DNA of 64,000 nt from Hydrogenophaga flava NBRC 102514 (lineage in GTDB: Bacteria > Pseudomonadota > Gammaproteobacteria > Burkholderiales > Burkholderiaceae_C), in assembly GCF_001571145.1 (NCBI RefSeq), contig NZ_BCTF01000017.1, forward strand, positions 1 to 64,000, read 5' to 3'. The notes under the pieces were generated by a model. The model made no database searches and was not told the DNA's origin. It saw only the letters and a program-made list of their open reading frames with translations. The translations under genes were made by a program, and so were the position numbers. Every line of letters begins with the position of its first letter. The first letter of the stretch is position 1. Shown in pieces: positions 1 to 64,000 of this stretch.

Positions 1-741
1 GATGCTGCAAGCCTTTTTGCACCACGAATCGAATGGTCCTTGAATCTCCTAATTGCAATTGTTAGCACAATCTTTTTCTTTTACTCTAGTAGCCCCAGAG
101 TACGGCAAACATACTTAGTATCCGAAATATTGCTCTTGATCATCGACTATGCAAAGATGCTTCCTCCCGGGGCTCAGCAACGCCTGCTCGGGATGATATC
201 CCAAGAAATTGAACAATTCATTGCCGATCTTGGTGAAAACAACGAAGACAATATTGAGGCCATTAACCTACTGTTCGTTCATTGCACCCTAGGCCCTCAA
301 TACCAACTAAATCAATTGACTTTCTCGAAGGCACTTGGATTTCGCTTAGAAAACGGACTATTCTCAATCCCAAAGGAGTTTGGGTATTTTCAGATTGTAT
401 CCTCCATTTATGTGAACAGCAGAACTCTAAAGTCAGATGACATCACGAATTTGCTAACAACCCATGTTGCACTTCTGTTCAAACAGAGTCCAAACTGGAA
501 AATCAAAACAGAGTTAGTGATGTTGTTGCTTGATATATCCACATGCCCTGTCATTTCGAAAGCGCAAAGGCAAGAGGTCATCAAGTCAGCATTGGGACAT
601 TTTGTAGCCACCCACAATCTCGGCACTAGGGTCACGAAGTTTCAAAAAGTCGCCGAAAGAAGCCGGTGGTTCTTCAACTGGAACCAAGAGATAGATGTTT
701 CAGATGTACTCAGAAGAAAAGAGTTGAAAACGCCCTATTGA
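1..741 (+). CDS. C-terminal part of an AT-rich gene, possibly a defence-type reverse transcriptase
   Basis: The reading frame is open from base 1 to the TGA at 741 and there is no ATG near the left end, so this is the 3' part (about 246 codons) of a gene that begins outside the window. Base composition is visibly AT-richer than everything after position 1000, which suggests horizontal acquisition. A hydrophobic stretch (LLIAIVSTIFFFYS) near the start is followed by a helical, non-repetitive region with no catalytic motif. From memory, the segment EWSLNLLIAIVSTIFFFYS followed by SPRVRQT resembles the region after the palm in phage-defence (DRT/Abi-like) reverse transcriptases. That is an inference; the polymerase motifs would lie to the left. 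The partial coding call is firm, the function is weak. Confidence 0.6.
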   Translation, partial: DAASLFAPRIEWSLNLLIAIVSTIFFFYSSSPRVRQTYLVSEILLLIIDYAKMLPPGAQQRLLGMISQEIEQFIADLGENNEDNIEAINLLFVHCTLGPQYQLNQLTFSKALGFRLENGLFSIPKEFGYFQIVSSIYVNSRTLKSDDITNLLTTHVALLFKQSPNWKIKTELVMLLLDISTCPVISKAQRQEVIKSALGHFVATHNLGTRVTKFQKVAERSRWFFNWNQEIDVSDVLRRKELKTPY

Positions 742-1060
742 TCAGGCATACTGTTCGAGGATCTTCTGCATGGCCAGTTTTTGGCCAACTCCAGACAACT
801 CAAGTTTGCTTAGAGTCCTGCCCGCAGGTTCAATAGGCAAATGAGCGTTGAATACTGATCAGGATCGTAAGATGTTGATCTGAACCAAAGCAGTCCGCTT
901 GGAGGCAGCGTCTTCTAGAGACGTTGCCTCCAAGTTGCCGAGGACACACGATTGGAATGCAGGGGATCCGCCTTTTTCCGATGAAGGCGAGTGACAAAGT
1001 CCGCGTTCACTGGCTTGATAGTCAAGGTGTTCCTGCACGAACCCAGTACTCTTGCAGTGC
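742..1060. other. Gene-free stretch between the AT-rich gene and fic
   Basis: No convincing gene is present in these 319 bases. On the minus strand a short open frame (about 40 codons, bases ~745-860) ends in QKILEQYA plus stop, but a stop precedes it and no start is evident, so it could be the eroded 3' end of a lost gene. Composition shifts here from AT-rich to the GC-rich background. The hairpin at 898-934 is the only clear structural element. Confidence 0.5.
898..934. repeat. 16-bp-arm inverted repeat
   Basis: The arm CTTGGAGGCAGCGTCT (898-913) pairs with AGACGTTGCCTCCAAG (919-934) around a 5-base loop with a single G-T wobble. There is no T-run on either side, so it is not a classical intrinsic terminator. 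It sits at the composition boundary between the AT-rich left edge and the GC-rich chromosome. It could be a terminator for the convergent genes, or a trace of a mobile element. Confidence 0.6.
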
Positions 1061-2263
1061 TCAGCTGCCTGACCTTGCGCAGTCCTGAACGGTGATGCAA
1101 CGTGGCCGCCCGTTCAGTGAATACCCCGTACTCCGCCCCCCGCCCTCCAGCTTGCGCAACACGCCCCGCGCCAGCAGATCGTTGATATCGCGCAGCGCGG
1201 TGTCCGCCGAGCACTTGGCAATCGCGGCCCACTTCGCATTCGTGAGCTTGCCGGGCGAGTCGCCCGGCGCACTGTCCAGCACATGGTTCAGCACCAGCGT
1301 CTGACGCGCATTCATGGGCGTGCCCGCCCAGCGCTGCCAGAACTGGGCCTTGTCCAGCACGCCCGCCAGCAGGCCGTCGGCGCCCTGCACGGCGCGCAGC
1401 AGGCAGGCCAGGAACCAGCCGAGCCACGGCGTCACGTCGAGCGTGCCGCGCTGGGTGGTTCCGAGCTGGTCGTAATACTGTTTGCGCTCGCGCTGTATCT
1501 GGGCGCTGAGGCTGTAGAAGCGCTGCGCCGTGCCCTCGGCGCGTGCCAACGCCATGTCGCCCACGGCGCGGCTGATGCGGCCGTTGCCGTCATCAAAGGG
1601 GTGCAGGGTGACGAGCCACAGGTGGGCCAGGCCGGCGTGGACGAGGGGGTCGCCGGCCGGGGCGGCGTTGAACCACTGCAGGAAGGCGGCGGTTTCGGCG
1701 GGCAACGCGGCGGCGGGCGGTGCCTCGTAGTGCACCTTCTCCCGACCCACGGGGCCGGACACCACCTGCATGGGGCCGGCCGCGTCGTTTCGCCACTGGC
1801 CAACCTTGATGCGAACGGGTCCGCTGAAGCCGGTGGGGAACAGGGCCGCGTGCCAGCCGAACAGGCGCTCGGCGGTGAGCGGCTGGGCATGGTGCTGGGT
1901 TGCGTCGAGCACCATGTCCACCACGCCGTCTACGTGGCGGTCGGCGGGGGCCAGCGCGCCGATGTCCACGCCAAGCCGGCGGGCGATAGAGGAACGTACC
2001 GCGTCGAGGTTGAGCGCTTCGCCTTCGATGGCACTGGTGGTGACAACTTCCTGCGTCAGCGCCTGCAGCGTGGCCTGGTCGCGCTGGGCCAGCCCGAGCT
2101 CGGCCATGCGCCCCGCCAGATGGCCCTGCGCGCGGTGCACCTGGGCCAGCGCAGGCGCCAGCGCCGCCGCGTCAAACCGCCACTGCGGCCAGTCGGGGCG
2201 CTGCCAGAGGTAGGTGCGGCGGCGTTGAGGTTTGTCGGGAAACATGCGGCGATTGTGCGTCAT
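1061..2263 (-). CDS. fic: Fic-domain protein (DUF4172 plus Fic plus C-terminal winged helix)
   Basis: Fic proteins transfer AMP or a related nucleotide moiety from a nucleotide to a target hydroxyl. The catalytic motif HPFDDGNGRISR is complete. An N-terminal inhibitory-helix motif TSAIEGE marks an autoinhibited Fic. The N-terminal region (TYLWQRPDWP...) matches the DUF4172 domain common in this family. The last ~80 residues (TNAKWAAIAKCSADTALRDI, then DLLARGVLRK) look like a winged helix, so the protein may bind DNA. The start is uncertain: ATG 2263 gives about 400 residues, ATG 2245 (MFPDKP) is six codons shorter, and neither has a good ribosome site. The double palindrome at 2246-2306 overlaps both, suggesting autoregulation. 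No antitoxin gene is adjacent. Confidence 0.85.
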   Translation of the reverse strand: MTHNRRMFPDKPQRRRTYLWQRPDWPQWRFDAAALAPALAQVHRAQGHLAGRMAELGLAQRDQATLQALTQEVVTTSAIEGEALNLDAVRSSIARRLGVDIGALAPADRHVDGVVDMVLDATQHHAQPLTAERLFGWHAALFPTGFSGPVRIKVGQWRNDAAGPMQVVSGPVGREKVHYEAPPAAALPAETAAFLQWFNAAPAGDPLVHAGLAHLWLVTLHPFDDGNGRISRAVGDMALARAEGTAQRFYSLSAQIQRERKQYYDQLGTTQRGTLDVTPWLGWFLACLLRAVQGADGLLAGVLDKAQFWQRWAGTPMNARQTLVLNHVLDSAPGDSPGKLTNAKWAAIAKCSADTALRDINDLLARGVLRKLEGGGRSTGYSLNGRPRCITVQDCARSGS

Positions 2264-2306
2264 ATTCGCCGCTTTTTGTGCGGCGAATATGCATGCCATT
2301 CGCCGC
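2246..2306. promoter_or_regulatory. Tandem palindromic operator over the fic start
   Basis: Two copies of the same 27-base dyad lie side by side. The first is GCGGCGATT-N9-ATTCGCCGC at 2246-2272 and the second is GCGGCGAAT-N9-ATTCGCCGC at 2280-2306, separated by 7 bases (TTTTTGT). The inner arms extend to a perfect 12-bp inverted repeat (2261-2272 with 2280-2291). Half-sites start at 2246, 2264, 2280 and 2298. The array covers both candidate start codons of fic, so bound protein would block transcription or translation initiation. The obvious candidate ligand is the C-terminal winged helix of the Fic protein itself, but this is inference. Confidence 0.7.
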
Positions 2307-2377
2307 AACGCCCCGTGCGCCCAAGCCCACTGGCTACCATGCGCCATCCACAACAAACCCAGCCACAGGAGGAAGCC

Positions 2378-2932
2378 ATGTCACCCATCCACCCGACCGT
2401 CCCCGCCCCGCGCTCCAGCTTCGTGACCACGCTGGCCTGGCTCATGATCGTGCCGTCGGCGCTGGGTGTGCTCATGTCGACGCTGCAGAGCATTCTGGTG
2501 TTCACCATGCTGCCCATGGACCAGATGACATTGCCGTCCGGGCCGGAGGCCGAGCAGATTCCCGCGTTCGCACTCTTCATGATGGAACACATGCGCGCCG
2601 TGTTCGTGGCGTTCTGGCTGTTGACGGTGCTGGCGCTGGCCTCGGGCATCGGTCTGCTCCAACGCAGGGAATGGGCACGACTGGTGGTCATTGCGCTGCT
2701 GGCGCTGAGCATCGTGATGAACCTGGGCGGTCTGTACGTCCAGCAATCGTTCCTGTCGTCCATCCCGGTCTCGACCGACGCGCCGCCGGAGTTCCGCCAG
2801 CAGTTCGAGAGCATGGCCTCGACGATGTGGACGGTTTCGATTGCGATGGCGCTGGGCTTTTCGGCGGTGTCGGCCTGGATGATCTGGCGGCTGAGTTCGG
2901 AGTCGATCAAGGCGGAGTTTGGTGCCACATGA
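2378..2932 (+). CDS. Four-helix integral membrane protein, function unknown
   Basis: This 184-residue protein starts at ATG 2378, preceded by a strong AGGAGG ribosome site at 2367-2372. It has about four hydrophobic segments: LAWLMIVPSALGVLM, a segment around FVAFWLLTVLALASGIGLL, LVVIALLALSIVMNLGGLY, and a C-terminal one around MWTVSIAMALGFSAVSAWMI. The loop between segments three and four is polar and probably extracytoplasmic. No catalytic motif is visible and I do not recognise a family beyond a small conserved membrane protein. Its stop overlaps the start of the next gene (ATGA), so the two are probably co-transcribed. Confidence 0.8.
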   Translation: MSPIHPTVPAPRSSFVTTLAWLMIVPSALGVLMSTLQSILVFTMLPMDQMTLPSGPEAEQIPAFALFMMEHMRAVFVAFWLLTVLALASGIGLLQRREWARLVVIALLALSIVMNLGGLYVQQSFLSSIPVSTDAPPEFRQQFESMASTMWTVSIAMALGFSAVSAWMIWRLSSESIKAEFGAT

Positions 2933-3381
2933 GACTCTTTGGCCAATCAAGCCGAAAGCAGGTGAGCGATCCGAACCTCGGTTTGTTGACGCAGGACCGG
3001 CATGGCTGGAGCGGTAGCGTCGCTGGGCCGGACGGCATGCAAAGCATCTGGCTCCGAATTGACGGTGCAGGTGACGCGCCCAACGAGGCCGTTGGGTTGG
3101 CGGTACTGGCTTGTCTGGGCAACTACTCCGCACTCACGTTGTCATTGAGTGGCGCCCTCTTCTCGTTGTGGCAACCGTATCTGGATGAACCCCTTTGGGA
3201 GGACGAGTACCCGACTGCGCCCGAAATGCTGTGGGCGCAGTTGCAACTGGAAGGGGTGGAGGTTCAGCGGTCCGGCGAGATCGTTCTCGTGTACGCGTTC
3301 AAGGGCGAGCTGTGGCCAGATGCGGTCTTTTTCGTCCAAGTGGAAGGGACGAAGGTCCGACCGCTCCACGTTGACGACTGA
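2929..3381 (+). CDS. Small acidic hypothetical protein translationally coupled to the membrane protein
   Basis: This 150-residue cytoplasmic protein starts at the ATG that overlaps the preceding TGA by four bases. It is acidic and rich in Trp and Leu, with no signal peptide. The N-terminal DPNLGLLTQDRHGWSGSV, with a central strand-rich part and WEDEYPTAPEMLWAQL, reminds me of immunity-like DUF families (DUF6985/DUF2262 type). These often accompany toxins or appear as orphan genes. I see no catalytic residues and make no firm functional claim. Confidence 0.6.
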   Translation: MRLFGQSSRKQVSDPNLGLLTQDRHGWSGSVAGPDGMQSIWLRIDGAGDAPNEAVGLAVLACLGNYSALTLSLSGALFSLWQPYLDEPLWEDEYPTAPEMLWAQLQLEGVEVQRSGEIVLVYAFKGELWPDAVFFVQVEGTKVRPLHVDD

Positions 3382-3397
3382 CAGCACATCAAGGTTG

Positions 3398-3461
3398 TCA
3401 GGACTTCAACACCTCAATCTCATGCTTCTGCTACACGTAGCCTATCTGGTACAGCGCGATC
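3398..3461 (-). pseudogene. Decayed copy of the nifA 3' end (C-terminal helix-turn-helix remnant)
   Basis: Bases 3398-3461 align without gaps to 4181-4244, the last 64 bases of nifA, at roughly three-quarters identity. Read on the minus strand it encodes IALYQIGYV-stop-QKHEIEVLKS-stop. The nifA end is [20 protein letters not shown]-stop. The residues I, Q, G, Y, QKH, IEV and K and the terminal stop are kept, and one in-frame TAG interrupts the copy. It lies directly upstream of the hydrolase gene, so hydrolase 3469-4173 is flanked by two direct repeats of the nifA tail 783 bases apart. This points to a partial duplication or to insertion of the hydrolase gene next to an ancestral regulator. 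Confidence 0.75.
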
Positions 3462-3468
3462 CATCCCC

Positions 3469-4173
3469 ATGACAACACTGGTTCTTCTACCCGGCATGGA
3501 CGGCACCGGGGCGTTGTTCGCACCGTTGTTGCAAGCGCTTTCGCCGGAAATACAACCGGTGGTGATCACCTACCCGTCCAATGAACGGCTCGGCTACGCC
3601 GAGCTGGTCGAGCTGGTTGAAAAGCAACTCCCGACCGCGACCGACTACGTGCTGCTCGGCGAGTCGTTCTCGGGCCCGATCGCCACCCTGTTGGCCGGTC
3701 GAAACCCACCGGGATTGCGGGCTCTCATCCTCGCCTGCTCTTTCGTCCGTACACCCCGTCCGGTCCTTGCACCGTTCCGTCCGTTGACCCGCCTGCTCCC
3801 CAACCCTGCATTGGCCTTGGGACCTCTGAGCTTCGCGCTCATGGGAAAACACGCGACGCCGCCACTGCGCCGCGCGCTGGCCGAGGCGATTTCGAGCGTG
3901 GACCCGGGGGTCATGCGCCACCGTGCAGCTGCTGCGTTGTCAGCCGACGCCAGCAACAGTCTTGCCACCGTCCGTTGTCCGGTTCTCTACCTGCAGGCCA
4001 ATGAGGACCGGGTTATTCCGATCCGTTGCGCCGCAGAGGTGCAACGTCTTTGCCCACAGACTCATATCGCCTCGCTGCCTGGTCCGCACTTTCTTCTTCA
4101 AACCCAGGCGGCCGCAGCTGCGGAGCGAATAGAAGCCTTCATTGCCGGTGCGCTGAACGCGGACCGGCAATGA
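3469..4173 (+). CDS. Alpha/beta hydrolase (short esterase/lipase-like)
   Basis: This 234-residue protein has the alpha/beta-hydrolase layout. It has an N-terminal strand with LLPGMDGTG (oxyanion region), a nucleophile elbow GESFSG with Ser66, an acid in ANEDRVIP, and a C-terminal histidine in LPGPHFLLQ. It lacks a signal peptide, so it is cytoplasmic. It resembles small homologues annotated as alpha/beta hydrolases near esterases; the substrate is unknown. The gene sits tail-to-tail with nifA (7-base gap) and is flanked by a duplicated nifA 3' end. Nothing ties it biochemically to nitrogen fixation. Confidence 0.85.
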   Translation: MTTLVLLPGMDGTGALFAPLLQALSPEIQPVVITYPSNERLGYAELVELVEKQLPTATDYVLLGESFSGPIATLLAGRNPPGLRALILACSFVRTPRPVLAPFRPLTRLLPNPALALGPLSFALMGKHATPPLRRALAEAISSVDPGVMRHRAAAALSADASNSLATVRCPVLYLQANEDRVIPIRCAAEVQRLCPQTHIASLPGPHFLLQTQAAAAAERIEAFIAGALNADRQ

Positions 4174-4180
4174 AGGCCGT

Positions 4181-5908
4181 TCAGAACTTCCTCACCTCAA
4201 TCCCATGCTTCTGCAGCGCATAGCCCATCTGCCGGGGCGTGATCTTGAGCAGGCGGGCGGCTTTGGCCTGGACCCAGCCACAGCGTTCCATGGCCCAGAC
4301 CAGGCGCTCACGTTCGCCTTCGGGTTTGTCGTCGGTGCGGGCCAGCGACGCGGCTGGCGCTGAGGGCGCGCCGAGCGAGGTGGCGTCGCTCAGGTCGGCC
4401 GGCATCGAGTCGCCCGCATCGGCGCCTCCGCCGCCGAAGTAGGCCGGCTGGCGCGGCGGCGGCGCAGTGGGGATTTCGGTGATCGGGATTTCCGCCAGGC
4501 GGCTGGGGCGCACGGCGTCTTCGCGTTCGATGTGGTGCAGCACCTGCGTCAGGCACCGGTTGTCGCGGCAGGGGAAGGCCAGGTCGGTGATCACGTCGTT
4601 GTGCGCCATGGTGGCGGTGCGCTCGACGCAGTTTTCCAGCTCGCGCACGTTGCCGGGCCAGTAGCAGCTGGTGAGCACGCGCATGGCCTCCGGGCTGAAC
4701 TTGGTGGCCTTGGCGTTTTCGCGGTTGAAGCGTTCCAGGAAGTGCTGCGCCATGGCGGGGATGTCTTCGCGGCGCTCGCGCAGCGGCGGCAGCTGGATGC
4801 TGACGACGTTGATGCGGTAGTAGAGGTCGGCGCGGAATTCGCCGGCCTGCACCATGCGCTCAAGGTTGCGGTTGGTCGCGAGGATCAGGCGCACGTCCAC
4901 CTTCACCGGGGCGCCGCCGCCCACGCGCTCGAAGCTGCGTTCCTGCAGCACGCGCAGCAGCTTGGCCTGGAACGAGGCGGAGATGTCGCCGATTTCGTCG
5001 AGGAAGAGCGTGCCACCGTGGGCCATTTCGAAGCGGCCCTTGCGCTGGCCCTGGGCGCCGGTGAAGGCGCCTTTTTCATGGCCGAAGAGTTCGCTCTCCA
5101 GCAGGCTTTCGGTCAGCGCGGCGCAGTTGACGCCCACGAAGGGTTCCTTGGCGCGCGGCGAGAGGCTGTGGATGGCGCGAGCCATCACCTCCTTGCCGGT
5201 GCCGCTTTCGCCGCGCAGCAGCACGGTGGTGCGCGAGGGCGCGACCTGTTCGATCTGCTCGAACACCTTGAGCATGGGGCCGGAGACGCCGACCACCTGC
5301 TCGATCTTGTTGCGCTGGCCGCTGCCCATGCCCAGGGCCTTGTGCATGCGGCGGGTTTCGTCCTGCAGGGTTTCGTGGGCGGCGGTGACGCTGCGGTGGA
5401 GCAGCAGGGCCTGGCCCATGAGCGTGGCGACCATGCGCAGCAGGCGCAGGTCGTCGGCAAACACGCGGCGCTCCTCGGGGTTGAGGCAGTCGATCACCAG
5501 CACGCCCAGCGTGCGGTGGTCGGCGCGGATCGGGGTGGCGAGCATGGCCACGGGGATGCCCGGGCTCTGGTCGGCACCGCCGGTGCGGTTGAGGAACAGG
5601 GGCTCGGCGCGCACGTCGGGCACGGTGGCGGGCACGCCGCTGGCGAACACGTGGCCGACGATGCCTTCGCCCGATTCGAACTGCAGGCGCTGCTGCTCGG
5701 CCTGCGTGAGACCGATGGCGCAGAGGCCGCTGAGTCTGCCCTCGGCCTCCGCGACCACCACGAAGGCGCGGCGCCAGTCGAAGGCGTGGGTGAGGTAGTT
5801 GAGCGCCTCGCGGAAGGTCTTGTGGACATCCAGCGAGGTGGCCAGCGTCTTGCTGACTTCGTAGACGGCGTCCAGCTCGCGCCGGAGCATGACAGGTGAT
5901 GTGTTCAC
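4181..5908 (-). CDS. nifA: NifA, sigma-54-dependent nif transcription activator, oxygen-sensitive type
   Basis: NifA activates nif promoters by remodelling sigma-54 RNA polymerase. The 575-residue product has an N-terminal GAF domain ([17 protein letters not shown] to about residue 170). A AAA+ domain follows with Walker A GESGTGKE, the sigma-54 contact [15 protein letters not shown] and Walker B LFLDEIGD. The C-terminal helix-turn-helix ends [20 protein letters not shown]. The cysteines between AAA+ and linker follow C-X11-C-X19-C-X4-C exactly, with the last pair at 4553-4570; this signature belongs to NifA proteins directly inactivated by oxygen. I chose the GTG at 5908, which has GGGAG seven bases upstream; ATG 5890 is the alternative. 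It is divergent from nifS and has its own likely sigma-54 element. Confidence 0.95.
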
Positions 5909-5994
5909 GATGGGACTCCCATCTCCGGGCCGTTCGTGGGTTTGCACCAGCAGTGGGACTCCACCGCAAAGTGACGACCTTGGGCTTGCTGCGG

Positions 5995-6010
5995 TGCAAA
6001 AAACGTGCCG
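5995..6010 (-). promoter_or_regulatory. Likely sigma-54 promoter of nifA
   Basis: Read on the minus strand the sequence is CGGCACGTTTTTTGCA, which keeps GG-N10-GC and deviates from TGGCACG-N4-TTGCA only at the first base. It would start transcription about 75 bases upstream of the nifA start. A TTTGCACC (5941-5948) and a GGTGCAAA (5993-6000) form an inverted pair around it; their role is unclear, although TGCACC/GGTGCA resembles NtrC half-sites. Confidence 0.55.
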
Positions 6011-6131
6011 ATATCGCGTGTCGCAGGCTTTGCAACAAACCCGACACGGCAGATGGCGACGAACGGTGTTCACGCGGCACAAAGCCCACACAAAACCCGC
6101 CAAAACCGCCGTTCTGATGGCCACAGACCCA

Positions 6132-6147
6132 TGGCACAGACGTTGCA
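6132..6147 (+). promoter_or_regulatory. Sigma-54 (-24/-12) promoter of the nifS operon
   Basis: TGGCACAGACGTTGCA matches the sigma-54 consensus TGGCAC-N5-TTGCA perfectly. It lies about 37 bases before the nifS start, leaving room for the AGGAG ribosome site at ~6173. I found no perfect TGT-N10-ACA NifA site upstream; the closest is TGC-N10-ACA at 6031-6046. Activation by NifA is therefore likely but may use a degenerate site. Confidence 0.85.
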
Positions 6148-6183
6148 AAAGGGGCTGCAACCCATCAATGCCAGGAGCCTGCC

Positions 6184-7428
6184 ATGCCGGACACCAGCCG
6201 CCCACAAGCACCTGCCCGCAGCGCGTTGCCCATCTATCTGGACTACGCCGCCACCACCCCGGTGGACCGCCGCGTGGCCAGCAAGATGTGGCCGTACCTG
6301 ACGGAACAGTTCGGCAACCCCGCCAGCCGTTCCCACGCCTACGGCTGGGTGGCCGAAGAGGCGGTGGAGCTGGCGCGTGAACAGGTCTGCTCGCTGATCA
6401 ACGCCGACCCGCGCGAGATCGTCTGGACCAGCGGCGCGACCGAGTCGAACAACCTGGCGATCAAAGGGGCGGCCCACTTCCACAAGGCCAAGGGCAAGCA
6501 CCTGGTGACGGTGGCTACCGAGCACAAGGCGGTGCTGGACAGCATGCGCGAGCTGGAGCGCGAAGGCTATGAAGTGACGGTGCTGCCGGTGCTGCCCAGC
6601 GGCCTGCTCGATCTGGACCTGTTCAAGGCATCGCTGCGCCCCGATACGGTGCTCGCCTCGGTCATGTTCGTGAACAATGAGACCGGTGTGATCCAGGACA
6701 TCGCCGCCATCGGCACGATCTGCCGCGAGAAGGGCGTGCTGCTGCACGTGGACGCAGCGCAGGCAGCTGGAAAGGTGGTGATCGATCTGGACGTGTTGCC
6801 GGTTGATCTGCTTTCACTCTCGGCACACAAGATCTACGGTCCCAAGGGCATTGGCGCGCTGTATGTGCGCCGCAAGCCGCGCGTGCGCATCGAGGCGCAG
6901 ATGCACGGCGGCGGCCACGAGCGCGGCATGCGCTCGGGCACGCTGCCCACGCACCAGATCGTGGGCATGGGCGAGGCCTTCTGGCTGGCGCGCGAACAGA
7001 TGGCGAGCGACAACGCCCGCATCACCGCGCTGCGCGAACGGCTGTGGGCCGGCATCTCCCAACTGGAATGCGTCGAACTCAACGGCGACCCGGTGCACCG
7101 CGCCTGCGGGTATCTGAACGCCAGCTTCAACTACGTCGAAGGCGAGTCGCTGCTGATGGGCATCAAGGGTGTGGCGGTGTCGTCGGGCTCGGCCTGCACC
7201 TCGGCCAGTCTGGAGCCGAGCTACGTGTTGCGCGCCATGGGCCGCACGGATGAGCTGGCGCACAGCTCGGTGCGTTTTTCCATCGGCCGCTTCACCACCG
7301 CCGAAGAGATCGACTCGACCATCGCGCAGGTCACCGAGGTGGTGACACGGCTGCGCAGCATGAGCCCGCTGTGGGACATGGTGCAGGCCGGCATCGACCT
7401 GTCCACGATCCAGTGGGCCGAGCATTGA
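6184..7428 (+). CDS. nifS: Cysteine desulfurase NifS/IscS type
   Basis: This PLP enzyme takes sulfur from cysteine to feed Fe-S cluster assembly on the IscU-type scaffold encoded next. The 414-residue product shows the N-terminal [15 protein letters not shown] and THE-type ATEHKAVLD motifs. The PLP lysine lies in [11 protein letters not shown]. The mobile catalytic cysteine is in [20 protein letters not shown], of group I with the long loop. The C-terminus (IQWAEH) resembles IscS more than classical Azotobacter NifS, so this is an IscS-like protein recruited to the nif cluster. A perfect sigma-54 promoter and AGGAG precede the ATG. iscU follows after 21 bases. Confidence 0.93.
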
Positions 7429-7449
7429 TTTAACGAACGGAGCAGCACC

Positions 7450-7884
7450 ATGGCTTACAGCGACAAGGTCGTCGACCACTACGAGAACCCCCGCAACGTC
7501 GGCGCGTTCGATGCCAACGACGACAGCGTGGGCACCGGCATGGTGGGTGCGCCCGCCTGCGGCGACGTGATGAAGCTGCAGATCCGCGTGAACGCGCAGG
7601 GCGTGATCGAGGACGCGAAGTTCAAGACCTACGGCTGCGGCTCGGCGATTGCGTCCAGCTCGCTGGTGACCGAATGGGTGCGCGGCCGCACGCTGGACGA
7701 GGCGCTGGCGATCAAGAACTCGACCATTGCCGAGGAGCTGGCGCTGCCGCCCGTGAAGATCCACTGCTCCATCCTGGCCGAGGACGCCATCAAGGCGGCC
7801 GTGTCCGATTACCGCTCGCGCCACGGAAGCCCCGCCACCGACACGGTGGTGGAAAAGGACGCCTGCGAACCCCGCGGCCATTGA
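7450..7884 (+). CDS. iscU: Fe-S cluster scaffold, IscU/NifU N-terminal type
   Basis: This scaffold assembles [2Fe-2S] and [4Fe-4S] clusters with sulfur from the desulfurase. The 144-residue protein has the three ligand cysteines at 37 (GAPACGD), 63 (TYGCGSA) and 106 (KIHCSIL), plus the conserved Asp39. LPPVK (99-103) is the HscA recognition loop, matching the hscA gene three positions downstream. It lacks the NifU ferredoxin and Nfu domains, so it is an IscU-like single-domain scaffold with an extra ~15-residue polar tail. It sits second in the sigma-54-driven operon. Confidence 0.93.
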
Positions 7885-7912
7885 GGCCGAAACACTCCTG
7901 AGGAGAAATGCC

Positions 7913-8287
7913 ATGTCCGCTGTGTCCGAAGCCGTCGTCGCCGAAGCGGCGCCCATCCCCGCCCTGCTCGACTTCACGCCGCAGGCCGCCGCCAAGGTGG
8001 CCGAGCTGATCGAGGAAGAAGGCAACCCCGAGCTGAAGCTGCGCCTGTACGTCACGGGCGGCGGCTGCTCGGGCTTCTCCTACGGCTTCGTGTTCGACGA
8101 CCAGGTGGCCGAAGACGACACCGTGGTCTCGACCGAAGGTGTTTCGCTGGTGGTGGACGCGATGAGCCAGCAGTACCTGCTGGGCGCGCGGGTGGACTTC
8201 GAGGACGGACTGGAAGGTTCGCGCTTCGTGATCCACAACCCCAACGCGCAGACCACCTGCGGTCGCGGCAGTTCGTTCTCGGTCTGA
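7913..8287 (+). CDS. iscA: A-type Fe-S carrier (ErpA/IscA family) with an altered C-terminal motif
   Basis: A-type carriers pass Fe-S clusters from the scaffold to targets. The 124-residue protein has an ErpA-like N-terminal extension, the first ligand cysteine in [11 protein letters not shown] (Cys52), and a C-terminal motif [11 protein letters not shown]. The usual motif is CGCG. Here the third ligand cysteine is Arg118, encoded by CGC at 8264-8266, one base from TGC. The rest of the fold is intact, so loss of a ligand in a living gene is more likely than decay. A normal paralogue follows 11 bases later. Confidence 0.9.
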
Positions 8288-8298
8288 CGGAGGTCGCC

Positions 8299-8622
8299 AT
8301 GAGCGTGTCACTCACCCCCGCCGCCGCGCGGCATGTGGAGAAGTCGCTGCTCAAGCGCGGCTCGGGCCTGGGCCTGCGGCTGGCGGTCAAGACCAGCGGC
8401 TGTTCGGGCTTTGCCTATGCGCTGGAGTTCGTCGACGAGATGAACGCCGACGACCAGTGCTTCGAGAACCACGGCGTGAAGGTCATCGTGGACCCGCGCA
8501 GCCTGGGCATGCTCGACGGCACCGAGCTGGACTTTGTGCGCGAAGGCCTGAACGAGGGCTTCAAGTTCAACAACCCGAACGCGAAAAACAACTGCGGCTG
8601 CGGCGAAAGCTTCGCGGTCTGA
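8299..8622 (+). CDS. iscA: A-type Fe-S carrier IscA
   Basis: This 107-residue A-type carrier has all three cluster ligands: Cys35 in [13 protein letters not shown], and Cys99 and Cys101 in [11 protein letters not shown]. The sequence ([18 protein letters not shown]) is of the IscA type rather than ErpA. It lies between the variant carrier and hscA with 7 bases to the next start, in the classical isc order. It probably delivers or repairs clusters during nitrogenase assembly. Confidence 0.93.
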
Positions 8623-8629
8623 ACACACC

Positions 8630-10500
<1,871 letters not shown>

Positions 10501-10501
<1 letters not shown>

Positions 10502-10836
10502 TGCCCCTGGTTCGCATCCTGCCCCACCCCGACCTCTGCCCCGAGGGCAAGGACTTCGACGTCCGGCGCGGCGCCTCGCTGTGCGAGAGCATGCTCAAGG
10601 CCGGCGTGGCGATCGAGCACGCGTGTGACATGGTGGCCGCTTGTGCCACCTGCCATGTGCATGTGCGCGAAGGCGGCGCTTCGCTGGCCGAGCCGGACGA
10701 CGAAGAGAACGACCAGCTGGACAACGCCTGGGGACTGGATGCGCAGTCGCGGCTGGCCTGCTGTGTGAAGCTGCGCGAGGCCGATCTCGTCGTCGAACTG
10801 CCCAAGCACACCCGCAACCACGCTCGCGAAAAGTGA
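10501..10836 (+). CDS. fdx: [2Fe-2S] ferredoxin, Isc type
   Basis: This adrenodoxin-like ferredoxin supplies electrons for cluster assembly. The 111-residue sequence has the ligand pattern C-X5-C-X2-C in [19 protein letters not shown], with the last cysteine in RLACCVKL. The acidic [11 protein letters not shown] stretch fits a partner-binding surface. It is the last gene of the nifS operon; the 155 bases that follow hold the regulatory region of nifV. Confidence 0.93.
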
Positions 10837-10851
10837 CACCGGCGGGTCGGC

Positions 10852-10867
10852 TGTCCGAAACGGCACA
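10852..10867 (+). promoter_or_regulatory. NifA upstream activator site before nifV
   Basis: TGT-CCGAAACGGC-ACA is a perfect TGT-N10-ACA NifA binding site. It lies about 80 bases upstream of the -24 element at 10949, the usual spacing for NifA action by DNA looping. It starts only 15 bases after the fdx stop. Confidence 0.85.
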
Positions 10868-10948
10868 TTCCCGACACCGCCTCCGAAGCACGGCCATCCC
10901 GGCCACACAAAGCGGCTTCAAACCCACACAAAACGCACGCAAAACAGG

Positions 10949-10963
10949 TGGCACGCCTTATGC
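10949..10963 (+). promoter_or_regulatory. Sigma-54 promoter of the nifV-cysE-nifW-fixABCX operon
   Basis: TGGCACGCCTTATGC matches TGGCACG-N4-TTGC with one change (ATGC for TTGC). The start codon of nifV is about 30 bases downstream. Together with the upstream activator site at 10852-10867 this makes a complete NifA-dependent promoter. Confidence 0.85.
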
Positions 10964-10991
10964 GATGAGGTCCCTGAAAGGACACCGCGAC

Positions 10992-12140
10992 ATGGCACAC
11001 CACCTGGTCATCAACGACACCACCCTGCGCGACGGCGAGCAGACGGCGGGCGTGGCTTTCACGGTGGCAGAGAAGTGCGCCATTGCCCGGGCCCTGTCCG
11101 ACGCGGGTGTGCCGGAGATGGAGATCGGCATCCCCGCGATGGGCGAGGAAGAGATCGCCTGCATCAACGCGATTGCCGCGCTGCGCCTGCCGGCCCGCCT
11201 GATGGTCTGGGGCCGCATGACCGAATCGGATCTCGCAGCGGCGCTGCGCTGCGACGCACACATCATTCACCTGTCGATGCCGGTGTCCGACATCCACCTG
11301 CGCCACAAGCTGCGCCAGTCGCGCGATGAGGTGATGGCGCAGGTCACGCGCGTGCTGACCCGCGCCGCGGCCAGCGGCCTGCAGGTGTCGTTCGGCATGG
11401 AAGACGCCTCGCGCGCCGACCCGGATTTCATGGCGCAGATCGCACGCCGCGCAGCGAGCTGCGGCGCCTCGCGCGTGCGCTTTGCCGACACGCTGGGCGT
11501 GCTCGATCCGTTCTCCACCTTCGAGGCCATCGCCCGCCTGCGCCAGGACCTGCCCGGCATGCGGATCGAGATCCACGCGCACAACGACCTGGGCCTGGCG
11601 ACCGCCAACACCCTGGCCGCGCTGCGCGCCGGCGCCAGCCACGCCAACACCACCGTCAACGGCCTGGGCGAGCGCGCGGGCAACGCCGCGCTGGAAGAGA
11701 TCGTGATGGGCGTGCGCCACCTGCACGGCGGCGACACGGGCGTGGCCACCCAGTCGCTGGTGGACATTTCGCGCCTCGTCGCCAAGGCCTCGGGCCGGCC
11801 CGTCGCCTTCAACAAGAGCATCGTCGGCGAGGCGGTGTTCACCCACGAATCCGGCATCCACATCGACGGCCTGCTCAAGAACCCGAGCACCTACGAGAGC
11901 TTCGACCCGGCCGAGCTGGGCCGCGAACGCCGCACCGTGCTGGGCAAACACTCGGGTTCGCAGGCGGTGCGCATGGCCTACGGAGCCATCGGCGTGGCCC
12001 TGAACGACGACGGCCTGACCGGGCGCCTGCTAGGCCGCATCCGCGCGCACGCGATGGACGCCAAGCGCGAGCCGACCCCGCAGGAGCTGCAGCGCTTCCT
12101 GTGCGAATCGCAGCCCGCGGCCATCCGCTTCCCGTCATGA
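10992..12140 (+). CDS. nifV: Homocitrate synthase NifV
   Basis: NifV condenses acetyl-CoA with 2-oxoglutarate to homocitrate, the organic ligand of FeMo-cofactor. The 382-residue protein shows the isopropylmalate/homocitrate synthase signatures [17 protein letters not shown] at the start and [21 protein letters not shown] in the barrel. [18 protein letters not shown] and the [15 protein letters not shown] region follow. Length is typical. I chose ATG 10992, just after the sigma-54 element; longer upstream extensions would run through the promoter. The stop overlaps the cysE start (ATGA). Confidence 0.95.
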
Positions 12141-12934
12141 AACGCGACGAGACACCGATGCTGGCTGTCACCGCCCCGCCCCCCGCCCAGCGCAGCACCG
12201 GCTGGTGGTCGCTGGTGCGCGGCGACGTGGCCTGCGTGCTGGCGCGCGACCCGGCGGCGCGCAACCGGCTGGAGGTGTGGACCATCTACCCCGGCGTGCA
12301 GGCGGTGGCGCTGTACCGGCTGGCGCATGCGCTGTGGTCGCGCGGATGGCGCTTCGGGCCGCGCTTCATTTCCTACGTCGCGCGCTGGCTGACCAACGTG
12401 GACATCCACCCCGGTGCGCGCATCGGTGAACGCTTTTTCATCGACCACGGCGCGGGCGTGGTGATCGGCGAGACCGCCGAGATCGGTGACGACGTGACGC
12501 TCTACCACGGCGTCACGCTGGGCGGCACCACCTGGAACCCGGGCAAGCGCCACCCGACGCTGGGCCACGGCGTGGTGGTGGGTGCGGGCGCCAAGATTCT
12601 CGGCCCCATCACCGTGGGCGACGGCGCGCTCGTGGCGGCCAACTCGGTGGTGATCGAGCCGGTGCCCTCGGGCGCGACGGTGGTCGGCATTCCGGGCCGC
12701 GTGGTGGCCCCGCGCCGCCGCACCACGCATGGTTTCGACCTCGACCACCACCTGATTCCCGACCCGGTCGGCAAGGCCATGGCCTGCGTGCTCGACCGGC
12801 TGGCCCAGCTCGAACGCGCCCAGGCCGCCGGCGCCGGCCTGGCCAGCGCCGACGCCGCCTGCGGCCAATGCGACGACCCCTGCGCCCTGCCCTCGTTCGA
12901 CCTCAAGACCGGCGTGACCGTTCACCAGGAGTGA
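12137..12934 (+). CDS. cysE: Serine O-acetyltransferase, nif-linked (NifP/CysE type)
   Basis: The enzyme makes O-acetylserine, the carbon precursor of cysteine, which NifS consumes. The 265-residue protein has the left-handed beta-helix hexapeptide repeats ([40 protein letters not shown]) with the catalytic His/Asp region and the GG-rich loop. The start overlaps the nifV stop by four bases. A Cys-containing C-terminal tail ([12 protein letters not shown]) is unusual for CysE. A cysE copy in nif clusters is known as nifP in Azotobacter, where it raises cysteine supply during nitrogen fixation; the same role is inferred here. Confidence 0.92.
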
Positions 12935-12939
12935 CCACC

Positions 12940-13281
12940 ATGGAAGACCTACTGACCCGCCTCAAGGCCCTGTCCTCGGCCGAGGATTTCCTGCAGTTCT
13001 TCGGCATCCCGTTCGACCAGGCCGTGGTCAACGTGAGCCGGCTGCACATCCTCAAGCGCTTTTTCCAGTACCTGCGCCAGCAGTCGGCCGACCTGCCGCA
13101 GGACAACGAAGTTGCCCTGTTCACCGCCTACCGCCAGCTGCTCATCAAGGCCTACGGCGACTTCGTGAAGTCCACGCCCGCACAGGAGAAGGTCTTCAAG
13201 GTGTTCCAGGACGTGGGGGGCCGGCAGCACGTCTCCATCGACAACCTCAAGGCGTCCCTGCCGCAACGCGCCGTGGCCTGA
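12940..13281 (+). CDS. nifW: Nitrogenase stabilising/protective protein NifW
   Basis: NifW binds the MoFe protein and is thought to protect nitrogenase from oxygen or help its maturation. The 113-residue protein matches the family in size and in the sequences LSSAEDFLQFFGIPFDQAVVN, HILKRFFQYL and AYRQLLIKAYGDFVKSTPAQEKVFKVFQ. It starts five bases after cysE and is followed by fixA after 12 bases, so it belongs to the same NifA-controlled transcript. Confidence 0.95.
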   Translation: MEDLLTRLKALSSAEDFLQFFGIPFDQAVVNVSRLHILKRFFQYLRQQSADLPQDNEVALFTAYRQLLIKAYGDFVKSTPAQEKVFKVFQDVGGRQHVSIDNLKASLPQRAVA

Positions 13282-13293
13282 AAGGAATCCACC

Positions 13294-14145
13294 ATGCACA
13301 TCGTCGTCTGCATCAAGCAGGTCCCGGACTCGGCGCAGATCCGCGTCCACCCGGTGACCAACACCATCATGCGCCAGGGCGTGCCGGCCATCGTCAACCC
13401 GTACGACCTGTTCGCACTGGAAGAAGCCCTGAGGCTGAAAGACAAGTTCGGCGGCCGCGTCACCATGCTTTGCATGGGCCCGCCGCAGGCCGAGGACGCT
13501 CTGCGCAAGTGCATCAGCTTCGGCGCCACCGACGCCATCCTGGTGACCGACCGCGCCTTCGCCGGTGCCGACACCCTGGCCACCAGCTACGCACTGACCG
13601 CCGCCATCCGCAAGATCCACGCAGAGCAGGCGGTGGACCTGGTCTTCACCGGCAAGCAGACCATCGACGGTGACACCGCCCAGGTTGGCCCCGGCATCGC
13701 CAAGCGCCTGGGCTGGAACTTGCTGACCTACGTGAGCAAGATCAACGAGGTGGACCTGGACGGCCAGACCCTGACGGTGGAGCGCCGCGCCGAAGGCGGC
13801 GTGCAGCGCCTGCAGACCACGCTGCCCAGCCTGATCACCATGCTCGAAGGCACCAACGAAATGCGCTTCGCGACCATGGACGACATGCTGCGCGCCGGCC
13901 GCTGCCAGGTGCGCAAGTGGAGCAAGGACGACGCCGGCATCGAGGACATAACCAAGATCGGCCTCAAGGGCAGTCCCACCATCGTCAGCAAGGTGTTTGC
14001 CCCCAAGGCCCGCAGCGTGCGCGCCGAGATGCAGGAGGTGGGCGACGGCACCAGTGTCAACGACGTCTGCCTGAACCTGCTGCAGAAGATTTTCACCACC
14101 CACCCGACGCTGGAGCAGGAGACGGTCGACCGTCTCAGCGCCTGA
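13294..14145 (+). CDS. fixA: FixA, electron-transfer flavoprotein beta-type subunit
   Basis: FixA and FixB form an electron-bifurcating flavoprotein which, with FixC and FixX, oxidises NADH and reduces ferredoxin or flavodoxin for nitrogenase. The 283-residue protein starts [20 protein letters not shown] and has the ETF-beta features [17 protein letters not shown] and [17 protein letters not shown]. Length is normal. It lies 12 bases after nifW. Confidence 0.95.
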
Positions 14146-14173
14146 GCCCCGCACGCACCAGAAGGAGAAGACC

Positions 14174-15298
14174 ATGGCCGAACCCGACAAGCCCCAGATG
14201 GCCGCCGCCGCTGCCGCAGGCGCCGCCAAGACCGCCGGCCGCAGTGGCCGCAGCACCGAACTGCCCGAACACCTGAAGGTCTACAAGGGCGTCTGGGTGT
14301 TCATCGAACACGATCGCGGCCAGGTGCACAGCGTGAGCTGGGAGCTGATGGGCGAAGCCCGCAAGCTGGCCGACAAACTGGGCGTGGAGGTCAGCGGCGT
14401 GCTGCTGGGCGGCCCGTCCGACAAGCTGGAGGACTACGCCAAGGAGGCCTACGTCTACGGCGCTGACCACTGCTACCTCATGCGCGACCCGGTGCTGCAG
14501 GGCTACCGCAACGAGCCCTTCACCAAGGGGCTGACCGACCTGGTGAACAAGCACCAACCGGAGATCCTGCTGCTGGGCGCCACCACCATGGGCCGCGACC
14601 TGGCGGGCTCGGTGGCCACCACCCTGGGCACTGGCCTGACGGCCGACTGCACCGAGCTGAACATCGACGGCCGCGCGCTGGCCGCCACCCGCCCCACCTT
14701 CGGGGGCAGCCTGCTGTGCACCATCATGACCCTGGCCTACCGGCCGCAGATGGCCACCATGCGCCCGCGCACCGCCGCCATGCCGGCGCGCGACGAAAGC
14801 CGCAGCGGCGACATCATCACCATGGACCTGGGCATGGTCGAAACCGACATCGTCACCAAGCTGCTGGCCTTCATCCCCGACGCCACCAGCAACAACATCA
14901 ACCTGGCCTACGCCGACATCATCGTCACCGCCGGCAAGGGCCTGAAGAACGCCGACAACTGCAAGCTGGTGTGGGACCTGGCCCGCGTGCTGGGCGCCGA
15001 GGTGGGCGCCACCCGCGCGGTCACCCAGGCCGGCTGGCTGGAGGCCGAACGGCAGGTGGGCCAGACCGGCAAGACGGTGCGGCCCAAGCTCTACATCGCC
15101 GCCGGTGTGAGCGGTGCGATCCAGCACCGGGTGGGCATGGAGGCGTCCGATGTGATCGTGGCCATCAACACCGACCCCAACGCGCCCATCTTCGACTTCG
15201 CCCACCACGGCATCGTCGGCAACGCGATGCAGGTGCTGCCGGTGCTGACCGCGGCCTTCCGTTCCCACCTCGACAAGCGCATCCGCAAGGTTGCGTAA
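14174..15298 (+). CDS. fixB: FixB, electron-transfer flavoprotein alpha-type subunit
   Basis: FixB is the alpha subunit of the Fix electron-bifurcating complex. The 374-residue protein has an Ala-rich N-terminal leader (~35 residues), the ETF-alpha domain ([19 protein letters not shown]), and the C-terminal FAD-binding signature [17 protein letters not shown], with [20 protein letters not shown] after it. It follows fixA by 28 bases, with an AAGGAGAA ribosome site before the ATG. Confidence 0.95.
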
Positions 15299-15321
15299 CC
15301 CCGACCCCAAGGAGATCTGTG

Positions 15322-16629
15322 ATGTCCAACGAAAAGTTTGATGCGATCGTGGTCGGGGCGGGCCCCTCGGGCAACGCCGCGGCCTACACCATGGCCAAGG
15401 CCGGCCTGAAGGTCCTGCAGATCGAGCGCGGTGAATACCCGGGCAGCAAGAACGTGCAGGGCGCAATCCTCTACAGCAACGCGCTGGAACAGATCATCCC
15501 GGACTTCCGCGAGGACGCACCGCTGGAGCGCCACATCATCGAGCAGCGCATGTGGATGATGGACGACGAGAGCTTCGTCGGCACCCACTACCGCAGCGAC
15601 GACTACAACAAGCCACCCTACAACCGCTACACCATCATCCGGGCGCAGTTCGACAAGTGGTTCAGCTCCAAGGTGCGCGAGGCCGGTGCGCTGCTGATCT
15701 GCGAGACCACGGTGGAAGAGCTGCTGCTCGACGGCGAGCGGGTCATCGGCGTGCGCTGCGACCGCCTGGGTGGCGAGGTGTACGCCGACGTGGTGGTGCT
15801 GGCCGACGGCGTGAACAGCACTCTGGCGCGCAAGGCCGGCTTCCACGGCGAGCTGGACGCGGGCAACGTGGCCCTGGCGGTCAAGGAGATCCTGTTCCTG
15901 CCCGAGGACGTGATCCAGCAGCGCTTCAACATCAAGGAAGACGAGGGCGTAGTCATCGAGCTGATGGGCAAGGTGACCGAGGGCATGGTGGGCACCGGCT
16001 TCCTCTACACCAACAAGGAGTCGCTCACCATCGGCGTGGGCTGCATGCTCAGCGACTTCAAGGCCAACCCGCTGCGCACCAAGCCCTACGAGCTGCTGGA
16101 AAAGCTCAAGAAGCACCCCAGCATCGCGCCCATGATCGAGGGCGGCGAGATGAAGGAGTACTGCGCCCACCTGATCCCCGAAGGCGGCTTCAACGCAGTG
16201 CCGCGCCTGTACGGCCCGGGCTGGCTGATCGTGGGCGACTCGGGCGGCTTCGTCAACGCGGTGCACCGCGAGGGCTCCAACCTGGCCATGACCAGCGGTC
16301 GCCTGGCCGGTGAAACGGTCATTGCGATGAAGGCCGCGGGCCAGGAGCCCAGCGCCGCCCACCTGAAGCTCTACAAGGACAAGATGGACGAGTCCTTCGT
16401 CATGAAGGACCTGAAGAAGTACCGCAAGCTGCCCGAAGTGCTGCACAGCAGCCCGCAGTTCTTCACCGCCTACCCCGAGCTGGTCAACCGCGCGGCCAAG
16501 ACCTTCTTCACCGTGGACGGTGTGGACAAGCATTCCAAGGAAAAGGAAATCCTGGGCAGTTTCCGCAGCAAGCGCAGCCTGACCGGCCTGGTCGGCGACG
16601 CATTCAAGATCTGGAGGGCTTCGCGATGA
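15322..16629 (+). CDS. fixC: FixC, ETF:quinone-oxidoreductase-like flavoprotein
   Basis: FixC carries FAD and passes the high-potential electrons of the bifurcation to quinone. The 435-residue protein opens with the dinucleotide motif [20 protein letters not shown] and has [17 protein letters not shown], and [19 protein letters not shown] near the FAD ribityl site. ATG 15322 follows the ribosome site AAGGAG at 15309-15314. Its stop overlaps fixX by four bases. Confidence 0.95.
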
Positions 16630-16922
16630 GCACCGCTGTCAACGTGGAAGAGAAACTCTTCCAGAACCGCTACAAGGTCGACCACGGTCGGCCCCACATC
16701 CAGATCAAGAACGCCGAGGTCTGCAGCAACGACTGCCAGTCGCAGGCCTGCACCTTCATCTGCCCGGCCGCCTGCTACAAGGCCGAAGGCAACCGCACGG
16801 TGACCCTCATCACCGACGGTTGCCTGGAGTGCGGCAGCTGCCGCGTGATCTGCACCGAACACGCCAACGTCGCCTGGGAATACCCGCGCGGCGGCCACGG
16901 CATCCTGTTCAAGTTCGGTTGA
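16626..16922 (+). CDS. fixX: FixX, ferredoxin-like subunit
   Basis: FixX is the 4Fe-4S partner of FixC. The 98-residue protein has the characteristic cysteines in [19 protein letters not shown] and the C-terminal motif [20 protein letters not shown], ending [13 protein letters not shown] as in the family. The start overlaps the fixC stop (ATGA). It closes the nifV-fixX operon; I see no clear terminator right after it. Confidence 0.95.
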
Positions 16923-17102
16923 AAGCCACGCCATGGCCAAGCCCGCGCGGCTCCTGCGTGGCCAGGGACAGCTCGGCGGTGCTTCAAGCCTTGTAGGCCG
17001 AACAGCAACAGCGCCGGGCCTAAGACGGCCTGGCCATCCATCACCCATCTGGTTCCGGGAGAACCTCATTTCCGGGCTGGTGCCGTGCAGCTTTCCGTAC
17101 CA
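16923..17102. other. Intergenic space after fixX
   Basis: About 180 bases with no supported gene. An ATG-initiated open frame at 16933 runs through the tRNA antisense to 17292 and is an artefact. The end of the nif cluster thus abuts tRNA-Val, a common insertion target, but I find no repeat of the tRNA 3' end nearby. Confidence 0.5.
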
Positions 17103-17137
17103 ACAAAAAAAAGCACCTAGCGTTTCCACTAAGTGCT
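17103..17137 (-). terminator. Intrinsic terminator of tRNA-Val
   Basis: On the minus strand AAGCACTTAG and CTAGGTGCTT form a 10-bp stem (one G-U pair) around an 8-base loop, followed by a run of T (A-run at 17103-17110 on the plus strand). It lies 19 bases beyond the tRNA 3' end. Confidence 0.85.
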
Positions 17138-17155
17138 TGATTTTTCTACCAAATC

Positions 17156-17232
17156 TGGTAGGCGCGATTGGACTCGAACCAACGACCCCCACCATGTCAA
17201 GGTGGTGCTCTAACCAGCTGAGCTACGCGCCT
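17156..17232 (-). tRNA. tRNA-Val (anticodon GAC)
   Basis: The minus strand folds as a full cloverleaf of 77 bases. It has a 7-bp acceptor AGGCGCG/CGCGCCT, D-arm GCTC...GAGC, anticodon stem CCACC/GGTGG with loop TTGACAT giving GAC, a T-loop with TTCGAGT, discriminator A and an encoded CCA. Confidence 0.97.
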
Positions 17233-17253
17233 GCAAACTGTCCGAAGCCTCGC

Positions 17254-17283
17254 ATTATAGCAGCGAATTCAGCAATTTGTCCA
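17254..17283 (-). promoter_or_regulatory. Sigma-70 promoter of tRNA-Val
   Basis: A perfect TATAAT lies at 17254-17259 on the minus strand, about 22 bases upstream of the tRNA 5' end. TGGACA at 17278-17283 is an acceptable -35 element with 18-base spacing. Confidence 0.7.
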
Positions 17284-17293
17284 AACCCGTGAA

Positions 17294-19576
17294 TCATTTG
17301 CGCCTGACCATGCGCACACCGGCCACATCCCCGACCACCGACATGGCTCGGGACACTTGTCTCGCATCGATGATCTCTATGGTGAAAGTCATCCACGCGA
17401 TGCCCTTGACCGACTGCGTCTGTACCCCGATGACGTTCATCTTCTCGCGCGCAAACACATCGGAAATGTCTCTCAGCAACCCCTGCCGGTCGATCGCCTC
17501 AACCGCAACGTCTACCGGGTACACGGCAGAAGCCCCGTCCCTCCCGCCAGACACAGCGCCACCCCATTGCACATCGATCACCCGGTCAGGACTGGTGCGC
17601 TGCAGATGGGCAAAGTCGCTGCAATCGCTCCGATGGATGCTCACACCCTTGCCACGGGTCACAAACCCCCGGATGTCGTCCGGTGGGGCGGGCTTGCAGC
17701 ATTTGGCCAACTGCGTCATCAGGGAATCGACACCGACCACCAGCACACCCCCGCTGGACGCGGAACGCACAGGACGCGGCTTCTTCAGCCACGGGGGAAC
17801 GTCCTCGACGACGGGCTGATCGCCCTGCCGCAAAAGCACCTCTAGCGTGCGGAGCGACAGCTCGTCCTTGCCCACCTGTTCGAACAGGGCCTGCGCCGAG
17901 GGAAGGCCCGCCGAGCTGGCGAGTTCCTCGAACCTCAGCGCGGTGCGCCCCTCTCGCTGGAGGAGACGTTCCACCGCCTCGCGCCCCCTGGCAACGGTCT
18001 CTTCCATCGCCAGTTGGTTGAACCATGCCCGGACCTTGCTCTTGGCACGGTGGCCGACCAGGTAACCCAACTCAGGATTGAGCCAGTCGCGCGAAGGACC
18101 TCCCTCCTTGGCGGCGATGATTTCGACGGTCTGACCATTCTGCAGCGCCGTGTTCAGCGGAACCATGACGCCGTCCACCCGGGCCCCTCTGCAGCGGTGC
18201 CCCAGATTCGTGTGCACCGAATAGGCGAAATCGACAGGCGTGGCGCCCTGCGACAGCTCCACGATGGCGGCATCAGGCGTCAGGACATAGATGCGGTCGT
18301 CAAACAGTCCAGATGAAGCCCCACTGAGATCACGCTCCCAGGCCAGCAGTTGTCGAAGCACCGCGATCTTGGCGTCGTACTCCGAACTGGCCGACACGCC
18401 CGCATAGCCTTTGGTGCCCGCCTCCTTGTAGGCCCAGTGGGCGGCCACCCCGTGTTCGGCGTGTTCGTGCATGGCCTGGGACCGGATCTGGATCTCGAAC
18501 GCCCTACCCTGCGGGTCCCGCACCACCGTATGCAGCGACTGGTAGCCATTGGCCTTGGGCTTGGCGATGTAGTCGTCGAACTCCTCCGCAACGGGTGTGA
18601 ACTGCGAGTGCACCAGCGCCAGCACTGCATAACATGCATCGGTCGAAGGCACCACCACCCGCAGAGCTCGGATGTCGAACACCTGGTCGAAGTCCAGCGA
18701 CTTGCCACGCATCTTCTTGACGATGCTGTAGATGTGCTTGGGCCGCCCCTGAACCGACGCCTGGATGCCCTGCCCGCGCAGGTCTTGCTCCAATTGCATT
18801 CGCACCTGCTCGATGTGCACCTCGCGCTCTGCCCTCTTTTCATCCAGCAGACGGGCCACCTCCTTGTACATGTGCGGCTCTAGAAAACGGAAGGCCAGAT
18901 CCTCCATCTCCCATTTGATCTGCCAGATGCCCAGCCGGTTGGCCAGCGGAGCGAACACATGCAGCGACTCGCTGGCCAGGGCCTGACCGGGATCCCCCTT
19001 GCAGGCCGCGAAATAGCGCAGCGTCTGCAGGCGCGATGCCAGCCGGAGCATCACCACCCGCAAGTCACGGGAAAACGCGAGCAACATCTTGCGGACGTTC
19101 TCGGTCTGGCTGGCCGCCAGTTCGGACACAGGCACCTTGCCCGGTGACGCCACAGGCAGGGCCGCCTCTTGCGCGGCCAGACGCTCTCCCGTTTTCCGGT
19201 TCTGCACCTCGGCCGACTTGATGCGCGCCTGCCGCTGCAGTTGCACCAGCTTGGTCGTCTCAAGAGCGAGCGCCGCGAAGTTCTCGCCGAACGCCTTGGC
19301 AATCACCTCTTGAGGCCTGTTGAGGTACTGGCACGCGTACACGAGATATGCGGCAGCCTGCATCGCCTCCGACCCGCCAATGTCGCGCAGCACCGTAGCG
19401 ACCGCGTCGGCGTGCGAGAGGATGTTTTCGCCTGTGTCCAGCTGCTCGCTGGCCAGCAAGGGCTCTGCGAAGGCACGGGCACGCGCCAATGCCTGGGCCT
19501 GCTGGGGCAGGCTGTCCGAGGTGGCGGCCACGATGGCCGACGTTGGTGGTGGAGGAACAGAAGTCGAATACTGCAT
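17294..19576 (-). CDS. relA: (p)ppGpp synthetase RelA
   Basis: RelA makes (p)ppGpp on stalled ribosomes during amino-acid starvation. The 760-residue protein has an N-terminal pseudo-HD domain in which the HD hydrolase dyad is missing (LVYACQYLNRPQ where SpoT has HDVIED), so it should be synthesis-only. The synthetase domain contains FDQVFDIRALRVVV and EFDDYIAKPKANGYQSLHTV. The TGS domain is at VLTPDAAIVELSQGATPVDF, and a zinc-finger/ACT region follows (LAKCCKPAPPDDIRGFVTRG; QGLLRDISDVFAREKMNVIG). ATG 19576 gives the expected start; upstream extension would enter the neighbouring gene. Confidence 0.95.
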   Translation of the reverse strand: MQYSTSVPPPPTSAIVAATSDSLPQQAQALARARAFAEPLLASEQLDTGENILSHADAVATVLRDIGGSEAMQAAAYLVYACQYLNRPQEVIAKAFGENFAALALETTKLVQLQRQARIKSAEVQNRKTGERLAAQEAALPVASPGKVPVSELAASQTENVRKMLLAFSRDLRVVMLRLASRLQTLRYFAACKGDPGQALASESLHVFAPLANRLGIWQIKWEMEDLAFRFLEPHMYKEVARLLDEKRAEREVHIEQVRMQLEQDLRGQGIQASVQGRPKHIYSIVKKMRGKSLDFDQVFDIRALRVVVPSTDACYAVLALVHSQFTPVAEEFDDYIAKPKANGYQSLHTVVRDPQGRAFEIQIRSQAMHEHAEHGVAAHWAYKEAGTKGYAGVSASSEYDAKIAVLRQLLAWERDLSGASSGLFDDRIYVLTPDAAIVELSQGATPVDFAYSVHTNLGHRCRGARVDGVMVPLNTALQNGQTVEIIAAKEGGPSRDWLNPELGYLVGHRAKSKVRAWFNQLAMEETVARGREAVERLLQREGRTALRFEELASSAGLPSAQALFEQVGKDELSLRTLEVLLRQGDQPVVEDVPPWLKKPRPVRSASSGGVLVVGVDSLMTQLAKCCKPAPPDDIRGFVTRGKGVSIHRSDCSDFAHLQRTSPDRVIDVQWGGAVSGGRDGASAVYPVDVAVEAIDRQGLLRDISDVFAREKMNVIGVQTQSVKGIAWMTFTIEIIDARQVSRAMSVVGDVAGVRMVRRK

Positions 19577-19589
19577 GGCAAGGGCTCGC

Positions 19590-20522
19590 TCAGGCCTGGC
19601 CCAGAAAACCAACCACCGCCGCCACCTGGTCTGGCACCACCAGGGTCGGTGCATGTCCGACTCCCGGAAACTCGACACAACGCGCGCGGGGCCCTCTTTC
19701 AGACATGGCCTTCGCCGTCTCGCGGGTCAGGAGGTCGGAATCGGCGCCGCGCAGCAGCAGGGTGGGAGCCGAAATGGCGTCGTACAGAGCCCACAGGGCA
19801 GCCTCCCCGTCGGCCACCACTTGGCGACCGACGGATTCATCCATATCCGTCAGCGCACGGATCGGAACGGCCAGCGCAGGGTCGTAGTGCAGCCACCAGC
19901 GCCCCTCCCGCTCGCGCAGCATGGGACGGGACAGTGCCATCCACTGCTGCTGGCTGTGGGGCCCAAAACTGGACGAAATGGACCACAGATAGTCCACGGC
20001 CTCCTGCTCGCTGGCGAAGGAAGGATTGAGTCCCAGATAGGTTCCGATGCGCCGCAAGGCGTCCCACTGGAGCACCGGACCGACGTCGTTGAGCACCAGC
20101 CTGCGGATGCCCGTTGCAGCTTGGGCCGCCAGGGCCATGCCAATCAGCCCCCCCATGCTGGTACCGATCCAGTCGATCTGAAGCATGGGGTCCTCGGAAC
20201 GCAGCCTGGCAATGAGGCGGCCCACATCCGCGGCATAGGTTCCCACCTGGTAGGCCATGGGATCGGCAAGCCAGTCGCTGAATCCACGACCGGCAACGTC
20301 CACAGCAATGACGCGCGCCTGTGCGGTCAGGGCGGACGCCAGCGCATCGAAGTCACGCCCCTGACGAGACAGTCCATGCACACACACCACGAGGCGGTGC
20401 GCATCGGCACCTTGTTGCGGCATCCAGTCCCAGTACGCCAGCCGGCGTTGCTGGCCGCTGGTGGCGGCAGGCCCGGGAACATCGACGAACCGCAGCTCTG
20501 GCATCTGGCTGGAACCGATCAT
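19590..20522 (-). CDS. Alpha/beta hydrolase
   Basis: This cytoplasmic alpha/beta hydrolase of about 310 residues has the strand VVCVHGLSRQGRDFDALA, the nucleophile elbow IGTSMGGL (GxSxG), an acid in RGADSDLLT and the final histidine in FPGVGHAP. It resembles the broad family of esterases and epoxide-hydrolase-like enzymes; substrate unknown. I set the start at ATG 20522, which has GGAG nine bases upstream; ATG 20552 has no ribosome site. It lies 13 bases upstream of relA on the same strand and divergent from bdhA. Confidence 0.85.
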   Translation of the reverse strand: MIGSSQMPELRFVDVPGPAATSGQQRRLAYWDWMPQQGADAHRLVVCVHGLSRQGRDFDALASALTAQARVIAVDVAGRGFSDWLADPMAYQVGTYAADVGRLIARLRSEDPMLQIDWIGTSMGGLIGMALAAQAATGIRRLVLNDVGPVLQWDALRRIGTYLGLNPSFASEQEAVDYLWSISSSFGPHSQQQWMALSRPMLREREGRWWLHYDPALAVPIRALTDMDESVGRQVVADGEAALWALYDAISAPTLLLRGADSDLLTRETAKAMSERGPRARCVEFPGVGHAPTLVVPDQVAAVVGFLGQA

Positions 20523-20589
20523 TCCTCGGGACTCCGTGATAATGGTTTGCATGTTGTTCAACCAATCGTAATGGAACTGGAGATCCCTC

Positions 20590-21360
20590 ATGCTTGCCAA
20601 CAAAACCGCCCTCGTCACAGGCTCGACCAGCGGCATTGGACTGGGTATCGCCAAGGCGCTGGCTCGTCAGGGTGCAAACATTGTTCTGAATGGTTTCGGT
20701 GACTCTGAAGGCCCACAGGCCGAGATCGCGGCCATGAGTGTGCAGGTGGCCTACCACGGCGCGGACATGAGCAAGCCAGCCGAGATTGAAGACATGATGA
20801 AGTTCGCGGCCAGCCGCTTTGGGAAGGTCGACATCCTGGTGAACAACGCCGGCATCCAGCATGTGGCGCGTGTGGAGGACTTCCCGGTCGAGCGATGGGA
20901 TGCGGTGATCGCCATCAATCTCTCCAGCGCGTTCCATGCCACCCGCCTGGCGTTGCCCGCCATGCGCGCAGCGAATTGGGGGCGCATCATCAATGTGGCC
21001 TCGGTCCACGGACTGGTCGCCTCGGCAGAGAAGTCCGCCTACGTTGCGGCCAAGCACGGGGTCGTTGGCCTGACCAAAGTGACCGCCCTTGAAAATGCGA
21101 CCACCGGCGTGACCTGCAACGCGATCTGTCCTGGCTGGGTGCTGACACCGCTGGTGCAGAAACAGGTGGATGCCAAGGCGGCGGCGTTGGGCCTTTCCAA
21201 CGAGGACGCCAAGAAGCAGTTGCTGGGAGAGAAGGAGCCGTCGATGCAGTTCACCACCCCCGAGGAGTTGGGCGAACTGGCGGTGTTTTTCTGCTCACCG
21301 GCCGGCGCCAACGTGCGTGGCGTGGCCTGGAACATGGACGGTGGCTGGGTAGCGCAATGA
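20590..21360 (+). CDS. bdhA: 3-hydroxybutyrate dehydrogenase (short-chain dehydrogenase)
   Basis: The enzyme interconverts 3-hydroxybutyrate and acetoacetate with NAD, in the breakdown of polyhydroxybutyrate. The 256-residue sequence has the Rossmann motif VTGSTSGIGLGIA, NNAGIQHVA, and the catalytic Ser and YxxxK in VASVHGLVASAEKSAYVAAK. CNAICPGWVLTPLVQKQ is typical of the hydroxybutyrate dehydrogenases, as is the C-terminal NMDGGWVAQ. GGAG precedes the ATG. It ends tail-to-tail with the SIMPL gene. Confidence 0.92.
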   Translation: MLANKTALVTGSTSGIGLGIAKALARQGANIVLNGFGDSEGPQAEIAAMSVQVAYHGADMSKPAEIEDMMKFAASRFGKVDILVNNAGIQHVARVEDFPVERWDAVIAINLSSAFHATRLALPAMRAANWGRIINVASVHGLVASAEKSAYVAAKHGVVGLTKVTALENATTGVTCNAICPGWVLTPLVQKQVDAKAAALGLSNEDAKKQLLGEKEPSMQFTTPEELGELAVFFCSPAGANVRGVAWNMDGGWVAQ

Positions 21361-21363
21361 CCC

Positions 21364-22104
21364 TCAGCGCAGCTGGACCGAGCCTGACACCGACACCGTG
21401 ACCAGGCTCTTGCCCGCTTCGACAGGGATGGCGGCGTCGGCAGACGCCTGGGCCACCGACGCGGCACGCATCCGGTACAACGGCCGCTCGCCCTGATCGG
21501 CCGGGCTTACCGACACCTCCCGCAGGATGTAGCCCTCGAAACCGAAGGCCTTGGCCACCTCGACCGCTTTGGCCTTGAAACGCTCGATGGCCGATGCCTG
21601 CACCTCGGACTCGAGCTTTTGTTGCGCTTCGCGGGACAGCGAGAAGGCCACGTTACCAACGCCCATGGAAGAAATCTTCCCCGCGGTGGTGCTGATGCGG
21701 ACGAAGTCCCGCCCTTCCAGCACAAGCTCCGCCGTCCCCTGCCAGCCCACGATACGTCCGTTGCTGCCATGGCGCGGATACACACCGAAAGATCCTGTTT
21801 TTACCTCCAACTGCTGGGCAGAGGCCTGTGGCTTGGCAACCGCCAGGGCGGCATCAACCGCTTGTCGCAACTGGCTCTGCACCGCTGCGGCATCGCTGCC
21901 GTCGCGCGAGGTGCTCAATGTCATCGTGAGCCAGTCCTGAGGCACTTCAAGCTGTGCGCTGGCAGACACCACCACCACATTGACCGGAGCGGCCGCAGAC
22001 ACAGGCTGGGCAAACAAGGCACCGGTCCCCAGAAGCCCTGAAAAAACCACGGCGAGCACGCCCGCCCGGCGGCAAGACGCTGCCACCCGCACATATTTGT
22101 TCAT
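21364..22104 (-). CDS. SIMPL (DUF541) periplasmic protein
   Basis: The 246-residue protein has a signal peptide (about residues 1-38: AGVLAVVFSGLLGTGALFAQPVSA) followed by the SIMPL fold. Family hallmarks are VVVVSASAQLEVPQDWLTMT, SFGVYPRHGSNGRIVGWQGTAEL, and the C-terminal VTVSVSGSVQLR. SIMPL proteins (YggE-like) are exported and linked to oxidative-stress tolerance; the biochemical role is not known. A short exported gene lies 5 bases upstream on the same strand. Confidence 0.88.
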   Translation of the reverse strand: MNKYVRVAASCRRAGVLAVVFSGLLGTGALFAQPVSAAAPVNVVVVSASAQLEVPQDWLTMTLSTSRDGSDAAAVQSQLRQAVDAALAVAKPQASAQQLEVKTGSFGVYPRHGSNGRIVGWQGTAELVLEGRDFVRISTTAGKISSMGVGNVAFSLSREAQQKLESEVQASAIERFKAKAVEVAKAFGFEGYILREVSVSPADQGERPLYRMRAASVAQASADAAIPVEAGKSLVTVSVSGSVQLR

Positions 22105-22109
22105 AGCGG

Positions 22110-22403
22110 CTATTTTGACTGAGCGGACTGCTCTGGCAAACCGCGCAGCTGTTCGCGCATGCGCTGCCGCTCCTCAGGAGACAACCTAAATGGCTTGCTG
22201 GTGGCGTAGCCATCGCCAACTGGCTGCCGCAGGGAATCGCGCAACCGTGAAGACACCGGACGCCCATCCTGGACCTCGGCGGGCGACACGGCCACTGGCT
22301 CGGTGGCCAGGGGCTGGGCAGGCTGCTCCCGCAACTCCAATGCGGCTGAAAGCAGTGGCGCTCCCAGCAGCATCGCAGACACAGAGTATTTGTGATTGAT
22401 CAT
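22110..22403 (-). CDS. Small exported or membrane-anchored hypothetical protein
   Basis: This 97-residue product starts at ATG 22403 (MINHKYSVSAMLLGAPLLSAAL, a signal-like segment). It continues as a polar, Pro/Glu/Arg-rich chain with SSRLRDSLRQPVGDGYATSKPFRLSPEERQRMREQLR. The LSPEERQRMREQLR helix resembles motifs in periplasmic stress proteins such as the DUF3106 gene at 33983. It is probably co-transcribed with the SIMPL gene 5 bases downstream. Function unknown. Confidence 0.65.
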   Translation of the reverse strand: MINHKYSVSAMLLGAPLLSAALELREQPAQPLATEPVAVSPAEVQDGRPVSSRLRDSLRQPVGDGYATSKPFRLSPEERQRMREQLRGLPEQSAQSK

Positions 22404-22571
22404 GGTTCTGACCGAACTGAACGATGGAGGCATTCTGAGCGGGCCTCTGGTAACGGTGTGAGGGGCTCGGGCAACAGATGTAACAGCCTGTCAAAAAACC
22501 AAAAAACGAGCCCTGACAAGCACTTGGCGCTGCCACAATCGCCTTTGTTACATTTACCGGGAGTTGCTTCC

Positions 22572-23303
22572 ATGCCACAAAACACCGCCCGCCCGAACAA
22601 GATCCTGGTGGTCGATGACGATGTCCGCATCCGCGACCTGCTGCGCCGTTACCTGATGCAGGAGGGTTTCGAGGTCATGCTGGCCGAGGACGGCAAGGCA
22701 CTGAACCGTGTCCTCCAACGCGAGGCCGTGGATCTGATCGTTCTGGACCTCATGATGCCGGGCGAAGACGGCCTGTCGATTTGCCGGCGCCTGCGCGCCA
22801 ACGGCGACCGCACCCCGATCATCATGCTCACTGCGAAAAGCGAGGACGTGGACCGCATCGTCGGCCTGGAGGTCGGTGCCGACGATTACCTGGGCAAGCC
22901 GTTCAACCCGCGCGAACTGCTCGCCCGCGTCCATGCCGTGCTGCGCCGCCGCCCCCCGGCTGAAGTCCCGGGTGCCCCCTCGCAGGATGCGGAGGTCGTC
23001 AATTTCGGCCCGTTCGAGTTCGACCTGAGCCTGCGCACCCTGCGCAAGGACGGCGCCGACCTGCCGCTGACCACGGGCGAGTTCGCCATGCTCAAGGCGC
23101 TGGTGCGCCATCCGCGCCAGCCGCTGTCCCGCGAAAAGCTCGCGCAGCTGGCCCGCGGCCGGGAGTTCGAACCGTTTGACCGCAGCCTGGACGTGCAGGT
23201 GTCCCGCCTGCGCAAGCTGATCGAAGAGGACGCCGCTTCGCCCCGCTACCTCCAGACGGTGTGGGGCGTGGGATATGTGTTCGTGCCGGACGGCAACGCC
23301 TGA
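22572..23303 (+). CDS. ompR: OmpR-type response regulator
   Basis: The 243-residue regulator has a receiver domain with the acidic pocket VVDDD, phospho-acceptor Asp in DLIVLDLMMPGEDG and conserved Lys in YLGKPFNPREL. A winged-helix output domain follows (LTTGEFAMLKAL, FDRSLDVQVSRLRKLIE, WGVGYVFVP). Close similarity to OmpR and coupling to an EnvZ-like kinase suggest control of porins or osmotic response. The stop overlaps the kinase start (TGATG). Confidence 0.92.
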   Translation: MPQNTARPNKILVVDDDVRIRDLLRRYLMQEGFEVMLAEDGKALNRVLQREAVDLIVLDLMMPGEDGLSICRRLRANGDRTPIIMLTAKSEDVDRIVGLEVGADDYLGKPFNPRELLARVHAVLRRRPPAEVPGAPSQDAEVVNFGPFEFDLSLRTLRKDGADLPLTTGEFAMLKALVRHPRQPLSREKLAQLARGREFEPFDRSLDVQVSRLRKLIEEDAASPRYLQTVWGVGYVFVPDGNA

Positions 23304-24712
23304 TGATCGACGAATCGCGGGTTCCCACCTTCGAAACAGAGCCGGCGGCGCTGGAAACGGCGTCTGCCCCGCTGGAGAGCAAACCCGCGCGCGAGGTGAG
23401 CCTGTTCTGGCGCACCTTTTTCTTGTTGTCGCTGCTGCTGGTGGGCTGCATCGTGGCCTGGCTTCAGACGTTCCGGGCGCTTGAGTACGAGCCTCGAACG
23501 CTGCAAAGTGCGCAACAGCTCGCTTCCCTGGTGAACCTCAGCCGTGCGGCACTCGTGCACTCCGACTCGATTGCCCGTGTGTCGCTGGTCAAGACCATGG
23601 CCGACGAGGAAAAGGTGAGGATCGCCCCTCGCGAGCCGGGTGACAAGTTCCGTCTTTACGACGCCGACCAGCTCAGCAGGACAGTCAGCGCACAGCTCAG
23701 CGCCCGGCTCGGACCCGACACCGTGGTCGCACGCGAAGTCAACGGCACGCCAGGTCTGTGGATCGGTTTTTCCATTGACGGCGATCCGTACTGGCTGCAG
23801 GCAGATCCTTCGCGGGTGGAGCTGGTGACCGGCAAGACCTGGGTGATCTGGCTGGCCACCGCTGCCGTGCTTTCGTTGATGGGCGCCGCGTGGATCGCTC
23901 GCCTGATCAACCGCCCGTTGCAGAAGCTGTCGTTTGCCGCGAGCCGTGTGCGCGATGGCGACTTCAACTCCAGCCGGCTCAACGAGGCTGTGGCCACGAG
24001 TGAAATCCGGCAGGTGAATATCGGGTTCAACCAGATGGCGCAGCGGTTGTCCAAGATCGAACAGGACCGCGCCTTGATGCTGGCGGGCATCTCGCACGAC
24101 CTGCGCACGCCGCTGGCGCGGCTGCGTCTGGAGACCGAGATGAGTGTGGCCGACGCGGAAGCGCGGGAACACATGTCGGCCGACATCGAACAGGTCAATG
24201 CCATCATCGACAAGTTCCTCGACTACGCCCGGCCGGACCACATGGAGCCTCAGCGCGTGAGCTTGAACGAGGTGATTGAGGCCGCCGTGTTTGCGCTGGG
24301 CAACCAGCCCGACGTCGCCGTGAAAACCAGCATCCCCGCCGACACCTGGGTGATGGGCGATGCGGTCGAGCTCAACCGAGTGTTCTCCAACCTGCTGCAG
24401 AACGCCGTTCGCTACGGCCGCAACCAGACGACCGGCGTGGCCGAGATCGACATTGGCGCCAAGACCAAGGACCAATGGGTGCTGGTCAAGCTGCGCGACC
24501 ACGGTCCGGGCGTCAATCCCGAGATGCTCAGCCAGCTCACACAGCCCTTCTTCCGTGGAGACGCCTCGCGCAGCGCTGCCACTGGTACCGGCCTGGGCCT
24601 GGCCATCGTCGAGCGCGCCATTGCCCGCATGGGTGGCCGTTTCGCGCTGGCCAACAGCAGCTCCGGCGGGCTGGCCGCCCACATCAAGCTGCCGGTCGGC
24701 AAAACCGCCTGA
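23303..24712 (+). CDS. envZ: EnvZ-type sensor histidine kinase
   Basis: The 469-residue kinase has two membrane helices (FFLLSLLLVGCIVAWLQTF and VIWLATAAVLSLMGAAWIARL) bracketing a periplasmic sensor of about 120 residues. HAMP, H-box SHDLRTPLARLRLETEMS, N-box NLLQNAVRYG and G-boxes DHGPGV and GTGLGLAIVER follow. Start ATG 23303 overlaps the regulator stop. The pair corresponds to EnvZ/OmpR; the stimulus cannot be read from the sequence. Confidence 0.92.
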   Translation: MIDESRVPTFETEPAALETASAPLESKPAREVSLFWRTFFLLSLLLVGCIVAWLQTFRALEYEPRTLQSAQQLASLVNLSRAALVHSDSIARVSLVKTMADEEKVRIAPREPGDKFRLYDADQLSRTVSAQLSARLGPDTVVAREVNGTPGLWIGFSIDGDPYWLQADPSRVELVTGKTWVIWLATAAVLSLMGAAWIARLINRPLQKLSFAASRVRDGDFNSSRLNEAVATSEIRQVNIGFNQMAQRLSKIEQDRALMLAGISHDLRTPLARLRLETEMSVADAEAREHMSADIEQVNAIIDKFLDYARPDHMEPQRVSLNEVIEAAVFALGNQPDVAVKTSIPADTWVMGDAVELNRVFSNLLQNAVRYGRNQTTGVAEIDIGAKTKDQWVLVKLRDHGPGVNPEMLSQLTQPFFRGDASRSAATGTGLGLAIVERAIARMGGRFALANSSSGGLAAHIKLPVGKTA

Positions 24713-24724
24713 TCGAAGCCGGGC

Positions 24725-25237
24725 TCAGCCCGGCCGGCGCACCAGCAAGGCGACCGCACGGGCCTCGATCGACAGCCCCTGCCCGACGGGGCCCAGCTTC
24801 TCGGCGGTCTTGGCCTTCACGTTGACCCCCCCCACAGGCAGGCCCAGAGCCTGTGCTATGCGCGCGCACATGGCCGGAATGTGCGGGCCGAGTTTGGGTG
24901 CCTGGGCCACCACCGTGCTGTCGATGTTGCCAATCTCGAAACCCGCCTCGCGCACGCGCCGAGCGACTTCGGTCAACAGCACAATCGAATCAGAGCCCTT
25001 GAACCGCGGGTCTGTGTCGGGGAAGTGGCGCCCGATGTCGCCCAGCGCCGCGGCGCCCAGCAGGGCGTCGGTGATGGCGTGCAGCAGCACATCGGCGTCC
25101 GAATGGCCCAGCAGGCCGGCCGTGTGGGGGATGGTCACGCCGCCGATGATCAGCGGTCGCCCCGGCACCAGGGCGTGCACGTCCCAGCCCTCACCGATGC
25201 GAAATGGAATGGACGGGGTGGTGTTGGCTGCGCTCAT
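24725..25237 (-). CDS. ispF: 2-C-methyl-D-erythritol 2,4-cyclodiphosphate synthase
   Basis: IspF makes the cyclodiphosphate intermediate of the MEP isoprenoid pathway. The 170-residue protein has the metal ligands in [12 protein letters not shown] and [21 protein letters not shown], the family signature [18 protein letters not shown], and the C-terminal [14 protein letters not shown]. It overlaps ispD by four bases, the usual order. Confidence 0.96.
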
Positions 25238-25947
25238 GTTCGGCTTGAGAGAATGGCTTCCGCGAGGGCGAAGTCTTCGGGGTAGGTGACCTTGAAATTC
25301 TGCGCGCTGCCCGGCACGAGCAGCGGCCGGTGCCCGGCCATTTCCATGGCGCTGGCCTCGTCGGTCACACCGGCGAAGCCGCTGTCCGCCTGGGCGGCGA
25401 GCGCGTTCCGGAGCATGCCAAGCCGGAACATCTGCGGGGTCTGGGCCAGCCATTTGTCCGAGCGGTCCACGGTCGCGGCCACGCGGCCCTCGCGTTCGGT
25501 CTTCAGCGTGTCGGGCAGCTTGAGTGCCAGCAGCCCGCCCACCGGGTCACCCTCGCAGGCGCTGATCAGCGCCTCGATCTGCTGCGGTGTGATCAGGCAG
25601 CGCGCCGCGTCGTGCACCAGCACCCAGTCATCGTCGGCGGCACCTCTGGCGCGCAGGGCATCCAGGCCGTTGTACACGCTGTGCGCACGGGTCGCGCCGC
25701 CACAGCGCGCGAGCTGCAGATCGGGCTGATCGACGCTCAGGAAGCGGTCATCCGGCGCCACCACCAGCACCGTCTGCTCGATGCGGGGAGCCGCGCCGAA
25801 CGCTGCCAGGGTGTGCAACACCATGGGCAGGCCGGCGACGGTCTGGTACTGCTTGGGGCCAGCGGTGCCCGCGCGCGAGCCGGTGCCGGCACAAGGCAGC
25901 AGCGCGTGGCAGCGCACAGTGGACGGGGTGTTTTCGGAAGCACTCAT
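25234..25947 (-). CDS. ispD: 2-C-methyl-D-erythritol 4-phosphate cytidylyltransferase
   Basis: IspD joins CTP to methylerythritol phosphate, the third MEP-pathway step. The 237-residue protein has the nucleotide-binding start [19 protein letters not shown], the [10 protein letters not shown] motif and [13 protein letters not shown] chose ATG 25947 (MSASENTPS); the longer frame upstream would enter the hairpin region. It is divergent from mfd. Confidence 0.96.
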
Positions 25948-25981
25948 GATCGGTCCGGGCATTCTAGAATCCCCCACTTCA

Positions 25982-26010
25982 CCCCCCTGTCGCAGCGACC
26001 GGGGGGTTTT
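25982..26010 (+). terminator. Strong hairpin with short T-run in the ispD-mfd gap
   Basis: CCCCCC-T-GTCG and CGAC-C-GGGGGG form a long GC stem around a 3-base loop, followed by TTTT on the plus strand. No plus-strand gene ends here: ispD runs away on the other strand and mfd starts 20 bases later. It would lie in the mfd leader if the mfd promoter is upstream, acting as an attenuator or transcript barrier. The structure is clear, the role is not. Confidence 0.5.
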
Positions 26011-26030
26011 CGTCATTTGCGCCCAATCCC

Positions 26031-29000
26031 ATGGACCTGCCCAAGCTCAAACCCGGCCAACGTTTTCATCTGCCCCGTCCCGCCGGAGCGGCCGATGCGC
26101 TGCTGCTCGCACAACTGGCGGCGCGCGAGAAGGCCGCTGGCAGGCCCGTGGCCATCGTCACTGCCGACGCGACCGACGCGCAGCGCCTGATGGACGAGAT
26201 GGCCTTCTTCGCACCCGAACTGCGCTGCGCCCTGTTCCCCGACTGGGAGACCCTGCCCTACGACGCCTTCTCGCCGCACCAGGACCTGATCAGCGAACGG
26301 CTGGCCACGCTCTGGCGCATCCAGCAGCGCGACAAGGACACCGGCGCCGACGTGGTGCTGGTGCCCGCCACCACGGCGCTGTACCGGCTTGCACCACCGT
26401 CCTTTCTGGCGGGCTACACCTTCCAGTTCAAGGTCAAGCAGAAGCTGGACGAAGCAAAGCTCAAGGGACAGCTCACGCTTGCCGGCTACAACCATGTGAC
26501 GCAGGTGGTCAGCCCCGGCGAATACGCGGTGCGCGGCGGCCTGATCGACCTCTTCCCCATGGGCTCGCAGGTGCCCTACCGGGTCGACCTGTTCGACGAC
26601 GAGATCGACTCGATCCGCACCTTCGACCCCGACAGCCAGCGCAGCCTCTACCCGGTGCCCGAGGTGCGGCTGCTGCCCGGCCGCGAGTTCCCGATGGATG
26701 AGCCGGCGCGCGCGCGTTTTCGCAGCCGCTGGCGCGAGCTGCTCGAAGGCGACCCGACCAAGAGCCGCATCTACAAGGACATGGGCAACGGCGTCGCCAC
26801 CGCCGGCATCGAGTACTACCTGCCGCTGTTCTTCGAGGAGACGGCCACGGTCTTCGACTACCTCGGCGAGCAGGCCACCGTCGTGCTGCACGGCGACCTG
26901 GAGCCGGCCTTCCAGCGCTTCTGGCAGGACACGCAGGACCGCTACCGCCTGGTCCGCGGCGACCCCGACCGTCCCGCCCTGCCGCCCGAGAGCCTGTTCC
27001 TGTCGATGGAGCAGTTCTATGGCCAGGCCAACGCCCACGCGCAGCTGGCCATCCGCCCCGCGGTGGAAGACATCGCCGACAACGCGTTCGCACAGAAGCT
27101 GGGCGAGCTGGCCGCGGTGCGCGGTGCCGAAGACCCACTGTCGCGCCTGCACTGCCACATCCGCAACACCGCCCACCGCGTTCTGTTGCTGGCCGAGAGC
27201 GACGGCCGGCGCGAGAGCCTGCTGGACTTCCTGCGCGCCAGCGGCCTGAACCCGCCGGCGTTTGATTCGCTGACCGAGTTCCAGACCAGCGACGAAAAGG
27301 TCGGCATCGCCACCGCCGGTCTGACGGTCGGCTTCTCCTGGCTGGAAGCGGGCATCGACTTTGTCACCGAGACCGAACTCTTCGCCGCCGGCCCGACCAC
27401 ACGCCGCCGCAAGAAGCAGGAACAGGTCAGCGACGTCGATGCGCTGATCAAGGACCTGAGCGAGCTGAACGTGGGCGATCCGGTGGTGCACAGCGCGCAC
27501 GGTATCGGCCGCTATCGCGGTCTGATCAACATGGACATGGGGGACAAGAATCCAGATGGCACGCCCGCGCTGCAGGAGTTCCTGCACCTCGAATACGCCG
27601 ACAAGGCCGTGCTCTATGTGCCGGTCAGCCAGCTCAGCCTGATCGGCCGCTATACCGGCGTCAGCGCCGACGAAGCACCGCTGCACAAGCTGGGGAGCGG
27701 CCAGTGGGAAAAAGCCAAGCGCCGCGCGGCCGAGCAGGTGCGCGACGCCGCCGCCGAGCTGCTGAACATCTACGCGCGACGGGCCGTGCGCCAGGGCCAC
27801 GCGTTCCGCTTCAGCGCGCAGGACTACGAGATCTTCGCCAACGACTTCGGCTTTGAGGAAACGGCCGACCAGAAAGCCGCCATCCACGCCGTGATCCAGG
27901 ACATGATCAGCCCGCAGCCCATGGACCGTCTGGTCTGCGGCGACGTGGGTTTCGGCAAGACCGAAGTCGCCCTGCGCGCCGCCTTCGTGGCCATCACCGG
28001 TGGCAAGCAGGTGGCGTTTCTGGCTCCGACCACGCTGCTGGCCGAGCAGCACTACCAGACCCTGGTGGACCGCTTCGCCAAGTGGCCGGTGAAGGTGGCC
28101 GAGATGAGCCGCTTCCGCTCGCAGAAAGAAATCACCGCGGCAATGAAGGGCATCAACGACGGCAGCGTGGACATCGTGGTCGGCACGCACAAGCTGCTGT
28201 CGGAGAAGACGCAGTTCAAGAACCTGGGCCTGCTCATCATCGACGAGGAGCACCGCTTCGGCGTGCGCCACAAAGAGGCGATGAAGCAGCTGCGCGCCGA
28301 GGTGGACGTGCTGACGCTCACCGCCACGCCGATCCCGCGCACGCTGGGCATGGCGCTCGAAGGCCTGCGCGACCTGAGCGTGATCGCCACCGCGCCGCAG
28401 CGCCGCCTGGCCATCAAGACCTTTGTGCGCAACGAGGGTACGGGCGTGATCCGCGAGGCCGTGTTGCGCGAACTCAAGCGCGGTGGTCAGGTCTACTTCC
28501 TGCACAACGAGGTCGAGACCATCGAAAACCGCAAGCAGAAGCTGGAGGAAATCCTGCCCGAGGCGCGCATCGCCGTCGCCCACGGCCAGATGCCCGAGCG
28601 CGAACTGGAGCGCGTGATGCGCGACTTCGTGGCGCAGCGCTACAACCTGCTGCTGTGCTCGACCATCATCGAGACCGGCATCGACGTGCCCACGGCCAAC
28701 ACCATCGTGATGAGCCGCGCCGACAAGTTCGGTCTGGCCCAGCTGCACCAGCTGCGCGGCCGCGTGGGCCGCAGCCACCACCAGGCCTACGCCTACCTGC
28801 TGGTCCCGGACATCGAGGGCCTGACCAAGCAGGCCGCGCAGCGGCTGGACGCGATCCAGCAGATGGAGGAACTGGGCAGCGGCTTCTACCTGGCGATGCA
28901 CGACCTGGAGATCCGCGGCGCGGGTGAGGTGCTGGGTGAGAACCAGAGCGGCAACATGCTGGAAGTCGGCTTCCAGCTCTACAACGAGATGCTGAGCGAA

Positions 29001-29522
29001 GCAGTGAGCGCGCTCAAGGCCGGGCGTGAGCCGGACCTGCTGAGCCCGCTGAGCGTCACCACCGACATCAACCTGCACGCCCCCGCCCTGCTGCCCAACG
29101 ACTACTGCGGCGACGTGCACTTGCGCCTGAGCTTCTACAAGAAGCTCGCCACCGCCAAGACGGCGGACCAGGTCGATGGCCTGCTGGAAGAGATCGTCGA
29201 CCGCTTCGGCAAACTGCCAGCGCAAACCCAGACCCTGATCGACGTGCACCGCCTGCGGGTGCTCTCGGCGCCGTATGGCGTGGTCAAGGTCGATGCGGCG
29301 CCAGGTGTCATCAACATCACCTTCCGCCCCAACCCGCCGATCGAGCCGATGAAGATCATCGAGCTGATCCAGAAGAACCGCCACATCAAGCTGGCCGGCA
29401 ACGAGAAGCTGCGCATCGAACGCGCCCTGCCCGAAGTCAAGGACCGGGTGCAACTGGTGCGCGACGTGCTGCGTTCGCTGGGCCAGCCGCTGAAGACGGT
29501 AGCCACCGCCGGCGTGGCTTGA
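26031..29522 (+). CDS. mfd: Transcription-repair coupling factor Mfd
   Basis: Mfd pushes stalled RNA polymerase off damaged DNA and recruits UvrA. The 1163-residue protein has the UvrB-like N-terminus (CALFPDWETLPYDAFSPHQDL; GEYAVRGGLIDLFPMG) and the RNA-polymerase-interaction domain (GDPVVHSAHGIGRYRGL). The RecG-like motor has Walker A CGDVGFGKTEVALRAAF, DEEH in LLIIDEEHRFGVRHKE and QLRGRVGRS. A C-terminal TRCF domain closes it. Length is normal. Confidence 0.97.
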   Translation: MDLPKLKPGQRFHLPRPAGAADALLLAQLAAREKAAGRPVAIVTADATDAQRLMDEMAFFAPELRCALFPDWETLPYDAFSPHQDLISERLATLWRIQQRDKDTGADVVLVPATTALYRLAPPSFLAGYTFQFKVKQKLDEAKLKGQLTLAGYNHVTQVVSPGEYAVRGGLIDLFPMGSQVPYRVDLFDDEIDSIRTFDPDSQRSLYPVPEVRLLPGREFPMDEPARARFRSRWRELLEGDPTKSRIYKDMGNGVATAGIEYYLPLFFEETATVFDYLGEQATVVLHGDLEPAFQRFWQDTQDRYRLVRGDPDRPALPPESLFLSMEQFYGQANAHAQLAIRPAVEDIADNAFAQKLGELAAVRGAEDPLSRLHCHIRNTAHRVLLLAESDGRRESLLDFLRASGLNPPAFDSLTEFQTSDEKVGIATAGLTVGFSWLEAGIDFVTETELFAAGPTTRRRKKQEQVSDVDALIKDLSELNVGDPVVHSAHGIGRYRGLINMDMGDKNPDGTPALQEFLHLEYADKAVLYVPVSQLSLIGRYTGVSADEAPLHKLGSGQWEKAKRRAAEQVRDAAAELLNIYARRAVRQGHAFRFSAQDYEIFANDFGFEETADQKAAIHAVIQDMISPQPMDRLVCGDVGFGKTEVALRAAFVAITGGKQVAFLAPTTLLAEQHYQTLVDRFAKWPVKVAEMSRFRSQKEITAAMKGINDGSVDIVVGTHKLLSEKTQFKNLGLLIIDEEHRFGVRHKEAMKQLRAEVDVLTLTATPIPRTLGMALEGLRDLSVIATAPQRRLAIKTFVRNEGTGVIREAVLRELKRGGQVYFLHNEVETIENRKQKLEEILPEARIAVAHGQMPERELERVMRDFVAQRYNLLLCSTIIETGIDVPTANTIVMSRADKFGLAQLHQLRGRVGRSHHQAYAYLLVPDIEGLTKQAAQRLDAIQQMEELGSGFYLAMHDLEIRGAGEVLGENQSGNMLEVGFQLYNEMLSEAVSALKAGREPDLLSPLSVTTDINLHAPALLPNDYCGDVHLRLSFYKKLATAKTADQVDGLLEEIVDRFGKLPAQTQTLIDVHRLRVLSAPYGVVKVDAAPGVINITFRPNPPIEPMKIIELIQKNRHIKLAGNEKLRIERALPEVKDRVQLVRDVLRSLGQPLKTVATAGVA

Positions 29523-29637
29523 TCTGCATCAATAACAGGAGCAACGCAGGCCTGCGTTCACTCGCCGTTCACACAGCGGCGATCAAACTTCAACACAGAA
29601 GCTTCAGCATCGAAGCCTTCAACTTGAAGGAAGAAAA

Positions 29638-30144
29638 ATGAACCTGTCTGCCCAACGCCCCTGGATCACGCCCGTCGTCATCGGCGCCTTTACCCTGTCC
29701 GCCGTCACCGGCGTGCTGATGTTCTTTCATCTCGATTCAGGCCTGAACAAGACGGCCCACGAATGGCTCAGCTGGGCCATGGTGATCGGGGTCGGCCTGC
29801 ACGTGCTGCTGAACATGCCGGCATTCAAGCGCTACTTCAACCAGAACACCGGTCGGACCATCATGGGCGTCTTCGCCCTGGTGCTGGCACTGAGCTTCAT
29901 TCCAGCTGGCGGCGAAGGCGGCAGCGACCCCGGCTTTGCGCCGCCGGTCCGCGCACTCGCCAAGGCCCCGATCACCGTGCTGGCCCAGGTCGCCGGCACC
30001 AGCACCGAGGATCTCAAGGCGAAGTTGCAGGCCCAGGGCCTGGCAGTGACCAGCGACCAGCAGTCGGTGGCCGATCTGGTCGGGCCAGACCTGCGCAAGC
30101 AGATCGGCACCATCACCAAGGTGCTGCCAGCGGCCAAGTCCTGA
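29638..30144 (+). CDS. DUF4405-type membrane protein (possible cytochrome b561-like)
   Basis: The 168-residue protein has three hydrophobic segments (WITPVVIGAFTLSAVTGVLMFF, WLSWAMVIGVGLHVLLNM, IMGVFALVLALSFIPAG) with histidines in FFHLD, AHEWL and GLHVLL placed as possible heme ligands. This is the pattern of DUF4405, often compared with cytochrome b561. The C-terminal 80 residues (STEDLKAKLQAQGLAVTSDQ) are soluble and unlike the membrane part. The start follows GGAAGAAAA and ATG 29638. Confidence 0.75.
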   Translation: MNLSAQRPWITPVVIGAFTLSAVTGVLMFFHLDSGLNKTAHEWLSWAMVIGVGLHVLLNMPAFKRYFNQNTGRTIMGVFALVLALSFIPAGGEGGSDPGFAPPVRALAKAPITVLAQVAGTSTEDLKAKLQAQGLAVTSDQQSVADLVGPDLRKQIGTITKVLPAAKS

Positions 30145-30180
30145 TCAGGGCGTCGTCCCGGCTCCCGCGATAATTCCGGG

Positions 30181-30897
30181 ATGACCTCACCCACCGAATT
30201 CGCCCCCGGCCTGACCGTGCAGGGCGTCCAGACGCCCCTGAACCTGCGCGATTTCAAGCTGATCGCCTTCGACATGGATTCCACGCTGATCAACATCGAA
30301 TGCGTGGACGAGATTGCCGACGCCGCCGGCCGCAAGGCCGAGGTGGCGGCAATCACCGAAGCCGCCATGCGCGGCGAGATCACCGACTACAAGGAGAGCC
30401 TGCGCCAGCGCGTCGCCCTGCTCAAGGGCGTGACCGAGGAACACCTGGCGCACGTCTACCGCTCGCGCCTGCGCCTGAACCCGGGCGCAGCCGAGCTGGT
30501 GCTGGCCTGCAAGGCGGCCGGCCTGAAGGTGCTGCTGGTCAGCGGCGGTTTCACCTACTTCGCCGAGCGCCTGCGCGACCGGCTGGCGCTCGATTTCGCC
30601 CGCAGCAACCAGCTGGAGATCGTCGACGGCCAGCTCACCGGCCGCCTGCTCGACCAGAGCTGGGGCGACATCTGCGATGGCGCGATGAAGCGGGAAACCC
30701 TGCTGCGCACCTGCAGCCTGATCGGCTGCTCGCCGTCGCAGGCGATTGCCATGGGCGATGGCGCCAACGACCTGGAAATGATGGGCGTGGCGGGCCTGTC
30801 GGTGGCCTACCGCGCCAAACCCAAGGTGCGCGCCCAGGCCAAGGTGGCCATCGACATGGGCGGGCTGGACCGCCTGCTCGAACTGTTCCAGCCCTGA
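30181..30897 (+). CDS. serB: Phosphoserine phosphatase SerB
   Basis: SerB hydrolyses phosphoserine to serine, the last step of serine synthesis. The 238-residue haloacid-dehalogenase protein has motif I AFDMDSTLINIECVDEIAD, motif II LLVSGGFTYFAERL, the motif III lysine region and motif IV MGDGANDLEMMGVAG. It lacks the N-terminal ACT domain of some SerB forms. It ends tail-to-tail with the TrpB2-like gene. Confidence 0.95.
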   Translation: MTSPTEFAPGLTVQGVQTPLNLRDFKLIAFDMDSTLINIECVDEIADAAGRKAEVAAITEAAMRGEITDYKESLRQRVALLKGVTEEHLAHVYRSRLRLNPGAAELVLACKAAGLKVLLVSGGFTYFAERLRDRLALDFARSNQLEIVDGQLTGRLLDQSWGDICDGAMKRETLLRTCSLIGCSPSQAIAMGDGANDLEMMGVAGLSVAYRAKPKVRAQAKVAIDMGGLDRLLELFQP

Positions 30898-30909
30898 CCC
30901 GTTGGCGTC

Positions 30910-32280
30910 TCAGGCGGGTTCCGGCACGCTGGGCAGACCGGACAGCGCCATCGCCAGCTCCTTCTCGTCGTAGGCCTCGTCCTTGAGTTCACCGGCGAAG
31001 TACTTCTGGTACGACGCCATGTCGAAGTGGCCGTGGCCGCAGAGGTTGAACAGGATGGTCTCCGACTTGCCCTCGCGCTTGCAGCGCAGCGCCTCTTCGA
31101 TCGCGCCCCTGACGGCGTGGTTGGCCTCCGGCGCCGGCACGATGCCCTCGGCGCGCGCGAAGGTCACGCCCGCCTCGAAACACTGGCCCTGGGTGTAGGC
31201 GGTGGCTTCGAGCAGGCCCAGCTCCTTGCAGTGACTCACCAGCGGCGCCATGCCGTGGTAGCGCAGACCGCCGGCGTGGAAGCCTGGCGGCGTGAAGGTG
31301 CTGCCCAAGGTGTGCATCTTGGTCAGCGGCGTCATGTGGCCGGTGTCGCCGAAGTCGTAGGCGTACTTGCCGCGCGTCAGCGACGGGCAGGCCGCCGGCT
31401 CCACCGCGACGATGCGAGATTTCCGACCGCCGCGCAGCGCATGGCCGATGAACGGGAAGGCGATGCCGGCGAAGTTGGAACCACCGCCGGTGCAGCCCAC
31501 CACCACGTCCGGCCACGCGTCGGCCATCTGCATCTGCTCCATGGCTTCCAGGCCGATGATGGTCTGGTGCATCAACACATGGTTGAGCACCGAACCCAGC
31601 GCGTACTTGGTGTCCTCACGCTGCACCGCCAGCTCGACCGCTTCCGAGATCGCGATGCCGAGGCTGCCGGGGTGGTCGGGCCGCTGGGCCAGCACGCTGC
31701 GGCCGTACTCGGTCTGGTTGGACGGCGAGGGCAGACAGCGCGCGCCGTAGGTCTCCATCACGGCGCGGCGATAGGGTTTCTGGTCGTACGACACGCGCAC
31801 CTGGAACACCAGCACCTCGAGGTCGAACAGCGAGCCCGCGAACGACAGCGAGGTGCCCCACTGGCCGGCACCGGTCTCGGTGGTCAGGCGCTTGACGCCG
31901 GCCTGCTTGTTGTAGAAGGCCTGCGGGATCGCGGTGTTCGGCTTGTGGCTGCCGGCGGGGCTGACGCCTTCGTACTTGTAGAAGATCTTGGCCGGCGTTC
32001 CCAACACCTTTTCCAGCCGGTGGGCGCGGTACAGCGGCGCCGGACGCCAGAGGCGGTAGATGTCGCGCACCGGCTCGGGGATCTCGATCTCGCGCTCGGT
32101 GCTGACCTCCTGCATGATCAGTTCCATCGGGAACAGCGGCGCCAGGTCGTCGGGGCCGATGGGCTGCAAGGTGCCGGGATGCAGCACAGCCGGCAGCGCC
32201 TTGGGCAGGTCGGCCTGGATGTTGTACCAAAACTTGGGCATCTGGTTCTCGTCGAGCAGGTACTTGGTTTGCAGACTCAT
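30910..32280 (-). CDS. trpB2: TrpB2-type tryptophan synthase beta-like PLP enzyme
   Basis: TrpB2 proteins condense indole with serine or act on related substrates, usually without TrpA. The 456-residue sequence has the N-terminal extension of this subgroup (MSLQTKYLLDENQMPKFWYN). The PLP lysine region is EGVSPAGSHKPNTAIPQAFY, the ETGAGQWGTS segment follows, and the phosphate loop is VGCTGGGSNFAGIAFPF. ATG 32280 follows AGGAG. No other trp gene is nearby. It is divergent from an AraC-type regulator that probably controls it. Confidence 0.92.
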   Translation of the reverse strand: MSLQTKYLLDENQMPKFWYNIQADLPKALPAVLHPGTLQPIGPDDLAPLFPMELIMQEVSTEREIEIPEPVRDIYRLWRPAPLYRAHRLEKVLGTPAKIFYKYEGVSPAGSHKPNTAIPQAFYNKQAGVKRLTTETGAGQWGTSLSFAGSLFDLEVLVFQVRVSYDQKPYRRAVMETYGARCLPSPSNQTEYGRSVLAQRPDHPGSLGIAISEAVELAVQREDTKYALGSVLNHVLMHQTIIGLEAMEQMQMADAWPDVVVGCTGGGSNFAGIAFPFIGHALRGGRKSRIVAVEPAACPSLTRGKYAYDFGDTGHMTPLTKMHTLGSTFTPPGFHAGGLRYHGMAPLVSHCKELGLLEATAYTQGQCFEAGVTFARAEGIVPAPEANHAVRGAIEEALRCKREGKSETILFNLCGHGHFDMASYQKYFAGELKDEAYDEKELAMALSGLPSVPEPA

Positions 32281-32370
32281 GCGCTTCTCCTGAAGTTGGG
32301 TGAACAGGGTGGTACGGCGAACCGGGCCATTCTGGAAGCTGGCAGCGGTCAAGACCATCCGCGAAACGAA

Positions 32371-32403
32371 CCCGGGTATCCGATAAGTGCAAAACCCCGG
32401 GTA
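32371..32403. promoter_or_regulatory. Direct-repeat operator candidate between trpB2 and araC-type gene
   Basis: CCCGGGTA occurs at 32371-32378 and again at 32396-32403, in the same orientation and 25 bases apart. Spaced direct repeats are typical AraC-family binding sites. The pair lies in the 132-base divergent region, immediately before the regulator start. Binding is inferred. Confidence 0.5.
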
Positions 32404-32412
32404 ATCACTAGC

Positions 32413-33456
32413 ATGCAGCACATGGCCCCCAGCCCTGCCCCGTCCCCGCCGCACGCGCCCGCCTGGCTGGACCGCAGTGCGCCCGCAGGTGCAGCCTGGG
32501 CGCCACTGTTGGTACTCGCCTCCGACGACCTGGACGAAACGCGCGAGCAGATCGCGCGCATCTACAAGCCGCACGACCTGGCGGTGATCGGCAGCCACCA
32601 GCGCGTGCGCGCCCGCATGCACCATCGGGCGCTCGGCCCCTCGGTCTCGCTCAACCGGCTGGCCCACGGCGCCGCGGTGCGCATCGACCCGGACCGGCTG
32701 GACGACTTTTTCCTGGTGCAGATGCCGCTGGCCGGTGAGGCGGCTGTGTGGCACCAGAACGCGCGGCACCTCAGCGCCGCGGGCGAGGCAACGGTGATCT
32801 CGCCGCAGGACACGGTGCGCATGGAGTGGTCGGGCGACTGCGACCAGTTCATGCTGCGCATCGACCGCCAGAGGCTCTTGCACGTGGCCGCAGCGATCAG
32901 CGGCAGCGAACCGGCCGCCACCCTGCGGCTGGCGCCCCGGCTGGACCTGCGCCAGGGTTCGGGTGCGCACTGGTGGCAGCTGATGCACTACCTCGCCGCG
33001 CTGCTGCAGCCGGGCGGCGAACACCCGTCGACGGGCCTGCACACGGCAATGCTGGAAGACCATGTGCTGGCCATGCTGCTGCGGGTGGCCTGGGCGCCGG
33101 CCACGGTGAGCCGGGCACCCGCCAGCGCGACCGTGCCCCGGCTGCGGCAACTGGAAGACCACATCGAAGCCCACCTGGATCAGCCGCTGACGGTGGCCGA
33201 TCTGGCGCGGGCGGTCAACAGCAGCGTGCGCCTGGTACAGCAGCTGTTCGCCCGCGAGCGCGGCACCACGCCGATGGCCCACATCCGCCGGCTGCGGCTG
33301 GAGCGTGTGCGCCACGACCTGCTGCACCCCGGACCGGACACCCGCGTGCTGCAGACCGCCGAGCGCTGGGGCTTCGAGCACCCCGGCCGCTTTGCCGCGG
33401 CCTACCAGCAGGCCTACGGCGAAAGCCCCAGCGCCACCCTCGCGCGCAGCCGCTGA
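32413..33456 (+). CDS. AraC-family transcriptional regulator
   Basis: The 347-residue protein has an AraC-binding-like N-terminal sensor domain (about residues 40-210; LDDFFLVQMPLAGEA) and a C-terminal double helix-turn-helix (LTVADLARAVNSSVRLVQQL to GFEHPGRFAAAYQQAYGESP). Start ATG 32413, or 32422, lies right behind the direct repeats. Divergent placement suggests control of the TrpB2-like gene and possibly of itself. Ligand unknown; an aromatic compound is a guess. Confidence 0.88.
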   Translation: MQHMAPSPAPSPPHAPAWLDRSAPAGAAWAPLLVLASDDLDETREQIARIYKPHDLAVIGSHQRVRARMHHRALGPSVSLNRLAHGAAVRIDPDRLDDFFLVQMPLAGEAAVWHQNARHLSAAGEATVISPQDTVRMEWSGDCDQFMLRIDRQRLLHVAAAISGSEPAATLRLAPRLDLRQGSGAHWWQLMHYLAALLQPGGEHPSTGLHTAMLEDHVLAMLLRVAWAPATVSRAPASATVPRLRQLEDHIEAHLDQPLTVADLARAVNSSVRLVQQLFARERGTTPMAHIRRLRLERVRHDLLHPGPDTRVLQTAERWGFEHPGRFAAAYQQAYGESPSATLARSR

Positions 33457-33474
33457 GGTGGGCGCGAGCCGACA

Positions 33475-33807
33475 TCAGTGCCGGGCATTGTGTTTCTTGC
33501 GGTGAATGTTCCGGCTTGCGCGGTCCTGCGCGTGTTCCATGCGCACCGCCTCCCGCCCGGTGACCTTGCCGTCGCTTTCCATGCGGTTCTCCATGTTGGC
33601 GATGTGCTGCTGCTGGTGTTCCAGACGGTTTTCTTCGCGCCGGGTCAGCTGGCCTGAGGCAACGCCCTGGTCGATGCGTTCGGCCTGTCGGGCCTGGCGG
33701 TTCTCGACGCGCTGGGCCTGGCGCTCGGCCGGCGTGACAGCCTGCGCAGCGGTGACGGCGCCCAGCGCCAGAACGGCTGCGGTGAGGGGTTTGAGCCAGA
33801 ATGACAT
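33475..33807 (-). CDS. Exported Arg/Gln/Glu-rich helical protein
   Basis: The 110-residue protein has a signal peptide (WLKPLTAAVLALGAVTAAQA) and a highly charged mature part: QRVENRQARQAERIDQGVAS, GQLTRREENRLEHQQQHIAN, ESDGKVTGREAVRMEHAQDR, then a tail ending RKKHNARH. Family members have the same order (DG.vT..E....QD.aSr.I...KH). The role is unknown but it is periplasmic. It is divergent from, and near to, the ECF sigma cluster that includes a second Arg-rich exported protein. Confidence 0.8.
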   Translation of the reverse strand: MSFWLKPLTAAVLALGAVTAAQAVTPAERQAQRVENRQARQAERIDQGVASGQLTRREENRLEHQQQHIANMENRMESDGKVTGREAVRMEHAQDRASRNIHRKKHNARH

Positions 33808-33982
33808 GGTGATTTCCTCCGTGGTGGTTCACGGACCACCCTGGCCCGTGTGCCTGTTGAACCGCCCGCGCAGCGCTCCCTTACGTCCCGCCGCCTTTCC
33901 CGAGGAAATTGATCGGAATGGCGTAAGAGCCGTGGAGTTTGCGGGTTGAACCGGTACAGCCCCACTGTTTTTGCCCTGCCCC

Positions 33983-34432
33983 ATGCCGTTCCGGTTCCGC
34001 CACATGCTGTCCTGCTGCCTGCTGGCCCTGGCCACGTTCGGTCTGCCTGCGCAGGCCGCGCCCGTGCCGGTGCCCGACGCACAGGAATGGCAGCGGCTCA
34101 CACCCGCGCAGCGGCTGCAGCGCCAGGCCGACATCCGCGAGCGGCTCAAGCGCGCCACGCCGCAGGAGCGGCAGGAGTTCCGCGAGCGGCTGCGCGAGCT
34201 GCTGGTCAGCCTGCCGCCGCATGAACGGCAGGCCCTGATCGACGACGCGCGCGAGCGCTGGCAGGCCATGAGCCCGCAGGAGAAGCAGCGCCTTGCCGAC
34301 GAGCGCCGGGAGAAGCTGCGCGAGATGACCCCCGCCGAGCGCCGTGCCTTGCTGCGCGAACGGCGCGAGACGCTGGAGCGCATGACCCCGGCCGAACGCC
34401 GCGCGCTGCGCGAGAAGCTGCGCACGGAATGA
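33983..34432 (+). CDS. DUF3106-type exported protein
   Basis: The 149-residue protein has a signal peptide (FRHMLSCCLLALATFGLPAQA). The mature helix-rich chain carries five repeats of the pattern [LM][TS]P.[EQ][RK], for example LTPAQRLQR, ATPQERQEF, MSPQEKQRL and MTPAERRAL twice. This matches DUF3106. Start ATG 33983 is preferred; the frame extends four codons further only through a TTG. The stop overlaps the sigma gene start by four bases, coupling the two. Such proteins resemble envelope-stress chaperones by composition, but function is unproven. Confidence 0.8.
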   Translation: MPFRFRHMLSCCLLALATFGLPAQAAPVPVPDAQEWQRLTPAQRLQRQADIRERLKRATPQERQEFRERLRELLVSLPPHERQALIDDARERWQAMSPQEKQRLADERREKLREMTPAERRALLRERRETLERMTPAERRALREKLRTE

Positions 34433-34977
34433 GCAGCGACTGGGCCATGTGGCGCGCCGCCTGCCAGGGTCATGAAGCCAGCGCCGTCCAGCTGGTGCGC
34501 CGGCTCACGCCGCAGGCCATGGGCCTGGCCCGGCAGCTGCTGCGGCGCCAGGAGGACGCCGAGGACGTGGTGCAGGAGTCGTTCCTGCGCCTGTGGGGCG
34601 CACAACCCTCCGACACCCGGGGCGCGGCACTCGCGACCTACTTCAACACCATCGTGATCAACCGCTGCAAGACCTGGCTCGTGCAGCGCCGCGAGCTGAG
34701 CACCGACCCCGAACAGCTGGCCGAGTGGATCGACGCGGCCCCCCCAGGCGACGGGACCGACCACCGGGCCGGCGACGCGCTGGATGCCCCACGCCTGCAG
34801 GCCGCCATGCTCCGGCTGCCGGCCCGCCAGCGCATGGCCCTGGCCATGTGGGCCTACGCCGATGCCGACGCGGCCGGGATCGCGCGCTCGCTCGAACTCG
34901 ACACGAACGCAGCCCACCAGCTGCTGCACCGGGCCAAGACGGCCCTGCGCCGATGCCTTCAGGAGACCCCGTCATGA
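34429..34977 (+). CDS. ECF-type RNA polymerase sigma factor
   Basis: The 182-residue protein has sigma region 2 (LARQLLRRQEDAEDVVQESFLRLW) and region 4 (LPARQRMALAMWAYADADAAGIARSLELDT), with the ECF arrangement and no region 1 or 3. It is translationally coupled to the DUF3106 gene upstream and to a small membrane protein downstream that probably acts as its anti-sigma factor. No ECF-type promoter was assigned. Confidence 0.88.
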   Translation: MSSDWAMWRAACQGHEASAVQLVRRLTPQAMGLARQLLRRQEDAEDVVQESFLRLWGAQPSDTRGAALATYFNTIVINRCKTWLVQRRELSTDPEQLAEWIDAAPPGDGTDHRAGDALDAPRLQAAMLRLPARQRMALAMWAYADADAAGIARSLELDTNAAHQLLHRAKTALRRCLQETPS

Positions 34978-35315
34978 ACACGCCCTCCCCCCACGACCGC
35001 GACACCATGCGCGAAGAGGCGCTCAAGGGGCGCCTGAAGAACGCGCTGACGCACAGCCCCGACGAAGGCTCAGACGCCTTGCAGGCGCGCGTGCTCGCGC
35101 AATGGCGCCAGGCCCGCCCTCAAACGGTGGTGGTGACCTCGACTGGCCCATTGGCCTCGCTGCAGGCCGCCTGGCGCCAGCACCCGGTGCTGTGGACCGG
35201 CGCACTGGTGGCGCTGGCGATGGCGCTGTGGATGCTGCGCCCGGCGCAGGACCCGGCGCTGGAAGAACTGACGCAGCCCGATGTGCTGATGCTGATTTCC
35301 AATGGAGAGCTGTAG
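34974..35315 (+). CDS. Single-pass membrane protein, likely anti-sigma factor
   Basis: This 113-residue protein has a polar N-terminal half (MREEALKGRLKNALTHSPDEGSDALQARV would face the cytoplasm), one membrane helix (HPVLWTGALVALAMALWMLR) and a short acidic outside tail. It starts in the sigma gene stop (ATGA). Size, topology and coupling fit an anti-sigma partner, but the zinc-type HXXXCXXC motif is absent and the tail outside is very short. DUF3619-like proteins have similar placement. Confidence 0.65.
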   Translation: MNTPSPHDRDTMREEALKGRLKNALTHSPDEGSDALQARVLAQWRQARPQTVVVTSTGPLASLQAAWRQHPVLWTGALVALAMALWMLRPAQDPALEELTQPDVLMLISNGEL

Positions 35316-35322
35316 CGGGCCC

Positions 35323-35682
35323 TCATCCGCCCGCACGCTTGACCGTGTGGCCCTGGGCCTTGAGCGCCTCGATCACGCGCTCGACGTGGTCGCCCTGCAC
35401 CTCGATCACACCGTCCTTGACCGTGCCACCGGTGCCACAGAGCGTGCGCAGCTGTTTCCCCAGCGCGGCCAGGCCGGCCGCATCCAGCGGCGCCCCCTTG
35501 ACCACGGTCACGGCCTTGCCACCGCGGCCCTTGGTCTCGCGCGAGACGCGCAGCACGCCATCGCCCTTGGGCGCCGCGGGTTCGCCGCAGCGACACGACG
35601 CCACCGGCTGGCGGCAGCCGGGGCACATGCGGCCCGATTCGGTCGAATAAACGAGGCCGCCGGAAGAAGCTCGTGATTTCAT
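35323..35682 (-). CDS. SUI1/eIF1-like translation factor
   Basis: The 119-residue protein has an N-terminal zinc-binding-like part (CPGCRQPVASCRC) and the SUI1/YciH domain (GVLRVSRETKGRGGKAVTVV; LRTLCGTGGTVKDGVIEVQG; VIEALKAQGHTVKRAGG). In bacteria this family is thought to affect start-site choice on the ribosome. ATG 35682 fits the family length. It converges with the anti-sigma-like gene and diverges from the helicase. Confidence 0.9.
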   Translation of the reverse strand: MKSRASSGGLVYSTESGRMCPGCRQPVASCRCGEPAAPKGDGVLRVSRETKGRGGKAVTVVKGAPLDAAGLAALGKQLRTLCGTGGTVKDGVIEVQGDHVERVIEALKAQGHTVKRAGG

Positions 35683-35718
35683 GGACCGGGATCGTAGCGC
35701 GTCGCCGACAATCGTCCC

Positions 35719-36957
35719 ATGCCGTTCTCCTCTCTGGGCCTTGTGCCCGCTCTCGCCCAGGCCGCTGCCGACCTGGGTTTTGCCGCCCCCACCCCAATCC
35801 AGGCCGAGGCCATCCCGCCGGTGCTCGCTGGCCAGGACCTGCTGGCCAGCGCCCGCACCGGTTCGGGCAAGACCGCCGCCTACGCCCTGCCCCTGCTGCA
35901 GCGCTGGCTGGACCGGGCGGACACCGGGCCACGCCGCACGCGGGCACTGGTGCTGGTGCCCACCCGCGAACTGGCGGCGCAGGTCGGCGAGGTGCTGCGC
36001 TCGCTGGCGCAGACACTGCCCCGGCGCCCGAAGCTGGTCGTCGCCTTCGGTGGCGTGTCGATCAACCCGCAGCTGATGGCGCTGCGCGGAGGCGCCGACG
36101 TGGTGGTCGCCACGCCCGGCCGGCTGCTGGACCTGGTGGACCACAACGGCCTGCGGCTGGATTCGGTGGAGCTGCTGGTGCTGGACGAAGCCGACCGCCT
36201 GCTCGACCTGGGTTTCGCGGAAGAACTGGCGCGTGTGCTGGGTCTGCTGCCAGCGCAGCGCCAGAACCTGCTGTTCTCCGCCACCGTGCCGCCGGCGGTC
36301 GAAGCCATGGCGCTGCAGCTGCTGCGCGAGCCGGTGCGGGTGGACGTGCCGACGCCGGACGACGACGCGGCCGCGCCGCTGGTGCAGCAGCGCGCGTTTG
36401 CGGTGGACGACAAGCGGCGCACCCAGCTGCTGCGGCAGCTGATGAAAACCGAGGGCTGGAAGCCGGTGCTGGTATTCGTGGCCACGCAGTACGCGGCCGA
36501 GCGCCTGGCCAACAAGCTGCACCACGGCGAGGTCTACGCCACGGCCTTCCACGGTGGCCTGAGCCAGGGCGCGCGTCAGACCACGCTGGGCGAATTCAAG
36601 GCCGGGCGCTGGGACGTGCTGGTGACGACCGATCTGGCCGCACGCGGCATCCACATCGACGGCCTGCCGGTGGTGGTGAATTTCGATCTTCCGCGCTCGG
36701 CGGTGGACCATGTGCACCGCATCGGGCGCACCGCCCGAGCGGGTCAGGCCGGCCTGGCGGTGAGCTTCGTGACCGCTGCGCAACTGGCGCACTGGCAGCT
36801 GATCGAAAAACGCCAGGGCCTGAGCCTGCCACTGGAAACGGTGGAAGGGTTCGAACCGACCGAAACGCCGCCCCCACCCTCACCAGGCAACGGCGGAGTC
36901 AAGGGCAAGCGGCCGAGCAAGAAAGACAAGCTGCGCGCACAGGCCGCGAAACCGTAG
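35719..36957 (+). CDS. rhlE: DEAD-box RNA helicase, RhlE-like
   Basis: The 412-residue ATPase has the Q-motif region (FSSLGLVPALAQAAADLGFA), motif I ARTGSGKTAAYALPLLQ, DEAD box LVLDEADRLLDLGF, SAT motif in NLLFSATVPPAV, and motif VI HRIGRTARAG. The C-terminal tail is short and basic (GVKGKRPSKKDKLRAQAAKP). It matches the RhlE subfamily of RNA helicases in RNA turnover and ribosome assembly. It is followed directly by a dispersed repeat. Confidence 0.9.
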   Translation: MPFSSLGLVPALAQAAADLGFAAPTPIQAEAIPPVLAGQDLLASARTGSGKTAAYALPLLQRWLDRADTGPRRTRALVLVPTRELAAQVGEVLRSLAQTLPRRPKLVVAFGGVSINPQLMALRGGADVVVATPGRLLDLVDHNGLRLDSVELLVLDEADRLLDLGFAEELARVLGLLPAQRQNLLFSATVPPAVEAMALQLLREPVRVDVPTPDDDAAAPLVQQRAFAVDDKRRTQLLRQLMKTEGWKPVLVFVATQYAAERLANKLHHGEVYATAFHGGLSQGARQTTLGEFKAGRWDVLVTTDLAARGIHIDGLPVVVNFDLPRSAVDHVHRIGRTARAGQAGLAVSFVTAAQLAHWQLIEKRQGLSLPLETVEGFEPTETPPPPSPGNGGVKGKRPSKKDKLRAQAAKP

Positions 36958-37036
36958 CCCCCACGCTCCGCCGCTGCGCGGGTCGCTGCCCCCCAAGGGG
37001 GCGCGTTTCGCCTTGGGGCTGCCCGGCGGCGAAACC
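36958..37036 (+). repeat. Dispersed palindrome-rich repeat, intergenic copy
   Basis: This 79-base element begins CCCCCACGCTC and contains the stem CCCCCAAGGGGG followed by CGCGTTTCGCCTTGGGGC, then GCCCGGCGGCGAAACC. A near-identical copy lies at 47921-48000 in the opposite orientation inside cobQ. It sits between the helicase stop and the DUF6172 stop, where it could also act as a transcription barrier. Confidence 0.85.
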
Positions 37037-37037
37037 C

Positions 37038-37361
37038 TTACTCTGCGTCGCTGGCGGCTTCAGGCTCGGCGCCCGCCGGGCGCGGCTTGCGCACGCCGGG
37101 CTTGGCCAGCAGCTCCACATAACACTGCGGGGCACCGTCCTTGGCCAGCGCGTCCAGCAGGTTCATCAGCTCGCCCGGATGCACCACCTGCGCGCTGTCC
37201 TTGTCAGGGCCGAAGCGGCAATCGAAGTCCCAGAAGTTGGCACCCTCGGGCAGATCTCGGCGGCGCTCGCGTTTCTGGTATTTGCGGATGTCGTGCTTGA
37301 CGGCGTCGAGCACGCGGTCGGGATGCTTGCCCTCGGGGCGCAGCGGATAGGTTTTTCTCAT
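37038..37361 (-). CDS. DUF6172 family protein
   Basis: The 107-residue protein matches the DUF6172 pattern: MRKTYPLRPEGKHPDRVLDA, VKHDIRKYQKRERRRDLPEG and NFWDFDCRFGPD. It is basic, soluble and cytoplasmic, with a nucleic-acid-binding look (KYQKRERRR). Function unknown. Its stop abuts the dispersed repeat. Confidence 0.8.
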   Translation of the reverse strand: MRKTYPLRPEGKHPDRVLDAVKHDIRKYQKRERRRDLPEGANFWDFDCRFGPDKDSAQVVHPGELMNLLDALAKDGAPQCYVELLAKPGVRKPRPAGAEPEAASDAE

Positions 37362-37415
37362 GAATGTCCTTGGGTTGGGTGCGTTCGCCCCGGCAGGACG
37401 TGAAACGGACCCGGA

Positions 37416-37724
37416 TTATGCGGGCAGCACGATGTCGTAGCCGCCTTCGTCGAGGTGGCGGTGCGGGCCGAACACGGCTTCGAGCGCCGCGGCTTCGGCC
37501 ATCTGCCAGTGCTCCAGCACCGTGCGTTCTTCGACCGTCAGCGACTCGGGATCGGGCGTCTCGCCGTGCTGCGCCACGATGCCCAGGTAGGCCCGGTAGA
37601 CCGGCGCCACCAGCGCCGCATCGCCCAGCGCGCCTTCCAGCGCCTCGCGGAACAGCCGCTCGGCGGCCTGGCGCTGGCCAGGTGGGGTGTCGTCGGGCAC
37701 GTAGAGCTTGAGGGTGTAGGTCAT
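37416..37724 (-). CDS. Hypothetical acidic protein
   Basis: The 102-residue protein is acidic, soluble and has no signal peptide (MTYTLKLYVPDDTPPGQRQA... HRHLDEGGYDIVLPA). The sequence has the look of a small alpha/beta protein; no catalytic motif is seen and I do not recognise a family. It is followed on the same strand by the DUF6172 gene after 54 bases and diverges from the exonuclease gene. Confidence 0.7.
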   Translation of the reverse strand: MTYTLKLYVPDDTPPGQRQAAERLFREALEGALGDAALVAPVYRAYLGIVAQHGETPDPESLTVEERTVLEHWQMAEAAALEAVFGPHRHLDEGGYDIVLPA

Positions 37725-37780
37725 GACGGGGCGGCAGGCACAATGACCGATTATCCCGTGACACCACCGCTCGCCAGCCC

Positions 37781-38383
37781 ATGAACACCACCCGCTCCAC
37801 GCCCGGCAAGGACGAGATCGCCCTGCTGCCCGAATTCCCCCGCCTGGGCCTGGACCGCATCGCGCTGGTGAACACCGCCGCGGCCGCGCGCGAGGCGGTG
37901 GCAGCGCTGCGCGACCACCCGCACTGGGGATTCGACACCGAGAGCAAGCCCACGTTCGTGCAGGGTGAGGTGTCCGATGGACCGCACATCCTCCAGCTGG
38001 CCACGCTGGAGCGTGCCTGGGTGTTCCAGCTGAACGACCCGGCCACCCGGGACCTGGCCGCGCAGGCGATGGCCGAGGGCGGATACGGCAAGGCCGGCTT
38101 TGGCCTGGGCGACGACACCAAGCGCATCCGCGCCAAGCTGGGCGTCGAACCGGTTGGGGTGGTCGAGCTCAACCACCTGTTCCGCGAGCGCGGCTACCGC
38201 AAGGACATGGGCGTCAAGGGTGCGGTGGCGGTGATGTTCGGGCAACGCTTCATCAAATCAAAGAAAGCCGCGACGTCGAACTGGGCCAACCCGCGCCTGA
38301 CCGAGGGCCAGCTCATCTATGCGGCCAACGATGCCTGGGCCGCGGCCGTGGTGCACGAGGCGCTCAGGACTGGCGCGCCTTAG
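37781..38383 (+). CDS. 3'-5' exonuclease domain protein (RNase D-like, DEDDy)
   Basis: The 200-residue protein carries the DEDD catalytic pattern: HWGFDTESKPTF (first D and E), the region ILQLATLERAWVFQL, the middle Asp in LGDDTKRI, and the last Asp with Tyr in LIYAANDAWAAAV. It is a single exonuclease domain without HRDC domains, so shorter than RNase D. It likely degrades RNA or DNA 3' ends. Its last 20 bases overlap the convergent DUF3820 gene. Confidence 0.88.
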   Translation: MNTTRSTPGKDEIALLPEFPRLGLDRIALVNTAAAAREAVAALRDHPHWGFDTESKPTFVQGEVSDGPHILQLATLERAWVFQLNDPATRDLAAQAMAEGGYGKAGFGLGDDTKRIRAKLGVEPVGVVELNHLFRERGYRKDMGVKGAVAVMFGQRFIKSKKAATSNWANPRLTEGQLIYAANDAWAAAVVHEALRTGAP

Positions 38384-38600
38384 GTGGCCGGCTCTGGCGC
38401 AGCGGCGTGAGCAGCTCGCCCAGGCCGTTGTGGTCGATCTCGTGCATCAGGGCGATCAAACGCCCCAGCTCGCCCTTCGGGAAACCTTCGCGCGCGAACC
38501 AGTTGAGGTAGTTCCCCGGCAGGTCGGCGATCACCCGGCCCTTGTACTTGCCGTAGGGCATCTCCACCGTCAGCAGGCGCTCCAGTTCGGACGGGTTCAT
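38364..38600 (-). CDS. DUF3820 family small protein
   Basis: The 78-residue protein has the family core MPYGKYKGRVIADLPGNYLN followed by WFAREGFPKGELGRLI. Its function is not established. Start ATG 38600 overlaps the stop of the upstream hydrolase by four bases, so the two are translationally coupled. The 3' end overlaps the convergent exonuclease gene by 20 bases. Confidence 0.88.
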   Translation of the reverse strand: MNPSELERLLTVEMPYGKYKGRVIADLPGNYLNWFAREGFPKGELGRLIALMHEIDHNGLGELLTPLRQSRPPKARQS

Positions 38601-39421
38601 GGCGCAGCGTGCGCGCGGTCCAGCCAGTCGCGCACCGTGCGGTTGAACTGTTCGGGCTTCTGTTTCATGAGCCAGTGCCCGGCGTCCAGGCCGTGGGCCG
38701 CGCAACCCGGTGTGGTGCCCAGCTGCGCCAGCCAGCGCGCGGAATGAAACATGAAGGGCTTGCGCTTGCCGAAGAAGAACAGCGTGGGCAGCGTCGGACC
38801 GAACACCTTGTCGACCCGCGCCACGCCGCGCAGACCACCCAGGGTGCCGAACCACTGCATCGCGTAGGGGTAGTTCATCTGCCAGGCGATTTCCGCGGGG
38901 GGCGTGCGGCAGCCTATGGTGCGCGCCATCCAGCGCGTCATGCGGTTGGCCAGTCCGGGCAGCAGCGGCCCGAGCTTCCAGGCCACGGCCAGCCAGAGCT
39001 GGTAGCCCGCGATCATGGCCTTTTCTTTGGCGGTCAGCGACTTCAGGTAGGCGCCGGTGTTGGTGTCGCCGATGTCGGCCGCGACCACGCGCGCCACCCG
39101 GTCCGTGTTCCGCGCGGCATATTCGTAGCCGAAGAAGCAACCCCAGTCGTGCAGCATCAGGGTCACCTTGTGGTCGGGGCTGACGGCATCGACCACCGCG
39201 CCCACCAAAGCACACATGTCGTTCACCGACACCGGGCGCGGCGGCTGGCCCAGGTCGTAGCCCGGCAGGGCGAAGCGCACGCAGCGGTAGCCGTCTCGCA
39301 GCGCTGCCACCGACTCGTCCCACAGCGCGGGTGAATCGGGCCAGCCGTGCAACATGACCACGGTCGGTCCTTGGCCGTCGATCAGGACCTTGATGCCCTG
39401 CACGGTCAGCGTCTGCGTCAT
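38597..39421 (-). CDS. Alpha/beta hydrolase (epoxide hydrolase/dehalogenase-like)
   Basis: The 274-residue protein has the HGWPDSPALWDESVAAL oxyanion segment and a nucleophile elbow LHDWGCFFG in which the nucleophile is Asp, as in epoxide hydrolases and haloalkane dehalogenases. The C-terminal His is in GLDAGHWLMKQKPEQFN. GAGGAG precedes ATG 39421. It is co-transcribed with the DUF3820 gene. Substrate unknown; epoxide hydrolase activity is plausible from Asp at the elbow. Confidence 0.85.
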   Translation of the reverse strand: MTQTLTVQGIKVLIDGQGPTVVMLHGWPDSPALWDESVAALRDGYRCVRFALPGYDLGQPPRPVSVNDMCALVGAVVDAVSPDHKVTLMLHDWGCFFGYEYAARNTDRVARVVAADIGDTNTGAYLKSLTAKEKAMIAGYQLWLAVAWKLGPLLPGLANRMTRWMARTIGCRTPPAEIAWQMNYPYAMQWFGTLGGLRGVARVDKVFGPTLPTLFFFGKRKPFMFHSARWLAQLGTTPGCAAHGLDAGHWLMKQKPEQFNRTVRDWLDRAHAAP

Positions 39422-39513
39422 GTCGCGGTCTCCTCGGGTGATTCGAGCGGGCGATGGTAGCTTGGCGCAGATCAAGGGCGGTCGCGCCCGCGTCACCGAC
39501 AATAGCGACCGCC

Positions 39514-40104
39514 ATGCACCGCACCATCTTCACCACCCCGGTGGTCGCTCCCCTGCTGCGAGCGATGTCGACCGGCTTCCTGCGGCTCACCGGCTGGACC
39601 GTCGAAGGCCACCTGCCGCCCAGTGCCGCCAAGAGCGTCTTCATCGCCGCCCCGCACACCAGCAACTGGGACCTGCCCTACACACTGATGGTCGCGTTCG
39701 CGCTGCGCCTGAACCCCTACTGGATGGGCAAGGCCAGCATCTTCCGTTTCCCGTTTGGTGGTCTGATGCGCTGGCTCGGCGGCATCGCGGTCGACCGCAC
39801 GAAGTCCAACAACCTCGTCGCCGCATCGGCCCAGGCCATCCAGGACGCCGACGGCCCGCTGCAGCTGATCGCGCCGCCCGAGGGCACGCGCAGCAAGACG
39901 CGCTACTGGAAGACCGGTTTCTACTACATCGCCACCACCGCCCAGGTGCCCATCATCCTGGCCTACATGGACTACGCGACCAAACGCAGTGGCCTGGGCC
40001 CGGTGTTCGAGCCGACGGGCGACATCGACGCCGACATGGTGCGCATCAAGGCCTTCTACCAGCCGTTCCAGGGCAAGAACGCCACCCAGTTCACCGGCGA
40101 CTGA
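39514..40104 (+). CDS. Lysophospholipid acyltransferase-family protein
   Basis: The 196-residue protein has the 1-acylglycerol-phosphate acyltransferase motifs APHTSNWDLPYT (HX4D) and PPEGTRSKTRYWKTGFYYIA, with a hydrophobic N-terminal part. It is shorter than PlsC and resembles small membrane-associated acyltransferases. The acceptor is unknown. ATG 39514 is preferred over the TTG-like upstream extension. Confidence 0.85.
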   Translation: MHRTIFTTPVVAPLLRAMSTGFLRLTGWTVEGHLPPSAAKSVFIAAPHTSNWDLPYTLMVAFALRLNPYWMGKASIFRFPFGGLMRWLGGIAVDRTKSNNLVAASAQAIQDADGPLQLIAPPEGTRSKTRYWKTGFYYIATTAQVPIILAYMDYATKRSGLGPVFEPTGDIDADMVRIKAFYQPFQGKNATQFTGD

Positions 40105-40184
40105 GCCGCCCGACCTGTAACACGACTACAAAAGGTTTCATTCCGATCTGCAAAACCGTCCCGCAGATTGGGTACTCTGGCGGG

Positions 40185-40562
40185 GTGAGCCGCCAGCATT
40201 CCGTTTTTCAAGGGCCTCTGTCCACCCTATCGACCCTGTCCAGCACCTTGCGTGAAGGCCTGGGGTCGCTGCTGCTGGGCGTCGAGAAGGTCCGCCACAA
40301 CGACGCCGATGTGGCGCGCATCCGCCTCGCCATGCTGCGCCTGCATGGTGAGGACGGGCGCCTGAACAACCCCCGGCTGCACCAACGGCTGCACCACACC
40401 CGTGATGCGGAAGGCCTGTGGTACGCACGGGCCGAGCTGTACGCCGATCTCTGCCAGCGCCACAACGAACCGCACGCGATCCGCGCGCTGGAATCGCTGC
40501 GCCCCATGTTCCGGGGTACTCTGCCCGACAGCCTGCTGCGGTCCCGGATGCCCGGGAGCTGA
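40185..40562 (+). CDS. Hypothetical basic helical protein
   Basis: A 125-residue frame starts at GTG 40185 (SRQHSVFQGPLSTLSTLSST) and continues as a basic, Arg/His/Leu-rich helical chain (DADVARIRLAMLRLHGEDGR; ALESLRPMFRGTLPDSLLR). No family is recognised. There is no clean ATG and the ribosome site is modest, so the start is uncertain. It converges with the aminotransferase. Confidence 0.55.
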   Translation: MSRQHSVFQGPLSTLSTLSSTLREGLGSLLLGVEKVRHNDADVARIRLAMLRLHGEDGRLNNPRLHQRLHHTRDAEGLWYARAELYADLCQRHNEPHAIRALESLRPMFRGTLPDSLLRSRMPGS

Positions 40563-40607
40563 ACCCGCCGGCGACCGCCCCCGCGGCCTATCTGCCAGCA
40601 ATCAGGG

Positions 40608-41810
40608 TCAGACGGCTGCGCCCAGCCGGCCCACGCCTTCTTCGATCTTGTCCAGCCCCACCGTCGCGAACGACAGGCGCAGGGTCGCGTGGTCGGGGTT
40701 GTTCGCGTAGAACGGCGCACCCGGCACGAAGGCCACGCCCTTGTCGATGGCGCGCTTGGCGAGTTCACCACCATCGGCCACCTTGCCGCCCGCACCCGTG
40801 AGTCGGGCCCAGACGAACAGGCCACCCTGCGGTTGCACGAATTCAATCGCGTCGCCCAGTTCGCGGCGCAGGGCGTTGCCCATGGTGGCGGCGCGCTCGG
40901 CATAGACCGCGCGCACCTTGGCCAGCGTGGCGGGCATGCGTCCGGCCTTGAGGTATTGCGCCGCGGTGGCCTGGGCGAAGGTGCTGGTGTGGGCGTCGCT
41001 GAACTGCTTGCACATGGTGGCCTTGGCCAGCAACTCGGCCGGACCGACCATCCAGCCCACACGCAGACCGGGGCTCAGCACCTTGCTCAGGCTGCCGCAG
41101 TGCACCAGGCGCTCGCGGCTGCCGGGCACGCTGGCGCTCAGGGCCAGCAGGCTGGGGGGCGGGGCGTCTCCGAAGTACAGATCGCCGTACGGGTCGTCTT
41201 CCACCACCAGCACGTTGTGCTGCACGGCGAGTTCGAGCACGCGCTTGCGGCGCTCCAGGCTGAGCATGGCTCCACTGGGGTTACCGAAGGTGGGAATCAG
41301 GTAGATGAACTTGGGCTTGTGTTCGACGATGAGCTTTTCCAGCCGGTCGGTGTCCACGCCCTGCCCGTCCACCGGCGCCGTCACCAGCTGCGCGCCGTAC
41401 AGGCGGAAGCACTGGATGGTGGCCAGGAAGGTCGGGCCTTCGACGATGACCTTGTCGCCGGGCGAGACCAATGTCTTGCCCAGCAGGTCCAGCGCCTGCT
41501 GGCTGCCGGTGGTGACGATCAGGTTCTCGGCCGCCACCCCTTGGTTGCCCTTGCCGGTCATAAAGGCAGCGAGCTGTTCGCGCAGCGGGTTGTAGCCCTC
41601 GGTGGCGCCGTACTGCAGGGCGCCGCCGGCTTCTTCGGTCAGCGCAGCGTTGACGGCTTCGCGGATGCCGTCAACATCAAACATGGCGCTGTCGGGAAAG
41701 CCCCCGGCAAAGCTGATGATGCCGGGCTTGCCCAGCAGCTTGAAGAGTTCGCGGATGGCGGAGGTTTCGACGTTGTTCAGACGGTCGGCAAACGGGATGG
41801 CAAAGCTCAT
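40608..41810 (-). CDS. PLP-dependent aminotransferase, class I/II (MocR/2-aminoadipate-like)
   Basis: The 400-residue fold-type I enzyme has FAGGFPDSAMF near the N-terminus, SQQALDLLGKTL, the PLP-lysine region VHCGSLSKVLSPGLRVGWMV, and the aspartate region LVVEDDPYGDLYFG. It resembles aminotransferases acting on aromatic or branched amino acids, or 2-aminoadipate. No DNA-binding domain is fused, so it is not MocR. Substrate uncertain. Confidence 0.88.
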   Translation of the reverse strand: MSFAIPFADRLNNVETSAIRELFKLLGKPGIISFAGGFPDSAMFDVDGIREAVNAALTEEAGGALQYGATEGYNPLREQLAAFMTGKGNQGVAAENLIVTTGSQQALDLLGKTLVSPGDKVIVEGPTFLATIQCFRLYGAQLVTAPVDGQGVDTDRLEKLIVEHKPKFIYLIPTFGNPSGAMLSLERRKRVLELAVQHNVLVVEDDPYGDLYFGDAPPPSLLALSASVPGSRERLVHCGSLSKVLSPGLRVGWMVGPAELLAKATMCKQFSDAHTSTFAQATAAQYLKAGRMPATLAKVRAVYAERAATMGNALRRELGDAIEFVQPQGGLFVWARLTGAGGKVADGGELAKRAIDKGVAFVPGAPFYANNPDHATLRLSFATVGLDKIEEGVGRLGAAV

Positions 41811-41960
41811 GCGGAGGTCTCTGAAGAGGAATGGAAAGGTGGCGAAATGGTAGCGCCCGGCCCGGAACTGGGATGAAAAGGCAGCGGATATCGGACTTTG
41901 ACCCTCTGGCCGTTCCGGAAAAATAGGCGCCATGAGCCCCACTGCCGACCGGAGCCCGCG

Positions 41961-42767
41961 ATGACCGCGGCCGAATTCTTCAAGGACCTGACCCTACCGG
42001 TCATGCCCGAGGTCGCGCACGACCTGATCCGCTCGCTCAACCAGGAGGACGTGCCCCTGTCGCATCTGTGCGAGGCCATCGCCCGCGATCCCGCGCTGGC
42101 GGTGCACCTGCTGCGGCTGGCCAACAGCGCGCACTACGGCAACCGCGAGAAGGTGGGCTCGATCGAGGACGCGATTGCCCGCGTCGGCACGGCGCAGGTG
42201 CGCGCACTGGCGCTGGCCTCGATGTTCAACGACGCCTTCCCGATCACCCCCGGCCTGGACCGCCAGACCTTCTGGCGCGAAAGCCAGGAGCGCGGTGGCA
42301 TGGCGCAGTGGCTGGCCAGCGGCGTCGGCTCCGACAGCCAGCAGGCCTGGCTGACCGGTTTCATGGTGCGTTTGGGCGAGCTTCTTATGGGCATGAAGAC
42401 ACCCCAATGCATCGCGGAGTTCGAACGCCAGCCCTGCCCGCCCGGCGCGCGCTGGGAGCGCGAGGCCGCCCTGATGGGCTTCACCGAAGGCCAGGTCAGC
42501 GCGGAACTGGCCCGCGCCTGGAACTTCCCCGACGAAATGATCCGCGCGCTGGACGCGGCCGCCAACCCGATGGCGGCCCAGCCGTTTTCGCGCCTGGGCG
42601 CGGTGCTGCACGTGGCCGAACTGCTGGCGGCCGTGCCCATCCCCTCGTTCGAAACGGTCGACGAACTGCCCTCCGACGTGCTGGCCGCCCTGGAGGTGGA
42701 CGCCGACTGGATGCGCCAGCGGCTGCCGCAGGCGCAGCGCTACGTGGAGGCCTCGCGCCTGCACTGA
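41961..42767 (+). CDS. HDOD-domain protein
   Basis: The 268-residue protein is a single HDOD domain: LTLPVMPEVAHDLIRSLNQE, CEAIARDPALAVHLLRLANS, GSIEDAIARVGTAQVRALAL. Such proteins are signalling adaptors, often in motility or competence control. No GGDEF, EAL or HD-GYP domain is attached. ATG 41961 is 53 bases after the AT-rich start of the divergent region. Confidence 0.88.
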   Translation: MTAAEFFKDLTLPVMPEVAHDLIRSLNQEDVPLSHLCEAIARDPALAVHLLRLANSAHYGNREKVGSIEDAIARVGTAQVRALALASMFNDAFPITPGLDRQTFWRESQERGGMAQWLASGVGSDSQQAWLTGFMVRLGELLMGMKTPQCIAEFERQPCPPGARWEREAALMGFTEGQVSAELARAWNFPDEMIRALDAAANPMAAQPFSRLGAVLHVAELLAAVPIPSFETVDELPSDVLAALEVDADWMRQRLPQAQRYVEASRLH

Positions 42768-42789
42768 GCCCGGCACTACACTGCGCGGC

Positions 42790-43425
42790 ATGAAACCCGC
42801 GCAGATCGAAACCTTCTTCGCCACCCTCCAGGCCGCCAACCCGCACCCCGTCACCGAACTCGAATACACCAGCGTGTTCGAGCTGCTGGCCGCGGTGCTG
42901 CTCTCGGCCCAGGCCACCGACGTGGGCGTCAACAAGGCCACGCGCAAGCTGTTCCCGGTGGCGCACACGCCGCAGCAAATCCTGAATCTCGGCCTAGAAG
43001 GCCTGGAGTCGTACATCAAGACCATCGGCCTGTACCGCAGCAAGGCCAAGCACCTGATGGAGACCTGCCGCATCCTGGTGGAGCGCCATGGCGGCCAGGT
43101 GCCGCGCACGCGCGAGGCACTCGAAGCCCTGCCCGGCGTGGGCCGCAAGACGGCCAACGTCGTGCTCAACGTGGCCTTCGGCGAACCGACCATGGCGGTG
43201 GACACGCACATCTTCCGCGTCGGCAACCGCACCGGCCTGGCGCCGGGCAAGACGCCGCTGGCGGTGGAGCAGCAGCTGCTCAAACGCATCCCGGCCAGGT
43301 ACCTGGTGGACGCGCACCACTGGCTGATCCTGCACGGACGCTACGTGTGCCAGGCGCGCAAGCCGCTGTGCCACCAGTGCGCCGTGTCCGCCTGTTGCGA
43401 TTTCAGGCCCAAGACGACGGGCTGA
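42790..43425 (+). CDS. nth: Endonuclease III
   Basis: Nth removes oxidised pyrimidines and cuts the abasic site. The 211-residue protein has the hairpin-helix-hairpin LPGVGRKTANVV, the catalytic Lys region (AQATDVGVNKATRKLFPVA) with Asp in AVDTHIFRVGNR, and a C-terminal 4Fe-4S cluster with cysteines in CQARKPLCHQCAVSACC. Length is typical. Confidence 0.96.
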   Translation: MKPAQIETFFATLQAANPHPVTELEYTSVFELLAAVLLSAQATDVGVNKATRKLFPVAHTPQQILNLGLEGLESYIKTIGLYRSKAKHLMETCRILVERHGGQVPRTREALEALPGVGRKTANVVLNVAFGEPTMAVDTHIFRVGNRTGLAPGKTPLAVEQQLLKRIPARYLVDAHHWLILHGRYVCQARKPLCHQCAVSACCDFRPKTTG

Positions 43426-43450
43426 GGCCCGCCCGTCCCGGTTCCGGCGC

Positions 43451-44713
43451 TCACAGCAGCGCCTGTGTGATCGCGTGCAGCAGCAGCCCCACCAGCGCGC
43501 CCACCAGGGTGCCGTTGATGCGGATGAACTGCAGGTCGCGCCCAATATGTTCTTCCAGCACGCGGCTCATGTCCTGTGCATCCCAGATCTGCACGCGCTG
43601 CGCCACGAAGCCGACGATGGCTTCGCGGCTGCCCTCCAGCACCCGCAGCAGCACCTGTTGGGCCTGCGCGTTGAGCCAGTCGCGCAAGGCCTCATCGGCC
43701 AGCAACCGCCGGCCCGCCGCCTGCGCCACCCGCGCGCAACGGCCGCCCAGGTCGGACTCGGGACGGGTCGCTTCCTCGCTCAGTCGGTTCACCACCTCGT
43801 GCCACCAGGCCTCGATCGGCTGATTCCACGACGGCTGGTCCAGCCAGGCATCGCGCCAGACCGCCACCCGCTGCTGCCAGTCGGCGTCGGTCTGCAGACG
43901 CTCGATGGCGTCGGCCATCCAGTCGTCGAAACGGCGGCGCAACTCGTGCTCCGGGTCCGCCGCCACGTCGGAGAGCGTGTGCGTGAGCGCGGCCACCAGC
44001 TTGCGCGTGGCCAGGCGGGCGGCCATCTGGTCCAGTCCGACGTATTTGAGTTCCTTGAGCTCCCGCGCGATGCGGTCGGTGAGCTGCTCCTGCACCTGCG
44101 GCTGCTCCGCCCATCGCGCCATCTGCTGCAGCAGCCCGTCCAGCCACTGCTGGTGATGCCCGTCACGGGTGAGCGCCGCCAGCGCCTGGCCGCCCAGCGT
44201 GGCCACATCCACCTGCCTCAGCAGACGCTGCGCCAGGCCGGCGATCCATTGCCGGACATCGCTCTGGTCCAGCGCACCGAGCACAGCGGGAATGGACTGC
44301 TGCATCCAGCGTCCCACCCGCTGGGCCGATTCGGGCTGTTCCAGCCACTGTCCCAGCTCTCGCGCCAGGTCCCAGCGCGCCAGCATGGGCTGCACATGCT
44401 CGGCGGTGAGGAAGTGCGTGCCGAGAAACCGCGCCAGCTGAGCGCCCAGACGGTCCTTGTTGGACACGATGATCGCCGTGTGCGGAATGGGCAGGCCCAG
44501 CGGATGGCGGAACAGGGCGACGACCGCAAACCAGTCGGCCAGCGCCCCCACCATCGCGGCCTCGGCCGCTGCCGCGACATAGCCCCATGCGACATGGCGC
44601 GGCTCCATCAGCGTGGCGCCCACGTACACCCCGGCCGCCAGCAGCAGCAAACCCAGCGCCAGGGCCTTCATGCGGTCAACCGGGCTGAACGACGCGGAAC
44701 GGGAACCATCCAT
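43451..44713 (-). CDS. DUF445 membrane protein
   Basis: The 420-residue protein has an N-terminal membrane segment (ALALGLLLLAAGVYVGATLM) plus a second (AAAEAAMVGALADWFAVVALF). The family motif ADWFAVVALFRHPLGLPIPH and a long helical, Trp- and Arg-rich body follow, with a final hydrophobic helix (INGTLVGALVGLLLHAITQAL). Function unknown. It follows the cobC gene by 36 bases on the same strand but is not obviously part of the B12 pathway. Confidence 0.85.
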   Translation of the reverse strand: MDGSRSASFSPVDRMKALALGLLLLAAGVYVGATLMEPRHVAWGYVAAAAEAAMVGALADWFAVVALFRHPLGLPIPHTAIIVSNKDRLGAQLARFLGTHFLTAEHVQPMLARWDLARELGQWLEQPESAQRVGRWMQQSIPAVLGALDQSDVRQWIAGLAQRLLRQVDVATLGGQALAALTRDGHHQQWLDGLLQQMARWAEQPQVQEQLTDRIARELKELKYVGLDQMAARLATRKLVAALTHTLSDVAADPEHELRRRFDDWMADAIERLQTDADWQQRVAVWRDAWLDQPSWNQPIEAWWHEVVNRLSEEATRPESDLGGRCARVAQAAGRRLLADEALRDWLNAQAQQVLLRVLEGSREAIVGFVAQRVQIWDAQDMSRVLEEHIGRDLQFIRINGTLVGALVGLLLHAITQALL

Positions 44714-44749
44714 AGGCCCGAGTGTGCCCTCTCGCGGCGGACCTGCGCC

Positions 44750-45310
44750 TCAGACCTCAAGCACCATCCACTCGCCCGTCTGGGGTGCGTCACGCGGCCA
44801 TTCCCTGGCGGATGCGATGGGGCGGCGCCCGTGCTGCGCGAGATGCATCGCCGAGCGGATCACGCCCGCGTGGGTGATCCACAGCGCCTCGCCGCCCTCG
44901 CCAACAGTCGCGCGGGTGTCGTCCAGCGCGTCGGCCACCCGGTCCATCAGCTCGTGCACGCTCTCGGCGCCGCCGAAGCGGTGCCGCGCGAAGTCGTCCA
45001 TCCAGGTGTCGAACGCGGTGCGGGGCACAGCATCCCAGGCGGTCTGCTCCCAGGTGCCGAAGTCCATCTCGCGGATGCGCGGGTCGGTCTGTGCCAGGCC
45101 CAGGTCGGGGCGGTGCGCCCGCAAGGCCTGGTGCAGCTGCTGCGCCCGCCCCAGGTCCGACACCCGCACTGGCAGGCCGGCCGGCAGCAGCGGTGCGATG
45201 GCCTGCGCCGCCTCGGCGGTCAGGGCTGGGTCGGCCGGCACGTCGCTGGCGCCGTAGCACAGGCCCGGCGGCAGCACCACCCGCGCATGGCGCAGCAGCC
45301 AGAGCTTCAT
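44750..45310 (-). CDS. cobC: Alpha-ribazole phosphatase (histidine phosphatase)
   Basis: The enzyme removes the 5'-phosphate of alpha-ribazole phosphate or adenosylcobalamin phosphate. The 186-residue protein has the RHG-type motif LWLLRHARVVLPPGLCYGAS, acidic REMDFGTWEQ and the second histidine in LWITHAGVIRS. It overlaps cobS by four bases, which supports the pathway assignment over other histidine phosphatases. Confidence 0.9.
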   Translation of the reverse strand: MKLWLLRHARVVLPPGLCYGASDVPADPALTAEAAQAIAPLLPAGLPVRVSDLGRAQQLHQALRAHRPDLGLAQTDPRIREMDFGTWEQTAWDAVPRTAFDTWMDDFARHRFGGAESVHELMDRVADALDDTRATVGEGGEALWITHAGVIRSAMHLAQHGRRPIASAREWPRDAPQTGEWMVLEV

Positions 45311-46122
45311 GGCGCTGCGGCGGGGAGGGCCAGCGACAGCGCGAACAGGAACGCGATCTCGCTCACCTGCTGCGTGGCGCCCAGGCCGTCACCCGTGAAA
45401 CCCTGCAGCCGCCGGCGCAGCAGCCGGCCCATCCACAGCAGACCCAGCAGAGCCCCCAGCACCGCCTGCGCCCAGCGCACCGACGGCAGCAGCGCCACCA
45501 CCAGGCCCATGGCCAGCGCCCACCAGAGCACGCCCACCGCCAGCGCGCCGCGCCCGATGCTCTCGGCCAGCGGCTTGGATTTGGAACTCGGCGTGTCGCC
45601 CACGTGCTGCATCGTGTGGATGACGAACAGCGGCATCAGGCGCGAGGTGACGTGGCCGGCGAACAGCGCCACCGCAGCCACCAGCGCCCCGCCCGACTGC
45701 GCGATCAGGGCCAGCACCGCCACCTTCGAGAACAGCGCCAGCACCAGCGCGATGGCGCCGAAGCTGCCGATGCGCGAGTCCTTCATGATTTCCAGAGCAC
45801 GCTCGCGGTTCGACGAACCGCCCAGGCCATCGGCCAGGTCGGCCAGCCCGTCCTCGTGAAACGCGCCGGTCAGCAGCACGCTGAACACCGTGCTCAGCAG
45901 CGCCGCCACCCAGGGCGCGGCAGGCTGCGCTGGCAGCCACCACCAGACCGCGGCAAACACCACCGCGGTGGGCAGCCCCACCACCCAGCCCACGCCGGGG
46001 AAGTGGGCCGCGCTGGCACGCAGCATGGCCGGTGAAAAACCCACCCAGTCCGCCAGCCGGCCGGTGACCGGGATGCGGGTGAAGAACTGGACCGCGATGA
46101 GAAAGTGACGGATGAAGGCCAT
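45307..46122 (-). CDS. cobS: Cobalamin (5'-phosphate) synthase
   Basis: CobS joins adenosylcobinamide-GDP to alpha-ribazole at the membrane. The 271-residue protein is strongly hydrophobic (six or more helices) and has the family signature FHEDGLADLADGLGGSSNRE, with metal-binding acidic residues, and EIMKDSRIGSFGAIAL. Start FIRHFLIAVQFFTRIPVTG is typical. It overlaps cobC and follows cobT by four bases. Confidence 0.95.
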   Translation of the reverse strand: MAFIRHFLIAVQFFTRIPVTGRLADWVGFSPAMLRASAAHFPGVGWVVGLPTAVVFAAVWWWLPAQPAAPWVAALLSTVFSVLLTGAFHEDGLADLADGLGGSSNRERALEIMKDSRIGSFGAIALVLALFSKVAVLALIAQSGGALVAAVALFAGHVTSRLMPLFVIHTMQHVGDTPSSKSKPLAESIGRGALAVGVLWWALAMGLVVALLPSVRWAQAVLGALLGLLWMGRLLRRRLQGFTGDGLGATQQVSEIAFLFALSLALPAAAP

Positions 46123-46126
46123 GCCC

Positions 46127-47185
46127 TCAGCGTACCGCCGTTTCGGCGCGGTCCTGCCGCGACACGCCGGCCGACTCGAAGCTGGCCATCTCTCGCAGGA
46201 TGGCGCAGGCGCTTATCAGCAGCGGCCATGCCAGGGCGGCGCCCGAACCTTCGCCCAGGCGCAGGCCCAGGTCCAGCAGCGGCTCGGCCTTGAGGTGCGC
46301 CAGCATCAGCGCGTGACCACGCTCGCCCGACTGGTGGGCGAACACGCAGCGTTGCAGCACGGCGGGTTGCAGCGCGCTGGCCACCAGCACGGCCGAACTG
46401 GCGATAAAGCCGTCGACCACGATCACACGCCGCTCGGCCGCGGCCTGCAGCACCGAGCCGACCATGGTGGCGATCTCGAAGCCCCCGAAAGCGGCCAGCG
46501 CGTCCAGCGGGGCTTTCGCATCCGGGTGGCGCGCCAGCACCTGGCGCAGGATGCCGATCTTGCGCTGCACCGCGGGAGCGTCCAGCCCGGTGCCCGCACC
46601 CGTGCAGTCCACGATGTCCAGCCCGGCCAGGCGGCTCATCAGCAGCGAGGCCGCCGAGGTGTTGCCGATGCCCATCTCGCCCAGCAGCAGCGCGTTGCCT
46701 GGCAGGTCCTTCACCAGGGCGGCGCCGCTGGCGATCGCGACATTGCACTGGGCGGCGCTCATCGCCGGGCCCTCCAGCGCGTCGGCGGTGCCGGGCGCCA
46801 CCTTGTTGATGACCAGGCCGGGTCGCGGCGCAAAGTCGTGCCGCACACCGCAGTCGACCACCGTGAGGCCGATGCCGTTCTGGCGGGCCAGCACGCTCAC
46901 CGCCGCGCCGCCGGCCAGGAAGTTCTCGACCATCTGCCAGGTCACATCGCTGGGATAGGCCGAGACACCGCGCGCCGCCAGACCGTGGTCACCGGCGAAC
47001 ACCACCAGTTGCGGGTTCTTGAGCTCGGGGGCCTCGCTGCCCAGGATGAGGCCGATGCGCTGCGCCAGGCGCTCGATCTGGCCCAGGGAACCGACCGGCT
47101 TGGTCTTGTTGTCCAGAAGGCGTTGCAGGCGCGCGGCCAGCTCGGCCTGGGTGATGTCGCTGACGGCGGGAAGGGCAATGGGCAT
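46127..47185 (-). CDS. cobT: Nicotinate-nucleotide:dimethylbenzimidazole phosphoribosyltransferase
   Basis: CobT makes alpha-ribazole phosphate, the lower ligand of B12. The 352-residue protein has FAGDHGLAARGVSAYPSDVT, LLGEMGIGNTSAASLLMSRL, and GFEIATMVGSVLQAAAERR. The catalytic Glu is in the C-terminal KAEPLLDLGLRLGEGSGAAL. It lies between cobQ and cobS with gaps of about three bases. Confidence 0.96.
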   Translation of the reverse strand: MPIALPAVSDITQAELAARLQRLLDNKTKPVGSLGQIERLAQRIGLILGSEAPELKNPQLVVFAGDHGLAARGVSAYPSDVTWQMVENFLAGGAAVSVLARQNGIGLTVVDCGVRHDFAPRPGLVINKVAPGTADALEGPAMSAAQCNVAIASGAALVKDLPGNALLLGEMGIGNTSAASLLMSRLAGLDIVDCTGAGTGLDAPAVQRKIGILRQVLARHPDAKAPLDALAAFGGFEIATMVGSVLQAAAERRVIVVDGFIASSAVLVASALQPAVLQRCVFAHQSGERGHALMLAHLKAEPLLDLGLRLGEGSGAALAWPLLISACAILREMASFESAGVSRQDRAETAVR

Positions 47186-47188
47186 GGT

Positions 47189-48739
47189 TCAGTCCTTGTG
47201 AATGAGGGCATCGAGCACACCGGGCTCGACATGTTGTTCAAGAAAATCGGCCAGCCCGTCGAACACGGTGTCCAGCGTCGGCACACGGGCGCCGAACAGC
47301 GCGCGCAGCACCGCCGGGTCTTCAAACAGGCCGTGCAGGTAGCAGCCCAGCACGTTGCCGGCCGCGTTCTGCCAGGCCAGGCCGGGCATCACTTCGCGCG
47401 CGATGTCGCCCTTGGCGGCCATGGCCGGGTGCTGCGCGGTCTGCCCGTGGTGGATCTCGTAGCCGGCGGTGGTGACGCCCGAGAGCGACTGCCACGCGCC
47501 ACCGAGTTCGCCAAAGGTGGCCGTCGTCCGGCGCACAGTCTTCTCGGCATCGAAGGCAGTCACCAGCGGCAGCAGGCCCAGGCCGGGTGCGTTGCCCAAA
47601 TCCATCGGTTCTATGCCGTGGGTGTCGATCAGCGCCTCACCCAGCACCTGCAGCCCGCCGCAGATGCCCAGCACAGCCCGGCCCTGTGCCGCGTGATGGG
47701 CCACGGCCTGGTCCAGCCCCTGCACGCGCAGCCAGGCCAGGTCGGCAGCGGTCGATTTGGAGCCAGGCAGCACGATCCAGTCCGCGCCCGCGCAGTCGGC
47801 CGGCGTGCGCGCCCAGACCAGGCGCACGCCCGGCACGTTCTTGAGCGGCTGGAACTCGTCGAGGTTGCTGATGCGCGGCCAGGCGATGACGGCGATGGTG
47901 GTCCATTCGGGTCTTGTCGTGGTTTCGCCGCCAGGCCGCCCCAAGGCGAAACGCGCCCCCTTGGGGGGCAGCGAGGACACGCCAGTGCCGAGCGTGGGGG
48001 TCATATCAAACACGCCGTCCTCCTCGGGCAGGCCGTGCTGCCACCACATCGGCAGCGTGGCCACCACCGGCACGCCGGTCAGGTCTAGCAACATCTGCGG
48101 CGCGGGCGCCAGCAGGCTGGCGTCACCCCGGAACTTGTTGAGCACGAAGCCTTTGATGAGTGCGCGCTCGTCCTCGGGCAGCAGCGCCCAGGTGCCGTAG
48201 AGGTGGGCAAACGCGCCACCGCGGTCGATGTCGGTCACCAGCAGGCAGCGTGCGTCGGCATGGCGCGCGACGCGCATGTTCACGATGTCGCTGGCGTGCA
48301 GGTTGATCTCCGCCGGTGAGCCTGCCCCTTCGATCACCACCACGTCGTTTTCTTCGCGCAGCGCGTCCAGCGCCGCCGTGATGTGCGGCCAGACGGTTTC
48401 GCTGCGGCCGCGCCAGGGCATGTCGCTGAGTGCGCGGTGCACCTCGCCCATCAGCACCACCTGGCTGCGCGTATCGGCCTCGGGCTTGAGCAGCAGCGGG
48501 TTCATGCGGACCTCGGGTTCTGCTTTTGCGGCAAGCGATTGAAAGTATTGGGCGGAACCGATTTCCCCCTGCCCGCCTGCGACGCCGGCTACGACCCGCG
48601 CGTTGTTGCTCATGTTCTGCGCCTTGAAGGGCGCCACCTTGAGACCCTGCCGGGCGTAGTGCCGGCACAGCGCCGTCGTCAGCCAGCTCTTGCCTGCGCC
48701 GCTGGTCGTGCCCAGCACCATCACACACACCGCGGTCAT
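47189..48739 (-). CDS. cobQ: Cobyric acid synthase, with an in-frame repeat element
   Basis: CobQ amidates four side chains of adenosylcobyrinate a,c-diamide. The 516-residue protein has the P-loop LGTTSGAGKSWLTTALCRHY, KAQNMSNNARVV, VTDIDRGGAFAHLYGTW, and a class I glutaminase-like domain with ILGICGGLQVLGEAL. The sequence TLGTGVSSLPPKGARFALG then RPGGETTTR, between the two domains, is encoded by the dispersed repeat (47921-48000), so this copy carries an in-frame insertion of about 27 residues. Other conserved segments are intact, so the enzyme is probably active. Confidence 0.93.
   Translation of the reverse strand: MTAVCVMVLGTTSGAGKSWLTTALCRHYARQGLKVAPFKAQNMSNNARVVAGVAGGQGEIGSAQYFQSLAAKAEPEVRMNPLLLKPEADTRSQVVLMGEVHRALSDMPWRGRSETVWPHITAALDALREENDVVVIEGAGSPAEINLHASDIVNMRVARHADARCLLVTDIDRGGAFAHLYGTWALLPEDERALIKGFVLNKFRGDASLLAPAPQMLLDLTGVPVVATLPMWWQHGLPEEDGVFDMTPTLGTGVSSLPPKGARFALGRPGGETTTRPEWTTIAVIAWPRISNLDEFQPLKNVPGVRLVWARTPADCAGADWIVLPGSKSTAADLAWLRVQGLDQAVAHHAAQGRAVLGICGGLQVLGEALIDTHGIEPMDLGNAPGLGLLPLVTAFDAEKTVRRTTATFGELGGAWQSLSGVTTAGYEIHHGQTAQHPAMAAKGDIAREVMPGLAWQNAAGNVLGCYLHGLFEDPAVLRALFGARVPTLDTVFDGLADFLEQHVEPGVLDALIHKD
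47921..48000 (-). repeat. Dispersed palindrome-rich repeat, copy inside cobQ
   Basis: Read on the minus strand this 80-base copy starts CCCCCACGCTC, contains CCCCCCAAGGGGGCGCGTTT and CGCCTTGGGGC, and ends GGCGGCGAAACC. It aligns to 36958-37036 over its whole length; most differences are in the first 30 bases. It stays in frame within cobQ, adding a linker of small and basic residues. Confidence 0.85.
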
Positions 48740-49728
48740 CGCGCTGCCTCCAGGTTCAGGTTGTCGAGCACCGCGTCCAGGGCAGCCAGCGCCTCGGGCA
48801 GCTGTGCGCTCAGGCGCCACCAGCCCGGTAGACCGAACGAGGTGGCATCGCGCAGCTTGATGCCCTGCGCGCGCAGGGCCGCACCGTCCAGTGGCTGCGG
48901 CGGCTTCGCGCACAGGAAGGCCGTGTCGCTGGGTGCGCAGGTCCAGCCGCGGCGCTCCAGCGCCGCCCGCAGCGCCATGGCCCAGGTGGCCAGAACCTCG
49001 CGGCTGTCGGCCACCCAGCGCTGCACGCCGGGCTGCGCCCAGGCCATCAGCAGGGCCTCGCCGTGCGCGCCGATGGGCCAGGAGGCGGCCAGCGCATCCA
49101 GCGCCTCCACATCGGCCCGGGCGCCCAGCGGTGCCACCGCGTAGGCCGCGCGCACGCCCGTCATGCCTAGGGCCTTGTTGGGCGACCAGAGCTGCCAGAC
49201 GCGGTCGAGCTGTGCAACATCCAGCGCACTTTCGCCCTGCAGCCGCAGCGGTGCGTAGGCCCGGTCCAGCAGCACCGTGCGCGGCGTGTGGTCCAGAAGC
49301 ACCCGCACCACCTCGGCCGACTCGCCCTGCCCCAGCGGGCTGCCGGGGTCGCAGAGCCAGGCCAGCGGGGCCTGCCCAGGATCGTTCACCCGTTCCAGCC
49401 CCCAGGCCGACGCCGCGTGGGCGTAGTCGCCGTAGGCGTGGGGCGGGGTCCAGAAACGCCGGTCGCCCGCGCGCCAGCGCCAGGCCGTCAGGCGCTGGAT
49501 GCATTCGCTGGCGCTGGCGGCCAGCAGCACGCGCCACGGCGCCACACCGTGCAGGTCCGCCAGCGCGGCGCGCAGCCGGGTGTAGGCCGGGTCGGGGTAG
49601 TGCGCGGCATCCGCGCGTTGCACCGCCTGCAGCGCCATCGGACACGGCCCGCAGGCGTTGGCGTTGCTGGAAAAGTCCCAGCGCGCGACGCCCTGGGCGT
49701 CCGGCCCACCGTGGACGCGCGCCGTCAT
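48736..49728 (-). CDS. cobD: Threonine-phosphate decarboxylase-type PLP enzyme of B12 synthesis
   Basis: The enzyme provides (R)-1-aminopropan-2-ol phosphate for the nucleotide loop. The 330-residue fold-type I PLP protein has FSSNANACGPCP near the N-terminus, YPDPAYTRLRAALADLHGV, and the PLP lysine in QLWSPNKALGMTGVRAAYAV. It is cobD in Salmonella naming and cobC in Pseudomonas naming. It overlaps cobQ and cbiB by four bases each. Confidence 0.9.
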   Translation of the reverse strand: MTARVHGGPDAQGVARWDFSSNANACGPCPMALQAVQRADAAHYPDPAYTRLRAALADLHGVAPWRVLLAASASECIQRLTAWRWRAGDRRFWTPPHAYGDYAHAASAWGLERVNDPGQAPLAWLCDPGSPLGQGESAEVVRVLLDHTPRTVLLDRAYAPLRLQGESALDVAQLDRVWQLWSPNKALGMTGVRAAYAVAPLGARADVEALDALAASWPIGAHGEALLMAWAQPGVQRWVADSREVLATWAMALRAALERRGWTCAPSDTAFLCAKPPQPLDGAALRAQGIKLRDATSFGLPGWWRLSAQLPEALAALDAVLDNLNLEAAR

Positions 49729-50699
49729 GGCCGGCCCCCGAGCGACAGCGCCAACACCCCACCCGCCAGCAGCGCCAGCACCGCCACCACCTGGCCACAG
49801 CGCCGCAGCGCGAGCGCCGTGTCGGTGGCCCGCGGCGCCCTGCCCTGGCCGTTGAGTTGATACACACCGGGTTTGCCCAGCCGGATGCCCAGCCCTACGG
49901 CCAGCGCGCCCATGGGCCAGCCACCGTTGGGCGACGGCGTGAGACCGGCGTTGGCCACCATGGCCGCCCAGCCGCGGCCCACGGTCGGCAGCGCGATCAG
50001 CAGCGCCGTGAGGCGCGCCGGCAGCCAGGACAGCGCGTCGTCCACCCGCGCGGCCCACTTGCCGGCCCAGGTCCAGTCGCGGCCAGCGCGTTCGCCCCGG
50101 TAGCCCCACATGGCGTCGGCGGTGTTGGCAAAGCGGTAGAGAGCGGCGCCGGGCAGGCCCGCGACGGCGAACCAGAAAATGGGTGCGACCACCGAGTCGT
50201 TGAGGTTCTCCGCCAGCGTGGACAACGCGGCCTCGCGCACCTGGGTCTCGCTGAGCGCCGTCACATCGCGGCTCACCAGCCAGCCCACGCGCTGGCGCCC
50301 GGCGGCGAGCGAATCAGCCAGCGCACGCTCCACCGCCCGCACCTCATCGCGCAGCATGCGCCAGGACAGCATGGGTTTGAGCAGCGCGCCCAGCAGCGCG
50401 ATCTGTGCCAGCGGATGCAAATCCTGCACCGCCATCACGGCGGCGAACGCCACGGCCACCACCAGCGCCGCACCAGCACACCAGCCCAGCGCACCGCCCC
50501 AGAACTCCACCATCGGCCGCGCCGGGGCACCGGCCGCCCGCGACACCCGCCGCCCGACCGCACCCAGGTACCGTCCCATCGCCACCACCGGGTGCAGCCG
50601 CACCGGCGGTTCGCCGAACAACCGGTCCAGCAAGAGCGCGACCAGCACCGCTCCGGCCAGCACGGCGGCGTCTGGGGTGGGCAGGCCGATGAAGTCCAT
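49725..50699 (-). CDS. cbiB: Adenosylcobinamide-phosphate synthase CbiB/CobD
   Basis: CbiB attaches aminopropanol or its phosphate to cobyric acid. The 324-residue membrane protein has LLLDRLFGEPPVRLHPVVAM, a family signature, and LSTLAENLNDSVVAPIFWFA, followed by several helices. ATG 50699 is preferred; a GTG lies one codon upstream. It lies 12 bases downstream of bioB. Confidence 0.93.
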   Translation of the reverse strand: MDFIGLPTPDAAVLAGAVLVALLLDRLFGEPPVRLHPVVAMGRYLGAVGRRVSRAAGAPARPMVEFWGGALGWCAGAALVVAVAFAAVMAVQDLHPLAQIALLGALLKPMLSWRMLRDEVRAVERALADSLAAGRQRVGWLVSRDVTALSETQVREAALSTLAENLNDSVVAPIFWFAVAGLPGAALYRFANTADAMWGYRGERAGRDWTWAGKWAARVDDALSWLPARLTALLIALPTVGRGWAAMVANAGLTPSPNGGWPMGALAVGLGIRLGKPGVYQLNGQGRAPRATDTALALRRCGQVVAVLALLAGGVLALSLGGRP

Positions 50700-50711
50700 C
50701 ACAAGATCAGA

Positions 50712-51719
50712 TCAGGCGTGCGCCCGGGTCGTGTGCATGCCCATGCGCTTGAGCAGATCCTGGTCAGCCTCCACGTCGGCGTTGCCGGTCACCAGCAGCT
50801 TGTCACCGTAGAAGATGGAGTTGGCACCCGCCAGGAAGCACAGCACCTGGGTCGACTCGGCCATCTGCCGGCGCCCGGCCGACAGGCGCACCTTGGCCTT
50901 GGGCATGGTGATGCGGGCCACGGCCACGGCGCGCACGAATTCGAGCGGGTCGAGATCGGGCTCGTCGGCCAGCGGCGTGCCCGGCACCTTGACCAGGTGG
51001 TTGATGGGCACCGACTCCGGATACGGCGCCAGGTTGGCCAGCTGCGCGATCAGCCCCGCGCGGCCGGCGCGCGATTCGCCCATGCCCACGATGCCGCCGC
51101 TGCAGACGTGGATGCCCGCCTCGCGCACGTGGCCCAGCGTGTCCAGGCGGTCCTGGTAGTCGCGCGTGCTGATGATGTCGCCGTACAGCTCGGGCGCGGT
51201 GTCCAGGTTGTGGTTGTAGTAGTCCAGCCCGGCGCCCTTGAGGCGCTGCGCTTGCTGCTCCGTCAGCATGCCCAGGGTGCAGCAGGCCTCCAGGCCCTCG
51301 TCCTTGACCACGCGCACCAGTTCCTCGACCTTCTCCAGGTCGCGGTCGTTGGGCGCGCGCCAGGCCGCGCCCATGCAGAAGCGCGAAGCGCCGGCCGCCT
51401 TGGCACCCAGCACGGCTTCGCGCACGTCCTCGGCGGTCATCATCTTGCTGGCTTCCACGCCGGTTTCATGGTGGACCGACTGCGGGCAGTAGCCGCAGTC
51501 CTCGGGGCAGCCACCGGTCTTGATCGACAGCAGCGTCGCCAGCTCCATGTGCGTCGAGTCGTGGTGCTCGCGGTGCACGGTCTGAGCGCGGTGCATCAGT
51601 TCGGGCAGCGGCAGGTCCAGCAGGGCCTGCACGTCGGCCACGGACCAGCGCTCCCCGGTCACGGGGGCCGGCTTGGCGGGGCGGTGCAGGGTCACAGGGG
51701 CTTCAGCGATGTGATTCAT
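50712..51719 (-). CDS. bioB: Biotin synthase
   Basis: BioB inserts sulfur into dethiobiotin in a radical-SAM reaction. The 335-residue protein has the radical-SAM cysteines in [13 protein letters not shown] (CX3CX2C), [18 protein letters not shown], and [39 protein letters not shown] is also present. It is embedded in the B12 operon between cobO and cbiB with small gaps, so it should be co-regulated with cobalamin genes. No other biotin gene is in the window. Confidence 0.96.
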
Positions 51720-51734
51720 GGGGGTCTCCAGGGG

Positions 51735-52304
51735 TCAATCCTCAATACCGCGCTGCGCAGGGATGCCGGCGTTGAACGCGTGCTTGATTTTGGTCATTTC
51801 TGTCACGGTGTCGGCCAGCTCGATGATCTCGGGCGGGCAGCGGCGGCCGGTCAGGCAGACGTGCACATGGCTGGGCCGCTCGCGCAGGGTCTGCAGCACG
51901 CCGTCCAGCGGCAGCCAGCCGTAGATCAGCGGGTAGGTGATCTCGTCCAGCACGACCAGGAAGTGCTCGCCACCCAGGATGGTGGCACGCGCCTTCTCCC
52001 AGCCGTCGCGCGCCAGCTGGGCCGAGTGCTCCAGGTCCTGGCTCTTCCAGCTGAAGCCGTCGCCCAGGCCTTCGATCGGGATGCCGATTTGTTCGAACAT
52101 GCGGTGCTCGCCGAAGCGCGCGCTCGGCACCTTCATGAACTGGTAGATCTTGACGGCCTTGCCGCGGCCATGGGCGCGCAGTGCCAGGCCGAAGGCGGCC
52201 GTGCTCTTGCCCTTGCCATCGCCGGTGTTGACGATCACGATGCCGCGGCGTTCGCCCTCGGCCTTCTCGTAGGGCTTTTCGCTCGGCGGGGTTTCAATCT
52301 GCAT
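51735..52304 (-). CDS. cobO: Cob(I)yrinic acid a,c-diamide adenosyltransferase
   Basis: The enzyme adds the adenosyl ligand to corrinoids using ATP. The 189-residue protein has the P-loop [34 protein letters not shown] and the [20 protein letters not shown] motif of the CobA/BtuR family. The N-terminal extension ([20 protein letters not shown]) is usual. It overlaps the btuD end by eleven bases. Confidence 0.95.
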
Positions 52305-53088
52305 GGTGTGAAGTCCTCAAGGGGGTGATCCGCGGCAGCGCCACCCACTGCCCCTGCAGTGCGTGCACCTCGATGCGGTGGTCAAAAACAGCTTCCAGCG
52401 CGCGGTGCGTGGCGACGTCGGCACACGGCCCCTGGTGCGTGACGCGGCCTTGCGCCATCACCACCAGCTCGTCGGCGTGCAGCGCCATGGCCACCTCGTG
52501 CAGCACGCTCACCACCGTCCTGCCTTCGCGCGCCAGCGCCTGCACCAGTTCCAGCCAGTCAGCCTGGTGCGGCGGGTCCAGGTTGGCCAGGGGTTCGTCC
52601 ATCAGCAGCACCTGCGCCTCCACCGCCAGGGCGCGCGCCAGCAGCACGCGCTGGCGCTCGCCGCCCGAGAGCTGGCCCAGCGAGCGGGCGCGCCAGTCCC
52701 AGGCCTGGGTGGCACGCAGCGCCCGTTCCACGGCAGCGCGGTCTTGTGCGCTGGGCGGGCTGAGCCAGGCCTGGTGCGGCAGGCGGCCGAGCATGGCCAC
52801 GTCCCACACCGTCAGGTCGTCGGCGCTGGCCTCGTTCTGCCCCAGCCACGACAGCTGCTGCGCGCGCTGGCGCTGCGGCCAGTCGGCCAGCGGCCGGCCC
52901 AGCAGCGCCACTGCACCGCTGTGCGGCAGAAGGCCGGCCAGACACCGCAACAGCGTGGACTTGCCCGCGCCGTTGGGGCCGACGATGCTGGTCCAACGCC
53001 CCTGCGGCAGGTTCAGCGAGATGCGGTGCAGGATCGGCTCGTCGCCCAGGCGGGCGCTCAGGTCGCAGGTCTGGATGGCAAGGCTCAC
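52294..53088 (-). CDS. btuD: Corrinoid ABC transporter ATP-binding protein
   Basis: The 264-residue ATPase has Walker [18 protein letters not shown], the signature [18 protein letters not shown], Walker [13 protein letters not shown] and the H-loop [11 protein letters not shown]. It starts at a GTG (53088) with GGAGG seven bases upstream and overlaps the btuC stop (GTGA). Context makes it the B12-uptake ATPase of the FecE/BtuD type. Confidence 0.92.
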
Positions 53089-54164
53089 AGCCCACCTCCT
53101 CGCGAGATGCGCGTGTTGCGCTGCATCAGCCACAGCAGGTAACCACCACCCAGCACCGCAGTGAGCACGCCCACCGGCAGCTCCTGCGGCGCGATCAGCC
53201 AGCGCGCCAGCGTGTCGGCCGCCATCAGCAGCGCGCCGCCCATGCAGCTGGCCAGCAGCATCAGGCGGGCGCTGGTGGTCTTGACCAGCGAGCGCACCAG
53301 GTGCGGCGCGGCCAGGCCCACAAACGCAATCAGCCCGGTCTGCGCCACGGCGGTGCCGGTGGCCAGGGCCAGCACAGCCACCAGCGCGGCGCGCATGGGC
53401 CCCAGCGGCAGGCCCAGGCTGCGCGCGGTGGCGTCGCCCAGGCTCAGGCCGTCGAGCACACGCGCCAGCAGCCAGGCCGCCAGCGTGCACAGCACCCATA
53501 CACCGGCCATCAGCACGCAGGCGGTCCAGCCCACGAAGCTGGTCGAGCCGAGCATGAAGGCCTGCATGGCCTGCAGCGATTCGGGCGAGAACAGCAGCAC
53601 CAGGTGCGTCATGGCGCCCAGCACCACGCCCACCACCACACCGGCCAGCAGCAGGCGCAGCGTGTGCTGCACACCGCGCGAGAGCACCAGGGTGATCAGC
53701 ACCGCCAGCACCGCACCACAGAAGGCCGCACCGGTCAGGCCCAGGCGCACCAGCGCACTGCTGGAGAACACGCTGACCGCCACGCCACCGTTCATCATGC
53801 TGCCGCCCAGCATGCCGGCGCCGCCGCCCATGGCCGCGAGTGCCAGCGCCACACCGAGCGACGCACCCGAGGCGCTGCCGAGCAGGAAGGGGTCGGCCAG
53901 CGGGTTGCGGAACAGGCCCTGCGCCACCGCGCCGGCCAGGCCCAGCAATGCGCCTGCGGCCCAGGCCCCCAGGGTGCGCGGCAGGCGGATCTCCCACACG
54001 ATCTGCTGCGCCATGGCGGTGGCGGCCGGGTCGGCCTGCGGGTCCAGCAGCGGGCCAACCAGGTTCTCGAAACCCGCACTTCCGACGCATACGCCCAGCA
54101 CGGCCAAACCGATGGCCGCCGCCAGCAAGGCAACGACGAGCCAGGACGCCCGGCGAGCGTTCAC
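53085..54164 (-). CDS. btuC: Corrinoid ABC transporter permease
   Basis: The 359-residue protein is very hydrophobic (about ten helices) and matches the FecCD/BtuC family. It has IRLPRTLGAWAAGALLGLAG, NPLADPFLLGSASGASLGVA, and GLIAFVGLAAPHLVRSLV near the end. The start is GTG 54164 within the btuF stop. Spacing on both sides is a 4-base overlap, so this is a tightly coupled transporter unit. Confidence 0.92.
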   Translation of the reverse strand: MNARRASWLVVALLAAAIGLAVLGVCVGSAGFENLVGPLLDPQADPAATAMAQQIVWEIRLPRTLGAWAAGALLGLAGAVAQGLFRNPLADPFLLGSASGASLGVALALAAMGGGAGMLGGSMMNGGVAVSVFSSSALVRLGLTGAAFCGAVLAVLITLVLSRGVQHTLRLLLAGVVVGVVLGAMTHLVLLFSPESLQAMQAFMLGSTSFVGWTACVLMAGVWVLCTLAAWLLARVLDGLSLGDATARSLGLPLGPMRAALVAVLALATGTAVAQTGLIAFVGLAAPHLVRSLVKTTSARLMLLASCMGGALLMAADTLARWLIAPQELPVGVLTAVLGGGYLLWLMQRNTRISRGGGL

Positions 54165-55057
54165 GAACGCGCCCCCGCTTTCTTCGCCGCCTTGTCGGCC
54201 AGGCAACGCGCCATCAGCCGCGCGCCCTCGGCCATGCGCGGCCCGGGGCGCACCAGGGTGTCGGACTCGTCGGTGGTGAACACGCACAGGCGCTGCTCGC
54301 GCATCGCGCGCATGGTCATCCAGCCCGGGCGCTGGGCCATGCCGTCCACGCTGCGCTGGCCGATCATGATCAGGTCCGGGTCGGCGCGCACGATGTACTC
54401 GGGGTTGAGCTTGGGGAACGGACCGAGCGAGGCCGGCACGATGTTCTTCGCGCCCAGGCGTGTGAGCGTCTCGCCGATGAAGGAGCTCTCACCCGCCGCG
54501 TACGGACCGGGGTTGACCTCGAAATACACCCGCGTGCCGCGCGCACCGGCCGGCAACGACTGGGCCGCGGCCATCACCGCGGCGTCGATGGCGCGCCAGA
54601 TGCGCTGCGCGTCGGGCACCTCCAGCAGCTGGCCGATCTTGAGCATCACCCGCTGCACGTCGGCGTGGGTCTTGGGCTCCAGGGCCACCACCTTGATGCC
54701 CAGCGCGCGCAGGCGATCCCCGGCGCGGGACGATGTGGCCATCAGCACCACGTCGGGCCGCAGCGCCACGATCATCTCGATGTTCGGGTCCAGCCCGCCG
54801 CCCACCTGGGGCAGCTTCGTCAGGCTGGCGGGGAACGTGGAATAGCGGTCCACGCCCACCAGCCGCTGGCACTGGCCCAGCTCGCACACCGTCTCGGCCA
54901 GCGAAGGCAGCAGGCTCACGATGCGCTGCGGCGAGCGCTCGAAAGTCACCACCACGCCGTTGTCGTCGGTGATCTGCAAAGCCGCCTGTGCGGAGCCGCA
55001 GACCAGGGCCATCATGGTCCCCAGCAGCGCGAGCCATGCGTTGCGCATCCGGTTCAT
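54161..55057 (-). CDS. btuF: Corrinoid-binding periplasmic protein BtuF
   Basis: The 298-residue substrate-binding protein has a signal peptide (AWLALLGTMMALVCGSAQA) and the helical-backbone fold of class III binding proteins: QRIVSLLPSLAETVCELGQC, LVGVDRYSTFP, LDPNIEMIVALRPDVVLMAT. The context with btuC and btuD assigns corrinoid uptake. A second BtuF-like gene without a signal peptide lies two genes upstream. Confidence 0.92.
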   Translation of the reverse strand: MNRMRNAWLALLGTMMALVCGSAQAALQITDDNGVVVTFERSPQRIVSLLPSLAETVCELGQCQRLVGVDRYSTFPASLTKLPQVGGGLDPNIEMIVALRPDVVLMATSSRAGDRLRALGIKVVALEPKTHADVQRVMLKIGQLLEVPDAQRIWRAIDAAVMAAAQSLPAGARGTRVYFEVNPGPYAAGESSFIGETLTRLGAKNIVPASLGPFPKLNPEYIVRADPDLIMIGQRSVDGMAQRPGWMTMRAMREQRLCVFTTDESDTLVRPGPRMAEGARLMARCLADKAAKKAGARS

Positions 55058-55629
55058 GTCCTGTCCTTCAAAGTCAGCGGCAGCCCCGCCGCCATGAGCG
55101 TCACGCGCCAGCAGGCTGCGGCCACCTGCTGGTTCAGCCGGCCCAGCGCGTCCACAAACGCGCGCACCTCGCGCCCCATCGGAATCACACCCAGCCCGAT
55201 CTCGTTGCCCACCAGCACCACGGAGCCGGGCGCTGCGGCAATGGCCGCGCACAGGTCCTCGCCCGCCGCCATCACAGCCGCTTCGGGGAGCGCCTGCGCC
55301 GGGTCGGCAGGCATCATCAGGTTGGTCAGCCACAGCGTCAGGCAGTCGACCACGATCAGCGTGTGGGCGCTGCTGTTCCGACGCAGCGCACCGGCCAGCG
55401 CCAGCGGCTCCTCCACCGTCGCCATGCCCGGCACCCGCTGCGCACGGTCGGCCTGGTGGCGGGCGATGCGCTCGCGCATCTCCTCGTCCCAGGCCTGGCC
55501 TGTGGCGATCATCACCGCGCGGTGCGCGGGCGACGCGTCCAGCCACTGCCGCGCGAGCATCTCGGCGCGGCGCGACTTGCCGCTGCGCTGGCCACCCAGG
55601 ATGAACGTGCTGCGCACCACATCAACCAT
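55054..55629 (-). CDS. cobU: Adenosylcobinamide kinase / guanylyltransferase
   Basis: CobU phosphorylates adenosylcobinamide and adds GMP. The 191-residue protein has the P-loop TFILGGQRSGKSRRAE, ATGQAWDEEMRERIARHQAD, the CLTLWLTNLM segment and VLVGNEIGLGVIPMGREVRA. Its start lies eight bases inside the end of the upstream gene, and it overlaps btuF by four bases. Confidence 0.95.
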   Translation of the reverse strand: MVDVVRSTFILGGQRSGKSRRAEMLARQWLDASPAHRAVMIATGQAWDEEMRERIARHQADRAQRVPGMATVEEPLALAGALRRNSSAHTLIVVDCLTLWLTNLMMPADPAQALPEAAVMAAGEDLCAAIAAAPGSVVLVGNEIGLGVIPMGREVRAFVDALGRLNQQVAAACWRVTLMAAGLPLTLKDRT

Positions 55630-56443
55630 GGGCCACCATCCAGTCGCGCACGATGCGGTGCATCTGTTCCACCCCGTCGGTCAGCGCCGCCGGGCCGGGC
55701 TGCAGGATGTCGGCCGACTTGATCTCGAACAGCTGGCCGTTCTTCACGGCGGGCAGGTCCTGCCACCCCGGCCGCGCCGCCACCTTCTCGGCCCGGAATT
55801 TCTTGCCGCACCAGGAGCCGATGACGATGTCCGGCGCGCGCGCCACGATCTCCATACCGTCCGCGATGATTCGGTGTTTGCCCAGCGACTGCACCGCCAG
55901 CTCGGGGAACACATCGTCGCCACCGGCGATGCCCAGCAGCTCCGACACCCAGCGGATGCCGCTGATGTGCGGCTCGTCCCACTCTTCAAAAAAGACGCGC
56001 GGACGGCGCTTGCCAGAGGCCACCAACGCAGCGACTTCGGCACGGATCGTGTCCAGCCGCTGGCGCATGGCCGCGATGCGCGCCAGCCCCTCTTCGGCGC
56101 AGCCGACCATGGCCGCGACCTGGAACAGCATGGAAAAAATCTCCTCCACGCTGCGCTGATTGAACACCGTCACCCGCACACCCGCGCGGATCAGCGCGGC
56201 GGCGATGTCGGCCTGCAGGTCGGAGAAACCGAACACGCAGTCGGGCCGCAGTTCGAGGATCTTGTCGATCTTGGCATTCAGGAATGCGCTGACCTTGGGT
56301 TTTTCCTCACGCGCCCGGCGCGGCCGCACGGTGTAGCCGCTGATGCCGACGATGCGCGCCTCCTGCCCCAGCAGGTACAGCCACTCGGTCGTCTCTTCGG
56401 TCAGGCAGACGATGCGTTGCGGTCCGGGCAGCACAGTCTTCAT
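55622..56443 (-). CDS. Second BtuF-like corrinoid-binding protein without signal peptide
   Basis: The 273-residue protein has the class III binding-protein fold (PQRIVCLTEETTEWLYLLGQ, ELRPDCVFGFSDLQADIAAA, VIGSWCGKKFRAEKV). It starts MKTVLPGPQRIVCLTEE with no signal peptide, so it should stay in the cytoplasm. It is fixed inside the B12 operon between cobB and cobU, overlapping both. A cytoplasmic corrinoid carrier is one reading; a missed upstream start is less likely because the frame overlaps cobB. Confidence 0.85.
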   Translation of the reverse strand: MKTVLPGPQRIVCLTEETTEWLYLLGQEARIVGISGYTVRPRRAREEKPKVSAFLNAKIDKILELRPDCVFGFSDLQADIAAALIRAGVRVTVFNQRSVEEIFSMLFQVAAMVGCAEEGLARIAAMRQRLDTIRAEVAALVASGKRRPRVFFEEWDEPHISGIRWVSELLGIAGGDDVFPELAVQSLGKHRIIADGMEIVARAPDIVIGSWCGKKFRAEKVAARPGWQDLPAVKNGQLFEIKSADILQPGPAALTDGVEQMHRIVRDWMVAHG

Positions 56444-57789
56444 GCGGTCTCCGCCAGAAAGAGTTGCGCCGTGGCCTCGGGGTTGGAGGCGAACCACGCG
56501 TGGAAGTAGCTTGCGCGCACCGGGCCCTGGCCGTACACGGCCTCGGGTCGACCGAACTTGCTGCCCGGCACGGTGCGGGCCACGAGCGCCAGCGGCGATG
56601 TGGTCAGCGAATAGTGGAATGTGTGACCTCGCAGCTCGCCCTGCGCCGTGTCCCAGCGCTGCGGGCCGAGGGCGGCCAGGCGCGCCTGCATCGCCACCTC
56701 GCCCGGCAGCAGGCCCCACATCGGCACCCGCGTGCCGTCGCTCAATGTCAGCACGTCGAACAGCGGCATCATGCCGCCGCACTCGGCCCAGACCGGCTTG
56801 CCGGCGGCGACATGCGCGGCGAGGCTGGCGCGGCAGCGTGTGCCCTTCACCAGCGCGTCGGCGTGCAGCTCGGGGTAGCCGCCGGGCAGCCAGACCGCGT
56901 CGCAGTCGGGCACCGCCTCGTCGGCCACCGGCGAGAAAAACACCAGCTCGGCCCCCAGCGCGCGCAGTGTGTCGAGGTTGGCCGGGTAGGTGAAACAGAA
57001 GGCCGCATCGCGCGCCACCGCCACGGTGCGCCCGCTCAGCAGCGGCGCCACCGCACGCTCGGCTTGCGCGTCGAAGGGCACGGCCCAGCGCTGCCAGCCG
57101 GCCACATCGAGCTGCCCCAGCGGGGTGGCTGCCATGGCGTCGGCCAGCGCGTCCAGCCGCGCCATCGCGTCCGGCAGTTCGGACGCCACGGTCAGGCCGA
57201 GGTGGCGCTCGGGCAAGGAGAACCCGGCGTCGCGCCGCAACCCACCCAGCCAGCCGGCGTCGATGCCGCCCGGCGCAGCGCCCAGGTCGTCGTCGCGCAC
57301 AGACGCCTGCAGCATCTTCTCGTGCCCTTCGCTGGCCACGCGGTTGGCCAGCACCCCGGCCCAGGGCAGGCCCGGTCGGTAGTGGCGCAGGCCGTGCACC
57401 AGCGCACCGAAGGTGCCGGCCATCGACCCCGCATCGATCACCGCCAGCACCGGGATGCCCAGCTTCACCGCCAGGTCGGCCGCACTTGGCTCGCCGTCGA
57501 ACAGCCCCATCACGCCCTCAATCAGGATCAGGTCGCAGTTCGCCGCGGCCTCGTGCAGCCTGGCACGCAGGTCTGCCTCGCCGTTGAGCCAGAGGTCCAG
57601 GTTGTGCACCGGGTGGCCGCTGGCGAGCTGGTGCCAGTGCGGGTCCAGGAAATCAGGACCACACTTGAACACCCGCACCCGCCGCCCGGCCCGCGCGTGC
57701 AGACGCGCCAGCGCGGCCGTCACCGTGGTCTTGCCCTGACCGGAGGCCGGCGCGGCAATCAACAGGGCGGGACAGCGGGCGGTCGTCAT
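56440..57789 (-). CDS. cobB: Cobyrinate a,c-diamide synthase
   Basis: The enzyme amidates the a and c side chains of cobyrinate or hydrogenobyrinate. The 449-residue protein has the P-loop IAAPASGQGKTTVTAALARL, RVFKCGPDFLDPHWHQLASG, and a glutaminase domain with catalytic Cys in AECGGMMPLFD. It is also called cbiA. It lies 11 bases downstream of btuB and overlaps the next gene (ATGA). Confidence 0.95.
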   Translation of the reverse strand: MTTARCPALLIAAPASGQGKTTVTAALARLHARAGRRVRVFKCGPDFLDPHWHQLASGHPVHNLDLWLNGEADLRARLHEAAANCDLILIEGVMGLFDGEPSAADLAVKLGIPVLAVIDAGSMAGTFGALVHGLRHYRPGLPWAGVLANRVASEGHEKMLQASVRDDDLGAAPGGIDAGWLGGLRRDAGFSLPERHLGLTVASELPDAMARLDALADAMAATPLGQLDVAGWQRWAVPFDAQAERAVAPLLSGRTVAVARDAAFCFTYPANLDTLRALGAELVFFSPVADEAVPDCDAVWLPGGYPELHADALVKGTRCRASLAAHVAAGKPVWAECGGMMPLFDVLTLSDGTRVPMWGLLPGEVAMQARLAALGPQRWDTAQGELRGHTFHYSLTTSPLALVARTVPGSKFGRPEAVYGQGPVRASYFHAWFASNPEATAQLFLAETA

Positions 57790-57800
57790 CGCACCGGCGC

Positions 57801-59627
57801 TCAACGTGGCGACCAGCTCAGGCCGAGGTAGAAGCTGCGGCCCGCCGTGGCGTAGCCCAGCACTGACTCGTAGTCCTTGTCGGTGGCGTTGTCCACGCGT
57901 GCCAGCAGCCGCCAGTCGCGGGCAATGTCGGTGCTGGCCGTCAGGTTCAGCAGCGTGTGGGCCGGCAGGGGCTTGGTGTTGGCTTCGTCGTCGTAGCGCT
58001 TGCCCAGGTGCTGAACCTCGCTGCCCAGACGCCAGCCACCCACCGGCATGTCCGCCGTCAGCGTGGCCTGCGTTTCGGCGCGGCGCGCCAGCAGCTTGCC
58101 GGTTTCGGCGTTCTTCGGGCGCATCAGGTCCAGCGAAGCACCCAGGGCCACTTCGCCGAGCGTCGTGCCACCGGCCAGCGTCACGCCGGTGTAGGTGGCG
58201 CGGCCGGTGCTTCCATAGCAGCCGGCGAAATCGCCCACGCCGTTGACGCAACTGCCCGGGCCGGCCAGGTAGTCGATCAGGTCCTTCACGCGGTTTCGGT
58301 AGACCACCACGGAGGCGCGACTCGCAGCCTCTTGCCAGCGCAGCCCCGCTTCCATGTTGCGCGCGGTTTCGGCCTTTAGGTCGGGCGTGCCGTAGATGCT
58401 GAAGCGCTGGAACAGCGTGGGGGCACGGAAGGCCGTGCCCACCGAGCCGGTGAGCTGCAAGGTCTTGGACAACGCGTAGCCGTAGGCCAGCGAGCCGGTG
58501 GTGTGGGTACCGAATTCACTGTCGTCGTCGCGCCGGGCATTGAGCTGCAGCGTGTGGTCGCCGGCATGCAGGCCATACCCCAGAGCGAGGGCGTTCTGGT
58601 GCCGCTCGGTGTCGACCGGCGTGGTGCTGACGTTCTCCAGCTGGTCCTCCCGACGCTCCAGATCCACCGTCAGCCGGCCCGGCCCCACGCGCAGCTCGTT
58701 GCGCAGCAGCCAGCTGTCGACCGTGGTGTCCGTCAGATAGGTCGAGGGTGAGGTCTCGTAGCGGTCGCTTCCGCGGCTGAGCCCCACACGGGTGCTCCAC
58801 GAATCGCTCCAGCGGCTGTTCCAGTTCAATCCCACGGTCTGCAGGCGCTGACTGGACTGGTCGTCCTGCCCCGGCATGAAACCGTCGTAGCCGGCCTTCT
58901 GGCGGTTGTCCAGCAGCGTGGCCTCGATCTTCTGCCCCTCGGAAAGAGACCATCCGAGCCTGCCTGAGAACGACTCGTTGCGGTACCCGTCGCGGTCAGG
59001 ATTGCCGGAGGGCTTGGCGTTGAACCCGTCGCTGCGTTCGGTGCCCAGACCGAAGGCGTAGTCAACCACCCCGTCGCCGCCACGCACTGCGGCGCTCAGT
59101 TCGTAGGTGCTGTTCGATCCCACCCCAAGGCGCAGCGAGGGGAAGAATCCTTTCTCCCCCTGGCGTGTAAAGATCTGAACCACCCCGGCCATCGCATCCG
59201 AGCCATACACCGCCGCCGCAGGCCCACGCAGCACCTCGATGCGGTCCACCTGGGACAACGGGATCGCATTCCATGTCGCGCCACCGGTGGATTGCGAGTC
59301 GATGCGCACGCCGTCGACGAACACCGCCGTGAAACGGCCCTCGGCGCCGCGGACATACACGTTGGTGGTGGACGCAGGGCCGCCATTGCGGTTAACGGTC
59401 ACCCCCGGCAGGCGCTCCAGCACGTCGGAGACCGACGCTGCGCCCATTCGGTCAATGACGCCGCGGCCGACCAAGGTGACATCCGCCACCACATCGGTGA
59501 TGGGCAACTCGGACCGGGTCGCAGACACCACCACGGTGGGCAGGGCGGACTGGGCAAAAACGGGAAAAGCGATGGCGCATGCCATGGGAAGCGCGGCCAG
59601 GCGCACCGGAGCAGAACGGAAAGACAT
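57801..59627 (-). CDS. btuB: TonB-dependent corrinoid receptor BtuB
   Basis: BtuB imports cobalamin across the outer membrane. The 608-residue protein has a signal peptide (LAALPMACAIAFPVFAQSA), a TonB box-like TVVVSATRSE, and the plug domain (SVSDVLERLPGVTVNRNGGP, NVYVRGAEGRFTAVFVDGVR, IEVLRGPAAAVYGSDAMAG). A long beta-barrel ends in an aromatic C-terminus (SFYLGLSWSPR). ATG 59627 is followed by a clean signal sequence. The cobalamin riboswitch lies just upstream. Confidence 0.94.
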   Translation of the reverse strand: MSFRSAPVRLAALPMACAIAFPVFAQSALPTVVVSATRSELPITDVVADVTLVGRGVIDRMGAASVSDVLERLPGVTVNRNGGPASTTNVYVRGAEGRFTAVFVDGVRIDSQSTGGATWNAIPLSQVDRIEVLRGPAAAVYGSDAMAGVVQIFTRQGEKGFFPSLRLGVGSNSTYELSAAVRGGDGVVDYAFGLGTERSDGFNAKPSGNPDRDGYRNESFSGRLGWSLSEGQKIEATLLDNRQKAGYDGFMPGQDDQSSQRLQTVGLNWNSRWSDSWSTRVGLSRGSDRYETSPSTYLTDTTVDSWLLRNELRVGPGRLTVDLERREDQLENVSTTPVDTERHQNALALGYGLHAGDHTLQLNARRDDDSEFGTHTTGSLAYGYALSKTLQLTGSVGTAFRAPTLFQRFSIYGTPDLKAETARNMEAGLRWQEAASRASVVVYRNRVKDLIDYLAGPGSCVNGVGDFAGCYGSTGRATYTGVTLAGGTTLGEVALGASLDLMRPKNAETGKLLARRAETQATLTADMPVGGWRLGSEVQHLGKRYDDEANTKPLPAHTLLNLTASTDIARDWRLLARVDNATDKDYESVLGYATAGRSFYLGLSWSPR

Positions 59628-59714
59628 GGATGAAAAACAAACGATGGTTGCCCTCGCCGTCTTCCCCGACAGCGCATGGGCGTCACGGCAACGGACCTGT
59701 TCAGGACGCGTCAC

Positions 59715-59925
59715 CACCGTGTTGGCCGGTATCCGGGCTGACAGACCAACCTTCACCGCCTTCCCGGAGCACCGATCGAAACCGGCTGTCCAGTGGCTGT
59801 GGGGTGAAGGCAGGGACAGGGCGAAAGCCCGAATCCCGTCTGCTTACCGTTGCGGGGGCAGCGCAGGTTAGGTCGGTCCGCGTGGACTTCCCCTCCTGCT
59901 TCCCGTTGAACTGCGGCATGTGAAC
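59715..59925 (-). promoter_or_regulatory. Cobalamin riboswitch upstream of btuB
   Basis: Read on the minus strand the leader has, in order, AACGGGAA and GCTGCCCCCGCAACGGTAAG. CAGCCACTGGACAGCC, GGGAAGGCGGTGAAGG and the B12 box AGCCCGGATACCGGCC (59724-59739) follow. These are the conserved blocks of the AdoCbl riboswitch in the right order and spacing. A GTTGCC...GGCAAC pairing downstream could form the expression platform. It should repress the whole minus-strand B12 operon when cobalamin is plentiful. Confidence 0.9.
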
Positions 59926-60008
59926 CACACCGCGAGCACCAACGAAATCCATTGTAAGCCCGCGCTCCTTGCGGCAACCCTACAATGAGTTACTCACCAG
60001 TCGTCACC

Positions 60009-60239
60009 ATGGCCGATCCCAAGCACATTGACCTGATCGCCGAGCGCGTGGAGCGCCTGCTCCTTCGTCATGAAGAACTGCAGCGCACCAACGCCCTGCT
60101 GATGGAGCAGGTGGCCACGCTCAAGGCAGAACGCGACTCCATCAAGTCCCGTCTGAACGCTGCGCGCTCCCGCATCGACGCGCTGCTGGACCGGTTGCCG
60201 GTCGGGACCGAGACACCCTCCCACAAGGACTCCGAATGA
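60009..60239 (+). CDS. Small coiled-coil protein, ZapB/TIGR02449-like
   Basis: The 76-residue protein is one long coiled coil (IAERVERLLLRHEELQRTNA, LLMEQVATLKAERDSIKSRL). It starts at ATG 60009 (MADPKHID) and overlaps zapA by four bases. A small coiled-coil partner immediately before zapA is common in this group and is probably a cell-division accessory protein. An upstream in-frame ATG at 59985 is possible but less well placed. Confidence 0.82.
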   Translation: MADPKHIDLIAERVERLLLRHEELQRTNALLMEQVATLKAERDSIKSRLNAARSRIDALLDRLPVGTETPSHKDSE

Positions 60240-60613
60240 ACAAGCCGGCCTCCAAGCAGATCGAGGTTCAGATCATGGGCCAGAGCTATCTGCTGGCCTG
60301 TCCGACGGGTGGCGAGCAGTCTCTGCTGGACGCCGTGGAGCGTGTGGACACCGCCATGTGCCGAATCCGCGACGCCGGCAAGGTCAAGGCCCGTGACCGC
60401 ATCGCCGTGCTGGCCTCCCTCAACCTGGCGTTCGAACTGTCCCAGAAAGAAGCCCAGGGTTTTTCTTCTTCGTCCTTCCTGCCTCCAGAGCCGACGCCCT
60501 TGCCGGACTCTGCTTCCCAGGGCGAGTTGCCCGACGCTGCTGCGCTGGCACGCGCCGAGGAACTGGTGCGGCGCCTCGACCAGGCGCTGGGCAGTGACGG
60601 CCAGTTGATCTGA
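60236..60613 (+). CDS. zapA: Cell-division protein ZapA
   Basis: ZapA bundles FtsZ filaments at the division site. The 125-residue protein has the N-terminal IEVQIMGQSYLLACPTGGEQ and the region ERVDTAMCRIRDAGKVKARD, then RIAVLASLNLAFELSQKEAQ. A Ser/Pro linker and a C-terminal helix (ALARAEELVRRLDQALGSDG) follow. It overlaps the coiled-coil gene before it and is followed by 6S RNA, the normal order. Confidence 0.93.
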   Translation: MNKPASKQIEVQIMGQSYLLACPTGGEQSLLDAVERVDTAMCRIRDAGKVKARDRIAVLASLNLAFELSQKEAQGFSSSSFLPPEPTPLPDSASQGELPDAAALARAEELVRRLDQALGSDGQLI

Positions 60614-60684
60614 ATCAGGCCCCGGCCCTCAACTTTTCCGACGGGCGAGCCCATCCCCCGGGCCTACAGCCCCTACAATTTGCC

Positions 60685-60862
60685 TTGTCTGCAGTGCACG
60701 CCGGGCTTTATATTTCCTTGAACCAATGCTCCATGAGCCCGGGCTTGGTACATAACGTGGCTGGTGTGAGCGTCTCGCGTCAGATGAACCCGAAGCCCCG
60801 TTGCCCTCGCCCACCTGAACCCCCGGTTCAGGATGACGGTCCGGTGGCACTTGCAGACACCT
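60685..60862 (+). ncRNA. ssrS: 6S RNA
   Basis: 6S RNA mimics an open promoter and sequesters housekeeping RNA polymerase. The predicted transcript begins near GTCTGCAGTGC (60687-60697) and ends with GCACTTGCAGAC (60847-60858), which pair as the closing stem. The middle (~60700-60845) can form the long bulged hairpin. A TACAAT -10 lies at 60674-60679, six to seven bases upstream. The position directly after zapA is the conserved location in beta- and gammaproteobacteria. Confidence 0.85.
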
Positions 60863-60875
60863 AATACTCCTCGCT

Positions 60876-60912
60876 GCGGCCCCACGGATGTTTCCTGGGG
60901 CCGCACTCTTTT
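60876..60912 (+). terminator. Intrinsic terminator after 6S RNA
   Basis: GCGGCCCC (60876-60883) and GGGGCCGC (60897-60904) form a perfect 8-bp stem around a 13-base loop, followed by ACTCTTTT. It ends the 6S RNA transcript just before the transporter gene. Confidence 0.85.
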
Positions 60913-60933
60913 CTGCCCTCCGGATTTCCCCCC

Positions 60934-61749
60934 ATGAGCCTTGAACCCCTGCTGATCGCCGAGCTGGCCCTTCTGGGGGTGTTCACCGGATTTCTGGCCG
61001 GCCTGCTGGGCATCGGCGGCGGCATGATCATGGTGCCGTTCATCAGCGCCATCCTCGCCCACCGTGGCGTTGCGCCCGGCCTTGCCGTGAAGATGGCCAT
61101 CGCCACCTCCATGGCCACCATCATCTTCACCTCGATCTCCAGTGTTCGCGCGCACCACAAGCGCGGCGCCGTGCGGTGGGACATCGTGCGGCGCCTCGCA
61201 CCAGGGATCGTCATCGGTGCTGCGGTCGCGAGTCTGGGTGTCTTTGCAGTCCTCAAGGGCGGGGCACTGGCCCTGCTGTTCGCGCTGTTTGTGGGCTTCT
61301 CCGCCACCCAGATGCTGCTGGACAAGAAGCCACAGGCCTCGCGCACCTTGCCCGGAACGGTCGGTCAGCTCGGTGCGGGAGGCATGATCGGTTTTCTCTC
61401 GGGACTGGTGGGGGCCGGTGGCGGCTTCGTCAGCGTCCCGTTCATGACCTGGTGCAACGTCGCGATCCACAACGCCGTGGCCACCAGCGCAGCGCTGGGC
61501 TTCCCCATAGCGCTGGCGAACGCCGCCGGGTACGTCGTCTCTGGTCAGGGTGTGGCCGACCTTCCAGCGGGTTCGCTGGGCTACGTGTACCTGCCGGCGC
61601 TGACGGTGATCGCCATGACCAGCGTACTGATGGCGCCGCTCGGCGTGAAGGCCGCACACGCATTGCCGGTCAAATCGCTCAAGCGGGCTTTCGCGCTGAT
61701 TCTCTACCTGCTGTCGGCGTACATGCTCTACAAAGGCCTGACGGCCTGA
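60934..61749 (+). CDS. Sulfite exporter TauE/SafE family protein
   Basis: The 271-residue membrane protein has about eight helices, a pair of TauE/SafE halves: LALLGVFTGFLAGLLGIGGG (first half, Gly-rich), HRGVAPGLAVKMAIATSMAT, and IGFLSGLVGAGGGFVSVPFM (second half). The family moves small organic or inorganic anions; the substrate here is unknown. It follows the 6S terminator and shares a hairpin with the convergent rraA end. Confidence 0.88.
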   Translation: MSLEPLLIAELALLGVFTGFLAGLLGIGGGMIMVPFISAILAHRGVAPGLAVKMAIATSMATIIFTSISSVRAHHKRGAVRWDIVRRLAPGIVIGAAVASLGVFAVLKGGALALLFALFVGFSATQMLLDKKPQASRTLPGTVGQLGAGGMIGFLSGLVGAGGGFVSVPFMTWCNVAIHNAVATSAALGFPIALANAAGYVVSGQGVADLPAGSLGYVYLPALTVIAMTSVLMAPLGVKAAHALPVKSLKRAFALILYLLSAYMLYKGLTA

Positions 61750-61761
61750 AATCCGTCAGGC
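61736..61761. terminator. Bidirectional hairpin between transporter and rraA
   Basis: GCCTGACGG (61736-61744) and CCGTCAGGC (61753-61761) form a perfect 9-bp stem around 8 bases. It overlaps both stop codons of the convergent pair. No T-run follows on either strand, so it may be a weak or processing terminator. Confidence 0.45.
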
Positions 61762-62271
61762 GGTGCCCCGGTGCAACGGCCGGTCGGCGATCACGATGCC
61801 GTCCTCGTCCGCATACAGCCATTCGCCCGGGCGGACGGTGACACTCTGAATCTTCACGGGCACATCGCGCACCCCCTGGTTGCGCCGCTCAGTCGGCAGC
61901 GGCATCGACGCGAGCGCACGAATCCCGGTCTCGCAGACCGCCAGCTCGGCAACATCGCGCACGCATCCGTCCACCAGCACACCCGCCCATCCGTTGCGCG
62001 CGGCGGCTGCGCCCAGATTGCCACCCAGCAAGGCGCGCCGCAGCGAGGCCCCGCCGTCGACCACGAGCACACGCCCTTCCCCTGGTCCTTCGACGAGGGC
62101 CTTCACCTGGGTGTTGTCGTCCAGGCACTGCACGGTCACGATCGGCCCGGCAAAGCGGCGATGGGCACCAAAGTCACGGAACACAGGTGGTAACACACGG
62201 AACGCGCCACTGGCGTCGCCCTTGTGCTCGTCACCGAAGTCGCAGGTCGAAAAATCGATGGGAGAGGTCAT
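61756..62271 (-). CDS. rraA: Ribonuclease E activity regulator RraA family protein
   Basis: The 171-residue protein matches RraA/HMG-aldolase family: FSTCDFGDEHKGDASGAFRV, RRFAGPIVTVQCLDDNTQVK, VVDGGASLRRALLGGNLGAA, ARNGWAGVLVDGCVRDVAEL, and a C-terminal DEDGIVIADRPLH. In enterobacteria RraA inhibits RNase E; related proteins are 4-hydroxy-4-methyl-2-oxoglutarate aldolases. The GVLVDGCVRD motif is common to both, so either activity is possible. Confidence 0.88.
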   Translation of the reverse strand: MTSPIDFSTCDFGDEHKGDASGAFRVLPPVFRDFGAHRRFAGPIVTVQCLDDNTQVKALVEGPGEGRVLVVDGGASLRRALLGGNLGAAAARNGWAGVLVDGCVRDVAELAVCETGIRALASMPLPTERRNQGVRDVPVKIQSVTVRPGEWLYADEDGIVIADRPLHRGTA

Positions 62272-62526
62272 GGTCAGGCACTCTGGAAAGCAGGTTTTTC
62301 GGAACAGAAATTGGAGCACGCTCTTCACTGTGGATTCATGAGCGGCGCGTGATACCGGGCGCAGTGTTGTTTTCGGGGCCAAAAAACCCCGACTTCCCTC
62401 TGACATCGCGCAAAAAATCGGTGCTTCCACCTTGGAAGGACCATGCATCTCCATTAGCATCCGAGTCACCAGTGAGAGAGCGCGTTCTCCTCTGGCGTCA
62501 AACCACTTCTAGAAGGAATCCTCAAC
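62272..62526. other. Divergent intergenic region before the SWIB gene
   Basis: The 255 bases contain no supported gene. A short GGGG...CCCC palindrome around AAAAAA is at 62374-62391 without a T-run. It presumably holds the promoters of rraA and of the SWIB gene, but no element is clear enough to call. Confidence 0.4.
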
Positions 62527-62982
62527 ATGGCAACTGCAAAGAAAGCTCCTGCGAAGAAGGCCGCCCCGGCCAAGAAGGCCGCCGCTCCGGCAAAGAAGGC
62601 TGCGCCCGCCAAGAAGGCCGCCGCTCCGGCGAAGAAGGCTGCACCCGCCAAGAAGGCCGCAGCTCCGGCAAAGAAGGCTGCACCCGCCAAGAAGGCCGCA
62701 GCTCCCGCGAAGAAGGCCGCTCCTGCCAAGAAGCGCACCCCCAACGCTGCCTTCATGAAGGCCATGACCCCCAGCGCCGCACTGGCTGCCATCGTTGGCA
62801 ACAGCCCGCTGCCCCGCACGGAAGTGACCAAGAAGGTCTGGGAATACATCAAAAAGAACAAGCTGCAGGACGCTGTCAACAAGCGCATGATCAACGCCGA
62901 CGCCAAGCTGAAGGAAATCTTCAAGAAGGCCCAGGCCTCGATGTTCGAAATGACCAAGATGATCAACGAACACCTGAAGTGA
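62527..62982 (+). CDS. SWIB-domain protein with histone H1-like Lys/Ala/Pro tail
   Basis: The 151-residue protein has an N-terminal tail of five 13-residue repeats (APAKKAAPAKKAA) followed by a SWIB/MDM2-type domain (residues ~75-151: TPSAALAAIVGNSPLPRTEV, TKKVWEYIKKNKLQDAVNKR, then MINADAKLKEIF). The tail resembles histone H1 and should bind DNA; the SWIB domain is rare in bacteria outside chlamydiae and this group. It is probably a nucleoid-associated protein. AAGGAA precedes the ATG. Confidence 0.93.
   Translation: MATAKKAPAKKAAPAKKAAAPAKKAAPAKKAAAPAKKAAPAKKAAAPAKKAAPAKKAAAPAKKAAPAKKRTPNAAFMKAMTPSAALAAIVGNSPLPRTEVTKKVWEYIKKNKLQDAVNKRMINADAKLKEIFKKAQASMFEMTKMINEHLK
62545..62739 (+). repeat. 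Five 39-base coding repeats (APAKKAAPAKKAA)
   Basis: Residues 7-71 of the SWIB protein are five near-identical 13-residue units, encoded by 39-base repeats with synonymous changes (GCC/GCT/GCA, CCG/CCC). Copy number is likely to vary between strains by slippage or unequal recombination. Confidence 0.9.
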
Positions 62983-63021
62983 TCAGGTCCAGAAGGGGCA
63001 CCAGATGCTCCTCTCTGCAGA

Positions 63022-63048
63022 GAGCCGGCCTTGCCGGCTCTTTTTTTT
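63022..63048 (+). terminator. Intrinsic terminator after the SWIB gene
   Basis: GAGCCGGC (63022-63029) and GCCGGCTC (63033-63040) form a perfect 8-bp stem with a 3-base loop, followed by eight T. It is a textbook rho-independent terminator 40 bases after the SWIB stop. Confidence 0.95.
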
Positions 63049-63116
63049 GCCTTTGTCTTCTGCGCCCGGACCTTTCAGATGTGAGAAACTGAAACGGCAC
63101 TTCCCCCTTTCGAGGT

Positions 63117-64000
63117 ATGACAAGCCAGCCGCACCCCAGCACCATGGGCTCTCTCGGCGAACCGGCTCCATCCCCAGAGGTGCCGCCTCTGCCGCTGATG
63201 CAGAACAAGGTGGTGCTGGTGATGGACCTGGTGGAATCCGTGAGGCTGATGGCATCGAACGAAGCGTCCGTAGTCCACCAGTGGCACGGGTTTCTCCAGC
63301 ACGCCCGTGAAGAGGTTCTGCCAAGACATGGCGGTCGCCTGGTCAAGAGCCTGGGCGATGGCATCCTGGTGGAGTTCGACGAACCGTCCCAGGCCGTCAA
63401 GGCTACGCTGCGCCTCCACCGCTATTTCGACGATGCCAATCGTCGGCGCGATGACGACAACAAGTTCTGGCTCCGCGCTGGGCTGAACGCCACCCACCTG
63501 TACATCGACGACCACGACGTGTTCGGCCATGGCGTCAACCTGGCCGCCCGGGTGGCGGGGCTCGCAGGCCCCGGAGAAACCGTGATCACGGCCAACGTGC
63601 ACGATGCCCTGGTGGACGGCGTCGATGGTGACATGGAGGACATGGGGGAGTGCTACCTCAAGCACTGGCCGGAGCCTGTCCGAACCTGGACGCTCTCCCC
63701 GCCCACCGGAACAGGCGTCGCCCTCAAACCGCCCGCTCCTGCCGCCAGACCGGAGGACTTCCGGGCGACCATCGCCGTGCTGCCCTTCGTGTCGAGGAGC
63801 AATGCGCCGGAGCACTTCGTGATCGGCGACCTGCTGGCGGACGGCGTCATCGTTCAGCTCTCGCGCAGCCAGCACCTGCGCGTCATCTCCAGGCTGTCGA
63901 CCGCCGTGCTCCGGGGCCGGGACGACGTCAACCAGACCGCGAGCCAGCAGCTGGACGCCCACTTCGTGCTGTCGGGCAGCTACGTCTCGCTGGGTGACCG
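63117..64000 (+). CDS. Class III adenylate/guanylate cyclase-domain protein (3' end outside the window)
   Basis: The frame opens at ATG 63117 (MTSQPHPSTMG) and runs without stop to the window end, giving 294 residues so far. Residues ~30-190 form a class III cyclase domain: VVLVMDLVESVRLM (metal Asp), GRLVKSLGDGILVEFDEPSQ (second metal Asp), and AGLNATHLYIDDHDVFGHGVN followed by LAARVAGLAGPGETV. After a proline-rich linker, ATIAVLPFVSRSNAPEHFVI then GDLLADGVIVQLS matches the domain that often precedes TPR repeats in these proteins. The missing end probably contains TPR repeats. Product could be cAMP or cGMP, or the domain may be a sensor. Confidence 0.88.
   Translation, partial: MTSQPHPSTMGSLGEPAPSPEVPPLPLMQNKVVLVMDLVESVRLMASNEASVVHQWHGFLQHAREEVLPRHGGRLVKSLGDGILVEFDEPSQAVKATLRLHRYFDDANRRRDDDNKFWLRAGLNATHLYIDDHDVFGHGVNLAARVAGLAGPGETVITANVHDALVDGVDGDMEDMGECYLKHWPEPVRTWTLSPPTGTGVALKPPAPAARPEDFRATIAVLPFVSRSNAPEHFVIGDLLADGVIVQLSRSQHLRVISRLSTAVLRGRDDVNQTASQQLDAHFVLSGSYVSLGD

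Follow-up and report, generated by a model that had tools for sequence, protein, structure and literature searches.

A decayed second nifA 3' end beside a hydrolase gene in Hydrogenophaga flava and a probable wider pattern of exchange at the end of nifA

Genes and features at the locus

The window, the whole stretch of DNA that was analysed, comprises 64,000 nt of Hydrogenophaga flava NBRC 102514 (contig NZ_BCTF01000017.1, positions 1-64,000, forward strand). Near its left end a hydrolase gene stands between the end of nifA and a second, decayed copy of that end, hereafter called the stub. The features are collected in Table 1.

Table 1. Features around the hydrolase gene, in window coordinates.
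Feature	Position	Strand	Remarks
drt3b, 3' part (anti-phage reverse transcriptase), cut by contig end	1..741	+	5' part and drt3a at end of contig C8, near nifB
fic gene (DUF4172 + Fic)	1061..2263	-	PADLOC SoFic 1.2e-38; start set by comparison with G064
orf2, 184 aa, membrane-type protein	2378..2932	+	H. pseudoflava orthologue, 84% identical, lies downstream of nifA
orf3, 150 aa, no family; adjoined by putative old nifA end	2929..3381	+	67% identical orthologue in G073, nifA tail attached
Spacer, orf3 stop to putative old nifA stop, 16 nt	3382..3397		Aligns ungapped with G073 locus, 10/16 identical
Stub: putative displaced, decayed 3' end of older nifA allele	3398..3461	-	64 nt; terminal stop retained; two stop/missense changes in frame; orf3 junction common to G073
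Junction, putative old nifA end to hydrolase start codon, 7 nt	3462..3468		No obvious ribosome-binding site by eye
Alpha/beta hydrolase, 234 aa, 705 bases; putative newcomer cargo	3469..4173	+	Pfam Abhydrolase_6, 3.7e-8
19-bp inverted repeat, 95%; overlaps hydrolase end, between convergent hydrolase and nifA	4135..4177		Repeat search; absent from terminator-scan output
Present nifA	4181..5908	-	TIGR01817, 658 bits (cut-off 529); last 64 nt, 4181-4244, are second repeat copy; start codon 5908 assumed
Conserved nif module (nifA ... nifV ... fixB)	4181..16922		Alignable in genus genomes compared; flanks vary between species

The hydrolase ORF is intact and scored under the cut-off of every NCBIfam equivalog that it touched. 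The initial annotation had this gene fit exactly between the repeats, and this was borne out, with 7 bases left towards each of them. No other ORF lies between the repeats, and the repeat search found no long inverted repeat at the two ends of the hydrolase unit. Neither the ORF lists nor the family scans showed a transposase or an integrase in the interval enclosed by the repeats or adjacent to them. The promoter scan returned no promoter in 2900-4400, and the two terminator matches obtained were both within chance range. The leader of the hydrolase gene is now formed by the upstream nifA end, with the joint 7 nt before the start codon.

The closest named NifA relatives of the window are those of H. 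pseudoflava, at about 92%, and by these the window falls in Hydrogenophaga. Immediately beyond the conserved nif module, on the side away from nifA, lie tRNA-Val (17156-17232) and then relA. On the other side, the right end of contig C8 carries nifB, then drt3a, then the first 424 codons of drt3b (drt3 part at L288 8125-10610); Drt3b model positions 1-404 were found on C8 and 420-647 at the left end of C17, the window. The anti-phage reverse-transcriptase pair Drt3a/Drt3b is probably situated between nifB and nifA, with drt3b split by the contig break. Across the C8/C17 break we infer the order nifB, drt3a, drt3b, fic, orf2, orf3, old nifA end, hydrolase, nifA.

The upstream repeat is a decayed nifA end

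A repeat search of 2000-6500 returned 3398-3461 and 4181-4244 as the largest direct-repeat family (64 nt, 77%, ungapped), and an exact count gave 49 of 64 positions identical. This agrees with the first description of the repeat, in which the last 64 bases of nifA recurred upstream, ungapped and about three-quarters identical. The runner-up place for the nifA end in the 64-kb window, on either strand, matched at 35/64. As controls, 300 64-mers drawn from the window had a second-place maximum of 40/64, and 100 Markov-chain windows a maximum of 37/64. Chance similarity of the stub to nifA was ruled out by these values, 49/64 against at most 40/64 in the controls.

Translation of the stub gave IALYQIGYV-stop-QKHEIEVLKS-stop, which confirmed the IGYV-stop-QKHEIEVLKS and terminal stop read earlier; an in-frame stop and missense changes have accumulated and the terminal stop is kept. 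The 15 mismatches are spread over codon positions 1, 2 and 3 as 4, 7 and 4, and 10 of them are transitions, the pattern expected of unconstrained decay, without selection on the protein.

R1, a sequence model built from 27 nifA tails, spans just the last 84 nt and is blind to fragments of the L072 type described below. It found the window stub at E = 1.3e-8 in a search of the whole genome. Across 67 genus genomes R1 found 14 intact tails in 14 genomes, that of the window included; the further matches were those in G073 (E 3.9e-16) and G025 (4.3e-13) and the window stub (1.3e-8), all remaining ones being 9e-4 or weaker. Among the nifA sequences compared, the best pairwise identity of the stub, 49/64 or 50/64, is to nifA of the window clade.

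The stub is a decayed 3' end of nifA and not a target-site duplication. Its origin is best read as an earlier allele of nifA itself, rather than as a separate vnfA-like paralogue. The alternative offered at the outset, that the hydrolase took the place of a second NifA-like gene of which the stub is the scar, comes close, but the relic, recognised by R1 at the E-value above, is nifA itself. It is probably the upstream copy that represents the older end of nifA, and the hydrolase and the present nifA end probably arrived later.

A nifA tail beside orf3 without the hydrolase

Genome G073 contains orf2 and orf3 (67% amino acid identity each) followed by a nifA tail, at a dioxygenase-mnmA locus far from its own nifA and with no hydrolase; the spacer between orf3 and the tail corresponds to that in the window (Table 1). 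Since the junction of orf3 with the nifA tail is present in G073 without the hydrolase, the junction predates the hydrolase and was not created by it. The most economical view is that orf3 once abutted a working nifA and that the upstream copy in the window is that original end. In G025 the dioxygenase-mnmA locus holds orf2, another gene and a nifA tail, likewise far from the genome's own nifA. The locus is empty in G000 and in H. pseudoflava.

The two ectopic stubs are 75-83 nt long and lie in the region L155 7943-8058 and at L156 7926-8005 (G073 and G025), beside cargo of the orf2/orf3 type. Both genomes now carry nifA of type 2. The G073 stub is of type 1 (8:1) and the G025 stub leans towards type 1 (5:2); the window stub, which is short, has three diagnostic sites of type 1, two of type 2 and two of neither. 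At 56 columns that are invariant in the 14 intact tails the window stub shows 9 changes, none of which (0/9) is common to the stubs of G073 or G025, while these two share one change among the 56 (column 38). The absence of any derived change common to the window stub and the other two indicates that the tail was intact at the time when the stubs diverged.

The main rival to an older resident end is that orf2-orf3 and an attached nifA tail moved as one piece, out of another locus or strain, and were set beside hydrolase-nifA, the tail never having been part of a resident nifA here. The units in G073 and G025, far from nifA, speak for such a move, and so does the finding that their tails are closer to window-type nifA than to their own: the G073 stub matches G000 at 69/78 and its own nifA at 63/78, and the G025 stub 63/80 and 57/80, respectively. 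On the other side, orf2 looks native in the window, being found downstream of nifA in H. pseudoflava (84% at the amino acid level) and as a remnant in G063; the window stub has no derived change in common with the two ectopic stubs; and the mnmA locus of G000 is empty. We consider this explanation unlikely, while giving it more weight than the alternatives discussed below.

Some further observations were made at the dioxygenase-mnmA locus. The fic gene or its promoter repeat also occurs there, and fic alone in G029 (L198). An inverted repeat upstream of fic (window 2245-2307, 28-nt arms) recurs beside the nifA tail of G073, without fic. A former site of the nif cluster at this locus in G073 and G025 was suggested by G064, in which nifA and mnmA are on one contig. 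It was set aside on the layout of G064, in which a 4.8-kb block lies between nif and mnmA and the order is different; within the 40 kb of G064 that was compared, no dioxygenase flank turned up. The mnmA tree was weakly supported, with 2 of 13 inner branches starred. A candidate tail at mnmA in G083 was not counted, as it reached E 1.1e-3 in 124 kb (53 nt at 77%, blastn) and was missed at E 0.01 in the genome-wide search.

Distribution of the hydrolase

No close copy of the hydrolase was detected at E 1e-20 in the 13 other Hydrogenophaga genomes with nifA. At the same threshold, homologues in the genus (40-41% identity) were restricted to G073, G076 and G083, on contigs other than the nifA contig. 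Loci L042-L121, the best 80 of 344 related loci, yielded no relative at E 1e-4. In 399 genomes of the larger family group the closest homologues were 45-49% identical, and plasmids gave one record, at 28% identity. A donor with the hydrolase adjoining nifA was not found in L042-L121, the genus genomes, the 399 family genomes or the plasmids. The comparison of nifA 3' flanks proposed in the initial annotation was thereby carried out: neither a close hydrolase nor a second tail beside nifA was found in the 13 other nifA-bearing genomes of the genus.

Stubs in other nifA flanks

The downstream flank of every nifA was searched, on the same strand, for matches to that nifA, over a set of 82 flanks made up of 80 loci (the best 80 of 344), the window and G063. 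The 80 downstream flanks measured at least 7.9 kb in 59 cases, 1.5-7.9 kb in 15 and less in 6. In L067 the order is nifA, a carboxyltransferase operon, an 80-nt second nifA end and nifB, and the stub is identical at 70/80 positions to its own nifA and at 73/80 to that of the Rhodoferax MAG L049. In the Rhodoferax loci L072 and L080, nifA is followed by AbiLi-AbiLii and then by a nifA fragment covering -121 to -70, 7 nt past the abiL stop; behind the fragment stands a copy of the sequence that follows intact nifA. This repetition, seen from L072 12059-12107 onward, leaves AbiL flanked by long direct repeats. L072 and L080 were counted as one event because their spacers are 92% alike over 2.6 kb.

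No nifA match was obtained in the opposite-strand control (0/82), and the permuted-partner control gave 3/82, all into the same stub-bearing flanks. A 31-nt match in the L085 flank, to the GAF part of the gene (E 2e-5), was treated as chance and not counted. Three independent events, each with a different cargo, accordingly follow a single arrangement, which runs from the live nifA through cargo, old nifA end and older flank to nifB. In the window, L067 and L072/L080 alike the remnant lies beyond the cargo on the nifB side, in the orientation of nifA, with its outer edge 64, 80 and 121 nt from the nifA end, respectively.

The layout is rare. Apart from that of the window, no extra tail beside nifA was found in the 399 family genomes, and none at E 1e-5 beside the 22 nifA tails in 89 genomes of the genus of G210, the last 84 nt being modelled in both searches. 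In G379 the nifA tail is split over contigs C7 and C29, with model positions 41-48 overlapping, perhaps owing to an insertion sequence in nifA.

In line with the second option of the initial annotation, the stub could in principle be what is left of a tandem second nifA that lost its body at a later stage, with the hydrolase taking the vacant place. The relic is indeed nifA sequence in the right orientation, but none of the 67 genus genomes has two intact nifA tails (R1), and three steps would be required, namely duplication, deletion and insertion of the hydrolase on its own. The course would also leave L067, L072 and L080 unexplained, where differing cargo sits exactly between nifA and stub. 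We regard it as improbable.

Some genomic islands integrate into the 3' end of a gene, tRNA or other, and restore that end. A live gene with a restored end, then cargo, then the displaced old end in the same orientation is what we see at nifA as well; the difference is that here no integrase is seen and the crossover point does not seem fixed. Site-specific or Campbell-type integration into the nifA 3' end, by which a circular cassette brought in the hydrolase together with a new end for nifA and the new and old tails are the attachment sites, would account for restored gene ends and displaced tails of similar length in several cases (64, 80, 75-83 and 121 nt). However, no integrase was seen between the repeats in the window or in L067, where two cargo proteins were scanned. 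The boundaries differ (121, 80 and 64 nt), and identity at the outer edge is confined to 4 bases (window) and 7 bases (L067), with no common core. We regard such an integration as very improbable. Least credible, and rejected here, is the transposon-like insertion first considered, in which the hydrolase duplicated the target-gene end: the gene is neatly flanked by direct repeats, but these 64-nt repeats are 23% diverged, no transposase or integrase was seen, and the stub junction exists in G073 without the hydrolase, a contradiction unless that junction arose independently.

Proposed displacement of an older nifA allele

We propose, with a probability of about 0.62, that an incoming block of hydrolase and nifA displaced the resident nifA by homology-facilitated illegitimate recombination and left its 3' stub behind. 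An older nifA allele would formerly have ended beside orf3, the upstream repeat being its last 64 nt. DNA from another strain, with the hydrolase followed by its own nifA, would then have recombined with the resident nif region. Its nif side would have been held by ordinary homology, with the conserved nif module as the proposed anchor, and its other side joined by illegitimate or very short homology within the last codons of the resident nifA. The body of the resident gene would have been replaced or cut off, while its 3' stub would have remained beyond the new cargo, towards nifB, and decayed there as seen above. The cell would have kept one working nifA throughout. If so, the nifA-nifB spacer may repeatedly take up cargo in this way, with 64-121 nt of the displaced allele left each time, and this would account for the same layout with differing cargo in other lineages.

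An exchange of blocks anchored in nif DNA can be seen in the sequence of G063. There, the region equivalent to window 4181-8290 is 92.3% identical to the window, and the region 8300-10837 is 94.5% identical to G034 and 82.0% to the window. The break, at the equivalent of window 8290, is sharp, the nifA-isc side being window-like and the distal side G034-like.

Several observations weigh against displacement. No donor with the hydrolase beside nifA was found, and comparison of the window's own nifA module with relatives gave no sharp identity break that would mark an import. The layout is rare in the 89 and 399 genomes searched, AbiL lies behind nifA in G008 (L044) without a stub, and the window stub is too short for typing. 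That the G073 and G025 stubs are situated at a distance from nifA means that tails can move together with cargo as well.

A bolder extension of the displacement reading, which we rate as quite unlikely, would make the nifA 3' end a recurrent docking site, where DNA pieces bringing either a nifA end of their own or the complete gene are exchanged within the last ~120 nt, perhaps with the aid of a recombinase supplied in trans. The nif cluster would then work like a conveyor, by which anti-phage genes and other cargo are loaded into the nifA-nifB interval and successive stubs are left as a dated series.

Relation to known systems

C-terminal displacement with orphan tips has reportedly been described for Rhs, by Jackson et al. 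in 2009. Strings of displaced 3' ends downstream of a live gene are common to both cases; Rhs tips are variable toxin domains, whereas the nifA stubs are decaying, near-identical copies of one conserved end. Homology-facilitated illegitimate recombination has been proposed by Kirchberger et al. 2017 (PMC5361080) for the displacement of T6SS effectors in Vibrio cholerae; 3' ends and immunity genes stay behind, and the same idea is cited there for Rhs. By analogy the nifA case may work like T6SS displacement. On the displacement reading, both would share a module anchored by conserved DNA on one side, an illegitimate joint on the other and a 3' end or neighbour left behind. The difference is that effector-immunity modules at a secretion locus are exchanged there, while here the anchor would be nifA, a metabolic regulator the function of which must be kept, and the cargo is unrelated. 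In PMC3240628, the same type of recombination occurs in laboratory transformation or conjugation, with one homologous and one illegitimate joint and a gain of foreign DNA. Those are laboratory events, whereas our case is read from natural genomes, with the joint presumed to fall within the final 121 nt of the gene that serves as anchor.

Judging by these sources, displaced 3' stubs have so far been described for toxin loci, where diversity is selected. Three independent stub events at the core regulator of nitrogen fixation suggest that a conserved metabolic cluster can anchor the gain of unrelated genes. No literature on nifA stubs or on a nifA-nifB hotspot was found by title, in a search with subscription journals mostly outside it. 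Being short and datable, the stubs mark earlier exchange of nif DNA, and such events could be counted from them. The repeat finding is real and modest in size, and it probably belongs to a wider pattern in which sequence at the end of nifA is exchanged.

Cargo of the nifA-nifB spacer

In 66 of the best 80 of 344 loci, nifB lies downstream of nifA on the same strand. The gap between the two genes is below 700 nt in 35 of these 66 loci and above 1500 nt in 21, and from this wide variation we concluded that the nifA-nifB spacer is an insertion site. Its contents differ between genomes: RelE and an HTH protein in G063, AbiLi/AbiLii and RloB with no nifA stub in G008, fic in G064, an RcnB-like gene and orf2 in H. 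pseudoflava, and a transposase in G083. Anti-phage genes (Drt3a/b, Fic and AbiL) are included in the cargo of these spacers, and ordinary genes such as NifQ occur there too. PADLOC, run on 87 ORFs from 27 spacers longer than 1 kb, returned AbiLi three times, AbiLii twice, SoFic once and type IIG enzymes three times, counts from which we claim no enrichment for defence. AbiL is found in nifA-nifB spacers of both Hydrogenophaga (L044) and Rhodoferax (L072 and L080).
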